Part shown: positions 1 to 64,000 of the stretch, piece by piece
Numbering within the stretch: the stretch's first letter is position 1
Layout: every line of letters begins with the position of its first letter
DNA from: Bacteroidota bacterium
GTDB lineage: Bacteria > Bacteroidota > Bacteroidia > CAILMK01 > JACPUW01
Direction: 5' to 3'
NCBI GenBank assembly: GCA_016192035.1
Contig: JACPUW010000030.1
Coordinates: 194,322 to 258,321, forward strand
Length of the DNA stretch: 64,000 nucleotides
Made by a program: the position numbers and the translations under genes
The notes under the pieces: generated by a model
What the model saw: only the letters and a program-made list of their open reading frames with translations
Told to the model about the DNA's origin: nothing
The model's database searches: none

Positions 1-1
1 G

Positions 2-2596
2 GCCATAGGGGCCAATATAGCCTATGCCACCGTGGCCACCGTTAACCCATATACCCTGCAAAAAGTACGGGTGGTATTGGCCAAAGATTTAATTGGTAGG
101 TACTTTATGCCCGAAGGTGAAGGAAAAGATGTGGCAGGTTTCAAAAAAAATGATAAAGTGCTGCCCTACAAGGTAGAAAGCCTTATAGCCGGGAACGAAA
201 TGATAGGGTGGCGATACGAACAACTACTGGACTACGTAGTGCCACAAGGCAATGCCTTTAGGGTAATAGCCGGTGATTTTGTCACCATAGAAGAAGGCAC
301 AGGCATAGTACACATAGCGCCAACCTTTGGGGCTGATGACCTGCGCGTGGCCCAGGCCAACGGGGTGCCCGCCGTTACGGTACCCGACCCACTCAACCCC
401 GATAAGGAATTGCCCCTGGTGGATAGAAGCGGAAAATTTGTGCCCCAAATGGGCGAGTTTGGCGGACGCTATGTGAAAAACTATACCGACGACCCCAGCT
501 ATGTGGACGTGAACCTGGATATATGTGTAAAACTCAAACAGGAAAACAAAGCATTTAGGGTAGAAAAATATGAACACAACTACCCCCACTGCTGGAGAAC
601 CGACAAACCAATCCTCTATTATCCACTCGAAGCCTGGTTTATACGCACCACCGCCTATAAGGATAAGATGGTGGAAATCAACAATAAAATTAACTGGAAA
701 CCGGCGCATACCGGTTCAGGAAGGTTTGGCAACTGGCTCGAAAACCTGGTGGACTGGAACCTGTCAAGGACCAGGTTTTGGGGAACCCCACTGCCCATAT
801 GGGCCACAGACGATGGTGTAGAACTCCTATGCATTGGCAGCATGGACCAATTAAAGCGAGAAGTAAACAAAGCCGTGGAAACCGGATATATGCATGGGCC
901 ACTTAGCCAGGACTTCGACCTACACAGGCCCTTTGTGGACGGCGTTGTGCTCGTGTCGCCCCAAGGCAAACCAATGCATAGGGTGCCCGATGTGATAGAC
1001 GTGTGGTTTGATTCTGGCGCCATGCCGTATGCCCAGTGGCACTACCCGTTTGAAAACCAAGAACTATTTGCTCAAAACTTCCCTGCCGACTTTATTGCCG
1101 AAGGCGTGGACCAAACCCGTGGATGGTTTTTTACCCTACACGCCCTGGCTGCTATGCTTTTTGACTCAGTGGCCTTTAAAAATGTTATTGCCAATGGGTT
1201 GGTGCTTGACAAGGAGGGAAACAAAATGTCCAAACGCCTGGGCAATGCCATTGACCCTTTTGCCACCATTGAACAGTACGGCCCCGATGCGCTGAGGTGG
1301 TACATGGTGCACAACGCACAGCCCTGGGACAACCTAAAATTTGACCTGAACGGGGTGGACGAGGTGAGAAAGAAGTTTTTTGGCACCCTGCACAATACCT
1401 ACCAGTTTTTTGCCCTATATGCCAATTTGGACCATTTTTCCTTTGCCGAACCTGAAGTGCCGGTCAACCAACGACCTGAAATTGACCGGTGGATACTATC
1501 AGAGCTACATACGCTCATAGAAAAGGTGGACGAGCACCTGGACGCCTACGAACCTACCAAGGCCATTAGGCCCATTCAGGAATTTACCCTGGATAACCTC
1601 AGCAACTGGTACGTAAGGCTTTGTAGAAGAAGATTTTGGAAGGGTGAATATGGCATTGATAAAGTATCCGCGTTCCAAACACTATATACATGTTTGGAAA
1701 CCATAGCCCGGCTCGCGGCCCCTTTTGCCCCGTTCTATGCCGACAGGCTCTTTTCAGACCTTAACCAAGTCACCAAGCGGTTTCAAGTGGACTCAGTGCA
1801 TTTGGGTGATTTCCCTAAGTCAAATCCACAATTTATAGATAGCCAGTTAGAAGCGCGGATGAACCTGGCCCAAAACATCTCATCACTTGGTTTGGCATTG
1901 CGCAAGAAAGCCGGTATTCGGGTTCGCCAACCCCTCCAACGCCTGCTGCTACCGGCACTAAACCCAAGCGAAAAAGTGGATTTTGAGCGGATAAGAGAAT
2001 TGGTGTCGGCTGAACTCAACGTAAAGGAGATAGAACTCGTGGACGATGACACCATGATAGTGACCAAAAGCGTGAAACCGAACTTTAAGGTGCTGGGACC
2101 CAGACTGGGCACCGGGATAAAGCATCTTAAAACCGCTTTGGAGTCGCTGGGCCAAAGGGAAATTAACGACTTTGAGCAGTCGGGAAAACTTGCTGTACCC
2201 ATTGGCCAAGAGACCATTGAGCTAGAGCTGCATGAGGTGGAAATAGCCAGTGCCGATATACCTGGCTGGTTAGTGGCAAGCGCAGGAAAACTGGTGGTGG
2301 CACTAGACGTACACATGAGCCGGGAACTAGAACTGGAAGGCCTGGCCAGGGAAGTAGTGAGCAAGGTGCAGGCCCTGAGAAAAAGCTCAGGACTAGAGGT
2401 AACCGACCGCATAACCATCACCCTTCGCGAGCACCCAACCGTGCGGGACATGGTGCAGCTATTTGCAAATTATATTTGCACAGAAACATTGGCAAGCCAG
2501 TTGGACGTGGACAAAGACCTATCTCCTTTGGCCGAAACCTTTGATGTAGAAGGTTTTGAACTTGCATTAACCATTTCGCCCATTCAATACGAATAA
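2..2596 (+). CDS. ileS: isoleucyl-tRNA synthetase, 3' part (5' end outside window)
   Basis: Class I aminoacyl-tRNA synthetase that charges tRNA-Ile in the cytoplasm. The frame is open from base 2, so the gene starts left of the window and the HIGH motif is not visible. Visible parts are the CP1 editing domain with GTGIVHIAPTFGADD, the KMSKR signature (bases 1223-1237), then the anticodon-binding and C-terminal domains. About 865 residues are present; Bacteroidota IleRS is usually about 1,100 or more, so roughly a fifth is missing. A GTG at base 32 is in frame but is not the real start. The traR/dksA-type gene follows after 12 bases and lspA after that, an order common in Bacteroidota. Confidence 0.97.
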   Translation, partial: AIGANIAYATVATVNPYTLQKVRVVLAKDLIGRYFMPEGEGKDVAGFKKNDKVLPYKVESLIAGNEMIGWRYEQLLDYVVPQGNAFRVIAGDFVTIEEGTGIVHIAPTFGADDLRVAQANGVPAVTVPDPLNPDKELPLVDRSGKFVPQMGEFGGRYVKNYTDDPSYVDVNLDICVKLKQENKAFRVEKYEHNYPHCWRTDKPILYYPLEAWFIRTTAYKDKMVEINNKINWKPAHTGSGRFGNWLENLVDWNLSRTRFWGTPLPIWATDDGVELLCIGSMDQLKREVNKAVETGYMHGPLSQDFDLHRPFVDGVVLVSPQGKPMHRVPDVIDVWFDSGAMPYAQWHYPFENQELFAQNFPADFIAEGVDQTRGWFFTLHALAAMLFDSVAFKNVIANGLVLDKEGNKMSKRLGNAIDPFATIEQYGPDALRWYMVHNAQPWDNLKFDLNGVDEVRKKFFGTLHNTYQFFALYANLDHFSFAEPEVPVNQRPEIDRWILSELHTLIEKVDEHLDAYEPTKAIRPIQEFTLDNLSNWYVRLCRRRFWKGEYGIDKVSAFQTLYTCLETIARLAAPFAPFYADRLFSDLNQVTKRFQVDSVHLGDFPKSNPQFIDSQLEARMNLAQNISSLGLALRKKAGIRVRQPLQRLLLPALNPSEKVDFERIRELVSAELNVKEIELVDDDTMIVTKSVKPNFKVLGPRLGTGIKHLKTALESLGQREINDFEQSGKLAVPIGQETIELELHEVEIASADIPGWLVASAGKLVVALDVHMSRELELEGLAREVVSKVQALRKSSGLEVTDRITITLREHPTVRDMVQLFANYICTETLASQLDVDKDLSPLAETFDVEGFELALTISPIQYE

Positions 2597-2608
2597 AAGA
2601 AGGAGCAT

Positions 2609-2980
2609 ATGTCATTAGTTCGATACAGCGACCTAGAACTCGAAGAGTTTAGGGACATTATTAACAACAAGTTGCAGAAAGCCAGGGCAGAACTCAACTA
2701 TCTGCAAGAGTCGCTCTACAGCGCCAACAGCGACAACGCCGTGGAATCCATGGCAGGGCAAAAACTGATGGAAGAAGCTGCCGATGTGCAAGAAAGGGAG
2801 CAAATGAGCCAATTGGCCGAACGCCAACAGAAGTTTATAAACAACCTGGAAGAAGCACTCATGCGCATACAAAACAAAACCTACGGTATCTGTAAGGTTA
2901 CCGGCCAGCTCATATCAAAGGAAAGGCTCCGGGCGGTACCACACACCACCATGAGCATAGAGGCCAAAAACCGACAGTAA
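2609..2980 (+). CDS. TraR/DksA-family regulator with degenerate zinc finger
   Basis: Small coiled-coil protein of 123 residues, of the DksA/TraR family, which binds the RNA polymerase secondary channel. Residues about 10-85 are strongly helical (predicted coiled coil). The C-terminus has the family finger YGICKVTGQLISKERLRAVP, but only one of the four zinc cysteines is left, so zinc binding is unlikely; this single-Cys form is familiar from Bacteroidota homologues. The ATG start is well supported by the purine-rich AGAAGGAG (about 2598-2605) just upstream, one of the few clear Shine-Dalgarno-like sites in the window. It is probably co-transcribed with ileS and lspA. Confidence 0.88.
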   Translation: MSLVRYSDLELEEFRDIINNKLQKARAELNYLQESLYSANSDNAVESMAGQKLMEEAADVQEREQMSQLAERQQKFINNLEEALMRIQNKTYGICKVTGQLISKERLRAVPHTTMSIEAKNRQ

Positions 2981-3003
2981 ACCTACCAAAATTTAGGCCT
3001 ATT

Positions 3004-3696
3004 TTGCAAAGAAAAATTCTGTATCCCGCTGTTTTAGTGCTACTTGTACTGATCCTTGACCAAATTCTCAAAATCTGGGTCAAGACCACGTTCACCTACA
3101 CCCAGAGTATGCCCGTTTTTGGCGATTGGTTCTTGCTGCATTTTATTGAGAACAACGGGTTTGCATTTGGCCAAGAATTGGGGGGCCAGTACGGCAAGTT
3201 GGCACTTACCCTCTTTAGGCTTCTGGCCGTGGGCTTTTTGGGTTGGTACATCTATTCCCTCATCACCGACCAGAAGTCACGCTACCGCCTTGGATACATT
3301 CTCATGGTTTCCCTCATTTTTGCCGGGGCCATGGGCAATATCATCGATAGCGTGTTTTATGGTATGCTCTTTTCTGAAAGCAATTACCACATAAGCACAC
3401 CTGCACAGTTTCTGCCCACCGACGGTGGATACGCTGGCTTATTTCATGGCAAAGTGGTTGATATGCTCCATTTTCCCATAATCGACACCTACCTGCCCGA
3501 GTGGGTTCCATTTTGGGGTGGCGAGCGCTTTGAGTTTTTTAGGCCCATCTTTAACATAGCCGATAGTGCCATTACCTCTGGGGTAATGGGCATCCTGCTC
3601 TTTTACAGGGCTGAACTCAAAACAAATGAAAAAGACAACAAGGAAGCCCAGCCAAACCACGGTGACAATGAGGCCGTGGCATCTACCGCTGTCTAA
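3004..3696 (+). CDS. lspA: signal peptidase II (lipoprotein signal peptidase)
   Basis: Inner-membrane aspartyl protease that cleaves the signal peptide of prolipoproteins. Four hydrophobic segments are visible, with the family blocks ENNGFAFG, GAMGNIID, the catalytic-Asp region GKVVDM and FNIADSAI. The protein is 230 residues, longer than the roughly 165 of E. coli because of an insertion before VVDM, typical of Bacteroidota. No ATG precedes the conserved N-terminus; TTG at 3004 is the likely start (ATT at 3001 also possible). The tail after the last helix is hydrophilic and lysine-rich. The many lipoproteins in this window are its expected substrates. Confidence 0.95.
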   Translation: MQRKILYPAVLVLLVLILDQILKIWVKTTFTYTQSMPVFGDWFLLHFIENNGFAFGQELGGQYGKLALTLFRLLAVGFLGWYIYSLITDQKSRYRLGYILMVSLIFAGAMGNIIDSVFYGMLFSESNYHISTPAQFLPTDGGYAGLFHGKVVDMLHFPIIDTYLPEWVPFWGGERFEFFRPIFNIADSAITSGVMGILLFYRAELKTNEKDNKEAQPNHGDNEAVASTAV

Positions 3697-3713
3697 GCCC
3701 ACGCTCCCCAATA

Positions 3714-3729
3714 GCGCGGCTTACCGCGC
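3714..3729. other. short GC hairpin between convergent lspA and kmo
   Basis: GCGCGG and CCGCGC form a perfect 6-bp stem around a 4-base loop, 18 bases after the lspA stop and just before the kmo stop on the other strand. There is no U-tract on either side, so a terminator role is only possible. Confidence 0.35.
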
Positions 3730-3732
3730 GTC

Positions 3733-5064
3733 CTATAGATAACGCAGCACCGCCTTAGCGATGTCAGACGGTTCGCTGTTGGAGTCAATCCCTTGCCGTA
3801 CAAGCTGTTCAAGTATTTGGTCTTGCTTCTCGCCTAGCCTTAGTGCCTCGCTATACGGCATATGGCTAAAGGTAACCATGGCATACAGCGGTATCCAGCG
3901 CTGGGGCATAAGCTCTCCTATCCTCACGCTTAGCGCGCGCTTTTTCACAAAGTGCGGGTCGGCCACCAAGTCCCGCATCTCCGTGTAGTTGTTCACGGCC
4001 AGGTCAGCTATGGCATGTCCATCGGCCACCCGTTGCTGGCTATAGGCCGCAAACAGTGCCCCCCAGCTAGGGTATTTGTCCATGAATCCGTCTAGGATAC
4101 GCACGTCTTCAAACCCCGCATTCATGCCCTGGCCATAAAACGGCACTATGGCATGCGCCGCATCGCCCAGCAAAAGAACCTTGTCCTTGTGGTGCCACGG
4201 TGTAGTCTTAACGGTTACCAACGATGAGGTGGCATTGCTGTGCCATTCATGCAACAGGTTGTCCATCTTCTCTTTGGCATCGCCAAAGTATTGACCAAAA
4301 AAGGCCAGTACCTGCTCATCGGCCACCAGTTGTTCAAAAGATACTTCCCCTTCAAAAGGAAGGAATAAAGTACAGGTAAAACTGCCATCCAGATTGGGCA
4401 AGGCTATGAGCATAAACCTTTTTCTGGGCCATATGTGCAGGTGGTTTTTGTCAAGTGCCCACCTTCCATCCGGCAGCGGCGGCATGGAGAGTTCCTTGTA
4501 CCCACTGCTTATATATTGCTGGCTATAGTTAAACCGGTCGGTGCGCAGCATCTTGGCCCGGGCCACAGAAAAGGCACCGTCAGTCCCAAAAATTACCTCA
4601 TAGGGCCGTTCTACCCATTGGGAGGTGGCCGGGTCTTGCACCGTTATGGTAGCCGTTTCCAGGTCCACATCGGCACAAGGGCTGTTGAAGTGCAGGGATA
4701 CCCCGCCGGTTTGCTCCGCCATGTCCAGCAAATGGGCATTGAGCATGCCCCGTGATATGGAGTTGATATACTGGCCCTCCCGGCCATAGGGCATAATGCT
4801 CGTGTGGCCGTCCATGTCATGTAAAAAACGCCCGTGCATGGGTATGGACAATTCGCGCATGCGCTGGCTGGCACCCACCATTTCCAGTGCACGTATGCCA
4901 CGGTCGCTCAGTGCCAGGTTTATAGACCTGCCTGCTTTGATGTTGGCCTTGCGCAGGTCGGGCCTGCGCTCATATACATCTACTTGCATGCCCCGCTGGG
5001 CCAGCCTGGTTGCCAGCATGGCCCCCACCAATCCCGCGCCTACCACGCATACTTTCTTTTCCAA
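3733..5064 (-). CDS. kmo: kynurenine 3-monooxygenase
   Basis: FAD-dependent aromatic hydroxylase converting L-kynurenine to 3-hydroxykynurenine with NADPH and O2, a step of tryptophan breakdown or NAD synthesis from tryptophan. The N-terminus has the dinucleotide-binding motif GAGLVGAMLATRLAQRG followed by YERRPDLRK. LLGDAAHAIVPFYGQGMNAG is the second FAD motif, and is very characteristic of KMO. Length is 443 residues, near the usual 450-480. No other kynurenine-pathway gene is in view. It lies 39 bases downstream of pyrD on the same strand and may be co-transcribed with it. A general group A flavin monooxygenase is the alternative, but the GQGMNAGFED block favours KMO. Confidence 0.9.
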   Translation of the reverse strand: MEKKVCVVGAGLVGAMLATRLAQRGMQVDVYERRPDLRKANIKAGRSINLALSDRGIRALEMVGASQRMRELSIPMHGRFLHDMDGHTSIMPYGREGQYINSISRGMLNAHLLDMAEQTGGVSLHFNSPCADVDLETATITVQDPATSQWVERPYEVIFGTDGAFSVARAKMLRTDRFNYSQQYISSGYKELSMPPLPDGRWALDKNHLHIWPRKRFMLIALPNLDGSFTCTLFLPFEGEVSFEQLVADEQVLAFFGQYFGDAKEKMDNLLHEWHSNATSSLVTVKTTPWHHKDKVLLLGDAAHAIVPFYGQGMNAGFEDVRILDGFMDKYPSWGALFAAYSQQRVADGHAIADLAVNNYTEMRDLVADPHFVKKRALSVRIGELMPQRWIPLYAMVTFSHMPYSEALRLGEKQDQILEQLVRQGIDSNSEPSDIAKAVLRYL

Positions 5065-5103
5065 TAAGGTGCTTTTTACTAAAATTGAGTTGACGACGCC
5101 AAA

Positions 5104-6168
5104 TTAAATGAACCTACCGGTACCAGGGGTTTGCCTATCCTGCTTGGCCAGGGCAGCGAGCGACTGCGACACGAGCCGGGGGCCGCTGTAAATAAACCCG
5201 GTCCATAGCTGTATAAGGCTGGCTCCTTGGTTTATGCGGTGCAGGGCCTCTTGATGTGTGCCTATGCCACCACTTGATATTACGGCCATTTCAGGGGCTG
5301 TTTCTTTTATATGGCCCAGAAACTCCCTGGCCATGGCCTGCAGGGGCAATCCGCTTATGCCGCCGCTACCCAGCCGGCCCAGTTCTTCGCTTGGCGTGAG
5401 CAGCCCGCTGCGGTTCAGGGTAGTATTGTGGGCTATCATGCCGGCTATGCCACTTTCCTTGATCACCCCCACCATTTCGTCCAGTTTTGCCAAGTCCATA
5501 TCAGGGGCTATCTTTAGGAATATGGGCTTGGGCTTATCCAGTGCCGCTGATGCGCCGCTTAGGGCCCTTAGTATATCCATCAGCGCATCGGCCCGCTGCA
5601 AATCCCTCAGGCCCGGCGTGTTGGGCGAGCTCACGTTCACGGCAAAATAGTCCACGTAGGGGTGCAGTTTTTCAAAACAGGCCAAATAGTCCTTCACCGC
5701 CTCCTCATTGGGGGTGGTTTTGTTCTTGCCTATGTTTCCGCCTATAATTAGTCCCTTGGGCTTTCCACGGCTTTTTAGCCTTTTCGCTATCACATCGGCC
5801 CCGTCGTTGTTAAAGCCCATCCGGTTGAGCAGGGCGCGGTCTTTTGTGAGCCTAAAAAGGCGGGGCTTGGGATTGCCCGCCTGGGGCCTGGGCGTTACCG
5901 TGCCAATTTCCACAAAGCCAAATCCCAGCAGGTGCAGCAGGTGATAGTACCGTGCGTTTTTGTCAAAACCCGCTGCCAGTCCCAGGGGGTTGGCAAACTC
6001 CAGGCCGGCTACCCGGGTAGGGAGTTGGTATGGCGGTTTTGATATTTTTCTTGTGTGCCAATATTTTACCGGGGGAATCCCAAACCATATGGAAAGCAGC
6101 GTCATGGCAAGGTGGTGGGCGGTTTCGGCAGGCAGCAGAAAGAGCAGGGACCGGGCTAGGGCATACAT
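5104..6168 (-). CDS. pyrD: dihydroorotate dehydrogenase (quinone), class 2
   Basis: Membrane-associated FMN enzyme that oxidises dihydroorotate to orotate with quinone as acceptor, step four of UMP synthesis. Residues 1-30 form the short amphipathic membrane-docking helices of class 2 enzymes. GLAAGFDKNA, GFGFVEIGTVTP and NRMGFNNDG are FMN/substrate motifs, and NVSSPNTPGLRDLQ carries the serine catalytic base that marks class 2. The C-terminus has SSGGIGTHQEALHRINQGAS and LWTGFIYSGP. Length, 354 residues, is close to the family norm. It lies 30 bases downstream of dinB, in the order dinB-pyrD-kmo. Confidence 0.96.
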   Translation of the reverse strand: MYALARSLLFLLPAETAHHLAMTLLSIWFGIPPVKYWHTRKISKPPYQLPTRVAGLEFANPLGLAAGFDKNARYYHLLHLLGFGFVEIGTVTPRPQAGNPKPRLFRLTKDRALLNRMGFNNDGADVIAKRLKSRGKPKGLIIGGNIGKNKTTPNEEAVKDYLACFEKLHPYVDYFAVNVSSPNTPGLRDLQRADALMDILRALSGASAALDKPKPIFLKIAPDMDLAKLDEMVGVIKESGIAGMIAHNTTLNRSGLLTPSEELGRLGSGGISGLPLQAMAREFLGHIKETAPEMAVISSGGIGTHQEALHRINQGASLIQLWTGFIYSGPRLVSQSLAALAKQDRQTPGTGRFI

Positions 6169-6198
6169 GGCGCCAAAGGTAGCTACCAGGCCCAGGGC

Positions 6199-7407
6199 TT
6201 ATTGCCGGCGGTGGGCCAGCAGCGGCGGTGGGCCGCCGGTAAATGGGTTTCCACGCCCTATGCTGTGCGCATCCATGCCCGCCGCCCGCATCACGGCGCG
6301 GTCGCCATACCGCTTGCGCAGGTGGTCCATGGCCTGGTATAGGTTTGCCGTGCGCCGTACGTCCTCAAACAGGTCGGCTTGGTAACTTCCGGTCACCAAG
6401 TGGCTGAAACGCAATCCAATTAGCCTCACCAATACCCGACGGTTGTATAGGCGGTCAAACAATTCCTGGGCCGCGGGCAACAATATGTGGTCGGCGCAGG
6501 TATAGGGTATGCGCTTTTGCAGGGTGCGGGTATCAAAGTCGGAGTACCTCACCTTTACCGTCACGCACGAGGTGAGTTTTTGGCCCCGCCGTAGTTGATA
6601 GCTAAGGTTTTCGGCCATGGCACCCAGTATTCCCTTGAGCTTGGTCACATCTATGGTGTCGCGGTCAAAAGTGCGCTCGGTAGAAATGGATTTTCGCTCC
6701 TGGTAGGCCACTACCGGCGAGGGGTCTATGCCATTGGCTTTTTCCCAGAGTAACCGCCCGTTTTTGCCAAACACGTTTTCCACCAGCTCCACAGGCATTT
6801 CCTGTAGGGTCTTTATGTACTTGATGCCCAAGTTGCGCAGGGTTTGGTAGGTCTTGGCGCCCACCATGGGTATTTTGTTTACTACCAGCGGGGCCAGGAA
6901 TTCCCTCTCGCCGCCATGGGCCACCACCAACTCATTGTTGGGCTTGGCCTCACCGGTGGCAATTTTTGACACGGTCTTGTTGGCCGACAGGCCATATGAT
7001 ATGGGCAGGCCGGTTTCTTCGCGTATGCGTTTGCGTATGTGCGAAGCCAATTGGCGGCAGCCATAAAACCGGTCCAAACCCGTAAGGTCTATGTAAAACT
7101 CGTCAATCGAGGTTTTTTCAAACAGGGGGACTTCTGACTGTATAATGCTGGTTACCAAATCAGAGTATTTCATATAGTTGCTGGAATTGCCGCGTATCAC
7201 CACGGCATCGGGACATAGTTGGCGGGCCATTTTCATGGGCATGGCCGAGTGTATGCCGTACGCACGGGCCTCATAGCTACAGGCAGCCACCACCCCCCGG
7301 TCGCTGGTGCCCCCTATCAGCACAGGCTTGCCTTGCAGCCGGCTGTCGAGTAGCCGTTCCACCGATACAAAAAACGTATCTAAGTCCATGTGTACTATGG
7401 TGTTCAT
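6199..7407 (-). CDS. dinB: DNA polymerase IV (Y-family translesion polymerase)
   Basis: Error-prone Y-family polymerase used to copy past DNA lesions. The palm-domain acidic residues sit in HMDLDTFFVSVE at the N-terminus and SIDEFYIDLTG near residue 100. A helix-hairpin-helix follows (VNKIPMVGAKT). Near the C-terminus QADLF fits the beta-clamp binding motif. An in-frame ATG 11 codons upstream (7440) is possible, but the ATG at 7407 puts the first catalytic aspartate at residue 8, as in the family. It is the first gene of the minus-strand group dinB-pyrD-kmo. A short DnaE encoded 6.5 kb away could work with it in damage tolerance (inference). Confidence 0.93.
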   Translation of the reverse strand: MNTIVHMDLDTFFVSVERLLDSRLQGKPVLIGGTSDRGVVAACSYEARAYGIHSAMPMKMARQLCPDAVVIRGNSSNYMKYSDLVTSIIQSEVPLFEKTSIDEFYIDLTGLDRFYGCRQLASHIRKRIREETGLPISYGLSANKTVSKIATGEAKPNNELVVAHGGEREFLAPLVVNKIPMVGAKTYQTLRNLGIKYIKTLQEMPVELVENVFGKNGRLLWEKANGIDPSPVVAYQERKSISTERTFDRDTIDVTKLKGILGAMAENLSYQLRRGQKLTSCVTVKVRYSDFDTRTLQKRIPYTCADHILLPAAQELFDRLYNRRVLVRLIGLRFSHLVTGSYQADLFEDVRRTANLYQAMDHLRKRYGDRAVMRAAGMDAHSIGRGNPFTGGPPPLLAHRRQ

Positions 7408-7455
7408 GCTGCTGTCCAAAACGGTTTTAGTATCGAACAAATGTATGCCAATAAA

Positions 7456-7469
7456 AATGGCACGCCATT
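7456..7469. promoter_or_regulatory. inverted repeat upstream of dinB
   Basis: AATGGC and GCCATT are perfect 6-bp arms with a 2-base centre, 16 bases upstream of the longer dinB start. It could be an operator for a damage-response repressor; the regulator is not known from the sequence. Confidence 0.3.
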
Positions 7470-7519
7470 ATTATCGGCATTATATTTTATCCTAACCTAA
7501 TGCCGAAAACCCGACCATG

Positions 7520-7553
7520 CCTGTCATGGGCCCTTGACCTTGGCCATGACAGG
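7520..7553. other. 10-bp inverted repeat between divergent dinB and 7610 gene
   Basis: CCTGTCATGG (7520-7529) and CCATGACAGG (7544-7553) are perfect complements separated by 14 bases. There is no T-run on either side, so it looks more like a regulatory site or RNA structure than a terminator. It lies in the only sizeable spacer between the two divergent transcripts. Confidence 0.45.
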
Positions 7554-7609
7554 GTAGCCGCATTCTTAGGCCTGTTTATACCTTTACCCCATCCAAACGT
7601 GGCACTATC

Positions 7610-8347
7610 ATGACTATTAGAGTTTTGTTTATGGTATTCCTGTTGGCCATGGCCAACCAGGGCTTGGGGCAGCGCACCTACTTTACCAATCAGGGCGAAT
7701 ACATTTTTTCGGGCTCGCCCTACAAGGGTACGGTGGCCGGGGTAGGAGAAACGCGCCTGCGTTTTACCCTGTTTCCCAATAGTGAGTTCATGTTCAATGC
7801 CGATTCTAGGGGCATACTGGGGGCGGCCACAGGGCTTACCCTGCGAAACGTGGGTTTGGTTTACCGCGATGCGGAGCTGCACAAACGGAGGTCCCTGTCC
7901 ATGGGCGTGCCCATTCACATAAAGCTGGGCGACTTGGAAAATGACAACTTCTTTATGATAGGGGCTGAGGTGGAAGCTTTTTTTCACTACAAACGCAAGG
8001 ATTGGAACAATGGGGAAAAAATCAAGTACAGCGAATGGTTTAGCGAAGAGCTAAACATAGTACAACCATCCATTATGGTGGGAGTGTGCCGCAGGCACAT
8101 AATGGTGAGGGCCAAGTACTATTTCTTTGACTTTTTCAATCAAGGCTATGTAGATGCCCTGGGAAACAAACCCTACAGTGGCTTTCGGTCAAACATTTTT
8201 TACTTATCACTGGCAATAAGGCAGTTCATGAATTTTGATGGCAATGACGAATTACTGCCCGACAGCGGGGAAGATACCCAAAATGAAGAGGCGGTTTACC
8301 CAGGCGGTAGCTATGTAATGGACCAATTGTGCCAAATTCCATTTTGA
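7610..8347 (+). CDS. secreted protein of unknown function, possible outer-membrane barrel
   Basis: No family recognised. The 245-residue protein begins with a clear signal peptide (hydrophobic stretch at residues 4-15, then GLGQ as a likely cleavage site). The mature part alternates hydrophobic and polar residues with many aromatic residues (for example FMIGAEVEAFFHYKRKDW and SNIFYLSLAIRQFMNFDG), which suggests a small beta-barrel or beta-rich periplasmic fold. The last 30 residues are acidic and probably flexible. A TACCTTTA sequence about 35 bases upstream resembles the Bacteroidota -7 box with one mismatch. It is followed by two DUF5686 proteins, so an envelope role is likely. Confidence 0.7.
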   Translation: MTIRVLFMVFLLAMANQGLGQRTYFTNQGEYIFSGSPYKGTVAGVGETRLRFTLFPNSEFMFNADSRGILGAATGLTLRNVGLVYRDAELHKRRSLSMGVPIHIKLGDLENDNFFMIGAEVEAFFHYKRKDWNNGEKIKYSEWFSEELNIVQPSIMVGVCRRHIMVRAKYYFFDFFNQGYVDALGNKPYSGFRSNIFYLSLAIRQFMNFDGNDELLPDSGEDTQNEEAVYPGGSYVMDQLCQIPF

Positions 8348-8600
8348 CAAGGAACTCTGGCTGAGCTGGTTCTCCCAGGGACTTTCTTGTTATTCCCCAC
8401 TGCGTTTGCAGAGTGGCCCATGGGTGCCTGCCAGGTGCTTTGGGCTAGGCTTGGCAGCTATCTCCGGGGGCGGTGCAACAATGGAACGGAGTATTGGTTT
8501 TGGGCAAGGATGCTTCTTATCCTTGGCCGGCAGCAGCAGCCTATGATGAGCATATATGCGGATTATTTTAAGTCAATTGGTACATATACACCCTTTTAGG

Positions 8601-11168
8601 ATGAGAATTGAGAAAACGGTTGTCCTGATTTTGTTGCTCGGCCTGTGCAGCATGATGGCGGCGGCCTATCCGCTACGGGGTACCGTGCTGGCCAGCGGCG
8701 CGGGCCCCCTGTCGGGAGTGTCGGTCTATGTGGCCGGTAGCACCTACGGAGTAGTGACCAATGCCAAGGGCGAGTTTGTGATGGAGCTGGGGGCGGGCTC
8801 CCATATTCTTGTATTTAGCTATCTGGGGTACAAGAGGCTAGAACTAGAAGTGGTGCTGCCCAATGACAAAGGGGTAAGGGTGGAATTGGAGCCGGAGATT
8901 TTTAGCCTTGAGGAGGTTTCGGTAAGTGCCCGGGGCAAGGATCCCGCCTATGAGCTCATGCGCCTGGCAAGCGAAAACCGAAACAAACACTTGCTTGCCT
9001 ACCAGTCTTTTAGGGTAAATGCCTATCTAAAGGCATCACTCCAGAAACAAGACCTGAAGGCCGGGCCCGATAGCCTGCCCAACGACAGTGGCCAATATGC
9101 CACCAAAGAAAGAATGAACCTGCTGGAGAAGTACAGTGCCCTAAGCTGGCAAGCGCCTGCCCACCGCAAAGAGGTGGTAATGGCCTACAAGGACTACACC
9201 GATGAACCTGAAGTGCTTGATATTTCAAGCACCTTGGGCTCCTACGGTTTCTATGTGGAAAGTCCACAGAACTATGACCCTATGGGTGTGCAGGGGGAAA
9301 ACAGCCTGCTCTTTTACCTGCACCCATTAGAGACCGATATAAACCTGTACAAGGCCTTGGTAACCATAGGGCAGATAAACGATATGCCCTTTATTTCACC
9401 CCTGCACCCCTTGGCTGCCGCATCATATAAATTTGGCCTTGAGGAGTCTTTTGTGCTGGGCAACTTATTGGTACACAAAATATCCGTGTTGCCCCGGCGG
9501 GCAGGTGAACCGCTGTTTAGCGGGCATATTTTCCTGGTTGACGGTGACTGGGCCATACTCACCGCCGACCTGGCTTTGCCCGCGCAGGCCTCGGGGGTTT
9601 TTACCCATTTGCGCTTTGCGCAGAATTTTGAAAAACACCCATCTGGTGCCTGGCTCTGTAGCCGTGAGGAGTTTTTTTATGAAGCACTGGATGAAGGGAT
9701 TACCTATATGGGAAATACCCTGGTGCGCTACATGGACCACGAGGTAGATCCTGTGTTTAGCCCCGGTTTTTTCAATGGTGAAGTGTATGCGCTCACTCCT
9801 GATGCCGGGGCCATGGCCAACGAACTTTTGGAAAGGTTCAGGCCTGTGACCCTCAAAAAGGAAGAACTACGCTTTATACAAACACAGGACAGCCTGTTGG
9901 TTGTCCGCGCAGGGCCTGGGTACCTGGTGGAGCGCGACTCCAGTTTTAACCGTACCTCAGTTTGGGACGTGCTGCTGTTTGGTATTCAGCACCAAAACTC
10001 ATTTAAGGGCACGTATTGGTACTTTATGCCCGTGTTGCTCCAGCCCAGGGTTTTTCAGCCAGGTGGCTATCGCCATGCCTTGGGGTTGAACTGTTCCAAG
10101 TTTTTTAAGAATACGGGCCAAAAGCTGGAAACTTATGCGCAGCTGGACTATGGGTTCCTTAACCAGGATTTGAGGGGACATGCCAAAGCGGCCTATACCT
10201 TCAACAGTTTCAATTTCTCTAGGGCCAGCCTTGGGTTTGGTAGCCAATATAGGCTGCTCAATGAGAACCCATCGGTGGTGGCAAACCTTAGCCCCGGCAA
10301 TTACAACCGCGAAGACCATGTGGAACTGGGCTATGACCGCGAGATCGTGAACGGGGTTTATGTCAATACCAAAGCCTTATTTGTCAGGCATTCCCCTGTT
10401 ACCAACCTGGCTGCACCCTTGTTCATGGATTCCTTGGAGGCTTGGCTGGGATCGGAGTTTACCCACGAGCTGAGCAGTTTTTTCAAACCCGTGTATTTTG
10501 AACCCTATACCAAGTTGATGCTGGAATGGGACTTGGCTATTCGTTTTAAACAGAAATACTGGACTACCCCCGTGCGCAAGATGGTCATGGGCTCTGACTG
10601 GCCTAAACTGAACGTTTTTGTCCGATTGGGTATCCCGGGCATCCTGGGCAGCATTTCATCTTTTGGCTTTGCCCAGCTTAGGGTGAATGATGTGGTGCCA
10701 TTAGGCTCGTTTGGCTATTCGCAGTACCATGTGGACTTAGGGGGCTTTTTCTGGAAGAAAGCCGTCCAATTGGTTGATGAAAAGTTCTTTATAGGCGGCG
10801 ATTATATTTGGTTTACCAACCCCCTCCGGGCACAGCAACTCTTGGGGCATTCCCTGCGCACCACCCATCCTTTTGTAGAATACCACTACCGACACACTTT
10901 TGATGGTGCCATAATGAACAAGTTGCCCGTGTTGCGCCGGCTGCGCCTGGGATTGGTGCTGGGTACCAACGGCCTACTGCTTACCGGCAGAAGTGCCATG
11001 GTACACCTGGAAACCTATTATGGCCTGGAGAAAAAGTTTAGGGCCGGTTTGCAGTTGTTTAAAGTGGGCCTGTATCGAATTGATGGCTACAACTCCATTG
11101 CCGATTTCCAATCGGACTGGCGGCTTGGGTTCACGGTGTTCAACCCCGCTACCAAAACTTGGTTATAG
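8601..11168 (+). CDS. DUF5686-family outer-membrane protein with carboxypeptidase-like regulatory domain (copy 1)
   Basis: Large envelope protein of 855 residues. ATG at 8601 gives a good signal peptide (hydrophobic core VVLILLLGLCSMMAAA). Next comes a CarboxypepD_reg-like beta-sandwich (about residues 28-105, with GSTYGVVTNAKGEF and FSYLGYKRLELEV), of the kind found at the N-terminus of TonB-dependent receptors. The rest is the DUF5686 region: a soluble part followed by a long C-terminal region rich in aromatic beta-strands that is probably a barrel (FRAGLQLFKVGLYRID and the final FNPATKTWL). Function is unknown. Copy 2 begins about 100 bases later with the same layout, so the two arose by tandem duplication. 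An in-frame ATG at 8556 is a less likely start. Confidence 0.85.
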   Translation: MRIEKTVVLILLLGLCSMMAAAYPLRGTVLASGAGPLSGVSVYVAGSTYGVVTNAKGEFVMELGAGSHILVFSYLGYKRLELEVVLPNDKGVRVELEPEIFSLEEVSVSARGKDPAYELMRLASENRNKHLLAYQSFRVNAYLKASLQKQDLKAGPDSLPNDSGQYATKERMNLLEKYSALSWQAPAHRKEVVMAYKDYTDEPEVLDISSTLGSYGFYVESPQNYDPMGVQGENSLLFYLHPLETDINLYKALVTIGQINDMPFISPLHPLAAASYKFGLEESFVLGNLLVHKISVLPRRAGEPLFSGHIFLVDGDWAILTADLALPAQASGVFTHLRFAQNFEKHPSGAWLCSREEFFYEALDEGITYMGNTLVRYMDHEVDPVFSPGFFNGEVYALTPDAGAMANELLERFRPVTLKKEELRFIQTQDSLLVVRAGPGYLVERDSSFNRTSVWDVLLFGIQHQNSFKGTYWYFMPVLLQPRVFQPGGYRHALGLNCSKFFKNTGQKLETYAQLDYGFLNQDLRGHAKAAYTFNSFNFSRASLGFGSQYRLLNENPSVVANLSPGNYNREDHVELGYDREIVNGVYVNTKALFVRHSPVTNLAAPLFMDSLEAWLGSEFTHELSSFFKPVYFEPYTKLMLEWDLAIRFKQKYWTTPVRKMVMGSDWPKLNVFVRLGIPGILGSISSFGFAQLRVNDVVPLGSFGYSQYHVDLGGFFWKKAVQLVDEKFFIGGDYIWFTNPLRAQQLLGHSLRTTHPFVEYHYRHTFDGAIMNKLPVLRRLRLGLVLGTNGLLLTGRSAMVHLETYYGLEKKFRAGLQLFKVGLYRIDGYNSIADFQSDWRLGFTVFNPATKTWL

Positions 11169-11271
11169 CATCCGGTACCGCTCACAAAAGGTAGAGGCAG
11201 GCCAAGCCGTTTTTTTGCCTTTTGAGGGAATCTCTTTTCTTATTCGCGTTGCGTTCGGCTACTTTGCGCTT

Positions 11272-13806
11272 GTGTTTCATAGAGTAGTACTATTTCTCCT
11301 TTTTGCCAGTGCCCTTTTTCAGCAGGGCTACGCTGGCCAGTTGCGTGGTACAGTGTCAGATACCGGGGGCAAACCCATCCCCTCGGTATCTATACAGGTA
11401 GTAAGCAGCACCTATGGGGTAGTGACCAACCTGAACGGCGAGTACTACCTAGACTTGGCGCCGGGGCCTTATGAAATCCGTTTTCAGAGCCTGGGTTTTG
11501 AACCTAAAGTTATCAAGGTAAGTATGGGTACACAGGCAGTGGTTAGGCATGTGGTATTGGCTAAATCGGTGTACCAACTGGCTCCGGTAACCATCATGGC
11601 CGATGGGCTAGACCCGGCTTATGCCATTATCAAGCAGGCCATAGCCCAAAAGGAAAAGTATGTGGAGGCCAAGGTGCCCTTTATGTGCAAGGTGTACAAA
11701 AAATCGGGACTGGAAAGCCACCGTGAAGTAGAAAAAATTGATTCCCTTAGCTTTAATGTGGTAAAGAAGGAAGAGGTTAAGAGAATGGAATTTGTGGAAT
11801 CCATTTCCTCTCTCTATTTCAAGCCTCCCGGACAGTACAAGGAGGTGGTGCACGCCTACCTGGACCATGCCAAGAAGCGGGACCTGGATTTTGGCAACCA
11901 GGCCAATGTGGGGTTTACGCTCAGCGCGCCTGGCACATTCGACGACTATATGCCTCCGGCCACTGGCAGTAACAAGAACCTTTTCACGCAATCAATGGCT
12001 GAGGCCGATTTTAATTTCTATGCCAATCTCATGTCCTTGCCCGCGCTGTACGACAAACCTTTTGTATCGCCCATTTCCAATTCGGCACTACTGGCCTACC
12101 GCTATAGGTTAGATGCATCTTTTATGGAGGACAGTCTCCTGGTGCACCGCATAGAGGTAATGCCCCGGCGCAGTGCGGGGCCCTACTTCAGCGGGTATAT
12201 CTATATAGTAGAAGACCTATGGTGCATAAAAGCAGTAGAGTTTCAAGTGGACAAGAATGCGCTGATGGGATATACCTCATTTAAGCTCATTGTCAATTAT
12301 AGCCCTGTGGGTGAACATGTTTGGTTGCCCTGGCGCGAAGAGTATTTCTACGGGTCAAAAGGTGAAGGTGGCATTTTAATGGGCCATGCGGTGGCGGTGT
12401 TTTCAGACTACCTGCGAGACCCCGAGTTTCCCGTACGTTTTTTTGACAATGCGCTCACTGTGACCGAAGACGATGCCAAAGGCCAAGGCTTGGACTATTG
12501 GGACAAGTACCGGCCGGTAACCTTAAAACCCGATGAAAGTGCCTATGTGCGGCAGCAAGACAGCATTCGTGCCTATTACAGCAGCGACAAGTACAAGAGG
12601 GAAGCCGATTCCAGTTTCAACGAAACCAAATGGCTTGATTTTCTGGTTACTGGCGTGGGATACCGCAATTCCATAAAGGGATACCAGTTCTCTTTTTCGC
12701 CGCTCATAGCCCAACCCAGGCCATTTTCGGTGGGTGGCTACCGGCACGCGCTCAATGGTGGATACAAGAAAACCTGGCCAACGACCAAAAAGTCGGTGGG
12801 CATTGACGGCGAGGTGAGCTATGGATTTCTAAACAATGACCCGAGGGGCAAGGGTGAGCTGAGCCTGGTAGTGGACCCGGTCAAATTTGTGTCGTATGAA
12901 ATTGGCGGGGGGAGCGTGTTTGAGTTGATCAATGCCTACAATTCCATAGCGGCCACTTTTAGCCGGGGCAATTATGTGCTTAAGGAACATGTGGTGGTAG
13001 GGGCCAAGCGCGAATTGGCCAATGGGCTTTTTGCCGCCGCACGCATGGAGTGGAGCGATCTTAAATCTCTGGATGACTATAATATAGAGGGATGGAGCAA
13101 TACGCTTTTTGGAGAACTGAACGAGCCTACCCCTTTTGAACGCTACACCAAACTGGAACTGGAAATCAAGCTTACCATACGCTTTAAGCAGCAGTACCAT
13201 TTGCGGGCCAACCAAAAGGTAATAGTGGGTTCTAAATACCCTCAGGTGCGCGTGCAGTATAAATGGGGCATACCTGGCATACTGGGGAGTATGGTCAACC
13301 ACCATTTCTTGGAGTTGAAGGTGTTTGACCAAATGAAACTAGGCGCTTGGGGCACCCTTAAATACAATGCCATAGCGGGCAGTTTTCTTATTTCTCAGTC
13401 CCTGCGCATCATAGACTACAAATTTTTTAGGGGGTCCGACCGATTTTTCTACTCCAATCCCCTGCATTCATTTCAGTTATTGGGCACTTCCCTGGCATCA
13501 AATAGGCCCTATTTCCAGACACACATTATCCACCATTTCAACGGGGCCATTTTTGACAAACTGGCGCTGAACCGCTGGGCCAACCTCAACGCGGTGCTGG
13601 GAGGGGGTGCCCTGTTGGAATTCGGAAATTCGTTTGCACACTATGAAGCGTTTGCCGGTATAGAGCGCCCCTTTAGGATTGGCAACGAATTGTTTAAGCT
13701 GGGCGTGTATTATGTGGTTTCTGACAACAACCAATCAGGGGCCAGGTCATCGGTGAAGGTGGGATTTGATTTTTACAACTCCTTTACCCGTAGCTGGAAC
13801 TATTGA
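11272..13806 (+). CDS. DUF5686-family outer-membrane protein with carboxypeptidase-like regulatory domain (copy 2)
   Basis: Paralogue of the preceding gene, with the same domain order: signal peptide, CarboxypepD_reg-like domain (SSTYGVVTNLNGEY), then the DUF5686 region with a probable C-terminal barrel. Matching blocks include DPAYAIIKQAIAQKEKY versus DPAYELMRLASENRNKH, and RGNYVLKEHVVVGAKRE versus PGNYNREDHVELGYDRE. The reading frame is open far upstream into copy 1, but the GTG at 11272 places a standard signal peptide (FHRVVLFLLFASALFQQ) at the N-terminus; TTG 11215 is an alternative. Length is 844 residues. Function unknown; probably an outer-membrane assembly or transport role shared with copy 1. 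Confidence 0.84.
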   Translation: MFHRVVLFLLFASALFQQGYAGQLRGTVSDTGGKPIPSVSIQVVSSTYGVVTNLNGEYYLDLAPGPYEIRFQSLGFEPKVIKVSMGTQAVVRHVVLAKSVYQLAPVTIMADGLDPAYAIIKQAIAQKEKYVEAKVPFMCKVYKKSGLESHREVEKIDSLSFNVVKKEEVKRMEFVESISSLYFKPPGQYKEVVHAYLDHAKKRDLDFGNQANVGFTLSAPGTFDDYMPPATGSNKNLFTQSMAEADFNFYANLMSLPALYDKPFVSPISNSALLAYRYRLDASFMEDSLLVHRIEVMPRRSAGPYFSGYIYIVEDLWCIKAVEFQVDKNALMGYTSFKLIVNYSPVGEHVWLPWREEYFYGSKGEGGILMGHAVAVFSDYLRDPEFPVRFFDNALTVTEDDAKGQGLDYWDKYRPVTLKPDESAYVRQQDSIRAYYSSDKYKREADSSFNETKWLDFLVTGVGYRNSIKGYQFSFSPLIAQPRPFSVGGYRHALNGGYKKTWPTTKKSVGIDGEVSYGFLNNDPRGKGELSLVVDPVKFVSYEIGGGSVFELINAYNSIAATFSRGNYVLKEHVVVGAKRELANGLFAAARMEWSDLKSLDDYNIEGWSNTLFGELNEPTPFERYTKLELEIKLTIRFKQQYHLRANQKVIVGSKYPQVRVQYKWGIPGILGSMVNHHFLELKVFDQMKLGAWGTLKYNAIAGSFLISQSLRIIDYKFFRGSDRFFYSNPLHSFQLLGTSLASNRPYFQTHIIHHFNGAIFDKLALNRWANLNAVLGGGALLEFGNSFAHYEAFAGIERPFRIGNELFKLGVYYVVSDNNQSGARSSVKVGFDFYNSFTRSWNY

Positions 13807-13883
13807 TTTGATTGGCACGGGGGGGCTCTGGCGGTTTTGGCTTAGGCCCGTTTATTTTTACTGGTTGGCTTAGGCCTGTCTGC

Positions 13884-16835
13884 ATGTACCTCAACTGCCA
13901 TACCTACTATAGCTACAAGTACGGGACCCTCTCACCCGATGCGCTCCTGGGCATGGCCCGCAATTGGGGCCTGGAGCAGCTGGCGCACACCGACATCAAT
14001 AGTACCTCGGCCACATTGGAGATGCTTCGCCTCTCAGCCCGCTTTGGGGTGAGGGTAGTGCCGGGCATTGACTTTAGAAACGGCGCCAAACAATTGTTTG
14101 TGGCCCTGGCCATGAACAATGAAGGCTACCGTGAAATATGCGCATACCTGTCAGGCTTTCTCACTACCGACAAACCACCCATACCGGCACGTGCACCGGC
14201 ATTTACCCACACTTATGTGGTGTACCCCTTGGGTGCATATACCGGGTTTGAATTGCTCGAAAACGAGTATATTGGAGTGAAACCTGCCGATTTGCCCAAA
14301 TATCGGCTTGGCAAAATACCCCAAATGGCCAGGGCTAAAGGGGTGGCCCTCCATACAGCTAGTTTTGGCAACAAGGCAGGCCATAACGCCCACCGTTTGC
14401 TGCGGGCTATTGACAATAATTTGTTGCTCAGTAAATTGCCAAAGAGTGAAGAGGCCATGCCCACCGACCTGCTGCTTCCGCCCGCCAACCTCTTGGATAC
14501 CTATGCCGATTTCCCTCACCTGATTGACAATGCCAACCGATTGCTGGCCCAGTGTTCGGTGAGCTTTGAGTTTGGCAATGCCGACCAACACCGCAACCAA
14601 AAGACCTATACGGGCACCGTGAGGGGTGACCTGGAGCGCCTAGACCAGCTATGCACCGATGGCCTGGGGTATAGGTACCGGGGAAACCTTAACGAGTCCA
14701 TTCGTGCACGGGTTGACATGGAAACCGATATCATTACCAAAAAGGGCTTTCTCTCGTACTTCCTTATCAATCATGATATTACGTCATATGCCAGAAGCAA
14801 GGGCTATTTCTATGTGGGCAGGGGCAGCGGGGCCAACAGTCTCTTGGCCTACCTGCTGCGCATTACCGATGTGGATCCAATAGAGCTAGACCTTTATTTT
14901 GAGCGTTTTATCAACCTGTACCGGCGAAATCCGCCCGATTTTGACATTGATTTTTCATGGACTGACCGCGACGATGTGACCAGGTACATTTTTCAGCGGT
15001 TTGCCCATACCTCATTGGTGGGTGCCTATGTCACTTTTCAGCATAAAATGGTAGTGCGTGAACTGGGAAAGGTGTTTGGCCTGCCCAAAGCTGAAATTGA
15101 TGCGCTGGGCGAGGGCCGGCTGACCAAAGGGGGCGCCGACCATATGGCCGCCTTGGTGTTGCGCTATGGCGCGTTGATTTCTGGATTTCCCAGCCACTGT
15201 AGCGTACACTCCAGTGGCATTATCATAGCCGATGATCCCTTGCACTGTTTTGGCACTACCTTCTTGCCGCCCAAGGGATTTCCCACCTCTGATTTTGACA
15301 TGGTGATAGCCGAAGACGTGGGACTCTACAAGTTTGACATACTGGCGCAGCGCGGCCTGGGCAAGATCCGTGACACGGTGGACATAGTGCTCAACAACCA
15401 AGGAATACTGATAGATGTACATGATATAAAGGCTTTTAAGGAAGATAGCGGCATAAATGAAAACCTACGTGAGGGAAGGGCTATGGGCTGTTTTTATGTA
15501 GAAAGCCCTGCTATGCGCGGCTTGCTGTGCAAACTCAAGGTTGACACCTATTTGGGCTTGGTGGCCGCCAGCAGCATCATCCGCCCAGGCGTGTCGCAGA
15601 GCGGCATGATGCGCGAGTATATCAAGCGGTTTAGGGAGCCCGAACGGCGCAAGGATGCCCACCCCGTGTTGCTTGAAATCATGCCCGAAACCTTTGGGGT
15701 GATGGTTTATCAAGAAGACGTGATAAAGGTGGCGCATTTTTTTGCGGGCCTGGACCTAGCTCAGGCCGACGTGCTCAGAAGGGGTATGAGCGGAAAGTTT
15801 AGGAGCCGTGAAGAGTTTGATGCCGTGAAGGATACGTTTTTTTCCAATTGTGCGGCCAAGGGGCATACGCATGATATGACTTCTGATGTGTGGCGGCAGA
15901 TTGAAAGTTTTGCGGGGTATGCCTTTGCCAAAGGGCACTCTGCCTCATATGCCGTGGAGAGTTACCAAAGCCTTTTTTTAAAGACTTATTACCCACTGGA
16001 ATACATGGTAGCCACGGTAAACAATGGCGGAGGCTTTTACCGCCCGGCAGATTACCTACATGAAGCACGCATGAATGGGGGACGGGTACACCCGCCCTGC
16101 GTAAACCACAGTGAGGCACTCTGTACCATTATTGGCAAGGATATTTATATTGGGATGGGGTTTTTGCAAGGGCTGGAATCAGAAGTTGCCACGGGCATAG
16201 CCCAGGAAAGGGCCATGAAAGGGGCCTTTGCCAGCTTTGATAATTTTGTTGACCGGGTACAGATCTCCTTGGAACAGTTGACTATACTGATTAGGATAGA
16301 CGCTTTTAGGTTTACCGGTAGGCATAAGCGCGAATTGCTCTGGGAGGCGCATTTTAAACTAAGCCGCCACAAGGCCCAGCCCCGGCAGGCATTGATGTTT
16401 CAGCCCCCACACAAAAAATTTGTGATCCCCGAACTGGAGCAGTCTTGGCGTGAAGATGCCTTTGACCAATTGGAGTTGCTGGGTTTTTCGCTTTGCCACC
16501 CTTTTGATTTGCTGTCGGAGCATAAGGAGCGCCACCTGTTGGCGCGTCACTTACCTGCCCTGTTGGGCAAACAAGTGCGTATCTGGGGGTATCTTATCAA
16601 TACCAAGCCTACCCGTACCATCAAGGGTGAGCCCATGAACTTTGGTTGTTTTCTGGACAAGGAAGGCCGTTTTTTTGATACTACCAGCTTTCCTGCCGTG
16701 GCTGCCAAATATCCTTATAGAGGTAGGGGGGTGTATGAAATAGAGGGGACGGTAGCTGAGGAATTTGGATTTTATAGTATTGAGGTCATGAGTGTTAGGC
16801 GGGTGCCCGTGATTCCTGACCCCAGGTACGGGTAG
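13884..16835 (+). CDS. short DNA polymerase III alpha subunit (DnaE2/ImuC-like, error-prone type)
   Basis: C-family DNA polymerase of 983 residues, shorter than replicative DnaE (about 1,150 or more). The N-terminus is a PHP domain (YLNCHTYYSYKYG, then LAHTDIN, where family members usually have LTDH, so metal binding may be impaired). The catalytic aspartates are in PPDFDIDFSW and in YKFDILAQRGLGKI. GRGSGANSLLAYLL and FAKGHSASYAVESYQS are further polymerase motifs. A C-terminal OB-fold-like region follows (VRIWGYLINT). ATG at 13884 was chosen because the PHP domain begins at once; the frame is open back to 13812. DnaE-type polymerases of this size usually act in mutagenic repair with a Y-family polymerase; dinB is nearby. 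Which alpha subunit is replicative cannot be told from this window. Confidence 0.85.
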   Translation: MYLNCHTYYSYKYGTLSPDALLGMARNWGLEQLAHTDINSTSATLEMLRLSARFGVRVVPGIDFRNGAKQLFVALAMNNEGYREICAYLSGFLTTDKPPIPARAPAFTHTYVVYPLGAYTGFELLENEYIGVKPADLPKYRLGKIPQMARAKGVALHTASFGNKAGHNAHRLLRAIDNNLLLSKLPKSEEAMPTDLLLPPANLLDTYADFPHLIDNANRLLAQCSVSFEFGNADQHRNQKTYTGTVRGDLERLDQLCTDGLGYRYRGNLNESIRARVDMETDIITKKGFLSYFLINHDITSYARSKGYFYVGRGSGANSLLAYLLRITDVDPIELDLYFERFINLYRRNPPDFDIDFSWTDRDDVTRYIFQRFAHTSLVGAYVTFQHKMVVRELGKVFGLPKAEIDALGEGRLTKGGADHMAALVLRYGALISGFPSHCSVHSSGIIIADDPLHCFGTTFLPPKGFPTSDFDMVIAEDVGLYKFDILAQRGLGKIRDTVDIVLNNQGILIDVHDIKAFKEDSGINENLREGRAMGCFYVESPAMRGLLCKLKVDTYLGLVAASSIIRPGVSQSGMMREYIKRFREPERRKDAHPVLLEIMPETFGVMVYQEDVIKVAHFFAGLDLAQADVLRRGMSGKFRSREEFDAVKDTFFSNCAAKGHTHDMTSDVWRQIESFAGYAFAKGHSASYAVESYQSLFLKTYYPLEYMVATVNNGGGFYRPADYLHEARMNGGRVHPPCVNHSEALCTIIGKDIYIGMGFLQGLESEVATGIAQERAMKGAFASFDNFVDRVQISLEQLTILIRIDAFRFTGRHKRELLWEAHFKLSRHKAQPRQALMFQPPHKKFVIPELEQSWREDAFDQLELLGFSLCHPFDLLSEHKERHLLARHLPALLGKQVRIWGYLINTKPTRTIKGEPMNFGCFLDKEGRFFDTTSFPAVAAKYPYRGRGVYEIEGTVAEEFGFYSIEVMSVRRVPVIPDPRYG

Positions 16836-16946
16836 ATAGGTATGGGGCTGGTGGGGCCACGAGGTGGCTATATGATGTGGGGCAAATAGCTAAGGCATAA
16901 GCAATGAAGTGGATGACCCAGGCATGGACAGGCCCAATCATTACAC

Positions 16947-16996
16947 AAATTGCGTAACGCAATTTGCGTAACGCAATTTGCGTAATCAGTGATTAC
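16947..16996. repeat. three 14-bp tandem repeats plus palindrome upstream of the ATPase gene
   Basis: Three consecutive 14-base units start at 16947, 16961 and 16975. The first two differ at one base (AAATTGCGTAACGC and AATTTGCGTAACGC); the third diverges in its last three bases. The first unit with its neighbour makes a 9+1+9 inverted repeat (16947-16965). Immediately after, GTAATCA-G-TGATTAC (16982-16996) is a 7+1+7 palindrome. The cluster ends 10 bases before the ATG of the ATPase gene, a good position for repressor binding. Confidence 0.75.
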
Positions 16997-17006
16997 ATTT
17001 GTGGGC

Positions 17007-18134
17007 ATGAAAGGCAAACAAGTAAACCCGTTTTATATATCGGGATATGGAGGCGAACCCTATTTCTGCAATCGCTCCACAGAAACCAAGGAGTTGATAG
17101 ACAATGTAAATAATGGTCGAAATACGGTGATGTATGGATGGCGGAGGCTTGGTAAATCTGCCTTGCTATGGCACATGGCAAACTCCCTTGGGCCACAAGG
17201 GTACCTCTGCATCTATGTGGACCTATTGGGCACCAAAACCATGCAACAAGCAGTGGAATCCATAGCCCAGTCGGCCGTACGTGCGTCTCAACAAAAGCCA
17301 AACTTATGGGATAAGGTGTTGAAAATGATAGGAAACATCGGTGCACAATTGAGCATGGATCCCTTGTCGGGCATGCCTACCCTCACCCTGGGTGTTGACA
17401 GCCGGAAAAAGGAAAATGGGCAACAGCACCTACTCGGGGTAATGGCCTTTTTGGCAGATATATGGCCAAACGTGGTACTTATATTAGATGAATTTCAGCA
17501 AATACTGGAGTATCCTGACGGCCCACTGCCCGAAGCCACTTTTCGGTCGGCCATGCAGCAATTTCCGCAAGTGCGCTTTGTGTTTTCCGGCAGCCATAGG
17601 CACCTAATGGCTTCCATGTTCAATGACCTTAACCGGCCATTTTACCGCAGTTGTGCCACGCTCTCCATAAGCCCCATACCGCTGGAACACTATATACCTT
17701 TTATTGAAAACTGGATGAAAAAGGGCGGAAAGGATATAGTAGCAGGGCAAATTGAAACCATTTATTCCTGGGCCAGGGGACAAACCTATTACGTTCAATT
17801 GATTTGCAATTTGCTGTATGCCAGCGAAAAAGGAATTGATAATGCGCTAATTCAACAGCTTTTCAGGCAGTGCATAGCCCAGGATGCCCCATACTGCCAG
17901 CACATACATGACTTGCTTACCACCAAGCAGCGCGACCTAATGAGGGCCATGGCGCGTGAGGATGTAGTGGCGTCACCTACCGCCCATGCATTTTTGGAGA
18001 AATACGCACTGGGCGCCGCCAGTTCGGTGGCGAGGGCCTTGGCCACCTTGGAGAATAAATCCATCATTATATGGAACGAAGACGGGTACCGCATACATGA
18101 TACCCTGCTTTCCCGCTGGTACGCGCAGCTATAG
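17007..18134 (+). CDS. AAA/STAND-type ATPase (archaeal ATPase-2-like)
   Basis: P-loop NTPase of 375 residues. Walker A is YGWRRLGKSALL near residue 45, Walker B is VVLILDEFQQI, and a sensor-like strand is VRFVFSGSHRHLM. A helical lid and a winged-helix-like C-terminus follow (SSVARALATLENKSIIIW, IHDTLLSRWYA). This is the layout of the ATPase_2 (archaeal-type) branch of STAND NTPases, which occur singly in many Bacteroidota and whose substrates are unknown. ATG 17007 was preferred to GTG 16989, which lies inside the palindrome. There is no partner gene in the same operon. The repeat cluster directly upstream suggests tight regulation. It could be a nucleic-acid or signalling ATPase; no function is claimed. 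Confidence 0.8.
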   Translation: MKGKQVNPFYISGYGGEPYFCNRSTETKELIDNVNNGRNTVMYGWRRLGKSALLWHMANSLGPQGYLCIYVDLLGTKTMQQAVESIAQSAVRASQQKPNLWDKVLKMIGNIGAQLSMDPLSGMPTLTLGVDSRKKENGQQHLLGVMAFLADIWPNVVLILDEFQQILEYPDGPLPEATFRSAMQQFPQVRFVFSGSHRHLMASMFNDLNRPFYRSCATLSISPIPLEHYIPFIENWMKKGGKDIVAGQIETIYSWARGQTYYVQLICNLLYASEKGIDNALIQQLFRQCIAQDAPYCQHIHDLLTTKQRDLMRAMAREDVVASPTAHAFLEKYALGAASSVARALATLENKSIIIWNEDGYRIHDTLLSRWYAQL

Positions 18135-18168
18135 GCAGGGCATATGTGCACTGGACCCCCCACCAACT

Positions 18169-18876
18169 TTATTTCATCAAGTGCGCCACCAGCATTTTCT
18201 TGGCTATGGGCAGCAGGGTCTCCCTGATGGGCACGTTTATTTCTGATTCCACTACATAAGTAGCTGGGTTGGGCATTGATCTGAACTTATTGATTAACTG
18301 CGCCTTGATATTTGGTAGCGTATTGATTATGCTGCGCTTGTAAGACAATAGGTATTTGGTATGTAGGCTACGGTAGTTGTCAGTAGGGGTAGAGAAAACC
18401 GACATGGTGTAGTTGTACACCAGGTAATCCTTTCGGTAACCCGCCAGTATCACATAGCCTTCGTCCTTGTGCAGCGGCAACAGGCCTACAGGATACAGGC
18501 GCAATTGATCTTCTATAAAGTCATAGATGTCCTTGCCGTTTTCTATTTGCGATTTGATCCTTGGCAGGGCATATTCCACCAATTTTTCAATGGTATCAAG
18601 CACCTGGTCGTTCTTGGCCACTGCCTTGTAAATCAATCTAAATCTTTTTAGGTCTATGCCTTCCAAGTCTTTTGGCAGCCGGTGGTCCAGGTTTTTTTTG
18701 TGGTGAACAAATTCATGTAGGCTGCGGTAGTGCGCCACCAACTCGGCCAGGCAGGGGTAAAGCTTGGTGTCGCCAAAATGTCGTTTAACATATTGTAAAT
18801 AAGCCAACAATAAGTACTTTTTGTACTCAAAATCAGGTGTTCCTTGGTAAAACCAATTGATGGATAGGTTTGTCAT
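18169..18876 (-). CDS. conserved-looking cytoplasmic protein of unknown function
   Basis: No family recognised. The 235-residue product has no signal peptide or membrane segment, is rich in Lys, Tyr and Leu, and looks largely alpha-helical in residues 1-130 with a more beta-rich part at 140-170 (GYVILAGYRKDYLVYNYTMS). It is convergent with the ATPase gene (34 bases between stops) and divergent from groES, with a 226-base spacer. That spacer holds no CIRCE element and no clear promoter that I can identify. Confidence 0.65.
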   Translation of the reverse strand: MTNLSINWFYQGTPDFEYKKYLLLAYLQYVKRHFGDTKLYPCLAELVAHYRSLHEFVHHKKNLDHRLPKDLEGIDLKRFRLIYKAVAKNDQVLDTIEKLVEYALPRIKSQIENGKDIYDFIEDQLRLYPVGLLPLHKDEGYVILAGYRKDYLVYNYTMSVFSTPTDNYRSLHTKYLLSYKRSIINTLPNIKAQLINKFRSMPNPATYVVESEINVPIRETLLPIAKKMLVAHLMK

Positions 18877-19102
18877 GGCTGTGATCTTTTATGATGGGCA
18901 AACTACGGTTGTGACAATACGCATTGCAAAAATGTCATGCGGTGTGAAACGTCAAAATGGGCTTTTTTGATGCCAATTAAGGTTTTTTGGAGCCGTCGGC
19001 TGCCAAAATTTCTAACATTAATGCCAATGCCTGTGGAAGTCTTTCGTGGCATGGAATTCGTAAAATGGGCGGCAACTAACAAAAACCCATAAAAAACAGA
19101 AT

Positions 19103-19393
19103 ATGGCATCAACTATTAAGCCTTTGGCTGATAGGGTTCTGGTGGAACCTTCAGCCGCTGAAACCACCACTGCTTCTGGTATTATCATCCCTGATACCGC
19201 CAAAGAGAAACCTCAAAAAGGTAAAATCATTGCTGCCGGTCCGGGCAAGGTAGAAAACGGAACCAAGATAGAAATGTCGGTAAGTGCTGGCGATACCGTG
19301 CTGTATGGCAAGTACGCAGGCACCGAAGTGACCATTGAAGGCAAGGAATACCTCATCATGAGGGAATCTGACATCCTTGGAATCATTTCCTAA
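19103..19393 (+). CDS. groES: co-chaperonin GroES (Hsp10)
   Basis: Ten-kilodalton lid of the GroEL folding chamber. The 96-residue sequence has the standard N-terminus ([16 protein letters not shown]), the mobile loop around [16 protein letters not shown], and the [13 protein letters not shown] and [14 protein letters not shown] blocks. Starts at an ATG after an A-rich leader (AAAAACCCATAAAAAACAGAAT). groEL follows after 53 bases, so the two form the usual operon. No CIRCE inverted repeat is visible upstream; HrcA control is therefore not supported. Confidence 0.98.
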
Positions 19394-19424
19394 ACCGAAA
19401 CAACAACCCCTAACAATCACATTA

Positions 19425-21084
<1,660 letters not shown>

Positions 21085-21128
21085 TACCTGGCCATACCAC
21101 AAACCAACATATACAGAAACCAAGTAGA

Positions 21129-21159
21129 ACCGCGGCCCAAAAGGTCGCGGTTTTTTTTT
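21129..21159 (+). terminator. intrinsic terminator of groES-groEL
   Basis: A 9-bp GC-rich stem (ACCGCGGCC with GGTCGCGGT, one G-U pair) around the loop CAAAA is followed directly by nine T residues. It lies 44 bases after the groEL stop. Confidence 0.92.
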
Positions 21160-21246
21160 GGCGCGCCGCGCATGGTAGTGACATGCACTTGGAATGGCCC
21201 TATATTTATAATCAATCTGAACACCATCAGGGATATTTTCGCGGGC

Positions 21247-21981
21247 ATGGAGAGTAGCCCTAAATGGCCAATCAAGCTGGGAAATAAGCCTTTTGCCTTT
21301 CGCGATTACCTACGAGAATTTGTCTATGGAGGTATTGATGGCAGTGTTACCACCTTTGCCGTGGTGGCAGGCGCCACAGGGGGCCATTTGGAAAGCAGTG
21401 TGGTGATCATCTTGGGAATTGCCAATCTGCTGGCCGACGGTTTCGCCATGAGCGTGGGAAGCTACCTGAGCTCTAAATCAGATAAAGAGAACTACCATAA
21501 GCACTTGGCCCAGGAGTACTGGGAAATTGAACATATGCGTGAATCGGAGGTAGATGAGATAAGGGCCGTGTACCACAGGTATGGTTTTAGGGGGAAGCTA
21601 TTGGACGATGTGGTGGCCCACATCACTGCCGACAAGGACCGGTGGGTGGAGGTGATGATGAAAGAAGAATTGGAAATGCAAAAGGAAACCAAAACCCCCA
21701 TGGGCATGGGCCTGGCAACTTTCTTGGCTTTCGTGGTCATGGGTTTTATCCCACTGGCCGTGTATGTGGTTGATTATTTTATTGCTCCAGTGCCCCATGT
21801 GTTTGCCATCTCATCAGTCATGACAGCCTTGGTTTTTATGTACATTGGTTTTGTGAAAGGCAGGGTTACTGAGGCCGGTAGGTGGCGCGGGCTATTTGAA
21901 ACCTTGCTCCTTGGGGGCGTGGCAGCCATCCTTTCCTACTTGGTGGGCCATTGGCTCGAAGCCTTGGTCACTACGCGGTAG
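21247..21981 (+). CDS. VIT1/CCC1-family transporter
   Basis: Membrane protein of 244 residues related to the vacuolar iron/manganese transporters CCC1/VIT1. The family signature is visible: [24 protein letters not shown] in the first helix (with the metal-pathway Asp), then [22 protein letters not shown] in the second. A hydrophilic, Glu-rich helical segment follows (about residues 90-150, the metal-binding-domain position), then three more hydrophobic segments. ATG 21247 is preferred to the earlier GTG-type start at 21172, which overlaps the region just after the groEL terminator. Predicted substrate is Fe2+ or Mn2+ by family only. No regulator such as Fur is evident nearby. Confidence 0.85.
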
Positions 21982-22073
21982 CTGCCATATCTTTTTGTCT
22001 TTTTGGGGCAAACCCATTTTGTCAATAACCAATATTGTTTTATTAATTTAGCCGTCCCCTTTTCGTTGAAGCT

Positions 22074-22574
22074 ATGTCTATGATCAAAGTGCAGTCTTTT
22101 CCCCTTGCGTTTTTTAGCCTGCTACTGGGTATTAATGCCTTAAACTCTTGCCTAGATCCATGCCATGAGACTTCTGAACCCCTGGTGGAATTGCGCATAT
22201 TGAATAGTTGTGATTACCAACAGGTAGTGGCTGACGGCATTATTGCACCTATACAGGTTAAAAATTCATGTATAAGCAAACAGGGGGAGGTTTCCATTAC
22301 CCTGCCGCTCAACGAGTCGCGCAAAACCTTTTACTTAACCCGGCAGGGGGTGAGGGTTGATTCGTTTACCATTGACTATCAACTTGAAGAACTGTTTCAG
22401 TCTGAACGGTGCGGCTATGTGGTGCGCGTGCCCTCCCTTTCTATTGATACTACCGTGTCAAGCCTTAAATGCGAATATTCATATGACCTGGATGACTATT
22501 ACTACCGGGATTCGGTCCAAGTGTGGGTTATTTACAGCGTGCTCTCTGATAAGCTTGCTTCTACTCACTACTGA
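22074..22574 (+). CDS. DUF6452-like probable lipoprotein
   Basis: Secreted protein of 166 residues with a hydrophobic signal (FPLAFFSLLLGINAL) and a cysteine at the likely lipid site (LNSC; the Asn at -2 is unusual for a lipobox). The C-terminal half has an LEELFQSERCGYVV block resembling the conserved CGY motif of DUF6452, a Bacteroidota family usually encoded just before a DUF6048 barrel. The next gene fits that partner, which supports the call. Function unknown. A -33/-7-like pair (TTG at 22019, TAATTTAG at 22044, one mismatch) lies upstream. The gene overlaps its downstream neighbour by about 80 bases in another frame. Confidence 0.6.
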   Translation: MSMIKVQSFPLAFFSLLLGINALNSCLDPCHETSEPLVELRILNSCDYQQVVADGIIAPIQVKNSCISKQGEVSITLPLNESRKTFYLTRQGVRVDSFTIDYQLEELFQSERCGYVVRVPSLSIDTTVSSLKCEYSYDLDDYYYRDSVQVWVIYSVLSDKLASTHY

Positions 22575-23223
22575 ACTGGCTGCCAATGCCCCTAAAGAGG
22601 TGCTGATATATGACTCCCCCTATAGGCTGGAATTGGGTCTTGATTTGGCCAAACCATTGATAGGACTCACCTATGGCCAAGCCAATTTCGCTGGGCAGGC
22701 TTGGGCTAACTTGCTGCCTGAGATAGCCATTTCATTCAATTTTGGATTTGAAGGCGCGCCCTTTAAATCCATTGGTGAAAATATTGAAACCAAATATACG
22801 AGTGCCCACCTAAGCGGGTTTATATACATTAAAGTATTGAAAAACATATGGATGGGCCTTGGCAGGTATGTGGCCTGGAGCAATGACCACTATAGGGCTT
22901 CACTATCGGGGGTCAATTTCTATGCGGTAACCAGGGAAAAGGAGTTTCAGACCCGTTTTGATGGATATGCCGGTCGATTGGTATATCAAAACGAAATATC
23001 GGAAAGGTTGGGCTATCAAATACAATTGGATGGCGCCATGGTAGGTCAATTGAGTACCGGCCAGCCAACCGACCGGAGCTTTGCATCACCTGGCATGGCC
23101 GAAGTGTTCCAAGGAGTATGGGTGGGCGGCAGTATCCACCTGAATTACAGGTTGTGGCAACGCCCACTGAAAGAGTCAATTCCTGAACCAGTTCCCCCCA
23201 TTCGTTCTGAAGACAGGTTCTAA
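22492..23223 (+). CDS. DUF6048-like outer-membrane beta-barrel protein
   Basis: Product of about 243 residues with a signal peptide (CGLFTACSLISLLLL, then LAANA) and a mature part of alternating beta-strands: RLELGLDLAKPLIGLTYG, EIAISFNFGFE, SGFIYIKVLKNIWMGLGRY, GGSIHLNYRL. This matches the expected shape of the DUF6048 barrel that pairs with DUF6452. The start is uncertain: ATG 22492 (or 22483) lies inside the preceding gene and is the last Met before the signal sequence, so the two genes overlap by about 83 bases and may be translationally coupled. Confidence 0.6.
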   Translation: MTITTGIRSKCGLFTACSLISLLLLTTELAANAPKEVLIYDSPYRLELGLDLAKPLIGLTYGQANFAGQAWANLLPEIAISFNFGFEGAPFKSIGENIETKYTSAHLSGFIYIKVLKNIWMGLGRYVAWSNDHYRASLSGVNFYAVTREKEFQTRFDGYAGRLVYQNEISERLGYQIQLDGAMVGQLSTGQPTDRSFASPGMAEVFQGVWVGGSIHLNYRLWQRPLKESIPEPVPPIRSEDRF

Positions 23224-23355
23224 AGCTCAGGCTTTCATTAGCATCAATGTCTCCATTGTGCTATTCATGTAGGCCAAATAAAATTCATCAAGCCGAGCTC
23301 AGATGATGTAATGGAAGGGATTTTAGGTTCGGGTCATTAATAGATGCCGGGAATT

Positions 23356-24111
23356 TTAACGAAATGGGCTTATTGATATAGTATTTGACAGCACCCTGTT
23401 GCCCCGTCGGTCTATAAATGCCTTTTTACCATCCAGAATTACCACCGCCAGGTCTAAGGCATATTCCCCAAAGTAACCAATGCTGTCATACACAGGTGCT
23501 ACCACTTCCTTCCCCTTTTCGTCAATAAAGCCGAGTTTGCCATTTAGTTCCACTAGGGCCCATTGGGAATAGGCATCCCAGAATAATCCAATGCTGTCAT
23601 ACACAGGTGCTACCACTTCCTTCCCCTTAGCGTCTATAAATCCGAGTTTGCCATCCAGTTTCACCAGGGCCCAATGGGAATAGGCATCCCAGAATAATCC
23701 AATGCTGTCATACACAGGCGCTACCACTTCCTTCCCCTTAGCGTCTATAAATCCGAGTTTGCCATTTAGTTCCACCAGGGCCCATTGGGAATAGGCATCC
23801 CAGAAAAATCCAATGCTGTCATACACAGGTGCTACCACTTCCTTCCCCTTTTCGTCAATAAAGCCGAGTTTGCCATCCAGTTTCACCAGGGCCCAATGGG
23901 AATAGGCATCCCAGAAGAATCCAATGCTGTCATACACAGGCGCTACCACTTCCTTCCCCTTTTCGTCAATAAAGCCGAGTTTGCCATCCAGTTTCACCAG
24001 GGCCCATTGGGAGTGGTTTTCGCCATAAGGGTTTATATGGTCATAGGATTGCTGGGCAATGGCTGGAAAGATGACTGCCAACGTGAATAGGTGGGTAAGT
24101 AAGATTCGCAT
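23356..24111 (-). CDS. secreted WG-repeat protein
   Basis: The 251-residue protein has an N-terminal signal peptide (ILLTHLFTLAVIFPAIAQ), then six WG-type repeats of 37 residues with the core WALVKLDGKLGFIDEKGKEV, joined by VAPVYDSIGFFWDAYS. The first five copies are nearly identical; they alternate between KLDG and ELNG forms and between ...YSH and ...YSQ ends. The sixth is diverged (LAVVILDGKKAFIDRRGNRV). WG repeats form beta-rich ligand-binding modules; the ligand is unknown. The near-identity at the DNA level points to recent duplication or gene conversion. It is convergent with the DUF6048-like gene. The 206-base spacer between it and the next gene shows nothing I can name. Confidence 0.88.
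   Translation of the reverse strand: MRILLTHLFTLAVIFPAIAQQSYDHINPYGENHSQWALVKLDGKLGFIDEKGKEVVAPVYDSIGFFWDAYSHWALVKLDGKLGFIDEKGKEVVAPVYDSIGFFWDAYSQWALVELNGKLGFIDAKGKEVVAPVYDSIGLFWDAYSHWALVKLDGKLGFIDAKGKEVVAPVYDSIGLFWDAYSQWALVELNGKLGFIDEKGKEVVAPVYDSIGYFGEYALDLAVVILDGKKAFIDRRGNRVLSNTISISPFR
23475..24012 (-). repeat. 111-bp tandem repeat array inside the WG-repeat gene
   Basis: The marker TGCTGTCATACACAGG recurs at 23481, 23592, 23703, 23814 and 23925, a constant spacing of exactly 111 bases (37 codons). Copies differ at only a few sites, and alternating variants give a partial 222-base higher-order period. Such arrays can change copy number by recombination or slippage without shifting frame. 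Confidence 0.93.
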
Positions 24112-24317
24112 AGCTTTTGTGATAAGGGGTTAATAATGTGATTGATACAATAGGGAAGCCTACATGGGTTTGTAAATTTTTTTTAACTTGCATGTAACGC
24201 ATTTATGGCGGCAAAGGGTTGCAGGGACCTGGCTATTCATGTAGTACGCACGAATGCATTAGCCTAAGGCTTGCATACGAATTGTGACCTACAGGGGCAG
24301 GTTAAGATCTATTTCCA

Positions 24318-24734
24318 TCAATTCATCACGTGAAAGCCCTTAATAAAGCTCTCCTTATTGCCCGCCTTGTCTATAGCATCCACTTTCACTATAAAGTCGG
24401 CCATGGTGGTGGTGAGTGCCACGGTTACCTCTTCGTCCACCAGCAAGTATTTTTCGGTACTTGTATAGCTTTTAAGCACATACACGGAGTCTATAGAGGA
24501 GTTCGTTACCGTGAGTGTGGCCGTGCTTAGGGCTACATTGTCTTGTATTTCAAAGTGAAGCGGCACCTGGGCACCTACTGGGTACATGCTGGCCAGTATT
24601 TCTACCCACTCAAGCGTGGGTTTTTGGGTGTCGGCCGGTTGGTCGTCCGGGTCGGGCTTTTCTTTGGCGCAGGGGCCTACCGCCATAAAACCAAGGGTTG
24701 AGGCTAGAAGAATGAAGGTTTTTAGCTGTGACAT
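24318..24734 (-). CDS. small secreted Ig-like protein, possible lipoprotein
   Basis: Protein of 138 residues, last gene of the redox operon (30 bases after its neighbour). It has a signal peptide (TFILLASTLGFMAVG) and a cysteine at VGPC that may be lipid-modified, followed by an acidic linker KEKPDPDDQPADTQ. The mature domain (about residues 38-138) resembles Ig-like/DUF4625 beta-sandwiches: PTLEWVEILASMYPVGAQV, FEIQDNVALSTATLTV and VDAIDKAGNKES. No heme motif. The DUF4625 link is tentative. Its place in the operon suggests a structural or surface role beside the cytochromes. Confidence 0.6.
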   Translation of the reverse strand: MSQLKTFILLASTLGFMAVGPCAKEKPDPDDQPADTQKPTLEWVEILASMYPVGAQVPLHFEIQDNVALSTATLTVTNSSIDSVYVLKSYTSTEKYLLVDEEVTVALTTTMADFIVKVDAIDKAGNKESFIKGFHVMN

Positions 24735-24764
24735 AGTATGTGAGTGTTTGATATTACAATGGCA

Positions 24765-25148
24765 TCAATCATTTTTTGCGCCGCTTTCTATCCAGCGGCT
24801 AATGGTTTCTATTTCAAAACCAGGTATGGGGCCGCTGGGTGGCATGGTGGTGGGAATTCCTTTTAAATAGCCCAGTATTAGGCTGTTGTCTGGCACTTGT
24901 ATGTCCACATAGGGAGCGCGGAGTCCATCTAGCATTAGTTGGTTGTATGACAAGCTTGGCACCAGTTTTAGCTTGCTGTGCCTATCGCTATGGCAATTGG
25001 TACAGTACAGATTAAATATGGGCTGTATGTCATTTGCAAATGAAACAGATTTTTGGTCAGGGTCTTGACCTGGCCCTGTAAAAGGGCCTTCGTCATACGT
25101 ACAGGCTCCTAATGCCAGACCAATGGTTATCAAGGCTATGAGTTTCAT
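24765..25148 (-). CDS. monoheme c-type cytochrome lipoprotein (CxxCH)
   Basis: Lipoprotein of 127 residues. The signal peptide ends in the lipobox LGAC (Cys16), and the mature N-terminus is CTYDEGPF. A heme c attachment site CTNCH lies at residues 49-53, after a typical NDIQPIFNLY helix. MPPSG further on may supply the axial Met, and IETISRWIESGAKND is the closing helix of the fold. Expected role is one-electron transfer while anchored to the outer or inner membrane. The acidic DE pair four and five residues from the lipid Cys resembles a surface-export signal (inference). Neighbours are a second heme lipoprotein, a barrel and a soluble cytochrome. Confidence 0.85.
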   Translation of the reverse strand: MKLIALITIGLALGACTYDEGPFTGPGQDPDQKSVSFANDIQPIFNLYCTNCHSDRHSKLKLVPSLSYNQLMLDGLRAPYVDIQVPDNSLILGYLKGIPTTMPPSGPIPGFEIETISRWIESGAKND

Positions 25149-25160
25149 TCTATACGGGGT

Positions 25161-25601
25161 TTAATTGTCGAGGGCCCCCTGGGCTATCCAGGTGTATATC
25201 AAATCGATCTGTGCCTGTGGCAACTTTTCTAGGTCTTTGGGCATGGGGGTATATATGCCTACCATATGCTTGTAGAGTATGCTTTCCTTGGGCAATGTGG
25301 GATTCACATAGGGCGCTTTGGCTCCTTCGGTGAGCAGTTGCTCATGGGCCACTGGGGGCCTTAGGTCAAGAAATTCGTGGTGGGGATTGTGACAGCCCTG
25401 CACGCAATTGGCTGTGAATATGGGGACTATTTGAGCTCGAAAGGCCACCGTATCGGCAAGAAGGGTGGGTTCGGGTATGTTAACACCGTTGGTGTCTGGG
25501 CCAGGCTTTGCTTTTTTCGGCACGAAAGGCCCCTCGTCCCAAGCACATGCCTGTGCCATCCAAGTACACATAAGTATTGGAATTATCGTATTGATTTTCA
25601 T
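25161..25601 (-). CDS. c-type cytochrome-like lipoprotein with CxxxCH site
   Basis: Lipoprotein of 146 residues from the ATG at 25601 (an in-frame ATG at 25649 overlaps the preceding gene and lacks a signal directly after it). Lipobox is AQAC (Cys19), with mature start CAWDEGPF. The heme-like site is CVQGCH at residues 66-71, with three residues between the cysteines instead of two, preceded by IVPIFTAN. MPKDLEKL may carry the axial Met, and IDLIYTWIAQGALDN is the closing helix. The layout matches the CxxCH lipoprotein next to it, 12 bases downstream, so they are diverged paralogues. Similar CxxxCH proteins are known in Bacteroidota; heme loading is not certain. Confidence 0.8.
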   Translation of the reverse strand: MKINTIIPILMCTWMAQACAWDEGPFVPKKAKPGPDTNGVNIPEPTLLADTVAFRAQIVPIFTANCVQGCHNPHHEFLDLRPPVAHEQLLTEGAKAPYVNPTLPKESILYKHMVGIYTPMPKDLEKLPQAQIDLIYTWIAQGALDN

Positions 25602-25611
25602 TGGGGTATCA

Positions 25612-26508
25612 TTATTTTCTCCAAAAGTTCTTTTGTAGGTTAAATCCAATTAGAAACTCGCCAAGCAGCAAATCGCCGGCAGGACCGGTGTAGAGTTGCG
25701 TTTCCAATATTTTGTTTGAATTGCTCACAAATACTTGGAAAACATGGTTTGCGGTGCCAAACTCAAAGCCAAGCGAAAAGGGATTTTTGAAACCATCTGA
25801 CCGGTTGTTGAATACATGGGCGTATTCGGCCACCACGGCTGAATTGAATCCAAGCCCTAACCGTGCACTGGTGCTCAGCACCATATAAAAGTTGTCGTGG
25901 TAGGCGGGTACAAGGTTGCGGTACACCAGTATAGGGCTCGCAGTAAGGCTAATTTTCTCCCCAATTTTGCTTGATATTATCACTTGGGTATTATAGGCCA
26001 ACCGGTGGGCGGGCTTATATACAAATGCGGTGGTATCGTCTTCAAACAGGGCCCCGGACGGCACATTGGGAAATGGTTCGGTCTGCACCGAGGCGTTTTG
26101 ATATAGCGCTATGGACACGGGCATGGTATAATTGCTGGTTTGCTTGGCCAATAACCACTTATACTCTATGTCATAGGTTTTTAATTGGTTGGTACGGCCA
26201 ATTTTAAAATAAGCGCGGTCATGTATTGACCAACCCACGGCCATGCGCATCACGGCGGGCAAGTCCAGGCCTAGGAAGTCTTGTACCAAACCCTGGTCAA
26301 GTGTCACAAAACCAAATCGGTGCTGTATTTCAAATTGCCAAGTCCTGGCGGCAAAAACCCTGGTGGTTTGGGTATTGACCAGCTGCGTGCCTGAAAACCC
26401 CGGTTCGGCAAATTGGCGGGTATTGGAGCTGTCTTGACCTTGGGCCTGCGGGTGCCACCATAGCATGGTGCCCAGGGCCATTATGGCAAGTTTGGTTGTA
26501 TAAGTCAT
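25612..26508 (-). CDS. DUF5777-family outer-membrane beta-barrel protein
   Basis: Protein of 298 residues with a signal peptide (LAIMALGTMLWWHPQAQGQ) and an all-beta mature part typical of DUF5777: TRVFAARTWQFEIQHRFG, FLGLDLPAVMRMAVGWSI, RAYFKIGRTNQLKTYDIEYK, and a final strand GEFLIGFNLQKNFW. It probably forms a barrel in the outer membrane. Function is not established for the family. Here it sits between a cytochrome c (6 bases upstream) and two heme lipoproteins (10 bases downstream), so a porin-like role in electron or small-molecule passage is plausible but inferred. Confidence 0.82.
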   Translation of the reverse strand: MTYTTKLAIMALGTMLWWHPQAQGQDSSNTRQFAEPGFSGTQLVNTQTTRVFAARTWQFEIQHRFGFVTLDQGLVQDFLGLDLPAVMRMAVGWSIHDRAYFKIGRTNQLKTYDIEYKWLLAKQTSNYTMPVSIALYQNASVQTEPFPNVPSGALFEDDTTAFVYKPAHRLAYNTQVIISSKIGEKISLTASPILVYRNLVPAYHDNFYMVLSTSARLGLGFNSAVVAEYAHVFNNRSDGFKNPFSLGFEFGTANHVFQVFVSNSNKILETQLYTGPAGDLLLGEFLIGFNLQKNFWRK

Positions 26509-26514
26509 ATAGTG

Positions 26515-26946
26515 TCAATTTGATAAGTTACGTATGTAGTTTACCAGGTGCCAACGCTGGGTTTCCGAAAGCCCCTGTTTGTATGGGGCCATTGTTCCAC
26601 GACCCTCGGTTATTTTCCAGAAAATTTCACCATCAGATTGACTCTGAATAGCATTGCTGCTCAAGTTGGCAGGTTTTGTGGGCAATCCGGCACCTGCGGG
26701 CCCGTCGCCCTGTCCCAGCTTGCCGTGGCAGGTCCAGCAGTTTTGTTGAAATATCCTTTGCCCCTGGGCCAGCGATGCCGGTGAAGGTTCTATGGGGTTC
26801 TTGGTGTTTTTGGCCCAATCGGGGGCGGTCCAAGCGCCGTCTTGTCCTGTGGTGGAACCATAGGTACCCAACATAAGGACGGCAACAATTATTAAGCGAA
26901 TATTCACTAACATATGGGCCAGACTAAAGGAACCGTTCATTTGCAT
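26515..26946 (-). CDS. periplasmic monoheme cytochrome c
   Basis: Class I cytochrome c of 143 residues with an N-terminal signal (LIIVAVLMLG, likely cut near STTGQ). The heme site CWTCHGKLGQGDGPAG is at residues 70-74, in the context ASLAQGQRIFQQN, and MAPYKQ supplies the axial Met. The C-terminal helix is WHLVNYIRNLS. The ATG at 26946 follows an A-rich leader; an ATG at 26913 would also give a good signal peptide. There are 5 bases between the TetR gene and this start and 6 before the barrel gene, so it belongs to one operon. It is soluble or signal-anchored in the periplasm and could pass electrons to the lipoprotein cytochromes. Confidence 0.9.
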   Translation of the reverse strand: MQMNGSFSLAHMLVNIRLIIVAVLMLGTYGSTTGQDGAWTAPDWAKNTKNPIEPSPASLAQGQRIFQQNCWTCHGKLGQGDGPAGAGLPTKPANLSSNAIQSQSDGEIFWKITEGRGTMAPYKQGLSETQRWHLVNYIRNLSN

Positions 26947-26951
26947 TGTGT

Positions 26952-27545
26952 TTATGCTTTTTGTAGGCTTATCAATCGGAGCAAGTCATCTACTAACCTG
27001 CTTCCTTCCACCATCAAGTCAAACCTAAACTGGGAAATCCTCCATTTAAACATTTGAAGCCTAAACGCGCCCATCGTTATGTGCAAGAGTTCATTCGCAC
27101 CTATACTATTGGTAAAAACCCCTTCCATTTGCCCGTTTTCTATCACCGGCAACAAGTGTTTCGTCTTGGTGCCTATCAGCTTCTGGTAGGCCTTGTTCAC
27201 TTCTCCCTGTGCTTCCAGCAGGCCGTCACTGAATACGGCCATCACAAAGTGTGGGTGTTGTTTAAAAAAACCAAATTGATTGATCAACAGCTTTCTATAC
27301 TTGGTCTCAGGGCCGTCTTCAGGCAGTATGGCACCGCCCAAGCGCAAGTCCATGTCGTTTGAGAGGTACTCAAGCATGTGCAGTATGATGGATTCTTTTG
27401 AAGCAAAGTGCCGGTAAATGGCACTCTCCGAAAATCCGATTTCCTTGGCCAAGTTTTTAATGGTGAGACTACCCACTCCGCTGGTACTTAGTAATTTACC
27501 TGCTTTCTCTAAAATTTCGAGTTGTCTTGGACTTAGCTCTGTCAC
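26952..27545 (-). CDS. TetR/AcrR-family transcriptional regulator
   Basis: DNA-binding regulator of 197 residues. The N-terminal helix-turn-helix reads LTIKNLAKEIGFSESAIYRHFASKESI, a textbook TetR motif; the C-terminal two thirds is the helical ligand-binding and dimer domain (RKLLINQFGFFKQHPHFVMAVF). The GTG at 27545 (TELSPRQLEILEKAG) is preferred to an ATG 16 codons upstream, because the TATATTTG promoter box at 27571-27578 lies inside that longer frame and family members begin at this point. It is the first gene of the redox operon and probably controls it. The ligand is unknown. Confidence 0.9.
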   Translation of the reverse strand: MTELSPRQLEILEKAGKLLSTSGVGSLTIKNLAKEIGFSESAIYRHFASKESIILHMLEYLSNDMDLRLGGAILPEDGPETKYRKLLINQFGFFKQHPHFVMAVFSDGLLEAQGEVNKAYQKLIGTKTKHLLPVIENGQMEGVFTNSIGANELLHITMGAFRLQMFKWRISQFRFDLMVEGSRLVDDLLRLISLQKA

Positions 27546-27570
27546 TTGGTAGGATGTGAATGGACGCTCA

Positions 27571-27578
27571 CAAATATA
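27571..27578 (-). promoter_or_regulatory. Bacteroidota -7 box (TATATTTG) for the TetR-cytochrome operon
   Basis: Reading the minus strand, TATATTTG matches TAnnTTTG and lies 25 bases before the GTG start. No good -33 TTG is seen at the usual distance. It is the only promoter-like sequence in the gap after the M1 peptidase gene. Confidence 0.5.
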
Positions 27579-27611
27579 GGGCTGTGAAAGCACATAGGCA
27601 TCGTGCCCCTT

Positions 27612-30512
27612 TCAATTATTGAAACTTACCCCTTCCTTCACCAGTTTCACCGGGTTTAATGACTCTAGGCGCAGGATAAAGGTAATCCTATCCAGTATGC
27701 CTAAGGTGTTGAGAGTTACCAATTCATGTAATTGTTTGGAATACACCAGGGGGACATAGATGCTAAATATATCTTTGGCCAGGGCCAATTCCAAACCTGC
27801 TTCCGCCATCAAGGTATGGTTGGCCAGCTGGTTGTTTACCCTAATAGGGTCGGGTGTATAGGCTACATTGGCATACAGCCTAAAGGGAGTTTTTGGCAAG
27901 GCCATCCCCACATTGGCCGCAAGTAAGTATCGGTTGCTGCCAATTCCAGCAAGCGGTGTGGTCAGGCCACCTTCACTGGGTGCCAGTTGGCGCCACAACA
28001 TGCGGTTTCTGGCCCGCCGATCCAGCATGGTCGCATCTAGCAGGTAATCAAAGCGACCACTCGGGTTGGTCATCCAGAGGGAATATGCTTGGCGTTGTTC
28101 TGGCGCAAAAACAAACCCACCGGCAAATAGCCTAAACCGTATGTCTTTCTTGTGCATATAAGGAAAACTCCCGGTGATTTCCGTCCTTAGCTGTGTAAAC
28201 TCGGCCCCCATGCGCATTGTTGATGTCCATTGCCAGTTAAATACCGCCTTGGTATTGTCAAGTACATAGCCCATGTCTAAGTATCTGTTTATGTAAGAAT
28301 ATGTTAACTGGTCGTTCTGTCCTTTGCTATAAATGTATATTGCCCTGGCCCATACCCATTCTTTTAGGTGGCGGGCTTGGGTAGCCTGCCACTCATACCG
28401 CAGGTGGAGCTGTACCCGCTTTTGCTGCTGATAAGCGTAGGAGTGTTGAATAGGATTGTCCCTAGTAATTAAGCTAAAAGCCAGGCTATTTATAGATGCC
28501 GAAAGGGCATGTCGCCTACCGGGGGTATGCCAAAACCAATTGCGCTGCAAATTGGCCAACCAATTGATTATTTCACTTTTTAGGCCGAACATGGGTGCCA
28601 ATTGATATTCCCATTTGGGCTGGGGCAGCAAGGGGTTGAGTATGGCAAGTCCGGGCATGAAGCCATCGCTGGTGTTCAGTCCCACAAATGGCGCCAGTAC
28701 CACACGTCGCTCCCCAGGTTTTTCTGTTGGGGCGTATAACTTTATTTTCAGTGGTTTCCCCCGGTCAAGGAATGCCGTATTCCGCTGCACATTGTCCTCA
28801 AGCACGGCCAATCGGTGGTTGATCAAAACCTGCTCCACGCCAGGCCCTGTTGCCAGCAGGGTGTCGCCTTCACAGCCCTCCACCCAAAAACCGCGGACTC
28901 CAAGGCCGTCATAGTCGGTAAACGATACATGGAATGGGGCGGTAAGTGCACCTGACTTTTTTATCAATACGGCCGGTTCACCCTGGCCGGTTTTTGCTCT
29001 TTTATCTGCCACATCGTAGTCATACGTGGTATAGGGGCCCAATAGACCGTCAAAGAACCAATCCAAGTCCTTACCCGATACAGACTCAAATGTACTCTTA
29101 ACATCTTGTGGGCCTGGGTGTTTATGCTTCCACCGTCCAAAATATCGGTGCAGGCAAGAATCCATGGTTTCCTTGCCCAAATACGCCTCCAAAAATGACA
29201 GGTGCTTTGCCGTTTTGTTATATACGCTTAGGCCATAGTTCACATTGTCATAGTCATTAGAGTGTTGACTGCAAGCCATGTCCAGGCGCTGCCGGTTAAA
29301 ATGGGATAGCCAAATGCTGTTGAGCTTATCATAGCTGCTTATACCGCTATATTCATAGAAGCGGTTCTCTACATACGTGTTAAATCCTTCGTCAAGGTAC
29401 GGCCAGCGCCGTTCATTTGAAGCCAACATGCCCTGAAACCAGTTGTGTCCCACCTCATGCATGATCACGCGTTCCAGCATGGACGATCGCGCGTTGACTA
29501 TGGTAATGGTAGGGTACTCCATTCCTTCGCCGGCACTAATGGGGCCACCCACCGCGCTCACATTGTCATAAGGATAGGGTCCCACCACACGGGAATAATG
29601 TGCCACGGCCTGGGACACATAGTCCACCCCATCCAACCACTGGCTTATGCCTTTTTCATAAAAAACCCATGCCCGTACCTGCTTGCCGCTGGGCAGGGTG
29701 ATGTCTTCAAAGTCCACCGTAAAATCGGGATTGGCAAACCAAGCAAAATCATGTACCATATCTTGGTGGTAATGAAGGGTCTTTTTTGAACCCATTCGTG
29801 ATGGTGGGTTGCCGCCTTCTTTCAACTGTGCCAACCAGTGGAGCTCGTCTTCCGTCAGCAGGTTTCCGGTGGCAGCCACCACATATTCGCTTGGCAGGGT
29901 AATAAACACGTCATAACTCCCAAAATCGTTAAAGTACTCTCCCATATCCAGATAAGGCATTCTGTGCCATCCTTTTTCGTCATACTTCACGGCTTTGGGG
30001 TACCATTGGGTCAGGCAGTAATAATTGCCATCATGGCCCAACCTTGAGAATACTTTGGGCAGTTTCAATGAAAAAGTAGCCGTTACCACTACCTGGCCAC
30101 CACCCTGAACCGGATCCGGCAATTTAAGGCCCACTATTTCGCCCGCAGGGTCTAGGGCAGCGTGTGGCACTGTTTGGCCGTCCACCATAAACCCAATGGC
30201 GGTATATCTGCCCATATCCCCGGCCTTGGCAAACCGGAATTCCATCTTCCCCAATCGATCGGCCTGGCGGCCAAAGGGGCTCGTTTTGTCGCCATAGGCA
30301 TTGGCCCATAGGTGGAAATATAGGGAGTCCAAAGCCACTGGCCCTTGGTTGTGGTAGGTCACCACGGCCTTGCCCACAAGTGTCTTGGCCTTTTCATCCA
30401 GTTCTACATCAATCAGGTAGTCCACCTGCTGCTGCCAGGCTTGGCCGCATACTGTGGAAAGATTGGTCAACACAATAACCAAGGTGAGTCCTAGTATCGA
30501 ATTCGCGCTCAT
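27612..30512 (-). CDS. M1-family zinc metallopeptidase (aminopeptidase N-like), secreted
   Basis: Secreted protein of 966 residues. ATG 30512 gives a signal peptide (ILGLTLVIVLTNLSTVCGQ); an earlier frame start at 30560 would overlap the promoter. The N-terminal beta domain is followed by the gluzincin active site HEVGHNWFQGM near residue 352, with the downstream zinc-ligand Glu in YLDEGFNTYVENRFYE. The substrate-site motif is GGPISAGEGMEYP, where family members usually have GAMEN-like sequence. The last 350 residues are aromatic, strand-rich and end in FN-type beta-strands, suggesting a barrel or beta-domain tail unusual for M1 enzymes but seen in Bacteroidota. It probably trims peptides outside the cytoplasm. 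Divergent from the TPR gene. Confidence 0.92.
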   Translation of the reverse strand: MSANSILGLTLVIVLTNLSTVCGQAWQQQVDYLIDVELDEKAKTLVGKAVVTYHNQGPVALDSLYFHLWANAYGDKTSPFGRQADRLGKMEFRFAKAGDMGRYTAIGFMVDGQTVPHAALDPAGEIVGLKLPDPVQGGGQVVVTATFSLKLPKVFSRLGHDGNYYCLTQWYPKAVKYDEKGWHRMPYLDMGEYFNDFGSYDVFITLPSEYVVAATGNLLTEDELHWLAQLKEGGNPPSRMGSKKTLHYHQDMVHDFAWFANPDFTVDFEDITLPSGKQVRAWVFYEKGISQWLDGVDYVSQAVAHYSRVVGPYPYDNVSAVGGPISAGEGMEYPTITIVNARSSMLERVIMHEVGHNWFQGMLASNERRWPYLDEGFNTYVENRFYEYSGISSYDKLNSIWLSHFNRQRLDMACSQHSNDYDNVNYGLSVYNKTAKHLSFLEAYLGKETMDSCLHRYFGRWKHKHPGPQDVKSTFESVSGKDLDWFFDGLLGPYTTYDYDVADKRAKTGQGEPAVLIKKSGALTAPFHVSFTDYDGLGVRGFWVEGCEGDTLLATGPGVEQVLINHRLAVLEDNVQRNTAFLDRGKPLKIKLYAPTEKPGERRVVLAPFVGLNTSDGFMPGLAILNPLLPQPKWEYQLAPMFGLKSEIINWLANLQRNWFWHTPGRRHALSASINSLAFSLITRDNPIQHSYAYQQQKRVQLHLRYEWQATQARHLKEWVWARAIYIYSKGQNDQLTYSYINRYLDMGYVLDNTKAVFNWQWTSTMRMGAEFTQLRTEITGSFPYMHKKDIRFRLFAGGFVFAPEQRQAYSLWMTNPSGRFDYLLDATMLDRRARNRMLWRQLAPSEGGLTTPLAGIGSNRYLLAANVGMALPKTPFRLYANVAYTPDPIRVNNQLANHTLMAEAGLELALAKDIFSIYVPLVYSKQLHELVTLNTLGILDRITFILRLESLNPVKLVKEGVSFNN

Positions 30513-30537
30513 GGTAAGGATTACTCGCGTGGGCAGG

Positions 30538-30545
30538 CAAAAGTA
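30538..30545 (-). promoter_or_regulatory. -7 box (TACTTTTG) for the M1 peptidase gene
   Basis: On the minus strand TACTTTTG fits TAnnTTTG, 26 bases before the ATG at 30512, which supports that start. No TTG lies at the standard spacing. Confidence 0.45.
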
Positions 30546-30560
30546 AATATACCCAACCAC

Positions 30561-30568
30561 TACATTTG
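30561..30568 (+). promoter_or_regulatory. -7 box (TACATTTG) for the TPR gene, nearly leaderless
   Basis: TACATTTG matches TAnnTTTG and ends only 6 bases before the ATG at 30575. If used, transcription would start at or just before the start codon. It is back to back with the box for the divergent M1 gene. Confidence 0.4.
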
Positions 30569-30574
30569 CAGCAT

Positions 30575-31969
30575 ATGTTCCAAGGATATGACGACCCTTC
30601 GGGGGAGGAACTGAAAGAATTGGTTAACCAATACGAGAGGCTCATCCAGGACTACAAATCGCCGTTTTTTGATGTAGAACAGTATGAGCAGATCATAGAT
30701 TTCTACCTACAAAACGACCAAGTGGACAAGGCATGTGAAGTGGTGGACATAGCCCTGGCACAGTATCCCTTTGCCACTGGGCTCTTGCTGCAGCAAGCCC
30801 ATATAAAAATTTACGACAACCACCTGGACGACGCCATTGAGATAGCCGAAAGGATCATCTTATTGGAACCGTATAACCCTGATTCATATGTGGTGATGGG
30901 CAATGCCTATGATGAGATGGGCCAGTACGGGCTTGCTATAGCCCAGTACGAGAAGGCATTGGAAATGGATTCCGAAAAGGATGAAATTTACCTGTACATG
31001 GCCTACAGCTATGAAAACAGCGACAACTACGAACAGGCCATACATGTGCTCCAGCTCGCACTGGGCCATAATCCGCATAACCACCAGGTGATGGGTGAAT
31101 TGGCCTTTTGTTGTGGGTTTATCGCAGAAACCGCTTCCATTGAGCGTTTTCTGGAACAGTTCATTGACCAGCACCCATATGAGTTTATGGCATGGCACTG
31201 CCTGGGGGTAGTGGCCATCAACCGTGAGGACTACGATAAAGCCCTGTATTGCTTTGACTATGCTACCATAATTAATGAACAATATATACCTGCCCACCTC
31301 AATATGGGCAATATATATGTGCTTAGGGAGGAGTTTTACTTGGCCATAGATTCTTTCAAGAAAATCTTGGAACTCAGTCCCGACGACATATTCGCCCTGT
31401 GTTACTTGGCCAATTGTTACCGGTTTTTGGACAACACCCGAAAATCAAGGGAGCTGTACAAGAAGGCCTTAAAGGTAGATTCGGGTTTTTCGTTGGCTTG
31501 GCACGGCATGGGGGTTACCTACCAACTGGACGACAACCACAAAATGGCCATTGAGTACATAAAGAAGGCTATTGACATAGACAAGGATGACCATTCATTT
31601 TGGCATTCACTGGGCCAGAGTTACCATATGGAAGGACACCTTGATGAGGCATATGAGGCCTTTCAGCGGTCACTTGATCTGGATGCGCAAAACCCTGAAT
31701 ATGTGCGGTCTTTTGCCATTTACTTGCTTGATTGCGATATGGAAAAGGATGCCAAGGGTTTGGTGGGCGATTGCCTGGAAGAAAATCCCGCCAACCCTGA
31801 CCTGCATTTGCTCATGGCCGGTATCATGCTCAATCAGGGCATGGAGCATGAGGCTGTGTTTCACCTTGTAGAATCTAAAGACCTTAATGAAAACGCCTGG
31901 GATAGTTTTAAAGACCTATTTCCACACCACCATAACCACCCCTTGGTGTGTGAGATATTCAATCTTTGA
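30575..31969 (+). CDS. tetratricopeptide-repeat protein
   Basis: Cytoplasmic protein of 464 residues made almost wholly of TPR helix pairs, about eleven copies from residue 45 on. Clear examples are PDSYVVMGNAYDEMGQYGLA, DEIYLYMAYSYENSDNYEQA, IPAHLNMGNIYVLREEFYLA and SFWHSLGQSYHMEGHLDEAY. No signal peptide is present. Such solenoids bind partner proteins; no enzymatic domain is seen. ATG 30575 was chosen over the TTG at 30566. A phosphosulfolactate synthase-like gene follows after 9 bases and a PPIase gene after another 9, forming a three-gene operon. Confidence 0.9.
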   Translation: MFQGYDDPSGEELKELVNQYERLIQDYKSPFFDVEQYEQIIDFYLQNDQVDKACEVVDIALAQYPFATGLLLQQAHIKIYDNHLDDAIEIAERIILLEPYNPDSYVVMGNAYDEMGQYGLAIAQYEKALEMDSEKDEIYLYMAYSYENSDNYEQAIHVLQLALGHNPHNHQVMGELAFCCGFIAETASIERFLEQFIDQHPYEFMAWHCLGVVAINREDYDKALYCFDYATIINEQYIPAHLNMGNIYVLREEFYLAIDSFKKILELSPDDIFALCYLANCYRFLDNTRKSRELYKKALKVDSGFSLAWHGMGVTYQLDDNHKMAIEYIKKAIDIDKDDHSFWHSLGQSYHMEGHLDEAYEAFQRSLDLDAQNPEYVRSFAIYLLDCDMEKDAKGLVGDCLEENPANPDLHLLMAGIMLNQGMEHEAVFHLVESKDLNENAWDSFKDLFPHHHNHPLVCEIFNL

Positions 31970-31978
31970 CCAAATAGC

Positions 31979-32740
31979 ATGAATTTCAATTTAAACAGTT
32001 TGCCTACGCGGAGCCAAAAACCGCGAGAGAATGGCCTTACCATGGTCATGGACAAGGGGCTTAGCCTGCGTCAAACAGAAGATTTCCTTTCCATGTGCCA
32101 CCCCCTGGTTGACCTGGTCAAGTTTGGCTTTGGCACCTCAGTGGTAAGCCCTTATTTGCGCGAAAAACTGGATCTATACCGCCAGGCCAATGTGAAGACC
32201 TATTTTGGCGGTACCCTTTTCGAATTGTTCGTGGCCAGGGGGCAATTTACCGATTACCAAAAGGTATTGGATGAGTACCAAATGGAGTACGTGGAAGTGT
32301 CAGATGGATCCATGCACATGGAACACGGTGATAAATGCAAGTACATAGCCCAGTTGGCAAAAGATAGAAAAGTGCTTTCAGAAGTAGGTTCTAAGGATGC
32401 CAATGTCATTATTCCGCCATATAAATGGATAAAACTTATGCGGGCCGAAATGGAAGCCGGCAGCTGGAAAGTGATAGCCGAAGCCCGCGAAAGCGGCACT
32501 GCAGGCATTTTCCGGGGTTCGGGCGAGGTACGCAGCGGGCTCATTGATGAAATACTCACAGAGATACCTTCTGAAAACATTATTTGGGAAGCCCCCCAAA
32601 AGGGACAACAAGTTTGGTTCATTAAGCTCCTAGGTGCCAACGCAAACTTGGGAAATATTCCTGTGGAAGAAGCAATTCCCCTTGAAACCCTTCGCTTGGG
32701 GCTGAGAGGAGATACCTTTGACCTTTTCCTAGGCCAATAA
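31979..32740 (+). CDS. phosphosulfolactate synthase-like protein (ComA family)
   Basis: TIM-barrel protein of 253 residues of the ComA family, whose archaeal members join sulfite and phosphoenolpyruvate to make (2R)-phospho-3-sulfolactate, the first step of one coenzyme M route. Supporting blocks are HPLVDLVKFGFGTSVVS, VKTYFGGTLFELFVARGQ, VEVSDGSMHM, VLSEVGSKD (active-site lysine region) and GIFRGSGEVRSGLI, with length as in the family. Bacteroidota do not make coenzyme M for methanogenesis, so the product here is unclear: a sulfonate precursor, or another reaction. Neighbouring genes (TPR, PPIase) give no pathway clue. No other coenzyme M gene is in view. Confidence 0.85.
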   Translation: MNFNLNSLPTRSQKPRENGLTMVMDKGLSLRQTEDFLSMCHPLVDLVKFGFGTSVVSPYLREKLDLYRQANVKTYFGGTLFELFVARGQFTDYQKVLDEYQMEYVEVSDGSMHMEHGDKCKYIAQLAKDRKVLSEVGSKDANVIIPPYKWIKLMRAEMEAGSWKVIAEARESGTAGIFRGSGEVRSGLIDEILTEIPSENIIWEAPQKGQQVWFIKLLGANANLGNIPVEEAIPLETLRLGLRGDTFDLFLGQ

Positions 32741-32749
32741 ATCATTAAT

Positions 32750-33796
32750 ATGAAACAAGTTTTCCTTAAAAAGTGGCTTGCACTGCCCGTTCTATTGTTG
32801 GTAGTAAGCGCTTCACAATGTTCTAATTCCAATAGCAAATCAAAACCAACTTTTAACGTGACTGAAGACGGGCTTTACGCCGAAATCCAAACCAACAAAG
32901 GCAACATACTTGCTGAACTGTTTATGGGCCAAACGCCACTTACGGTAACCAATTTTGTGGGACTGGCCCAAGGGACCATAAACAATAATGTGAAAAAACC
33001 TGGTCAACCCTACTATGATGGCCTTAAGTTTCATAGGGTTATTAAGGATTTTATGGTCCAGGGCGGCGACCCCACCGGCACCGGTAGTGGCGGGCCAGGG
33101 TATAAATTTCCCGATGAAATATTGCCAGGTGAGCTCACTCATGATGGCCCCGGTATTCTGTCAATGGCCAACTCAGGCCCACATACCAATGGCAGCCAAT
33201 TTTTTATCACACATACGGCTACGCCGTGGCTCAATGGAGTACACACGGTTTTTGGAAAGGTGCTGCAAGGGCAAGATGTGGTAGATGCCATACAACAGGG
33301 AGATAGCATTATCCATGTGCTGATAATACGCAAAGGTGTGGATGCCGAAGGGTTTACTGCCGACAACGCCGCCTTTGAAGCCCTAAAGGCGGACGCAAAG
33401 TCTGCCAATGAGGCGCGGTATAAGGCCTACATGAAAACCCTGGCCACAAACATGGCAAATGGGGCTGAGGTGGGCGAAACAGGAAACGGGCTGTACTACA
33501 TCATTCAAAAGGAAGGTTCTGGTGCCAAACCTACCAGAGGCCAGACCGTTACCGCTAAGTATCACGGAAAGTTTGATGATGGGAGGACCTTTGACCAAGG
33601 CGAATACAGTTTTGAGCTGGAGACCGGCAGCGTCATTGAAGGCTGGCATCTTGGCTTTGCCCAATTGAGCAAAGGCAGCTCGGCTACCTTACTCATTCCC
33701 TATTGGTACGGATACGGGGAGCGTTCGCAGTTCAATGGGCAGATGCCCGGCAGGTCCATCTTGATATTTGATGTCGAATTGGTTGACATTAAGTAG
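32750..33796 (+). CDS. dual immunophilin: cyclophilin-FKBP fusion lipoprotein (peptidyl-prolyl isomerase)
   Basis: Lipoprotein of 348 residues with lipobox SASQC (Cys24). Residues about 40-197 are a cyclophilin domain: [19 protein letters not shown] holds the catalytic Arg, with [23 protein letters not shown] downstream. A charged linker (about 198-240) leads to an FKBP domain at about 245-348: [34 protein letters not shown] and [11 protein letters not shown]. Both isomerase folds in one chain make this a dual-family immunophilin, a form reported in Flavobacterium and a few other lineages. It should help fold exported proteins while anchored in the envelope. Third gene of the TPR-comA-like operon. 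Confidence 0.92.
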
Positions 33797-34022
33797 CGCC
33801 CAAGGCTTAAGTTGACTTTTCCCGGTCTTTTGTAGTAAAAGCCAGGCCGTTGTGCGGGAGTTTAATGGGGTCTCGTGCATAGGCTTTTCATAAATGTTGT
33901 GCGGCTAATTGGCAACATGTGGACATTTTAGTCTGCCTGGCAGGGCGACCTAAGCACGGCCTTCCCTACCTTTTCCTCACGGTATTACCATAAGGTTATG
34001 CCGGTACAAATTGCCCAAACGA

Positions 34023-35360
34023 ATGCCCGCAAAGAGGAAGGTAACCAAAATTTTTGTCCTAGACACGTCGGTAATCCTGCACGATGCCAACGCCATTGTA
34101 AGTTTTCAGGAGCATGACGTGGCCTTGCCCATTACGGTACTGGAAGAAATTGACAATTTCAAGAAAGGAAATGATGTAAAGAACTTCAACGCCAGGCAGT
34201 TTATCCGCATTATTGACGAATTGGCAGGTGAGTTTAGCCTACAGCAGTGGATACCGCTGGGCGACAAGACCAGGGGATCGTTTACCGTGGTGATGAATGA
34301 AAACGAGGCCAAAAAAGACCTCAGTTCCATTTTTGGTCAGAACAAGGCCGACCACCAAATATTGAGTGCCGCGCTCACCGTTAAATCGCGCTATCCCAAC
34401 CGCCAGGTTATCCTTATCACCAAGGACATAAACCTGCGGCTAAAAGCTAAAGCCCTTGATTTGCTGGCCGAAGACTTTAATACTGACAAAATCAGTGATA
34501 TAGATACCCTAAACAAGGGCTGGAGCCTAATTGATGGAGTAGAAGAAAAGGTGGTGAACGAGCTATATGAAAAGGGCTTCGTTACCCCCTACATGGCAGG
34601 TATCAAATCGCCGCGCAAGAACCAGTATTTCGTGTTTAGAAACGGACGAAAATCTGCTATGGCGTTTTATAATCCGCTATCAATGAATATAGAGCGGGTA
34701 GAAAAAACAGCGGCTTACGGCATCCAGCCCAGGAACGCAGAACAGGTATTTGCCATGCATGCGGTGCTAAACCCTAATGTGAAACTGGTGAGCCTACAAG
34801 GGGTGGCGGGCACGGGCAAGACGCTCCTGGCACTGGCGGGTGCCATAGAACAGAAGAAGGAGTACCGCCAAATATTTATCGCGCGGCCTATAGTACCACT
34901 GTCCAACAAGGATATAGGGTATTTGCCCGGTGATATCAAGTCAAAGCTGAACCCCTATATGGAGCCACTTTGGGACAACTTAAAGTTTATCCAGAGCCAG
35001 TACAACGAGACCGATTCGCGGTACCAAAAAATTGCGCAAATGGTGGAATCTGAAAAAATCCTCATACAGCCACTGGCCTACATAAGGGGTAGAAGCCTGT
35101 CAAACATTATGTTTATAGTGGATGAAGCCCAAAACCTTACGCCACATGAAATCAAAACGGTCATTACCCGGGCAGGGGAGAACACCAAGATCATTTTCAC
35201 GGGCGACGTACGTCAAATCGACACACCCTATCTGGACGCACAGAGCAACGGCCTGTCATACATGATTGACAAAATAGGGCAACACGACTTGTATGCCCAT
35301 ATCACGCTGGAAAAGGGTGAGCGCTCAGAATTGGCCAATTTGGCCAACGAACTCTTGTAA
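34023..35360 (+). CDS. PhoH-family ATPase with N-terminal PIN domain
   Basis: Protein of 445 residues. Residues about 10-150 are a PIN-type nuclease domain (KIFVLDTSVILHDANAI, VLEEIDNFKKG, KADHQILSAAL and VILITKDINLRLKA hold the acidic metal residues). The C-terminal half is the PhoH P-loop ATPase: VAGTGKTLLALAGA (Walker A), NIMFIVDEAQNLTPHEIK (Walker B) and TKIIFTGDVRQID. PIN-PhoH proteins are thought to be RNA helicase-ribonucleases; the RNA target is unknown. ATG 34023 follows a TTG-started extension of four codons that is less likely. The 226-base spacer to the PPIase gene shows no clear signal. aspS follows after 60 bases with its own promoter box. Confidence 0.93.
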   Translation: MPAKRKVTKIFVLDTSVILHDANAIVSFQEHDVALPITVLEEIDNFKKGNDVKNFNARQFIRIIDELAGEFSLQQWIPLGDKTRGSFTVVMNENEAKKDLSSIFGQNKADHQILSAALTVKSRYPNRQVILITKDINLRLKAKALDLLAEDFNTDKISDIDTLNKGWSLIDGVEEKVVNELYEKGFVTPYMAGIKSPRKNQYFVFRNGRKSAMAFYNPLSMNIERVEKTAAYGIQPRNAEQVFAMHAVLNPNVKLVSLQGVAGTGKTLLALAGAIEQKKEYRQIFIARPIVPLSNKDIGYLPGDIKSKLNPYMEPLWDNLKFIQSQYNETDSRYQKIAQMVESEKILIQPLAYIRGRSLSNIMFIVDEAQNLTPHEIKTVITRAGENTKIIFTGDVRQIDTPYLDAQSNGLSYMIDKIGQHDLYAHITLEKGERSELANLANELL

Positions 35361-35386
35361 TGCAGACCTGCGCCTAAGGGGCGTAC

Positions 35387-35394
35387 TACCTTTG
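35387..35394 (+). promoter_or_regulatory. -7 box (TACCTTTG) upstream of aspS
   Basis: TACCTTTG is an exact TAnnTTTG match 26 bases before the aspS ATG. The nearest upstream TTG (35355) is too far for a standard -33 box. Confidence 0.5.
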
Positions 35395-35420
35395 CCTTAC
35401 CTTTATCAATACACTGTTTT

Positions 35421-37181
35421 ATGTTGTATAGAACCCTTATGTGTGGCCATTTGCGCCCACAGCATGTCAATCAGGAAGTAGTGCTCAGTGGATGGGTGCA
35501 GCGCATCCGCGACAAAGGACACTTTGTGTGGGTGATGCTCCGCGACAAAACCGGCGAAACCCAGCTGGTGTTTGAAGAAGGTGTTTCAGATCCTGCTCTT
35601 ATACTGGCTGCCAAGGCCTTGGGACGCGAATTTGTGGTGCGGATAGTGGGTCAGGTGATCATGCGCGAATCTCCTAACCACCAGCTTACCACGGGTGAAG
35701 TGGAAGTAAGGGTACGGTTGCTTGAAATCTTGAACCCATCTGATTTGCCTCCTTTTACCATAGAAACAGACACCGATGGGGGGGAAGAGCTGCGCATGCA
35801 ATACCGGTTTCTCGATTTGCGCCGCAAGCCCGTACACCAGGCCATGCTGCTTAGGCACAGGGCTCTTCAGTTTGTGCGTAACTACTTGTCAGATAAGGAT
35901 TTTACTGAAATAGAAACGCCTTTCCTTATCAAGTCAACACCAGAAGGGGCTAGGGACTTTATAGTTCCTTCAAGGCTCCACCCAGGTACTTTCTATGCCC
36001 TGCCGCAGTCACCCCAAACCTTTAAGCAACTGCTCATGGTTTCGGGATTTGATAAGTATTTTCAAATAGTAAAATGCTTTAGGGATGAAGACTTTAGGGC
36101 AGATCGCCAACCTGAATTCACCCAAATTGACTGTGAAATGTCTTTTGTGGATGAAAAGGAAATCATGAATGTTTTCACGGGCATGGTAAAAGGGCTTTTC
36201 CAACATATACTGGGGGTTGACCTTGGGGAGTTTCCTATACTGACCTACCAAGAGGCCATGTCTCGCTATGGCTCTGATAGGCCCGACCTGCGTTTTGGGA
36301 TGGAAATCGTTAATCTTCTGCCTATGGTTCAAAATATTGATTTTGTCCCGTTTGTGGAGTCCATACAAGGAGGCGGCACGGTAGCGGGAATAGTGGTGCC
36401 GGGTGGGGCAGCCTACTCAAGAAAATGGATGGATGAACTCACGGAATGGGTAAAGAGCCCCAGGTTTGGCATGAAAGGCCTGGCATGGCTCAAAGTACAT
36501 GAGGATGGTACAACCAAATCGTCTTTTGATAAGGTTGCGGATGAAAATACGCGAAAGGAGATGGCGGCGGCAGCGGGCGTTGGGCCAAATGACATGCTAC
36601 TCATACTGGCTGGGGCGGGAAATAGGGTGGCAACTGCCCTGGGTGAGCTGCGCTTGCGCATGGGCAAAGAGCTCAATTTGAGAAATAAAGATGTGTTTGC
36701 CCCATGTTGGGTCGTGGATTTCCCCTTGGTGGATTGGAATGAAGAAGAACAAAGGTTTGATGCGCTCCACCATCCATTTACTGCGCCACATCCTGACGAT
36801 TTGGATATAATAGATAAAGGAACGGCCCGGTCTAGGGCCTATGATATGGTTATCAATGGATGGGAAGTAGGGGGAGGCTCCATACGCATACATGACAATG
36901 CTATGCAACAGCGTATATTCAAGTTACTTGGGATGCATGAAGCCGAATATGAAGCCAAATTTGGGTTTCTGCTTGGTGCCTTACGTTTCGGCGCACCGCC
37001 CCACGGTGGATTGGCATTTGGGTTCGACCGCCTATGTGCCATGCTTGCCGGCACCGAGAGCATTCGGGATGTAATAGCTTTCCCCAAAAACAATGCAGGA
37101 AGGGATACCATGCTTGACGCTCCTTCGGTGGTTGATAATCAATTGCTTAAAGATGCAGGGATTGCATTGTCATCCAAATAG
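35421..37181 (+). CDS. aspS: aspartyl-tRNA synthetase
   Basis: Class IIb synthetase, 586 residues, bacterial type. The N-terminal OB-fold anticodon domain (VLSGWVQRIRDKGHFVWVML) leads into the catalytic core: motif 2 is FRDEDFRADRQPEFTQIDCE, followed by the GAD insertion typical of bacterial AspRS, and motif 3 is GGLAFGFDRLCAMLAG. FPKNNAGRD near the end is family-typical. Whether it also charges tRNA-Asn cannot be told from the sequence. It starts at an ATG 60 bases after phoH. Confidence 0.98.
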   Translation: MLYRTLMCGHLRPQHVNQEVVLSGWVQRIRDKGHFVWVMLRDKTGETQLVFEEGVSDPALILAAKALGREFVVRIVGQVIMRESPNHQLTTGEVEVRVRLLEILNPSDLPPFTIETDTDGGEELRMQYRFLDLRRKPVHQAMLLRHRALQFVRNYLSDKDFTEIETPFLIKSTPEGARDFIVPSRLHPGTFYALPQSPQTFKQLLMVSGFDKYFQIVKCFRDEDFRADRQPEFTQIDCEMSFVDEKEIMNVFTGMVKGLFQHILGVDLGEFPILTYQEAMSRYGSDRPDLRFGMEIVNLLPMVQNIDFVPFVESIQGGGTVAGIVVPGGAAYSRKWMDELTEWVKSPRFGMKGLAWLKVHEDGTTKSSFDKVADENTRKEMAAAAGVGPNDMLLILAGAGNRVATALGELRLRMGKELNLRNKDVFAPCWVVDFPLVDWNEEEQRFDALHHPFTAPHPDDLDIIDKGTARSRAYDMVINGWEVGGGSIRIHDNAMQQRIFKLLGMHEAEYEAKFGFLLGALRFGAPPHGGLAFGFDRLCAMLAGTESIRDVIAFPKNNAGRDTMLDAPSVVDNQLLKDAGIALSSK

Positions 37182-37342
37182 GTGTTTCTACATTTAATTA
37201 AGCCTTTCCCATTCTTGGATGGCTTTTCCACCGTTATCCCCATATTGTGGATTAGGAATCAAGTCGCAGGGTGTTTGTGTCTGCAATATTGTGTTTGGTA
37301 TCATTTTAGACTTTGCAGTACTTCACCTTTTAATGCGTTACT

Positions 37343-37981
37343 ATGCTTCTTAACGTTAATGGGATTAACCAACATTTGGAAAGCTATATAGCTGGCAATT
37401 ATGAATTCAGGAAAAACCTGGTAAACAAGATTTTGGGTCAGGAAGACCTGGAATATCGCCGATTGGGAATGGACATATGGACGCCGGTCTCCAGGTTTTT
37501 ATATAAGGAAAAGAGACACATTCTAGCGGGGGCCAATGCACAGGGCGAGCAGGTTGATATGCTATATCCAGAATGGATGATTGAAAAAGTGGCCGTTAAG
37601 CAGACCGAAAAGGCTGATGAATACATAGAAAACCCCAATTTACTCAAAATAATAGGACTACCTCCTGTACGGAAAACGGGGATAAAAAGCATTCGGACTT
37701 CGCACAGGAAACCTGTGGACTTGCAGAATGGCGAAGTGTGCTACGTATGTTTTGGCATGAAAAAGAGCCTGTTTAGAAAGTACTATACTGCCCTTCCGGC
37801 ATTGGTGGAGGCCAAGGTAGAATGCAATGGCATAGAATACTACAACGTATTTATCATCAAGTCAAACCTGAAGAAAAACAAGGTAGAGTACTTTGGCAGG
37901 CATATGGTAATGAATACCGAAGTGGGACAAACCCCCGTGCAAGCCATGGAACATGTGGCTTTTTCCCAGGCAATCTATTGA
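37343..37981 (+). CDS. basic protein of unknown function
   Basis: No family recognised. The 212-residue product has no signal peptide or membrane segment and is rich in Lys and Arg (for example TGIKSIRTSHRKPVDLQ, IIKSNLKKNKVEYFGRH). A 161-base spacer separates it from aspS, and an ATG start is well placed. Its last 7 bases overlap the stop region of the WD40 gene on the other strand, so neither can have a terminator there. Base composition is slightly more AT-rich than its neighbours by eye. Confidence 0.55.
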   Translation: MLLNVNGINQHLESYIAGNYEFRKNLVNKILGQEDLEYRRLGMDIWTPVSRFLYKEKRHILAGANAQGEQVDMLYPEWMIEKVAVKQTEKADEYIENPNLLKIIGLPPVRKTGIKSIRTSHRKPVDLQNGEVCYVCFGMKKSLFRKYYTALPALVEAKVECNGIEYYNVFIIKSNLKKNKVEYFGRHMVMNTEVGQTPVQAMEHVAFSQAIY

Positions 37982-38922
37982 TTTACCCTACGCAGTATTA
38001 CCCTGCCGTCCACGCCGCCACTGGCCAACCAGGCTTTGTTTGGCGACAGGTCCACCGAGTTGATATCTGATTCATGCGTGGGCCATTCTACCACATCTCC
38101 CCCTATGTTCCAGTTTGCCGTCATGCCGTTATAGGCACAACCAAAGTAGGCTTGTAATCCGTTTAGTGCCATTGAATTAACTCCGTAATCCGTAATCTTG
38201 GCCGTAGCCACGGTTTTTTCTTCTCCCCATTTCAGCAATATGGCATCGCCAAAATTGCCGGCATACAGTACCATAGTGCCAGTGGCATTGAGCTTTGCAG
38301 TTTGTACTGCATAGGTTTCGCCCGTCAGGTTGTAGGCCATTTTCCAATTTTCCAAGTCCCAAATCTTTAGGTTTCCCGGTCCTTTGCTCACCCTATCGCC
38401 ACCGGTGCTGGCCAAGTATCTGCCATTGGCTGAGACCGAAAGGGAAAGCACATGGTCAAAATGCCCTTCAAGGGTGCGCATTGGGGTGAAGTCAGTTAAA
38501 TTCCACACCCGTATCACTTTATCCTTCCCACCACTAAAAAGGTATTGGCCGCTGGGCGAAACTGCAAGGGCTTTCACCTCCAACGTATGGCCTTCAAGCG
38601 TATGTGCCAGTTTCCATGTGTCAGTGCGCCAAACCTTTATTAAGTTATCCAGGCCCGCGCTTATCAGGTAAGTGCCATCAGGGGTAAATGCCAAACTGGT
38701 TACCCCAATGGAATGTGCGTAAAAAGAGGTGATTTCAGTTTTTTCATCCATGTTCCATGCATATACCTTGTTGTCGTTTCCACCAGAAACCAACACTTTG
38801 CCGCTGGGGCTGAAACACACGGCGTTCACCATTTCACCGTGTTTGCCAAGGATGGTTTTTTTGCCCTTATCCTGAAATGAAAGGGTGATGACAAGCAAGG
38901 CTATGGCTAGCAAGTACCGCAT
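37975..38922 (-). CDS. secreted WD40-repeat protein
   Basis: Beta-propeller protein of 315 residues with a short N-terminal signal (YLLAIALLVITLSF). About seven WD40 blades follow, enough for one propeller: HGEMVNAVCFSPSGKVLVSG, HSIGVTSLAFTPDGTYLISA, HTLEVKALAVSPSGQYLFSG, HFDHVLSLSVSANGRYLAST, and the last HESDINSVDLSPNKAWLASG. KVYAWN, IKVWRT and IRVWNL are the WD-type ends. It is probably a periplasmic interaction scaffold. It lies 11 bases downstream of glyA on the same strand and may be co-transcribed. Convergent overlap of 7 bases with the preceding gene. Confidence 0.88.
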   Translation of the reverse strand: MRYLLAIALLVITLSFQDKGKKTILGKHGEMVNAVCFSPSGKVLVSGGNDNKVYAWNMDEKTEITSFYAHSIGVTSLAFTPDGTYLISAGLDNLIKVWRTDTWKLAHTLEGHTLEVKALAVSPSGQYLFSGGKDKVIRVWNLTDFTPMRTLEGHFDHVLSLSVSANGRYLASTGGDRVSKGPGNLKIWDLENWKMAYNLTGETYAVQTAKLNATGTMVLYAGNFGDAILLKWGEEKTVATAKITDYGVNSMALNGLQAYFGCAYNGMTANWNIGGDVVEWPTHESDINSVDLSPNKAWLASGGVDGRVILRRVNQ

Positions 38923-38933
38923 ATATGTAGCAA

Positions 38934-40205
38934 TTAGGCACTGAACAAGGGGCGGAAATGCATCATATCGTGCACTTCATAAGCAATTTTCCTAAGTTTT
39001 TCTTCACTTTCCCTATATGTCAACGCGCTGTGTATCAAATTGGCTACCTGGGGCATGTCATTGGTAGTAAGCCCTCTGGTGGTTATGGCGGCAGTACCCA
39101 CCCTAATGCCTGATGTCACAAAAGGAGATTTGTCGTCAAAGGGCACCATGTTCTTGTTCACTGTAATATCAGCCCTAATTAGGGCATTCTCAGCCTCTTT
39201 GCCGCTTATTCCTTTGTTTCTTAAATCTATAAGCATCAAATGGTTATCCGTACCGCCTGAGGTTATATCGTATCCATATCCCATAAGGCTACCGGCCAAC
39301 GCTTGGGCATTTGCCACTACCGCCTGTGCATAAGCGGTAAATGAAGGATTTAGGGCTTCACCAAACGCAACTGCCTTTGCGGCAATCACATGTTCCAGTG
39401 GCCCGCCCTGCGAACCGGGAAATACCGCGCTGTCTAACAGGGCCGACATAGGTTTCATTTCACCCTTGGGGGTTTTTTGGCCATAAGGATTGTCAAAATC
39501 CTGCCCTACCATGATAATTCCACCCCGTGGGCCCCGGAGCGTCTTGTGGGTGGTAGTGGTCACTATGTGGCAGTGCGGAAAAGGATGCTTGAGCAAACCC
39601 TTGGCTATGAGTCCGGCAGGGTGAGATATGTCGGCCATGAGCAGGGCCCCAACCGAATCGGCTATTTGTCGCATGGCGGGGTAGTCCCAGTCGCGCGGAT
39701 AGGCCGATGCACCAGCAATAATGAGTTTGGGCTTATGGGTTTTCGCCTGGCTTTCCATTAGGTTGTAGTCTATGGTGCCGGTATCCTTTTTAACTTGGTA
39801 AAAAACAGGCCTATATGTTCTTCCGCTAAAGTTTACGGGTGAACCATGTGTAAGGTGTCCGCCATGTGAGAGGTCAAATCCAAGAATGGTGTCGCCGGGC
39901 TGAAGGGTAGCCAGATAGACGGCTGCATTGGCTTGAGAACCCGAGTGGGGCTGCACATTGGCCCAACTGGCGCCAAATAGCTGCTTGATGCGGGCAATGG
40001 CCAGATTTTCTATTTCATCAACTACTTCACAACCACCATAGTATCTCTTTCCCGGTAGTCCTTCGGCGTATTTGTTGGTGGCTATGGATCCGGCGGCTTC
40101 AAGTACCTGGTCCGATACGAAATTCTCTGACGCTATGAGCTCAAGACCATTGGTTTGCCTTGTTTTTTCCTTTTGTAGTAGGTCAAAAAGCGTGTTGTCC
40201 CTCAT
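38934..40205 (-). CDS. glyA: serine hydroxymethyltransferase
   Basis: PLP enzyme interconverting serine and glycine and supplying one-carbon units to tetrahydrofolate. Visible landmarks are [34 protein letters not shown], the PLP-lysine block [17 protein letters not shown], and [16 protein letters not shown]. Length, 423 residues, is typical. Its start codon lies 23 bases inside the 3' end of the upstream PLP decarboxylase gene, so translation is likely coupled. Confidence 0.98.
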
Positions 40206-41616
40206 TGTTGTAGCTGGGCTTTGGGAGTGTTTGTTCTATTTGGGAGGCAAAGTACATGTAATTGGCAAAAAACAGGTCTATATCCTGCCTTTCCAGTTCA
40301 AGGTTTACCAACACAAGGCGCACCGACAAGGTGTTGTCCAGGTGACAATAATTGACCATGGAAATGCCTTTTTCAAGGAGTTGTTGCCGAACCTTTAGGT
40401 TCAGCCAATTGTCCATTTCAGGCCTTTTTGATTTGTACCTGAAATTGATATTTAGGGCGGCAATTGGGGCTAGAAGTTCCAGTTGTTCTTGTTCCTTAAT
40501 TACTTGACCACAATACTGGGCCAGGTCCATCAATTTGTTTATGCGGTCTTCCCACTGAGCGTCACCGAGTTCTTTCCAAGCCAACCAAACTTTTAGCGCA
40601 TCGTTGCGGCGGCCACACTGAAGCGTTTTCTTGCCCAGATCGTATTGTTGGTTTTCATGGTCGTGAAACAGGTAGTCCACCCTGTTGGCCGACATGGCCT
40701 GAGGCAAGACCTGGGCGCTCCTCACCAGAAGCGCGGATGCGGACAAGGGCACATTCATCAGTTTATGTGGATTCCAAACAAAGGAATCTGCCCACTCCAG
40801 CCCTCTGAATAAGTGTCTATATGTGGAAGACAGGATGATGGGGCCGCCCCATGAGCCGTCCACGTGAAACCAGCAACCATGCCGCTTGGCTATGGGGCCT
40901 ATGGCATCAAGTGGGTCAAAGGCGCCAAGTTCGGTGGTGCCTGAGGTACAGCTCACAAGGAAGGGAATTTCACCCCTGGCCATGCTCTCTGATAAGGCCG
41001 TTTCTAGTGCCTGCGGCAACATTCGGCCATGTTCGTCACTCTTCACGGTGATGAGGTAATCAGAGCCTATGCCCAGGGTATAGGCCGCCTTTTCGAGTGA
41101 ATAATGTGCTTGGTCAGACACAAATGCTGTTAACGGAACTGAGCCGAATAGACCTTTTTCTTTCATGTTGGGTGATTTCATGTGCCTGGCACACAGCATG
41201 CCCATAAGGTTGGAATTGCTCCCGCCGGTAGTAAAAATGCCATCGCCCCCCACAAAGCCCAGATAGCTGTTCATCTTGTCAATCACCTCCCGCTCTATTA
41301 ATGTCGCAATAGGTGATACCTCATAGGTGTACATGGAGGTATTCATCAACACGGCGAGCATATCGCCCACCACGGCCGTTTCATTAAACCCGCTAAACAA
41401 CTGGTTGAGATACTGTTTGTTTCCTGTTTTTACCGAATACTTGATGTACTGGGCAATAAGCTCCATCATGCTGTCCCTTTGGTGTGGGCTGCCCAAGCGC
41501 AGGTCCACCTCTTCCATCATTTCCTTGGGCGACCTGTGCTCTATAAGTTTATCGGCATCTTCATGAAGCCTTTTAAACCGTTGGGCTAGGTCGTATAGCA
41601 ATTCAATATCGCGCAT
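40183..41616 (-). CDS. group II PLP-dependent amino-acid decarboxylase
   Basis: Fold-type I PLP enzyme of 477 residues related to glutamate and cysteine-sulfinate decarboxylases. [47 protein letters not shown] and [14 protein letters not shown] are core motifs, and the lysine that binds PLP is in [17 protein letters not shown]. The substrate could be glutamate, aspartate, cysteine sulfinate, cysteate or diaminobutyrate; the sequence alone does not decide. The 3' end overlaps glyA by 23 bases. A link with the ComA-like gene through sulfonate chemistry is an idea only. Confidence 0.88.
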
Positions 41617-41673
41617 GGTGTCGATTTAAAATCGGGGGTAATAATCAAAGAGGGTGGGAATTGGTTCGGTACT

Positions 41674-43500
41674 TCAATCTATAATCTCTGAATCTTCCCT
41701 TGATTCTTTTAACAGTAGGCTGCGGTAGTGGTTAAATATCTTGGATTTAGAAAGAAATCCTATGTACTTGCCTTCGTCCAGCACGGCCAGGTTCCAGTAA
41801 CCTGATTGGTCGAATTTCTTCATGACTTCTTCCATGGAATCACAGGGCTCGGCCCAAACACCCGGGCGGTGCATAATGTCGGTTATCAGGGTGTTTTCCT
41901 GTTTATTCGGGTCAAACATGATGTCGCGTATGTCATCTAAGGTTACTACCCCCGCAAATATCCCTGTTGGGTCCACTATGGGAAATATGTTTCGCTTGGA
42001 AGCACTAAGTGCTACCACTACATCTTTGAGTTTTCCATCCACCTGTACTTGCACAAAGTCTGTTTCTATAAGCTTGGTTACCTTCATGATGCTCAGCACG
42101 GTCTTGTCCTTGTCGTGAAAATGTAACTGGCCTTTTCTGGCCATTTCAAAATGGTAGTGGGAGTGTTTCTCAAAGTATCGTGTAGTGGCAAATGAAAGGG
42201 CAGCCACGATCATAAGGGGAACAATGAGCCCATAGCCACCTGTAACCTCAGCTATAAGGAAAATAGCGGTAAGCGGGGCGTGCATGAGCCCCGACACTAC
42301 CCCCGCCATGCCCACCATCACGAAGTTTTTTTCCGAAAGATTTGTTTCAAATCCCGTGATTGCCCCAAGTTTATTAATAAGGTTGGATACCCCAAAACCG
42401 GCCAGTGCACCTGTAAACATGCTGGGGGCAAATATGCCCCCATTGCCACCGGCAGCCACGGTAATACCAGTGGCAAACACCTTGATGAGCAGCAGGCAAA
42501 ATACCATGATCAGCAAGAACCATTCGTTGGTGTATTCTTTGAAAAACAAGCTTTTATTCAAAAGTTCACCAGGCTCCTGGGCCAGCAATTGGTTTACCGT
42601 GGCATATCCCTCGCCAAATAGGGGGGGCAGCAAGAATATCATGCCGCCCAACACCAGGCCTCCCAGCACCGCCCTTTTCCACTGGTGTTCTATGCGTTCT
42701 ACCAGGCGCTTGCTCAGCAACATGCTTTTGTGGAAATAATAAGAGGATAGCCCGCAGAAAATTCCCAATAGAATATAGAAAGGTGTTTCGGTGTAGTGGA
42801 ATGATTCAGTAAGGGTGAAGTTGAAAATGATGTCGTTGCCATACACGGCCATAGAAACCAGGGTGCCGGTAACGGCAGCTATGAGCAGGGGTATGAATGC
42901 GGGAATGGTCAGCTCTAAGAGCAAGACCTCTAGGGTAAAGATAACCCCGGCTATGGGGGCGCCGAATATGCCCCCCAGCGCGGCCGCAGTACCGCAGCCC
43001 ATGAGCAAGGTCCGTTTTTTATAGCCTACATGAAACAATCGGCCCAGGTTGCTGCCTATGGCTGCTCCCGTGGTGACCGAAGGGGCCTCAAGACCGGCAG
43101 ATCCACCAAAACCCACTGTGAGGCCTGATGTGGCTATATGGCTATACATCTCGTCGCGGGGGACCAAACTCGATTTCTTATTGATGATGAGCAATAGATT
43201 GGGTATGCCCCGGCCTAACTTGTTCTTGTTTAGAAATACCCTAAAGGCTACCGTGAGCAGTATGCCAATGAGGGGTAGGATGAAATATACGGGGTTTGCC
43301 GCATTCACTTCAGCATTGCCCAGCAACAGGTGCTGAATGCCATGCACCAATGACTTGAGGAGAACGGCCGAAATGCCACCTGCCAAGCCCGTGAGAATGC
43401 TCAGAAGGAGGATGAAGTTGCTGGAAGCCACATTCTTCAATCTCCATCTATAGAGCTTGGTAAATACTTCTGAAAAACCTTCCAACTGTGGCCCGTCCAC
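41674..43500 (-). CDS. ClC-family chloride channel/transporter with CBS domains
   Basis: Integral membrane protein of 608 residues. The ion-path motifs of the ClC family are present: GRGIPNLLL (first helix end), GGSAGLEAPSVTTGA with the gating glutamate, and GNGGIFAPSMFTGA. A cytoplasmic tail from about residue 455 holds two CBS repeats (KDVVVALSASKRNIFPIVD, VMKKFDQSGYWNLAVLDEG), which usually bind adenine nucleotides. Whether it is a channel or an H+/Cl- exchanger is not clear from the sequence. A minus-strand TATTTTTG box precedes it, and the gene is divergent from the dehydrogenase-like gene. Confidence 0.95.
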   Translation of the reverse strand: MDGPQLEGFSEVFTKLYRWRLKNVASSNFILLLSILTGLAGGISAVLLKSLVHGIQHLLLGNAEVNAANPVYFILPLIGILLTVAFRVFLNKNKLGRGIPNLLLIINKKSSLVPRDEMYSHIATSGLTVGFGGSAGLEAPSVTTGAAIGSNLGRLFHVGYKKRTLLMGCGTAAALGGIFGAPIAGVIFTLEVLLLELTIPAFIPLLIAAVTGTLVSMAVYGNDIIFNFTLTESFHYTETPFYILLGIFCGLSSYYFHKSMLLSKRLVERIEHQWKRAVLGGLVLGGMIFLLPPLFGEGYATVNQLLAQEPGELLNKSLFFKEYTNEWFLLIMVFCLLLIKVFATGITVAAGGNGGIFAPSMFTGALAGFGVSNLINKLGAITGFETNLSEKNFVMVGMAGVVSGLMHAPLTAIFLIAEVTGGYGLIVPLMIVAALSFATTRYFEKHSHYHFEMARKGQLHFHDKDKTVLSIMKVTKLIETDFVQVQVDGKLKDVVVALSASKRNIFPIVDPTGIFAGVVTLDDIRDIMFDPNKQENTLITDIMHRPGVWAEPCDSMEEVMKKFDQSGYWNLAVLDEGKYIGFLSKSKIFNHYRSLLLKESREDSEIID

Positions 43501-43511
43501 TTAAATTTGTG

Positions 43512-43519
43512 CAAAAATA
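43512..43519 (-). promoter_or_regulatory. -7 box (TATTTTTG) upstream of the ClC gene
   Basis: On the minus strand TATTTTTG fits TAnnTTTG, 11 bases before the ATG. No TTG at the usual -33 spacing. Confidence 0.4.
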
Positions 43520-43570
43520 CAGGCGTTCAATGCCTTTGCATTGTTTAGGTAACATCCTTAAATACAAATC

Positions 43571-44251
43571 ATGAAAGTGTTGCTACTTGGCGAAGAAGCA
43601 AGGCGGGCAGAAGCGCTTTTGGCCCTGACTCCACACGCTGACCATGTACAAGCTGAAAACATAGACGAGGTAGATGATGAACTCCTCTGTGACATACAAG
43701 TGGTGCTAGATTTAAATGCAGATGAAGATACTACGATCATTGATCAACTTGAGCTTTTGTCGCCTGGTACTGTGGTAATTGCATCCGCTGTAAAATCTTC
43801 GCTATTCGAAATGGTAAACGGCATGGCGCCTGATAAAACCGTAATAGGCATGAACTGCCTTCCTACCTTCATAAACCGCCCCGTAAAGGAAGTTTCACTC
43901 CTTGCCCAAACAGACAGCACAGTGCTCAAGGAAACCATGGACAGCTTGGGATGGGAATACCAGGTGGTGTCCGACCGGGTGGGCATGGTTTCGCCCAGGA
44001 TAGTGTGCATGATAGTGAATGAGGCCTGCTATACCCTGCAAGAAGGAACCGCCAGTATAGAAGACATAGATAAAAGCATGAAGCTTGGTACCGCATACCC
44101 GCAGGGGCCTTTTGAATGGGCTGATATGATGGGCGTGCGCAATGTATATGAAGTGCTTGTGGCCCTATATGATGATACAAAGGATGAACGATACAAGATC
44201 TGCCACTTGCTAAAGGAAAAATATCAACGCAACGGTCGTTTTTATCAATAA
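43571..44251 (+). CDS. 3-hydroxyacyl-CoA dehydrogenase-like protein with degenerate NAD-binding domain
   Basis: Protein of 226 residues. The C-terminal half matches the 3HCDH helical domain well: GMVSPRIVCMIVNEACYTLQ, EDIDKSMKLGTAYPQGPFEWAD and VRNVYEVLVALYDDT. The N-terminal Rossmann part is short, about 95 residues instead of about 180, and the GxGxxG loop is missing (KVLLLGEEARRAEALLA), so NAD binding is doubtful. GMNCLPTFINRPVKEV sits where active enzymes have FNPVPxMxLVE. It may be a non-catalytic relative or have a changed substrate. It lies 73 bases upstream of recA on the same strand. Confidence 0.78.
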   Translation: MKVLLLGEEARRAEALLALTPHADHVQAENIDEVDDELLCDIQVVLDLNADEDTTIIDQLELLSPGTVVIASAVKSSLFEMVNGMAPDKTVIGMNCLPTFINRPVKEVSLLAQTDSTVLKETMDSLGWEYQVVSDRVGMVSPRIVCMIVNEACYTLQEGTASIEDIDKSMKLGTAYPQGPFEWADMMGVRNVYEVLVALYDDTKDERYKICHLLKEKYQRNGRFYQ

Positions 44252-44324
44252 GAGTGGCTTCAGTGCGGGGTAATTAAGAATCGAATTAAAATCCATTATA
44301 TTGAACAACAAACAAAAAGATCAA

Positions 44325-45335
44325 ATGTCTAAAGAGGGAAATGAGAAGCACAAGGTGCTTCAAATGACCATAGAAAAGCTGGAAAAGCAGTATGGCAAAG
44401 GGGTAGTAATGATGCTGAGTGATGAGCGCAACCGCGCCATTGATGCCATTTCTACCGGTTCGCTGGGGCTAGATATAGCCCTGGGGTGCGGCGGTTTGCC
44501 TAAAGGCAGGATAGTAGAAATCTACGGCCCCGAATCGTCGGGGAAAACCACCCTGGCGCTCCACACCATTGCCGAGGCACAAAAAAAGGGTGGCATGGCC
44601 GCTTTTATTGATGCCGAACACGCCTTTGATAAGGTATATGCCCAGAAATTGGGCATTGACGTGGACAACCTCCTTATTTCACAGCCTGACGACGGAGAAC
44701 AAGCACTGGAAGTGGCCGACCATCTTATCCGTTCAGGGGCCCTTGACGTGGTGGTGATAGACTCGGTAGCAGCCCTGACGCCACGGGCAGAATTGGAAGG
44801 CGAAATGGGCGAATCAAAGATGGGCCTACAGGCAAGGCTCATGTCGCAAGCCCTGAGGAAACTCACGGGATCTATCAATAAATCGAATTGTATCTGTGTG
44901 TTTATCAACCAGCTTAGGGAGAAAATAGGTGTTATGTTCGGAAATCCTGAAACAACCACCGGCGGCAACGCGCTTAAATTTTATGCATCTGTCCGCCTTG
45001 ACATTCGCCGGATAGGTGCCCTCAAGGACGGAACGGACATAACAGGAAACCGGGTAAGGGTAAAAGTGGCCAAGAATAAGGTGGCCCCACCATTTAAACA
45101 GGCCGAGTTTGATATAGTATATGGTGAAGGTGTGTCGCGCGTGGGCGAGATAGTGGACCTGGGCGTGGAATTGGAAATTGTGAAGAAAAGTGGGTCTTGG
45201 TTTAGCTACGGTGAAACCAAGCTGGGCCAAGGCCGGGATGCCGTGAAGCAGTTGTTTATGGACAATCCTGAGCTGGCCGAAGAGGTGGAAGGAAAGATAA
45301 AGGCCGCCTACCTGCCCAATACAAGTGGCGAATAA
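44325..45335 (+). CDS. recA: recombinase RecA
   Basis: DNA strand-exchange ATPase, central to homologous recombination and SOS induction. Walker A is [16 protein letters not shown], Walker B is [20 protein letters not shown], and the L2/DNA-binding region includes [20 protein letters not shown]. Length from ATG 44325 is 336 residues; a TTG eight codons earlier is less likely. The C-terminus is short and ends in ...YLPNTSGE. The sigma-factor gene begins soon after, with 28 bases between stop and ATG. Confidence 0.98.
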
Positions 45336-45363
45336 ACAAGAATTTATACCAACCAGCGCAAGC

Positions 45364-46020
45364 ATGAACAATTTGGAAGAACCACTGGAACAAAGGGATG
45401 GAGATGTGGCTGGACAAGATGGGGAGCAGGCCTTTATTGCGGCCAATAGCCACATACGCAACTCCTTGGACAAGCAGGGCAGGGACAGCCTATTTCAGAA
45501 GGAATTCCTGCCCCATATGGATTCCATGTACAACTTTGGCTTTTACCTGGCCAATGACGAAGAGTTGGCCAAAGACCTACTCCAAGAAACCTACCTCAAG
45601 GCATATAAGTACATAGAGTATTTCCAGGTAGGCACCAATTCCAAGGCATGGTTGATAAGGATCATGAAAAACAACTTTATTAACGAATACCGCAAGAAGA
45701 GTAAGGCCCCATATAAAGTTGATATAGAAGATGTAAACCAAAAGGAAGACATAGAAGACGGCTTTGTGGAGCTAGACATGCGCCAGGAAGTTTTTGGCAG
45801 CCTAATAGGAGATGAGATAACCAACGCGGTGAACGCCCTGCCCGTGGACTACCGATTGATCATATTGCTATGTGATATAGAAGGGTTTAAGTATGATGAG
45901 ATTGCCACCATCATAGACGTGCCGCTGGGCACTGTTCGGTCTCGCTTGCACCGCGCCCGCAACCTGCTCAAGGAAAACCTTAAGGAGTACGCCAAATCAA
46001 GGGGATATAATGTCAACTAA
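45364..46020 (+). CDS. ECF-type RNA polymerase sigma factor
   Basis: Sigma-70 family protein of 218 residues. Region 2 is LAKDLLQETYLKAYKYIEYF, ending in AWLIRIMKNNFINEYRKK; region 4 is DIEGFKYDEIATIIDVPLGT plus VRSRLHRARNLL. The N-terminal 40 residues are poorly conserved and acidic. ATG 45364 was chosen over GTG 45325, which overlaps recA. The next gene encodes a zinc-type anti-sigma factor, a common pair in Bacteroidota. It is likely responsive to an envelope or redox stress (inference). Confidence 0.93.
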   Translation: MNNLEEPLEQRDGDVAGQDGEQAFIAANSHIRNSLDKQGRDSLFQKEFLPHMDSMYNFGFYLANDEELAKDLLQETYLKAYKYIEYFQVGTNSKAWLIRIMKNNFINEYRKKSKAPYKVDIEDVNQKEDIEDGFVELDMRQEVFGSLIGDEITNAVNALPVDYRLIILLCDIEGFKYDEIATIIDVPLGTVRSRLHRARNLLKENLKEYAKSRGYNVN

Positions 46021-46088
46021 TTGGAATTTTATCACATGCACAGACGTTGGCCCATTTTCTTACCAAAACTAACCATTAACCCACTCAT

Positions 46089-46316
46089 ATGGACTGCAAG
46101 GAAACGCTGAAAAACCTTTGGATGCTACTAGATGGTGAAATCCAGGATAAGGATCAGCATGAAATCCTGGATCACCTGGCCCATTGCTGGCATTGCACCG
46201 ACGTGAAAGACAGCGAAGAAAGGCTGAAGTCTCTTATCAAACAAAAACTGGAATATAAAAAGGCCGTGCCATCTGAGCTTATCAATGCCATTAGCCAGAT
46301 TGTGTATGGCAAATAA
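46089..46316 (+). CDS. zinc-binding anti-sigma factor
   Basis: Small cytoplasmic protein of 75 residues. MDCKETLKNLWMLLDGEI is followed by the metal site HEILDHLAHCWHCTDV, which gives the H-x3-C-x2-C pattern of ZAS anti-sigma factors. These hold the partner ECF sigma factor until thiol oxidation or metal release. There is no transmembrane segment. It follows the sigma gene after 68 bases. Confidence 0.85.
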   Translation: MDCKETLKNLWMLLDGEIQDKDQHEILDHLAHCWHCTDVKDSEERLKSLIKQKLEYKKAVPSELINAISQIVYGK

Positions 46317-46379
46317 GCGTATCACTTTGTATATCATGTTGTTTGTGTGGTAATTGTTTAGGTAATTCAATAGAAGCCC

Positions 46380-47174
46380 ATGCTCTACATTGAAGATTTG
46401 GACCACCGCAGCAAGGCCCGTTACCAGAATGGCTTGGTGTTGTCTGGCGGCGGCGCCAAGGGTTTCGCCCATATAGGAATACTCAGGGCACTCAATGAAA
46501 AAGGCATTTTTCCTGACATCATTAGCGGCACCAGCGCCGGGGCTATTGTGGGAAGCTTGTATGCCGATGGCCACAGCCCCGAAGACATTTTCCAAATGTT
46601 TAAGGGCAAGGATCTGTACAACTTGGTGCAGATCGTTTTGCCTAAAAAGGGCTTATTTAAAATGAAGGACATGCTCTCCATGCTAAAGGCCAATTTGAAG
46701 GCCCACCGCATAGAAGACTTGGCTATAAAAACCTATATCTGTACCACCAATTTTTCTACGGGCAAGGTTAAGTACTTTTATGAAGGGCCTATTATCAAGC
46801 CCGTTATAGCTTCGGCATCCATCCCTGTACTCTTTCAGCCCATACTTATCAATGAAGATTTGTACGTGGATGGCGGAATGTTTGCCAACTTGCCCGTGGA
46901 ACCGTTAATAGGTAAATGCAAGCGACTTATAGGCGTGCATGTCAACCCATTTGGTTATTTCAATAGGAGGGAAGAAAGCCTCACCGGGATTGTTGAAAGG
47001 GTGTTTCAAATAGGCACCCGCGCCAATGTGTTGCAGTCTATGAATGCCTGTGACTGGTTTATTGAGCCACCCGAGCTTAAAAAGTACGGCATGTTAAGCG
47101 TGAAAAGCGGGACCGCCATGCACGACATAGGCTATGAATACACCCTGAAGTACTTGGAAAAAAAGGGATTATAG
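46380..47174 (+). CDS. patatin-like phospholipase
   Basis: Protein of 264 residues of the patatin/RssA-type hydrolase family. The oxyanion loop is NGLVLSGGGAKGFAHIG, the nucleophile Ser is in DIISGTSAGAIVGSLYA (GxSxG), and the dyad Asp is in DLYVDGGMFANLPVEPL (DGG). No signal peptide is seen, so it is probably cytoplasmic or peripheral. Substrate unknown. It follows the anti-sigma gene after 63 bases and is convergent with htrA. Confidence 0.93.
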   Translation: MLYIEDLDHRSKARYQNGLVLSGGGAKGFAHIGILRALNEKGIFPDIISGTSAGAIVGSLYADGHSPEDIFQMFKGKDLYNLVQIVLPKKGLFKMKDMLSMLKANLKAHRIEDLAIKTYICTTNFSTGKVKYFYEGPIIKPVIASASIPVLFQPILINEDLYVDGGMFANLPVEPLIGKCKRLIGVHVNPFGYFNRREESLTGIVERVFQIGTRANVLQSMNACDWFIEPPELKKYGMLSVKSGTAMHDIGYEYTLKYLEKKGL

Positions 47175-47194
47175 GCCTATCGTTTGACTCATCG

Positions 47195-47230
47195 AAAAAA
47201 AAGCCGCCGCCTCATTGCTGGGGCGGCGGC
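47195..47230 (-). terminator. intrinsic terminator of htrA
   Basis: GCCGCCGCC (47203-47211) and GGCGGCGGC (47222-47230) form a perfect 9-bp stem with a 10-base loop. On the minus strand it is followed by eight T residues (A-tract 47195-47202), so it terminates the htrA transcript, 42 bases after its stop. The plus-strand patatin gene may use the stem without a U-tract. Confidence 0.9.
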
Positions 47231-47271
47231 CACGTCAAACAACCTATGGAACAAATACTTTCTTTCTAATT

Positions 47272-48732
47272 TTATTCAAGGCTATAACCGTAGTACACCT
47301 TGCCTGGCAAACCGGGGTAGAAACCCTCCATCATCCCCTTGCCTGTTTGCTTCTTGGCCAGGTAATCTTCTACAGCCTGGGCACTGGCCATGGGTTTGTC
47401 GTCTATCTTGGTGATAATAAAGCCTTCCCGGATTTTAGTGTACCTGCGCAACATGCCGTCGTTCACCGTGGTCACCTTCACGCCACTGGGTATGCCCAGC
47501 TTGCTCAGTTCGCCCGATTCCAGGTCTTCTATTTCTATGCCCAGGGCATCAAGTGCAGTGAGCTCCGATTTTTCCACTATGCCGGTCTCTCCATCCTTGT
47601 TCTTAAGCTGTACTGTGATTTCTTTATCACTTCCGTTGCGGTTCACCACCACACTCAGCTCGTCACCGGGCCGTTTGCTTCCCACTTGTTCTTGTAGCTC
47701 AGGTACTGCCGTAATATTCACACCCTGTATGCGCACGATCACGTCCCCGCTTTTTATCCCCGCCTTGTCTGCCGCACCATCGGGCACCACTTCATCCACA
47801 TAAACCCCGCTGCTCACCTTCAACCCCTTTTCAGCGGCCAATTTGCTGTCAACTCCCCGGATCATCACGCCCAGAAAACCCCTCTGAACCAGCCCGTACT
47901 TCTTTATGTCTTCACATACTTTTTTTACTATGTTGCTGGGCACCGCAAAAGAGTATCCTGCATATACGCCAGTGGGAGTGGCTATGGCCGTATTGATACC
48001 AATTAGGTTGCCTTGTAGGTCCACCAGTGCACCGCCACTATTGCCGGGATTCACTGCGGCATCGGTCTGTATAAATGACTCAATGGAATACTGTTCCTGT
48101 AATATGTTGATGTTTCTCCCCTTGGCACTCACAATTCCAGCTGTCACCGTCGATTCAAGGTTAAAAGGGTTGCCCACCGCCAGCACCCATTCGCCTACCC
48201 GCACCTCATCTGAATTGGCAAAAGACAATGGGGTAGCGTTTTCCACTTCAATTTTGAGTAGGGCCAAATCGGTGGTGGGGTCGGTGCCAACAATGGTAGC
48301 GGTGTATGATTCTTTGTTGTATAGGGTAATCTCAACTTCTTCTGCATTGGCTACCACGTGGTTGTTGGTTACCACGTAGCCATCTGGACTGATGATCACG
48401 CCCGAGCCGGAAGATTCCTGCCTACGTTCCCTTGGGTTTTGGGGGGCGCCAAAAAAGTCATCGCCAAAAAACTCGCGCCATGGGTCATAGGTGTTGAGCG
48501 TGGAAACAGTGGTGGCAACAATGTGTACCACCGCCGGTGTAGAGAGCTCGGCGGCGGCCGTAAAGTCCATGGGCGCAGTTACTGGGCTATTGTCCACCAA
48601 CCGGAAGGAAGGCGTTGGCTCCACCCTTTCCACCACAACTTCTTTCTGTCCCAATCCAAACATTTCATAGGTAGCTAGCGTGGCTGCACTTGCCAGAAGG
48701 GCTACCGCCACTAAAATTCCAAACTTTCGCAT
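47272..48732 (-). CDS. HtrA/DegP-type periplasmic serine protease with two PDZ domains
   Basis: Quality-control protease/chaperone of 486 residues. The N-terminus is a signal or membrane anchor (FGILVAVALLASAATLA). The trypsin-like triad is visible as VTNNHVVANAEEV (His), DPTTDLALLKIE (Asp) and NPGNSGGALVD (Ser). Two PDZ domains follow (first GFLGVMIRG, GDVIVRIQGVNI; second IREGFIITKIDDK). It is expected in the periplasm, removing misfolded envelope proteins. ATG 48732 puts the signal at once at the N-terminus; a longer frame from 48822 is less likely. Terminated by the hairpin at 47195-47230. Confidence 0.96.
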   Translation of the reverse strand: MRKFGILVAVALLASAATLATYEMFGLGQKEVVVERVEPTPSFRLVDNSPVTAPMDFTAAAELSTPAVVHIVATTVSTLNTYDPWREFFGDDFFGAPQNPRERRQESSGSGVIISPDGYVVTNNHVVANAEEVEITLYNKESYTATIVGTDPTTDLALLKIEVENATPLSFANSDEVRVGEWVLAVGNPFNLESTVTAGIVSAKGRNINILQEQYSIESFIQTDAAVNPGNSGGALVDLQGNLIGINTAIATPTGVYAGYSFAVPSNIVKKVCEDIKKYGLVQRGFLGVMIRGVDSKLAAEKGLKVSSGVYVDEVVPDGAADKAGIKSGDVIVRIQGVNITAVPELQEQVGSKRPGDELSVVVNRNGSDKEITVQLKNKDGETGIVEKSELTALDALGIEIEDLESGELSKLGIPSGVKVTTVNDGMLRRYTKIREGFIITKIDDKPMASAQAVEDYLAKKQTGKGMMEGFYPGLPGKVYYGYSLE

Positions 48733-49098
48733 ATGTCTATTCTCTTTTTTTTGTGTACATACAAATGAATCACTACTCAACGGGCAAAACCACATTTTGG
48801 TTGAAAACCATTGGTGGTTCAAACATTACTTAACTATTAATAAGGGACGTTTCATTACGGCAGCGGCCGTGGTCAACATTCATACCGACTAGGGTCTGCT
48901 TAGTACTACAATAATGTCACGCAATGGCTGTGATGGAAGGTTAAGTAGCTGCAAAGTAATAAATTATCTTAAGTTGTGCGAGGCGGCCTACCGGATTGGC
49001 AGTTTGGGTAAACGGAAAGGTTGGCAGCCTGTCTGTAAATCTTTCAGGGTGCCTTTGCCATTCCGTCGCTACTCTTGACAAAAATTCATATATATCAG
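48733..49098. other. non-coding spacer between divergent htrA and hsp20
   Basis: Divergent promoter region of htrA (minus) and hsp20 (plus), with an inverted repeat just to its right. A TTGACA (49075-49080) lies upstream of hsp20, but no exact -7 box is at the usual distance. Two short AACCA/TGGTT pairs near 48785-48820 could form weak hairpins. No convincing gene was found; the small open frames present lack coding character. Confidence 0.5.
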
Positions 49099-49114
49099 AC
49101 AGTCAGATGACTGT
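49099..49114. promoter_or_regulatory. 7-bp inverted repeat upstream of hsp20
   Basis: ACAGTCA and TGACTGT are perfect arms with a GA centre, 66 bases before the hsp20 ATG. The position fits an operator for a heat-shock or stress regulator. It does not match CIRCE. Confidence 0.4.
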
Positions 49115-49180
49115 ATTTCATATCATTGATTTTGGTGCACGCTTTGAAAAAATCCGATCAAACAAAAAAACACCATAGCC

Positions 49181-49612
49181 ATGACACTCGTAAAAAGATT
49201 CAACTACCCCTTTTACACACTGTTCGACAGTTTTTTCAACGACGACATCGACCGGTTTAACCAGTCGGAAAACAAGCGGTTTGTGCCTGCGGTAAACGTG
49301 ACCGAGGATGAAGGGCAATTCAACATTGATGTGGTAGCCCCAGGGTACAAAAAGGAAGACTTCAAACTAAAACTGGAGAAAGACTTGCTCACCATAAGTG
49401 CCAACCAACGCGAGGTGAAGGAAGACAAGCAAGGCGAGAAAGTGATTAGAAAGGAGTACCACAGTGCTTCGTTTTCCAGGTCGTTTACACTGCCACAGCA
49501 CATAGCTGCCGAAAAGATTGCAGCCAAGTATGAAGATGGCATGCTCAAGATCTCACTGCCCAAGATTGAACCCATTCAGTCGGGCAACGGAAAGGAAATA
49601 TCCGTGAACTAA
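49181..49612 (+). CDS. small heat-shock protein Hsp20 (alpha-crystallin family)
   Basis: ATP-independent holdase of 143 residues. After a short N-terminal region (RFNYPFYTLFDSFFND), the alpha-crystallin domain covers residues about 35-130: PAVNVTEDEGQFNIDVVAPG, KEDFKLKLEKDLLTISA, and YHSASFSRSFTLP with the GMLKISLPK end. The short tail after the domain holds an I-x-P-like sequence. It has its own terminator and a likely operator. It lies beside htrA, another protein-quality gene. Confidence 0.95.
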   Translation: MTLVKRFNYPFYTLFDSFFNDDIDRFNQSENKRFVPAVNVTEDEGQFNIDVVAPGYKKEDFKLKLEKDLLTISANQREVKEDKQGEKVIRKEYHSASFSRSFTLPQHIAAEKIAAKYEDGMLKISLPKIEPIQSGNGKEISVN

Positions 49613-49646
49613 GTCCCGGGTTTCACCACCTATTCCCTCACACGCA

Positions 49647-49674
49647 AAGCCCCGTTACAACGGGGCTTTTTTGC
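49647..49674 (+). terminator. intrinsic terminator of hsp20
   Basis: AAGCCCCGTT and AACGGGGCTT form a stem of at least 8 bp around a short loop, followed by a T-rich run. It is 34 bases after the hsp20 stop. Confidence 0.9.
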
Positions 49675-49723
49675 TTTGTTTACAGGGGTTTGTATTTATT
49701 TCAAAGGCCAAATCCTTAAAATG

Positions 49724-49845
49724 TGAAGGCCCCCGGTTGGGAGCCAGGGGCCTTCAGCTAGGCATTAAGTAATTAAAAGGTTTTGGGTTATGAAGTCGGG
49801 GGGCTTAACGGCACCATTTCCCGTTTTGTTGCTTGATTAAGCCCC
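49724..49845. other. two further hairpins in the hsp20-serS spacer
   Basis: After the hsp20 terminator, TGAAGGCCCC (49724-49733) pairs with GGGGCCTTCA (49747-49756) in a 10-bp stem with 13-base loop, and GGGGCTTAA (49800-49808) pairs with TTAAGCCCC (49837-49845) around 28 bases. Neither is followed by a clear T-run and no protein frame is present. They could be a small RNA or a leader; not identified. The remaining bases to serS hold a -7 box only. Confidence 0.4.
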
Positions 49846-49943
49846 ATTAAGAATTTGTTTGCATTTCATGTTCTGCCGGAGGGTAGCTGCGCCTTCTGTC
49901 GTCCTTTGACCTGTCGCACGCCTATACCTCCCTGTTGCCGAGC

Positions 49944-49951
49944 TAATTTTG
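49944..49951 (+). promoter_or_regulatory. -7 box (TAATTTTG) upstream of serS
   Basis: TAATTTTG fits TAnnTTTG and ends 18 bases before the serS ATG. No TTG is at the usual -33 distance. Confidence 0.45.
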
Positions 49952-49969
49952 CGCGAAACTTTCTTTTAA

Positions 49970-51238
49970 ATGATTTCAATCCAAACAATTAGGAAAAACC
50001 CTGAAATGGTTGTCGAGCGATTGGCCATCAAACATTTCGATGCGGCTAAATCAGTTGCCGAAATACTGGAGATGGACCAGCAGCGCCGGGGAGTACAGAA
50101 GGAAATGGACGACCTAAAAGCCAAATGCAATGGCTTATCAAAAGATATTGGGGCGCTTATGAGGCAAGGCCAAGTAGAAATGGCCGAAGCACAGAAAAAG
50201 GAAGTGGGCTCCATCAAAGAAAGGATAAAATCACTTGAATTGGAGTTTGAATCACTTGGTAGTGAGCAAGAATCCTTGCTGCTTACCCTGCCAAATATTC
50301 CCTGCCAAGAGGTGCCTAACGGACGGACTTCACAGGACAACCGCCTGGTAAGACAGCACGGTGCATTGCGCCCTACAGATGGGCTGGTGCCTCACTGGGA
50401 CCTGGCCAGCAAGTATGGAATCATTGATTTTGAAACCGGCACCAAGGTGGCCGGTGCTGGCTTTCCTATATACAAGGGCAAAGGTGCCCGGCTACAGCGG
50501 GCATTGCTAAATTATTTCCTTGACTATAACACCACAGCAGGGTATCTGGAAGTACAGCCTCCCATCCTGGTCAACCCCTCATCAGGTTATGGTACTGGCC
50601 AACTTCCTGACAAAGAAGGCCAAATGTACCATGTGGGCTTAGACGACCTGTACTTGGCACCCACTGCCGAGGTGCCCATAACCAATATGTACCGCGACGT
50701 TTTGCTGCAGGAAAAGGAATTGCCCATAAAACTCACGGGCTATACCCCATGTTTTAGGCGCGAAGCGGGCTCATATGGCAAAGATGTTAGGGGGCTCAAC
50801 CGCCTGCACCAGTTTGACAAAGTGGAGATTGTGCAGATATGCCGCCCCGAGGTATCTTATGATGTGCTTGGTGAAATGGTAGCCCACGTGGAGGGATTGT
50901 TACTAGCCCTTGGGCTGCCATACCGCATCCTGGCCCTTTGCGGGGGCGACATGAGTTTTGCCTCGGCCCTCACCTACGATTTTGAGGTGTACTCACCGGC
51001 ACAAGACAGATGGCTGGAAGTGAGTTCGGTATCAAATTTTGAAACTTTTCAAGCCAATAGGCTCAAACTGCGATATAAGAACGCCGAGGGCACCAACACA
51101 TTGGTACATACCCTTAATGGGAGCTCTTTGGCTTTTCCGCGCATAGTGGCCACCATTTTGGAGAATTATCAAAACCATTCGGGTATTGATATGCCCCAAG
51201 TATTGGTGCCTTATTGTGGGTTCAGCTACATAGATTAG
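49970..51238 (+). CDS. serS: seryl-tRNA synthetase
   Basis: Class IIa synthetase, 422 residues. Residues about 1-110 form the long helical arm (coiled coil) that grips the tRNA-Ser variable loop. Motif 2 is FRREAGSYGKDVRGLNRLHQ and motif 3 is LAFPRIVATILENYQ; TAEVPITNMYRDVLL and EVSSVSNFETFQANRLK are family-typical. Full length. No amino-acid-sensing leader was recognised upstream, though the spacer contains hairpins. Confidence 0.98.
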   Translation: MISIQTIRKNPEMVVERLAIKHFDAAKSVAEILEMDQQRRGVQKEMDDLKAKCNGLSKDIGALMRQGQVEMAEAQKKEVGSIKERIKSLELEFESLGSEQESLLLTLPNIPCQEVPNGRTSQDNRLVRQHGALRPTDGLVPHWDLASKYGIIDFETGTKVAGAGFPIYKGKGARLQRALLNYFLDYNTTAGYLEVQPPILVNPSSGYGTGQLPDKEGQMYHVGLDDLYLAPTAEVPITNMYRDVLLQEKELPIKLTGYTPCFRREAGSYGKDVRGLNRLHQFDKVEIVQICRPEVSYDVLGEMVAHVEGLLLALGLPYRILALCGGDMSFASALTYDFEVYSPAQDRWLEVSSVSNFETFQANRLKLRYKNAEGTNTLVHTLNGSSLAFPRIVATILENYQNHSGIDMPQVLVPYCGFSYID

Positions 51239-51362
51239 CATGATGGGTGGGCACAGGAGGTATGTAGGCTGTTTTATGTTGACGGTTGGCCTATGATTGG
51301 GGAGGTGCTGGCCATTCTTTGCCATCCACTTACAGAACATAGGTATTTTACAGCCGGCTAAC

Positions 51363-53273
51363 ATGAGCAATACACCTGAGGCAATTCTTAAGGAATACTG
51401 GGGATATAACCAGTTTAGACCACTACAACTGGATATTATCCAGTCGGTTATGGCTGGCAAGGACACCTTGGCCTTACTGCCCACCGGGGGGGGTAAATCC
51501 ATATGTTTTCAAGTACCGGCCCTGGCCATGAATGGCCTTTGTGTGGTGGTGAGCCCGCTGGTGGCACTTATGAAAGACCAAGTGGAGAATTTGGTGCGGC
51601 GGGGCATACAAGCCTATTATATCCATGCGGCCATGGGTTGGCGGCAAATGGAGATTACCCTTGACAACTGTAGGTTTGGAAAGGCCAAGTTTTTATATCT
51701 ATCACCAGAACGATTGAAAACCAATGCCTTTCGTGATCGATTTGTGGGGATGGATATTTCATTCATGGCCATTGATGAGGCCCACTGTATATCTGAATGG
51801 GGCTATGATTTCAGGCCTCCGTACCTACAAATAGCCGAATTGCGCGAACTAAAGCCGGGGATCCCTTTTCTTGCCCTTACCGCATCGGCTACCCAGCAGG
51901 TACAAGATGACATAAAAAGTCGGCTGCAATTTGGCAAGGATGCACCCACTTTTAGGCAAACTTTTGATAGGCCGAATATTGTCTATTCCATCTCCCGCAA
52001 CCATGACAAATACGCCGTGCTGCTTAGGGCGCTTGAGAAGGTAAAAGGCTCGGCTATAGTATATGTGCGCAACCGCAAGTTGACCCGCAGCCTAAGCCAA
52101 TGGATAGAATCTCAAGGCATTTCGGCAACGTATTATCATGCCGGCCTTGACCATGCGCAGCGCAGCCAGAGGCAAGACGATTGGATAAAGGGCAAGTGCC
52201 GGGTGGTAGTGGCTACCAATGCTTTTGGCATGGGCATAGACAAACCCGACGTGCGGTTGGTAATACACTTTGCACTTCCCGATAGCTTGGAAGCCTATTA
52301 TCAAGAAGCGGGTAGGGCAGGCCGCGATGGACGTAGGGCGCACGCCCTAGCCCTGGTAGCACAATCCGATTTGGATGCTCTTATACAGTCTGTTGACAAA
52401 CAATTCCCTCCTATCAAAGATGTACAGCGTACTTACGATGCCCTGTGCAATTTCTTGCAAATTGCTATGGGACAAGGTGATGCCTGTTCCTATGATTTTG
52501 ACCTAAGCAGCTATTGCCAGGTGTTTAAGGCAAAACCTTTGGTGGTGCTTTCGCACCTGCACATGCTGGAACAGGCAGGGTACCTCACGCTTAATGAAGC
52601 CGTGGAGCGAAATGCTTCTGCCCATATTATCCCCAATCATTCAGAGATTATCCAATTTAAGAACGGCAACCCGCGTTATGAACCGGTGATTACCTCTATG
52701 CTCAGGCTACATGGCGGGCTGCTGGATGACTATGTGCAGATATATGAAGATAAGATAGCCAAATCATTGTCAATCAAGCGTGATGAAGTAGTCAATCTAT
52801 TGGTGGCCTTACATAAACTCCAGATAGTGGATTACCAACCGCCATCCGGTTCGCCTAAGGTTACCCTTGCGCACCCACGGGTTTCGAGTGAGCACCTCAT
52901 GTTTGACCACGCTTTTATCAGGGCCAGGAAAACCGCTATTACCAAAAAAGTGCAGGCCGTGGTGGACTATGGTGCCAGAAATGCCTGTAGGGGAAACGCA
53001 ATTCTTTCCTATTTTGATGAGAACCAGTCAAATTCATGCGGACATTGCGATTGGTGCATAGGGCCTGCCAAAACCCAGAAGGAAATGAGGCTGCAACTGC
53101 TGGCGTTTTTCAAGGGCCCTGCCAGGAGTTTAGATGAAATAAAAAGACATTTTGACACTAGCAATGAGTCATTTAGAAAGGAGTTTAAGATGATGATAGC
53201 CGAAGGTTTGCTCGTCATGGCGGGTGACCAAGTAAGGCAGGGAGGAAATCAAAAGGACACATCGATTGAATAA
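51363..53273 (+). CDS. recQ: ATP-dependent DNA helicase RecQ
   Basis: 3'-5' superfamily 2 DNA helicase of 636 residues. Motif I is LLPTGGGKSICFQVPAL, motif II DEAH is in IDEAHCISEWGYDFRPPYL, and motif VI is YYQEAGRAGRDGRR. A RQC zinc-binding region contains CRGNAILSYFDE and CGHCDWC. The usual C-terminal HRDC domain is not evident; the last 60 residues look like a winged helix (ARSLDEIKRHFDTSNESFRK). ATG 51363 was chosen; a longer frame from 51297 is less likely. The next gene starts inside its last codons. Confidence 0.96.
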   Translation: MSNTPEAILKEYWGYNQFRPLQLDIIQSVMAGKDTLALLPTGGGKSICFQVPALAMNGLCVVVSPLVALMKDQVENLVRRGIQAYYIHAAMGWRQMEITLDNCRFGKAKFLYLSPERLKTNAFRDRFVGMDISFMAIDEAHCISEWGYDFRPPYLQIAELRELKPGIPFLALTASATQQVQDDIKSRLQFGKDAPTFRQTFDRPNIVYSISRNHDKYAVLLRALEKVKGSAIVYVRNRKLTRSLSQWIESQGISATYYHAGLDHAQRSQRQDDWIKGKCRVVVATNAFGMGIDKPDVRLVIHFALPDSLEAYYQEAGRAGRDGRRAHALALVAQSDLDALIQSVDKQFPPIKDVQRTYDALCNFLQIAMGQGDACSYDFDLSSYCQVFKAKPLVVLSHLHMLEQAGYLTLNEAVERNASAHIIPNHSEIIQFKNGNPRYEPVITSMLRLHGGLLDDYVQIYEDKIAKSLSIKRDEVVNLLVALHKLQIVDYQPPSGSPKVTLAHPRVSSEHLMFDHAFIRARKTAITKKVQAVVDYGARNACRGNAILSYFDENQSNSCGHCDWCIGPAKTQKEMRLQLLAFFKGPARSLDEIKRHFDTSNESFRKEFKMMIAEGLLVMAGDQVRQGGNQKDTSIE

Positions 53274-54348
53274 GCGAATAATATTTTTGGTTACCAATGA
53301 TATAGCTACCGATCAACGGATGCAAAGGATTTGTAGCACCCTGGCCGCTGAGGGTTATAACTGCCTCTTGGTGGGCCGACTAGTACACCACTCTGTGCCC
53401 CTGCCCCAATTCCCTTTTGCCTGTGTCAGGATCCGATGTGCATGCTCACAGGGCAAGCTTTTTTATGTAGAGTACAATTTGAGACTTCTTATCTTTTTGG
53501 CATTAAGGAAAATGGATGCCATTTGTGCCGTTGACCTAGATACACTTATACCTGCAGTGGTATGGGCAGGCCTGCGGAAAAAAAAGCTGGTGTATGATGC
53601 CCACGAATACTTTACCGAAGTACCTGAGGTGGTGGGCAGGCGCGGTGTGCAGTGGGTTTGGGAAAAGGTAGCCGCCTGGGGAATTCCCCAGGCACACCTA
53701 TGTTATACCGTGGGCCAAAGGTTGGCAAAAGAACTTGGACAACGATATAAAAGGCCATTTGAGGTGTTGCGCAATGTGCCCTTTTACCATCAAGTGGAAA
53801 CAAAGGCTTCTGCCAGATATATTTTGTATCAAGGCGCACTCAATGAGGGTAGAGGGCTTGAAACCCTTATTGCCGCAGCCCCTAGGCTGCCCCTTCCGGT
53901 TTATCTGGCAGGTGATGGTGATTTGAACCATCAATTGCGGAAAATGGCACAAGAAATTGCCCCAGATAGGGTAGTTTTTTTGGGTAGGTTGAGCCCGGCT
54001 GAGTTAAGAGATGTCACTTTAAGCGCATATATTGGCTATAATTTATTGGAAAACAAAGGATTGAGTTATTACTACTCCCTTGCTAACAAGTTTTTTGACT
54101 ATACCATGGCCGGTGTGCCATGTTTGGTGAGCCCTTTCCCAGAGTACCTTGACCTGCATCATGAATTTCACATAGGCGTAGTATGCCATTTGGAAATCAA
54201 TGATATAGTAACCCAAGTGGAAGCTTTGTACAAAGACCCAACGGAATATGAATCTATGCGCCAAACTTGCCTGGAAGCAGCCAGGGCTTTAAACTGGGAG
54301 CGGGAGCAGGGCAAATTGGTGCACCTGTATAAAACCATTTGGTCATGA
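53266..54348 (+). CDS. glycosyltransferase, GT4-like
   Basis: GT-B fold sugar transferase of 360 residues. RIIFLVTNDIATDQRMQRIC is an N-terminal glycosyltransferase-4 type start, with YDAHEYFTEVPEVVGRRG following. The C-terminal half binds the nucleotide sugar: RYILYQGALNEGRGLETLI, VYLAGDGDLNHQLRKMA and a donor-site helix YSLANKFFDYTMAGVPCLVS. It starts at TTG 53266, overlapping recQ by 8 bases, and ends in a 4-base overlap with the next transferase. Sugar and acceptor are unknown; a surface polysaccharide or protein-glycan role is likely. Confidence 0.88.
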   Translation: MNKRIIFLVTNDIATDQRMQRICSTLAAEGYNCLLVGRLVHHSVPLPQFPFACVRIRCACSQGKLFYVEYNLRLLIFLALRKMDAICAVDLDTLIPAVVWAGLRKKKLVYDAHEYFTEVPEVVGRRGVQWVWEKVAAWGIPQAHLCYTVGQRLAKELGQRYKRPFEVLRNVPFYHQVETKASARYILYQGALNEGRGLETLIAAAPRLPLPVYLAGDGDLNHQLRKMAQEIAPDRVVFLGRLSPAELRDVTLSAYIGYNLLENKGLSYYYSLANKFFDYTMAGVPCLVSPFPEYLDLHHEFHIGVVCHLEINDIVTQVEALYKDPTEYESMRQTCLEAARALNWEREQGKLVHLYKTIWS

Positions 54349-55460
54349 AGCTGCACGTAGTGTCATTTGCCATACCATGGCCTGCCAACTATGGTGGGGT
54401 AATAGATGTATTTCATAAACTTAGGATTCTCAAAAGCCTGGGTGTAGGGGTTATACTCCATTGCTGGCAGTACGGGGGACGAAAACCTTGGGCCGGTTTT
54501 GAGCACCTCGTGGACCGAGTGCATTATTACCCAAGAAACCGCTTATTAAACCCTTTTTGGGGCCCAATACCCTATATTATCAAAACCAGGCAGGCCAATG
54601 AGTTGGAAAGCAACCTCATGGCCGACGACTGGCCTGTGTTATTTGAAGGGATACATACCACGGCCCCTCTGTTTTACAATCGCTTACCCGGTAAGTTTAC
54701 CATAGTGCGCACGCACAACATAGAGCGCGACTACTACCAAATGCTTGGCCACGCCGAACGAAATGTGCTGAAAAAGATGTATTTAAGTCGGGAATCCGTA
54801 CATCTGGGCCGGTATGAACGTGCGGTACTTGAAATGGCAAATGCCGTAGCAACCATATCGCCCAATGACCAGAAGATTCTAAGCGATTATTGCCATAGTG
54901 AATATGTGCCTGTTTTTCATGCCCATGACCAGTCCGATACCCCACATGGGGAAGGGGAGGGGTTTTGTCTTTACCAAGGCAATCTTCAGGTAGCCGAAAA
55001 TGTGCAAGCGGCTAAGTTTCTTCTTGATGAGGTTTTCTCTTCACTGGATGTGCCATTTGTTTTGGCTTCAAATGAATTTCCGGAATACCTAAGGAAAATG
55101 GCCCGCCATATGCCCCATGTAGAAATGGTACGCGCGGCAGAGCCCAGCAGCTATAGTTCCCTTATCAAGCGGGCTTCTGTCCATGTGTTGCCATCTTTTC
55201 AACCTACCGGCATTAAGCTTAAGTTGCTCAATGCGTTATTTCAAGGGCGGCATTGCGTGATAAATGACCCAATGGTGGCGCACCCGGTGCTGGCCAACCT
55301 ATGTGCGGTGGCGCATGATGCCGGCACATTTGCCGCCGCGATTGCGGACAAAATGAACACCCCGTGGACCGAGGAGCAGCGCGTGTGGCGTGGACAGGCC
55401 TTAATGGAGTCTTTTGACAATATGGAATCGGGCAGGAAGCTGATAGCCCTATTGCCCTAG
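54345..55460 (+). CDS. glycosyltransferase, GT4-like (second of pair)
   Basis: Protein of 371 residues. KLHVVSFAIPWPANYGGVID is typical of GT4 N-termini; TIVRTHNIERDYYQML and LEMANAVATISPNDQKIL follow. The C-terminal donor region is RASVHVLPSFQPTGIKLKL with LLNALFQGRHCVINDP. ATG 54345 overlaps the stop of the previous gene as ATGA, so the pair is translationally coupled and probably acts on the same glycan. Its stop codon shares the palindrome CTAG with the stop of the convergent FtsE-like gene. Confidence 0.87.
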   Translation: MKLHVVSFAIPWPANYGGVIDVFHKLRILKSLGVGVILHCWQYGGRKPWAGFEHLVDRVHYYPRNRLLNPFWGPIPYIIKTRQANELESNLMADDWPVLFEGIHTTAPLFYNRLPGKFTIVRTHNIERDYYQMLGHAERNVLKKMYLSRESVHLGRYERAVLEMANAVATISPNDQKILSDYCHSEYVPVFHAHDQSDTPHGEGEGFCLYQGNLQVAENVQAAKFLLDEVFSSLDVPFVLASNEFPEYLRKMARHMPHVEMVRAAEPSSYSSLIKRASVHVLPSFQPTGIKLKLLNALFQGRHCVINDPMVAHPVLANLCAVAHDAGTFAAAIADKMNTPWTEEQRVWRGQALMESFDNMESGRKLIALLP

Positions 55461-56146
55461 AGATTAAGGGATTGTGGCTCTATCTGGGTCAGGGTGCCAT
55501 GCTCTATGCGCAGTACCCTGCTGGGGTGGTAGTGGATCAAATTGTAGTTGTGGGTGGCCATGAGCAGCGAAGTGCCCTGGTGGGTGATGGATACCAGCAA
55601 TTCCAGGATTTCCCGGCTGGTTTCTGGGTCTAGGTTACCGGTGGGCTCGTCGGCCAGCAGCACAAATGGTTCGTTTACCAGGGCACGGGCTATCACCACC
55701 CTTTGCTGTTCGCCGCCCGAAAGTTCGTGAGGCATATTTTTCCGCTTGTGGCCAAGCCCCACCAAATCAAATACTTCATCTAGCCTTCTGTCCATGAGGG
55801 CTTTCTTCTTCCAGCCAGTTGACTGCATCACAAAACGGAGGTTACTTTCAATATTCCTATCTGTAAGCAATTGAAAGTCTTGGAATATAATACCCAGTTT
55901 GCGGCGCAGGAAAGGAATTCGTTGGCGGCTTATGCTGTGCACCCTAAATCCTGAAACATGGGCCTCACCGGCGGCCACTGGCAAGTCGGCATAAAGCGTT
56001 CGTAGCAACGAAGTTTTACCGCTACCGGTTTTGCCCACCAGGTACACCAAGTCACCTGGAAACATGGTAAAGGACACCGATTGCAAAATGGGTTTGCCTG
56101 CTTGGTTTACCGACACATTGGCCAGATCGAGTACCGGGGTTGCCAT
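55457..56146 (-). CDS. FtsE-like ABC transporter ATP-binding protein
   Basis: ABC ATPase of 229 residues resembling FtsE, the partner of FtsX at the division septum. Walker A is VGKTGSGKTSLLR, the signature is HELSGGEQQRVVIARAL, Walker B is PFVLLADEPTGNLDPETS, and the switch His is in LLMATHNYNLI. LGIIFQDFQLLTDRNIESNL is close to FtsE Q-loop sequence. No ftsX-like permease gene is adjacent, so a LolD-type or other MacB-like ATPase is possible. The ATG at 56146 was chosen over one six codons upstream. Confidence 0.87.
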   Translation of the reverse strand: MATPVLDLANVSVNQAGKPILQSVSFTMFPGDLVYLVGKTGSGKTSLLRTLYADLPVAAGEAHVSGFRVHSISRQRIPFLRRKLGIIFQDFQLLTDRNIESNLRFVMQSTGWKKKALMDRRLDEVFDLVGLGHKRKNMPHELSGGEQQRVVIARALVNEPFVLLADEPTGNLDPETSREILELLVSITHQGTSLLMATHNYNLIHYHPSRVLRIEHGTLTQIEPQSLNL

Positions 56147-56271
56147 GGGGAATTTGGGCGGCAACTTAGCCTATTTACTGAAATTAACCAACGCAAAGAT
56201 TTGGGGGCTTTCCGGCAGGTAACCATCGGCGTAAATCAAATTAAACAGATAATTAAGCTATTAGGTGAGTT

Positions 56272-56302
56272 TTTGAATGTAAGGTGATTGTACATACTTT
56301 TG
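56272..56302 (+). promoter_or_regulatory. complete Bacteroidota promoter (TTTG-N19-TACTTTTG)
   Basis: TTTG (56272-56275) is followed after exactly 19 bases by TACTTTTG (56295-56302), a textbook match to the -33/-7 consensus of the Bacteroidota sigma factor. The start codon of the lipoprotein gene is 28 bases after the -7 box. It is the best promoter in the window. Confidence 0.75.
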
Positions 56303-56330
56303 TGCCACTTTTAAAGTAGTAATCAAAGTA

Positions 56331-58043
56331 ATGAGAATGAAGACGGTTAAAGCAGGCATCGGCGTATTATTGGCAGTTTTGGTAATGGGTTGTAACCCAT
56401 TGAAACTAATTGAAAAATACCTTGACCAAATTGTGGTGGTTTCTAGCCCAGAGGTACTTGAGGTACACGGCGGTAAGGTGAACTATTCTTTCAAGGGCAA
56501 AATACCTCCCAAGGCTTTTCACAAAAAGGCACTCGCTGTAGTAACCCCAGTGATTCACTACAATGGCAAAACCCTCAATTTGGAGTCGAAAACCTTTAAG
56601 GGCGAATCAGTTGAAGGAGCAGGTATCGTGGTGAGCATAAAGAATGGGGCCGCATTTGAACTTTCGGGTTCTTTTGACTACAGTGACGATATGGAGGGAA
56701 AGGACATGTATGTGGATTTGGAAATCAACGTATGCAAGGCGGGCACTACCAAGTGCCAAACATTCAAGAAAGAAAAGGTAGCACGGGGCATAATCACCAC
56801 TTCCAAGTCGGTGAAAAGCCTGGAAGTGCCCTATATAGCGGGCAATTTTAACCCCATTAAGAAATCGTTCCAGCGGTCTATTTACTTCTTGATCAACCGG
56901 TGGGAAGTGCGCAGCACGGAGGCCAAAGGTGAAGCGGCCAATCAATTGGGCGTATTCGCCTCTACCCCTCGCATTCTATTGCAGGGCATTGCCATCAACT
57001 CCTACGCTTCGCCTGATGGGGAACTGAAACTAAACCAAAACCTTACCCAGAAAAGGAGCGAGTCATCCTATGCTTTTTTGACCGAGTTGCTTAAAAAGTC
57101 GGGAAGCACTACCAGCAAGGAGGAACTGTACAAAAAAGCCGCGCTGGAAGAAGACTGGAACGGTTTGCGCCAATTGGTATCGGCCAGCAACCTGCCCGAT
57201 AAGGCGGCAGTGCTGGGGGTAATTGATTCAAAGGAATCCAACGACGACAAGGAAAAGGCCATAAAGGCCATGGAATCATGGCCCACCATCCTAAATGAGA
57301 TGATGCCCAAACTCCGAAGGTCGGATGTGATACTGGAAGGCATAGTGGCCAATAGGACCTTTGCCGAGTTAAGCGAGGCAGCTAAAACTTCCATAGGTGA
57401 TTTTACCGCCAAGGAATTGCTTTTGTTTGCCGCTGAGTCTAAGGACGACAAGGCAAAAATTGCGGCTTATGAAGCATTTGTTTCTAAGAAACCAAAGAGC
57501 TTTATTGGCTATAATAACCTAGCGGCGGTGTATATCAGCGCCGGGGAGTATGACAAGGCCCAGAGAGCCATAGACAACGGCCAATCTAATGCCGGAGAGA
57601 ACGACACCATGATGTACAATGCCGGCATATTGGCCAGGGTAAACGGCGACTTGGACTTGGCACTCTCAGCTTATGACCGAGCCAGCCGCGCAGGTATCCC
57701 CGTAGGGTATAACAGGGCCATCATCCACATAATCAGGGGCGACTACGAAACCGCCGTGGGCAGCATTCCCAGCACCACCTGCGACTACAATGCAGCCTTG
57801 GCGCAACTTCTTGCCGGTGACTTCGATGAGGCCATTTCCAAAATCAATTGCCAGAAGAACCTTACCGCAGACGATTATTACCTAAAAGCCATAGCCTACG
57901 CGCGAAAAGGCGACCTTGATGAACTGGCTGCCGCCCTTGGCCTGGCCATTAAGGCCAATGCTGCACTGGCCACCAAAGCAACCAACGACATGGAATTTTA
58001 CTCCTACTTTGAGCGCGCAGAATTTGTGAACGTGGTTAAATAA
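56331..58043 (+). CDS. envelope lipoprotein with OmpA-like and TPR regions
   Basis: Lipoprotein of 570 residues with lipobox LVMGC (Cys21). The N-terminal part (about 30-160) is beta-rich (SPEVLEVHGGKVNYSFKG). Residues about 215-265 resemble an OmpA-like peptidoglycan-binding module (LLQGIAINSYASPDGE then LNQNLTQKRSESSYAFL), though somewhat diverged. The C-terminal 200 residues hold TPR-type helix pairs (FIGYNNLAAVYISAGEYDKA, DTMMYNAGILARVNGDLDLA). A structural role linking outer membrane and cell wall is plausible; function not known. It is the first gene of a run of lipoproteins, under a strong promoter. Confidence 0.75.
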   Translation: MRMKTVKAGIGVLLAVLVMGCNPLKLIEKYLDQIVVVSSPEVLEVHGGKVNYSFKGKIPPKAFHKKALAVVTPVIHYNGKTLNLESKTFKGESVEGAGIVVSIKNGAAFELSGSFDYSDDMEGKDMYVDLEINVCKAGTTKCQTFKKEKVARGIITTSKSVKSLEVPYIAGNFNPIKKSFQRSIYFLINRWEVRSTEAKGEAANQLGVFASTPRILLQGIAINSYASPDGELKLNQNLTQKRSESSYAFLTELLKKSGSTTSKEELYKKAALEEDWNGLRQLVSASNLPDKAAVLGVIDSKESNDDKEKAIKAMESWPTILNEMMPKLRRSDVILEGIVANRTFAELSEAAKTSIGDFTAKELLLFAAESKDDKAKIAAYEAFVSKKPKSFIGYNNLAAVYISAGEYDKAQRAIDNGQSNAGENDTMMYNAGILARVNGDLDLALSAYDRASRAGIPVGYNRAIIHIIRGDYETAVGSIPSTTCDYNAALAQLLAGDFDEAISKINCQKNLTADDYYLKAIAYARKGDLDELAAALGLAIKANAALATKATNDMEFYSYFERAEFVNVVK

Positions 58044-58061
58044 ATAAAAAATCCTATTGTT

Positions 58062-58898
58062 ATGAATTTCAGAACGTTAACACTATTTTCCACACTCCTT
58101 GGAGCTAGCATACTTTGGTCTTGTGGTGGAAAGGAGAATAAGGTTACCATTGACATTGTGCCTCAGGCACTCTATGGCAAATCGGGCGATACCCTGAACG
58201 TGAAGGTAACCGCGAGCAGTGAATTGGAGAATATTAAGTCGGTGACTATCAATATTACTGCAATTGACACACTGGGAGCCCAAGTGGAAGTGCTGTCCAC
58301 ATCGGCAGTGGGCGGTAGCCTCACATTCGATCGCACGTTTGATTTTACGGTAGGGGCATCACTCAAAAAAGGGGAGGCCTTTCAAATAAAAGTTACCGTA
58401 ACAGATGATGTGGACGGGGTATTTGAAGGTACCAATGCTGAGATGTATCCTGTGGCCTATATGGCCGTTCTTAGATCGCAAGTGCATGTGGGACATCTAT
58501 ATGGTCCCATCAATATAGGGTACGACCTGGTAACCGGCGAAGAAATTTTCAGGGATTCTCCCAACAACATTCGCGATATGATGGACCGTTCTGAACAGAA
58601 GAAGGACTTGGCCGGGTCATTTAATTCTCACAACCAGTCGAATACCAAGTTCGTGGACATAGGCAACGGTTATGACATAACCAGCCTACACACTGTGGCA
58701 GCCAGGGATTTCTTTGAGCAGAAAACCCCATCAACCATCATTTCGGTGGCTGAGGGCACCAAGTTTCTGGCTAGTTTGCGCGGGGGCACCGACTTTGCGG
58801 TGGTACACATCACAGGCATTGACACTGAATGGGAGCCTTCAGGTCAAACCACCGAAAACAAAGGCAGATATACCTTGGATATTTACAAATTTGAATAG
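58062..58898 (+). CDS. lipoprotein of unknown function
   Basis: Protein of 278 residues with lipobox LWSC (Cys21) after a hydrophobic signal. The N-terminal half is beta-rich and Ig-like (VTIDIVPQALYGKSGDTLNV, FQIKVTVTDDVDGVF). The second half has no recognised motif. It follows the OmpA/TPR lipoprotein after 18 bases and ends at a strong terminator, so the two form an operon. Confidence 0.7.
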   Translation: MNFRTLTLFSTLLGASILWSCGGKENKVTIDIVPQALYGKSGDTLNVKVTASSELENIKSVTINITAIDTLGAQVEVLSTSAVGGSLTFDRTFDFTVGASLKKGEAFQIKVTVTDDVDGVFEGTNAEMYPVAYMAVLRSQVHVGHLYGPINIGYDLVTGEEIFRDSPNNIRDMMDRSEQKKDLAGSFNSHNQSNTKFVDIGNGYDITSLHTVAARDFFEQKTPSTIISVAEGTKFLASLRGGTDFAVVHITGIDTEWEPSGQTTENKGRYTLDIYKFE

Positions 58899-58913
58899 AT
58901 ACCACCATCAAAT

Positions 58914-58943
58914 AAAAAAAGGGGGCAATTGCCCCCTTTTTTT
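58914..58943. terminator. intrinsic terminator, bidirectional sequence
   Basis: GGGGGC and GCCCCC around AATT, flanked by seven A and seven T residues, form a perfect 13-bp inverted repeat with a U-tract. It ends the lipoprotein pair. Confidence 0.93.
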
Positions 58944-58950
58944 ATCTTTG
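58943..58950 (+). promoter_or_regulatory. -7 box (TATCTTTG) for the PKD lipoprotein gene
   Basis: TATCTTTG fits TAnnTTTG and starts at the last T of the preceding terminator, 22 bases before the ATG at 58973. No -33 TTG at standard spacing. Confidence 0.45.
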
Positions 58951-58972
58951 ACCTTTGACTAAAACCGCACCC

Positions 58973-59665
58973 ATGAAACAAGCCATCCTGCTACTCGCCT
59001 TATTTTCTTTCATTTCGTTTTGGTCTTGTGACAAGCCCGAAGTCGATGACCAAGAAGTGCCTAAACCAACGGCCTGCATGGAACCGGCTATTGACACATC
59101 GCTCATTGTGGGCAGTTCGTTGAGCGTAAACTCATGCTCAAAGGATTTTGAAACCCTTGTTTGGTATATAGATGGACGGGAAATATATAAGGGTGAGAAC
59201 TTTGGATATACTTTCTCCACTTCGGGGGTGTATGTGCTGAGCTTGGAAGCCACCAATAGCAAGGGCGAAACCGACAAAAAGGAGTTCACGGTAACGGTAG
59301 GCTACCCGGCCATTAAAACCTTTCACGTGTTTACCCTAAGTGAGCGGGGTTTCAATCCCATGTTCCCCAAATACACCCTGTCACTTAGTGCTACCGATTA
59401 CAATACTTCATGGACCAAAACGGTTTCCGGAAAATACAAGGACATTACCTCCTTGCCGCATAGCTATGAAAATGCAGATCCTGCCAAGTACAGATTGGGT
59501 GATGCAAGCTGGGAGATCAAGGGAGCCCTTACATGGGAGTCAACACCTTCGCCTACCCAAGGTGTCACCACCTTTCATTCCATTGCTGAATTTGCCAATG
59601 GCAAGTACCAAATCATCATTCCCGGGGTAGTAGAATTGGTTATTGACGCTGAGATAATGCCTTAG
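58973..59665 (+). CDS. PKD-domain lipoprotein
   Basis: Lipoprotein of 230 residues with lipobox FWSC (Cys18) and an acidic start CDKPEVDDQEVPKP. Residues about 35-105 are a PKD-like domain (LVWYIDGREIYKGENFGYTF and SGVYVLSLEATNSKGETD). The rest is beta-rich with no recognised motif. PKD domains usually bind proteins or polysaccharides at the cell surface. ATG 58973 was chosen over one six codons upstream. Monocistronic by the signals around it, or read through to the BatA gene 36 bases on. Confidence 0.82.
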   Translation: MKQAILLLALFSFISFWSCDKPEVDDQEVPKPTACMEPAIDTSLIVGSSLSVNSCSKDFETLVWYIDGREIYKGENFGYTFSTSGVYVLSLEATNSKGETDKKEFTVTVGYPAIKTFHVFTLSERGFNPMFPKYTLSLSATDYNTSWTKTVSGKYKDITSLPHSYENADPAKYRLGDASWEIKGALTWESTPSPTQGVTTFHSIAEFANGKYQIIIPGVVELVIDAEIMP

Positions 59666-59701
59666 AAGGGGAGGTTTTCCCCGCGCTCCCTATACTACTG
59701 A

Positions 59702-61756
59702 ATGAGTTTCCTTTATCCTGATTTTTTATATGGCCTGTCGTTGGTGGCGGTGCCTATCATTATCCACTTTTTTAACTTTAGGCGCTATAAAAGGCAGGAA
59801 TTCACCCAAGTGAAACTGCTTGAAGAAGCCACTAAGGTAAAAAGGCGGTTTAGGCAAATTAGGGACTTGCTGGTGTTGGCGGCACGGGTGCTTGCCGTGG
59901 CCTGCCTCGTCATTGCTTTTGCCCACCCCATACCACCTGAGCTGAAGAACCATACCGCTGAAACCAGTTTCGTGTCGGTGTATCTGGACAATTCATTTAG
60001 TATGGGTAGGGAAAATGAGAACGGCGATTTGCTTTCAGGTGCCAAACTGCGTTTGGAAGAACTTACCGAGGGTTTTGGTGATGGAGCACAATTTCAATTG
60101 ATTACCAATGACTTGGAAGCGGTAAATCGGGATTTTGTGAGCAAGGAGCTGTTTTTGGAAGCGGTAGATGAGGTGGAACTAAGCCCCAACCGGGCTGACT
60201 TACATCAACTGGACCAGTTTCAAGTCAGTGACCTTAGCAACCACTCTGGCCAACGGGTATTGGTGTGGATCAGCGATTTCCAGAGAAACCAATTGGGTCA
60301 TTTTGACTCGGTTTCAGATTCTTTGATCAAAAGATATTGGCTCCATATGGAAGCCGCCCAAACCTCAAACTTGTCAATTGACAGTGCTTGGTTTGAACAG
60401 CCTGTTTTTTCTCAGGGTCAAACAGCCAGGCTAAAGGTTATAGTGCGCAACTACGGCGACAAGCCTCTGGATGATAGATCCATATACGTATATGAAAATG
60501 GTGCGCAAAAGGCGTTGCAGAAATTTGGGGTTTTGCCTGGCCAGTCGGTAGAACTGGATCTTTTTTATCAAATAGGCACCACGGGTTGGAACCAAGTACG
60601 CCTATCGGTAGAAGATTATCCCGTAGTTTTTGACAATGATTTTTACCTTTCTTATTTTGTGGACCCTATTAAAAGGGTGCTTCAATTGTTCGATGCCTCA
60701 GCTAATGGACAGATTTCAAGGGTATATGCTGATAATGAAGAGTTTATTTTAGAGGCCCAATCCATTGCGCGGTTCAACCTGGCACAGGTTGCCGGTTTTG
60801 ATCTGGTGTTGCTTGACCAGATTACAAGCCTTCCCAGCGGGGTGCTCGACCGCCTGCTTGACCATGTGCGCAATGGTGCCAACCTGGTTATTGTTCCACC
60901 TCCAGGACCTGAGTTGGCACCCATGTCTTTTGCCAAAGGTAAGTTTGGCATAGAGTACGCCTTATGGGTACAAGGTGATGTGAGGGTAAAGGACTTGGAT
61001 ATGGACAATCCTTTTTTTGACAATGTCTTTGATGGAAACCCGGCAAATACGGACTTTCCCAAGGTCTTTGGCTATTATCAGACCAAAACTTCTACCCAGT
61101 CCTTGGCCAATCCATTGATTGCCTTGTCAAATGAAGATGTTTTCTTGTATGAGGCAGATGAAGGAAACGGAAAAGTTTTTCTGTCAACAGCGCCCTTTGA
61201 CCAAGAGAGTACTACCCTGGTGCGAAACGGTTTGTTCGTGCCACTGCTCTTTAAGTTCGCCACCCATACTTCCAGCCAAACCGCACATGGGTATTTCATA
61301 GACCAAAGTCCGCTGCTCACCCGTCTGGGTTATGGGGCAAGCAATGTGAACCTGGTGCTCGCTAAGGATGATAAATCATTTATTCCCAATTATATTCTTA
61401 AGAATGGCAGGTTAAACCTGTGGAAGGACGGCATACGCGAGGCCGGCAACTATGCGCTTGCCGATGGCAAGGCCCCCGATACCCTGCTTGCCCTATATGG
61501 GTTTAATTATCAGCGGACTGAGTCAGACATGGCATGTATGCAGGATAGCGAATTGGAGGACATAGCTGAAGGGTTGGGTATTAATGTGTTGAAAGGCAGC
61601 GATATCAATCTTGCCGCCACCTTTGCCGACCTTGTGAATGCCAATCGGTTATGGCAATTCTTTTTATTGATGGCATTGGGTTTCCTTCTATTTGAAATAA
61701 TCGCAATAAAATTGCCGGGTACATGGATGTCATTTTCAAAAACGCGCAACGCGTAG
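59702..61756 (+). CDS. BatA-domain (aerotolerance regulator N-terminal) membrane protein
   Basis: Protein of 684 residues. The N-terminus is a BatA-type double helix anchor (FLYPDFLYGLSLVAVPIIIH, then RQIRDLLVLAARVLAVACLV), followed by a VWA-like periplasmic domain (SVYLDNSFSMG carries the MIDAS-type DxSxS-like residues). A C-terminal hydrophobic helix (FFLLMALGFLLFEIIAI) closes the chain. Bat-type proteins have been linked to stress resistance in Bacteroides, but this longer family has no fixed role. It overlaps the next gene by 34 bases, so the two are translationally coupled. Confidence 0.9.
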   Translation: MSFLYPDFLYGLSLVAVPIIIHFFNFRRYKRQEFTQVKLLEEATKVKRRFRQIRDLLVLAARVLAVACLVIAFAHPIPPELKNHTAETSFVSVYLDNSFSMGRENENGDLLSGAKLRLEELTEGFGDGAQFQLITNDLEAVNRDFVSKELFLEAVDEVELSPNRADLHQLDQFQVSDLSNHSGQRVLVWISDFQRNQLGHFDSVSDSLIKRYWLHMEAAQTSNLSIDSAWFEQPVFSQGQTARLKVIVRNYGDKPLDDRSIYVYENGAQKALQKFGVLPGQSVELDLFYQIGTTGWNQVRLSVEDYPVVFDNDFYLSYFVDPIKRVLQLFDASANGQISRVYADNEEFILEAQSIARFNLAQVAGFDLVLLDQITSLPSGVLDRLLDHVRNGANLVIVPPPGPELAPMSFAKGKFGIEYALWVQGDVRVKDLDMDNPFFDNVFDGNPANTDFPKVFGYYQTKTSTQSLANPLIALSNEDVFLYEADEGNGKVFLSTAPFDQESTTLVRNGLFVPLLFKFATHTSSQTAHGYFIDQSPLLTRLGYGASNVNLVLAKDDKSFIPNYILKNGRLNLWKDGIREAGNYALADGKAPDTLLALYGFNYQRTESDMACMQDSELEDIAEGLGINVLKGSDINLAATFADLVNANRLWQFFLLMALGFLLFEIIAIKLPGTWMSFSKTRNA

Positions 61757-62973
61757 GCCCTAAGGGTCAGCCTGAAAAGGTGCATCTCCATATAGCGAAT
61801 GGACGTGTGGCCTACATAGGCCATGATATGCCCAACCATGCGGCGGAAATGGTGGATACGAAGGGAGCTTTCTTTTCTGTGGGCTGGTTTGATCCTTTGG
61901 CCAACTTTTGTGAACCTGGCCTGGAGCACAAGGAAGACATAGAAAGCGGTGCCAGGGTAGCCATTCGGGGAGGATTCACCCGTGTGGGAGTGCTTCCTGA
62001 TACCGACCCGGTATTGGACTCAAATCCGCAGCTTGCCTATATTGTGGAGAGAAGCCGGGGCGTATTGCCCCATGTTCACGTTTTGCCGTCTTTTGTCAAG
62101 CGGGGCAATCACGGTGAGCTGAGTGAAGTGTTGGAAATGGAGGAGGCGGGAGCCTTGGCCTTTGCCCAACCTAGGTCGGTAATGCTACATTCATCGGTGG
62201 TGCTCAAGTCTATGGAGTACCTAAGGCCCACGGGCAAGCGGCTGGTACTCTACGTGAACGACAAGAAAACCGTGCCGGGTGCTTTTGTGCATGAGGGTAT
62301 GGCCAATGTGCAGATGGGCATGAGGGGCATACCCGATTTCTGTGAAGAGGTATTGGTGAAACAATACATTGAACTGTTGCGATATACCCAGTCTAGCTGT
62401 CACCTATCGGGCATATCATCGCGCAAGTCGCTGCCTTACATAGAAAAGGCCAAACATGAAGGGCTCGACATTAGTTGTGATGTATCGGTGAATCAATTGC
62501 TTTTTAATGAGTACCATGTACTTGGTTTTGATACCAACTATAAACTTGAACCCCCACTGCGCAGTGAGGACGACCAATTGGCACTGATAGAGGCGGTAAA
62601 GAGTGGCTTGATTGATGTGGTTACGGCACAACACCAACCACATGAGGCCGATGCCAAACGCACAGAAATCCACCTGGCCGAATTTGGGGTTATTGGCTTG
62701 CAAACCGTCTTTCCGCTGCTCTGCCAAGTATTTTCAGTGGAAAAGGCGGTTGAAATCCTAGCGGTGCATAACAGAAGGCCGTTTGGCGTGGCTGAAAAAG
62801 GACTGAATGTGGGGGATGAAGCTGAAATAACTTTTTACATGCCAGATACCACTTGGGTTTTTGATGAGGCAGCCAACGAGTCAAAGAGCGCGAACTCTAT
62901 GTCGATGGGCAAATTGCTCAAGGGCAAGGCAGTGGGCGTGGTGGCCAAGGGCCAATTTGCTTGGTATGGATAG
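61723..62973 (+). CDS. dihydroorotase-like amidohydrolase lacking metal ligands
   Basis: Amidohydrolase-superfamily protein of 416 residues related to PyrC-type dihydroorotase. The metal-binding HxH is lost: where active enzymes have DxHxHxREPG this protein reads DPLANFCEPG. The catalytic-Asp block usually written SDHAPH appears as AQHQPHE, with the Asp gone. NRRPFGVAEKGLNVGDEAEI and the overall fold are kept. It is therefore probably non-catalytic, like the PyrC-prime relatives that support aspartate transcarbamoylase, or has another role. Its start overlaps the BatA gene and its end overlaps the prenyltransferase gene by 8 bases. Confidence 0.85.
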   Translation: MDVIFKNAQRVGPKGQPEKVHLHIANGRVAYIGHDMPNHAAEMVDTKGAFFSVGWFDPLANFCEPGLEHKEDIESGARVAIRGGFTRVGVLPDTDPVLDSNPQLAYIVERSRGVLPHVHVLPSFVKRGNHGELSEVLEMEEAGALAFAQPRSVMLHSSVVLKSMEYLRPTGKRLVLYVNDKKTVPGAFVHEGMANVQMGMRGIPDFCEEVLVKQYIELLRYTQSSCHLSGISSRKSLPYIEKAKHEGLDISCDVSVNQLLFNEYHVLGFDTNYKLEPPLRSEDDQLALIEAVKSGLIDVVTAQHQPHEADAKRTEIHLAEFGVIGLQTVFPLLCQVFSVEKAVEILAVHNRRPFGVAEKGLNVGDEAEITFYMPDTTWVFDEAANESKSANSMSMGKLLKGKAVGVVAKGQFAWYG

Positions 62974-63853
62974 GCTAAGGCAGTACCTGCGCCTGCTGCG
63001 CCTGGGCCACTGGGTTAAAAATGGCTTCCTGTTTCTGCCCTTGTTTTTTGACAAGCAATTATTTGATAAACATCTATTTGCTAAGGTTTTCATGGCCGCT
63101 TTGGCTTTTGCGCTGGTGTCTTCTGCCGTATATGTGTTCAATGATTACCGCGACCGTCACCGCGATGCCCTACACCCCATCAAAAAAAATCGGCCACTGG
63201 CCAGCGGGGCCATTACACCGTTGGCAGGGTTCATGGCAGCCCTGGCCTGCGCCGTGCTTGCCGCCGCATTGGTATGGTATGTTAAGTCTTGGCCGCTAGG
63301 GTTGGTTTTATTGTTCTATTTCTTTATCAACGTGTTGTATAGCCTGGGATTAAAACGCATATCCATATTGGACGTCTTTATGGTGTCTTTTGGGTATCTG
63401 CTCAGGGTATATGCGGGAGGTGAGGTAGCACATATTGCCCCTTCGGAGTGGCTCATGCTTATGTCTTTGTTGCTAGCCCTGTTCCTGGCCCTGGCCAAGC
63501 GGCGCGATGACGTAATGATTTTTGAAAATAGTGGGCAGAAAATGCGCCAGTCCATTGAAGGCTATAACCAGGCATTTCTCAACACGGCCCTCTCCATGTT
63601 GGGCGGCATCATGATTGTGTGTTATGCCATGTATGTGCTTAGCCCAGATACCATTGCCCGTTATGGGGGCAATCACATGTTCCTCACCATTTTGTTTGTG
63701 CTGGCCGGGGTGCTCCGCTACGTGCAGGTTACCCTGGTAGAGCAGGGTTCTGGTTCACCCGTAAACCTTCTGTACAAGGATCGTTTTCTGCAGGTTACCA
63801 TAGCGGGCTGGCTCCTGGGCCTTGTTTGGATTATTTACTTCTACAAGCCCTAG
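62966..63853 (+). CDS. UbiA-family prenyltransferase, DPPR-synthase-like
   Basis: Polytopic membrane protein of 295 residues. The first Asp-rich motif is VYVFNDYRDRHRDALHP followed by KKNRPLASGAI, which matches decaprenyl-phosphate phosphoribosyltransferase-type UbiA proteins; the second conserved loop is LGLKRISILDVFMVSFGYLLR. About eight hydrophobic helices. It is expected to join a polyprenyl phosphate with a phosphoribosyl or aromatic group; the exact substrates are not known. ATG 62966 overlaps the previous stop, and its 3' end overlaps the cytochrome gene on the other strand by 23 bases. Confidence 0.88.
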   Translation: MDRLRQYLRLLRLGHWVKNGFLFLPLFFDKQLFDKHLFAKVFMAALAFALVSSAVYVFNDYRDRHRDALHPIKKNRPLASGAITPLAGFMAALACAVLAAALVWYVKSWPLGLVLLFYFFINVLYSLGLKRISILDVFMVSFGYLLRVYAGGEVAHIAPSEWLMLMSLLLALFLALAKRRDDVMIFENSGQKMRQSIEGYNQAFLNTALSMLGGIMIVCYAMYVLSPDTIARYGGNHMFLTILFVLAGVLRYVQVTLVEQGSGSPVNLLYKDRFLQVTIAGWLLGLVWIIYFYKP

Positions 63854-63999
63854 TTTGCTTCTCTACCTCATCAACGCCCACAAGTGGGCCCTCCTGGCCC
63901 CAGGTGTTGTATAAGTAGGTAAGCAGCTTGGCCAATTCATCGTCTTTGAGATGGCCAAAAGCGGGCATGGGCAGGGTATAAGATTCCCCATCTATTACC
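63831..63999 (-). CDS. cytochrome c, C-terminal part (rest outside window)
   Basis: The minus strand from the right edge is open to a TAA at 63831. The readable peptide includes GESYTLPMPAFGHLKDDELA and LLTYLYNTWGQEG, the Met-ligand and closing-helix region of a class I cytochrome c of the kind found in Bacteroidota respiratory or dehydrogenase operons. The heme site lies beyond the window. Its 3' end overlaps the UbiA-type gene by 23 bases. Confidence 0.75.
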   Translation of the reverse strand, partial: VIDGESYTLPMPAFGHLKDDELAKLLTYLYNTWGQEGPLVGVDEVEKQTRACRSK

Positions 64000-64000
64000 A

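Follow-up and report, generated by a model that had tools for sequence, protein, structure and literature searches.

MtrCAB, PioAB and MtoAB combine a quinol-fed periplasmic cytochrome with an outer-membrane barrel and heme proteins on the outer surface, the barrel consisting of 26 strands and holding an inserted decaheme cytochrome. In Cyc2, a single-heme cytochrome and an outer-membrane barrel of 16 strands form one fused protein (strand counts for MtrB-type barrels and Cyc2 from PMC8406198). Envelope redox roles are also served by YceI lipocalins (BcnA–LcoA; Cbp2D/E), in which an isoprenoid-quinone-binding YceI protein works with a cytochrome, while alternative complex III (ACIII), Qrc and Dsr are complexes of the inner membrane and not outer-membrane parts. 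At the level of heme domains, FoxE, a putative iron oxidase of photoferrotroph origin with two such domains, and PccH, a monoheme protein of Geobacter, are by profile and fold the closest solved relatives of a lipoprotein described below.

Here we analysed a stretch of 64,000 nucleotides from a Bacteroidota bacterium (the window; contig JACPUW010000030.1 of GCA_016192035.1, positions 194,322 to 258,321). It contains a gene cluster that has the same classes of parts as MtrCAB and its relatives, i.e. a periplasmic cytochrome, a barrel (of the DUF5777 family) and two candidate surface heme lipoproteins, LipA and LipB, and that may likewise be quinol-fed, but the barrel is predicted to have 12 rather than about 26 strands and each heme protein has a single heme motif. 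With Cyc2 it shares the combination of single-heme cytochrome and barrel, yet here these are encoded by separate genes, the carriers are lipid-anchored and no cytochrome is fused to a 16-strand porin. LipA has one FoxE-like heme domain instead of two, and we know of neither FoxE nor PccH occurring together with DUF5777. YceI proteins are partners of DUF5777 in most loci, but the window version is without YceI, and for BcnA–LcoA and Cbp2D/E no DUF5777 barrel is described. Genes for NrfD, FeS and multiheme proteins, as in ACIII, Qrc and Dsr, occur in some clusters of clade A, the group of DUF5777 loci in which the window is counted, and ACIII is encoded in the source genome. Overall, the gene set looks like an undescribed way to bring electrons to the outer membrane, of which the window holds one version. 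We found no published role for DUF5777 in the literature searched, nor an account of this module in the literature on DUF5777, on YceI in Bacteroidota or on T9SS and extracellular electron transfer.

Gene layout of the window cluster

An ORF check of the window confirmed six ORFs on the minus strand between 24318 and 27593, separated by intergenic gaps of 5, 6, 10, 12 and 30 bp and arranged in the order TetR, monoheme cytochrome c, DUF5777, LipA (CxxxCH), LipB (CxxCH) and Ig-like protein. Six tightly packed minus-strand genes with gaps of 5 to 30 bases had been proposed in a preliminary description, which is borne out by these ORFs and by the following family matches:

27612–30560, minus strand: M1 metallopeptidase (PF01433, E 4e-14), upstream of TetR
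26952–27593, minus strand: TetR-family regulator (PF00440, E 3e-11), adjacent to the unit and not a conserved part of it
26515–26946, minus strand: class I monoheme cytochrome c (CWTCH), soluble/secreted (PF13442, E 7e-14; PF00034, E 2e-13)
25612–26508, minus strand: DUF5777 outer-membrane barrel, predicted 12 strands (PF19089, E 4e-59)
25161–25601, minus strand: LipA, putative monoheme cytochrome lipoprotein, CX3CH (CVQGCH), mature N-terminus CAWDEGPF
24765–25148, minus strand: LipB, putative monoheme cytochrome lipoprotein, CxxCH (CTNCH), mature N-terminus CTYDEGPF
24318–24734, minus strand: Ig-like protein, probably a third lipoprotein (homologues in L053 and L054; DUF4625 similarity weak, below cut-off)

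Since the M1 peptidase gene lies on the same strand and ends 18 bp before the GTG start of TetR (27593), the run may comprise seven genes; a second GTG (27545) is a better match to the usual TetR start. The order CytC, DUF5777, LipA with CVQGCH, LipB and Ig recurs, without TetR, in two Flavobacteriales MAGs (loci L053 and L054). At the equivalent place both have homologues of the Ig-like protein (41% and 40%, respectively) with a clear lipobox, so that this protein, previously described as secreted, is probably a lipoprotein. Directly downstream of the cluster lies a gene for a WG-repeat secreted protein with five near-identical repeats (23356–24111, minus strand), and a VIT1/CCC1-family iron/manganese transporter gene (21172–21981, plus strand; PF01988, E 2e-61) occupies the opposite strand in the interval that separates GroEL from the cluster.

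The cluster had also been thought to be under TetR control, an idea that did not hold up: L053 and L054, which otherwise share the window's gene order, do without TetR, and although TetR matches were obtained in 22 of 149 genomes (source genome included), none of the 21 other homologues in the class adjoins DUF5777 or the cytochrome. For the 11 closest of them (43–57% identity) as for the weaker remainder, the neighbours, as named by eye, are other genes, mostly of efflux type and commonly encoding TolC-like and small membrane proteins. TetR, being neither conserved nor represented in L053 and L054, and with its relatives elsewhere, was rejected as a functional part of the unit; its presence in the window is probably incidental, and because no homologue adjoins DUF5777 or the cytochrome, any regulation of the cluster by TetR would be local at best. 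As to transcription signals, the sole match in the window to a Bacteroidota-type -33/-7 promoter is far off at 56272, at a frequency not above chance; sigma-70-type promoter matches are no commoner in the window than in shuffles, and terminator-like matches only modestly so.

The DUF5777 barrel and its heme lipoproteins

The window barrel matches PF19089 over the full length of the model (positions 1–247 of 247) with 200 bits, the curated cut-off being 23. Its AlphaFold2 model has 12 strands (mean pLDDT 91.5) and in a fold search resembles FapF, KdgM, NanC and the COG4313 channel, with FapF as the top match (Z 17.5, 8% identity), tied with sugar porins. Comparison by sequence with solved structures gave no convincing match (one at E 0.9); MtrAB and Cyc2 are absent among the fold matches listed for the model, an absence that excludes nothing. 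From standard barrel geometry with 12 strands and a tilt of about 40 degrees, we calculated a backbone diameter of about 22 Å, so that a folded cytochrome or heme domain would not fit inside and we see no unbroken chain of hemes through the membrane. In our reading the barrel would act as an anchor, an export gate or a small-molecule channel, and not as a sheath round a cytochrome. Across the phylum, 115 of the 296 Bacteroidota genomes sampled gave PF19089 matches, as against none of 14 control genomes, and 60 DUF5777 loci were chosen, spread down the list of positive genomes (the spread loci).

LipA and LipB belong to one family. In its alignment (A3, 38 sequences), the lipidated Cys, the heme motif C(x)nCH, a distal Met-Pro and, near the C-terminus, a Trp are invariant. 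As single sequences they give weak cytochrome matches or none, and Pfam and NCBIfam alone did not identify LipA. Compared with solved structures, the family profile, by contrast with single sequences, picked out FoxE (E 6e-11), hydrazine synthase alpha and PccH, and the same three are the best fold matches of the LipA model (Z 10.0, 8.8 and 6.4, respectively). By sequence and model, the LipA family has the heme motif, distal Met and fold of FoxE/PccH-like c-type cytochromes. The motif CVQGCH also occurs in LipA of L053 and L054. Stretched heme motifs are frequent in the family, with CX4CH in 31 of the 69 motifs of the spread loci (L146, L133, L160 and others), CX3CH in the window, L053 and L054, and CX5CH in a lipoprotein of L067.

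All three family members of the source genome adjoin its two DUF5777 genes, namely the pair in the window and one accompanied by YceI on contig C20; in all sampled DUF5777-bearing genomes, source genome included, 47 of 57 small family members lie within 3.5 kb of DUF5777. By these counts the association of heme lipoproteins with DUF5777 is far beyond chance, and in the spread loci 55 lipoprotein matches fall within 2 kb of DUF5777 and two in the other 231 kb. Related heme lipoproteins are present also in genomes without DUF5777. In 12 loci without, or far from, a clear DUF5777 (L246–L257), neither YceI nor a cytochrome was found near the heme lipoprotein, which there is often located beside glycosyltransferase, epimerase or acyltransferase-like genes (named by eye).

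The N-termini of these lipoproteins bear on where they may reside. A lipobox is present in 41 of 42 clade-A lipoproteins. Of these 41, 27 have K at position +3 and 37 have D at position +4, and many start C-x-K-D-E-G-P, which is close to the LES C-X-K-(D/E)2-X that has been shown to drive surface export (PMC5080379). The combination of K and an acidic residue at +3/+4 was found in 15 of 25 heme lipoproteins, but in only 3 of the 21 other lipoproteins encoded in these flanks. In the window pair (CAWDE and CTYDE), D-E is kept at +4/+5 and W or Y replaces K at +3. This replacement makes surface export less certain for the window pair, and LES rules differ between genera; display of LipA and LipB on the surface is plausible. 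Because their relatives bear surface-export-like signals, a crossing of electrons to the cell exterior is plausible as well.

Partner genes across Bacteroidota

Within five genes of DUF5777, a heme lipoprotein was found in 48 and YceI in 53 of the 60 spread loci. Among the 12 loci without a heme lipoprotein, a Pfam-confirmed Rieske [2Fe-2S] protein (PF00355) is present in seven and a plastocyanin/azurin-type cupredoxin (PF00127) in one, and of the other four, one is cut by a contig end. A small membrane-anchored OB-fold protein recurs in YceI-type loci (L125, L132, L134, L136 and others; tRNA_anti-like, PF12869 in L125 and L134). When used as a single query against genome contigs, the window barrel gave no match, but an alignment-based scan with clade-A barrels gave 42 loci. 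With the window counted, 37 of 43 loci have a cytochrome c next to DUF5777 and 41 have a heme lipoprotein, and several of the clade-A loci that miss a partner sit at contig ends. One clade-A cluster (L058) is on a contig labelled as a Gammaproteobacteria MAG, probably owing to a binning error. The barrel, soluble cytochrome and heme lipoproteins are thus kept together among related genomes, contrary to the refuting condition named in the preliminary description (that related genomes would seldom do so), and the pairing of barrel and heme lipoprotein is phylum-wide and not local.

In a tree of 100 barrels, the partner changed once between YceI and CytC (rows with neither left out), and the carrier type changed 11 times. 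The window's DUF5777 clade has a soluble cytochrome instead of YceI, and often also secreted proteins and an inner-membrane module linked to quinones; the exact edge of this CytC clade is uncertain, given an SH-aLRT of 94 from a quick method. Since YceI proteins have been found with bound ubiquinone-8 or other isoprenoids (PMC9113575, PMC8981238), the two partners may be alternatives for one job, that of carrier in the periplasm; other roles, e.g. quenching of lipid peroxyl radicals, have also been proposed for YceI (PMC9113575).

Possible electron sources and secreted partners are encoded in clade-A clusters themselves, some of which comprise a multiheme cytochrome, a DsrO/QrcC-like FeS protein and NrfD, and many a NapH-like (Fer4)/TPR membrane protein, choice-of-anchor V proteins with a CxxCH heme motif and a T9SS tail, and lysyl-oxidase-like T9SS proteins. 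Among cultured strains, the NrfD type is represented in Flavobacterium (F. fluvii DSM 19978, F. alvei and F. franklandianum; loci L083–L085). The motif CSWACH of the NapH-like protein was considered as a heme site and rejected, being read as part of its Fer4_5 region. T9SS-tailed lysyl-oxidase-like proteins adjoin the barrel cluster in L059, L063, L068 and other clade-A loci; the protein of L059 has a His-rich copper-type motif, HPSHNHIHFDDW, which is missing in L068. The window cluster itself has neither a quinol-oxidising module nor a secreted partner. In its source genome, the only NrfD is ActC of ACIII, with other act genes around it (gene names read from the sequence), about 94 T9SS sorting tails score above cut-off, and choice-of-anchor V proteins bearing a heme motif are encoded at two places away from the cluster; homologues of the NapH/TPR and lysyl-oxidase-like proteins were not found there beyond shared repeat or tail domains.

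Proposed electron route and competing explanations

The swapping of heme, Rieske and cupredoxin carriers and the occurrence of quinone-linked partner genes strongly favour a redox unit, and the earlier suggestion that barrel, soluble cytochrome and heme lipoproteins work as one is supported by their conserved grouping as well. We consider it somewhat probable that this unit is an outer-membrane electron-delivery module, leading from the quinone pool to carriers fixed by DUF5777. Electrons from the menaquinone pool would enter via an inner-membrane quinol oxidase, in the window genome most likely ACIII and in relatives a dedicated, cluster-encoded NrfD/FeS or NapH-like complex. The soluble cytochrome, or in other loci YceI-bound quinone, would ferry them over the periplasm to LipA and LipB, which would sit in the outer membrane by their lipid anchors, with the 12-strand barrel holding or positioning them. 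The most speculative part of this route would be a transfer of electrons, by the carriers or by small redox molecules that pass the barrel, to acceptors at the surface or outside, including T9SS-secreted redox proteins. A broader version, which we regard as tentative, extends to the whole phylum: DUF5777 would be the part that stays the same in an undescribed modular system taking electrons from the quinone pool as far as the outer membrane or beyond it. The carriers on either side would be exchangeable, with YceI-bound quinone or cytochrome c on the inside and a lipoprotein of the heme, Rieske or copper type at the outer membrane, and some lineages would add T9SS-secreted redox partners.

Could the cluster instead be a miniature porin–cytochrome conduit of the MtrAB or Cyc2 kind, with a cytochrome inside the DUF5777 barrel and electrons running through it to the surface? 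The classes of parts do match, including heme lipoproteins with surface-export-like signals, and a single heme and a barrel of 16 strands suffice for Cyc2 (PMC8406198), but a predicted 12-strand barrel of about 22 Å leaves too little room for a folded heme domain, the window cluster encodes no decaheme protein and no heme–barrel fusion was recognised among clade-A loci. Of the porin–cytochrome-type path envisaged in the preliminary description, the conserved parts stand, but the case for a sheathed conduit is weakened, given 12 predicted strands compared with 26 in MtrB-type barrels (PMC8406198); a sheathed cytochrome is unlikely on the model, and we see very little probability in this explanation as a whole. 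Similarly improbable is that DUF5777 is an export gate, or a barrel for assembly, dedicated to the neighbouring lipoproteins, with their redox work being a separate matter. This role would accord with the barrel being encoded nearly always beside lipoproteins of varied cofactor and with FapF, its best structural match, being a polypeptide exporter. That match is shared with sugar porins at low identity, however, and an export gate leaves the YceI and cytochrome partners unexplained. In favour of such a gate, there is to our knowledge no settled answer as to which machine flips LES lipoproteins in Bacteroidota.

Envelope protection, in which the periplasmic partner (YceI or cytochrome c) and the lipid-anchored carrier would supply the outer membrane with electrons to quench lipid radicals, peroxides or NO, none of them reaching the outside, is unlikely, if less so than the conduit or the gate. 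The YceI protein BcnA and cytochrome b561 do quench peroxyl radicals (PMC9113575), and the clade-A loci L033, L055 and L070 adjoin RIC (di-iron NO/oxidative repair) and COX1-like genes. Yet protection has no need for surface-type lipoprotein signals, T9SS-secreted heme proteins or NrfD/FeS modules, all of which are common in clade A.

If electrons do reach the outer membrane by a route anchored by DUF5777, an overlooked means of using acceptors or enzymes beyond the inner membrane would be available to many bacteria that lack large multiheme conduits. Were electron delivery via DUF5777 to be shown, its design of swappable carriers would stand further apart from the known outer-membrane electron-transfer systems. 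Because heme, Rieske and copper carriers replace one another next to a single barrel family, this idea can be tested directly in cultured Flavobacterium strains.
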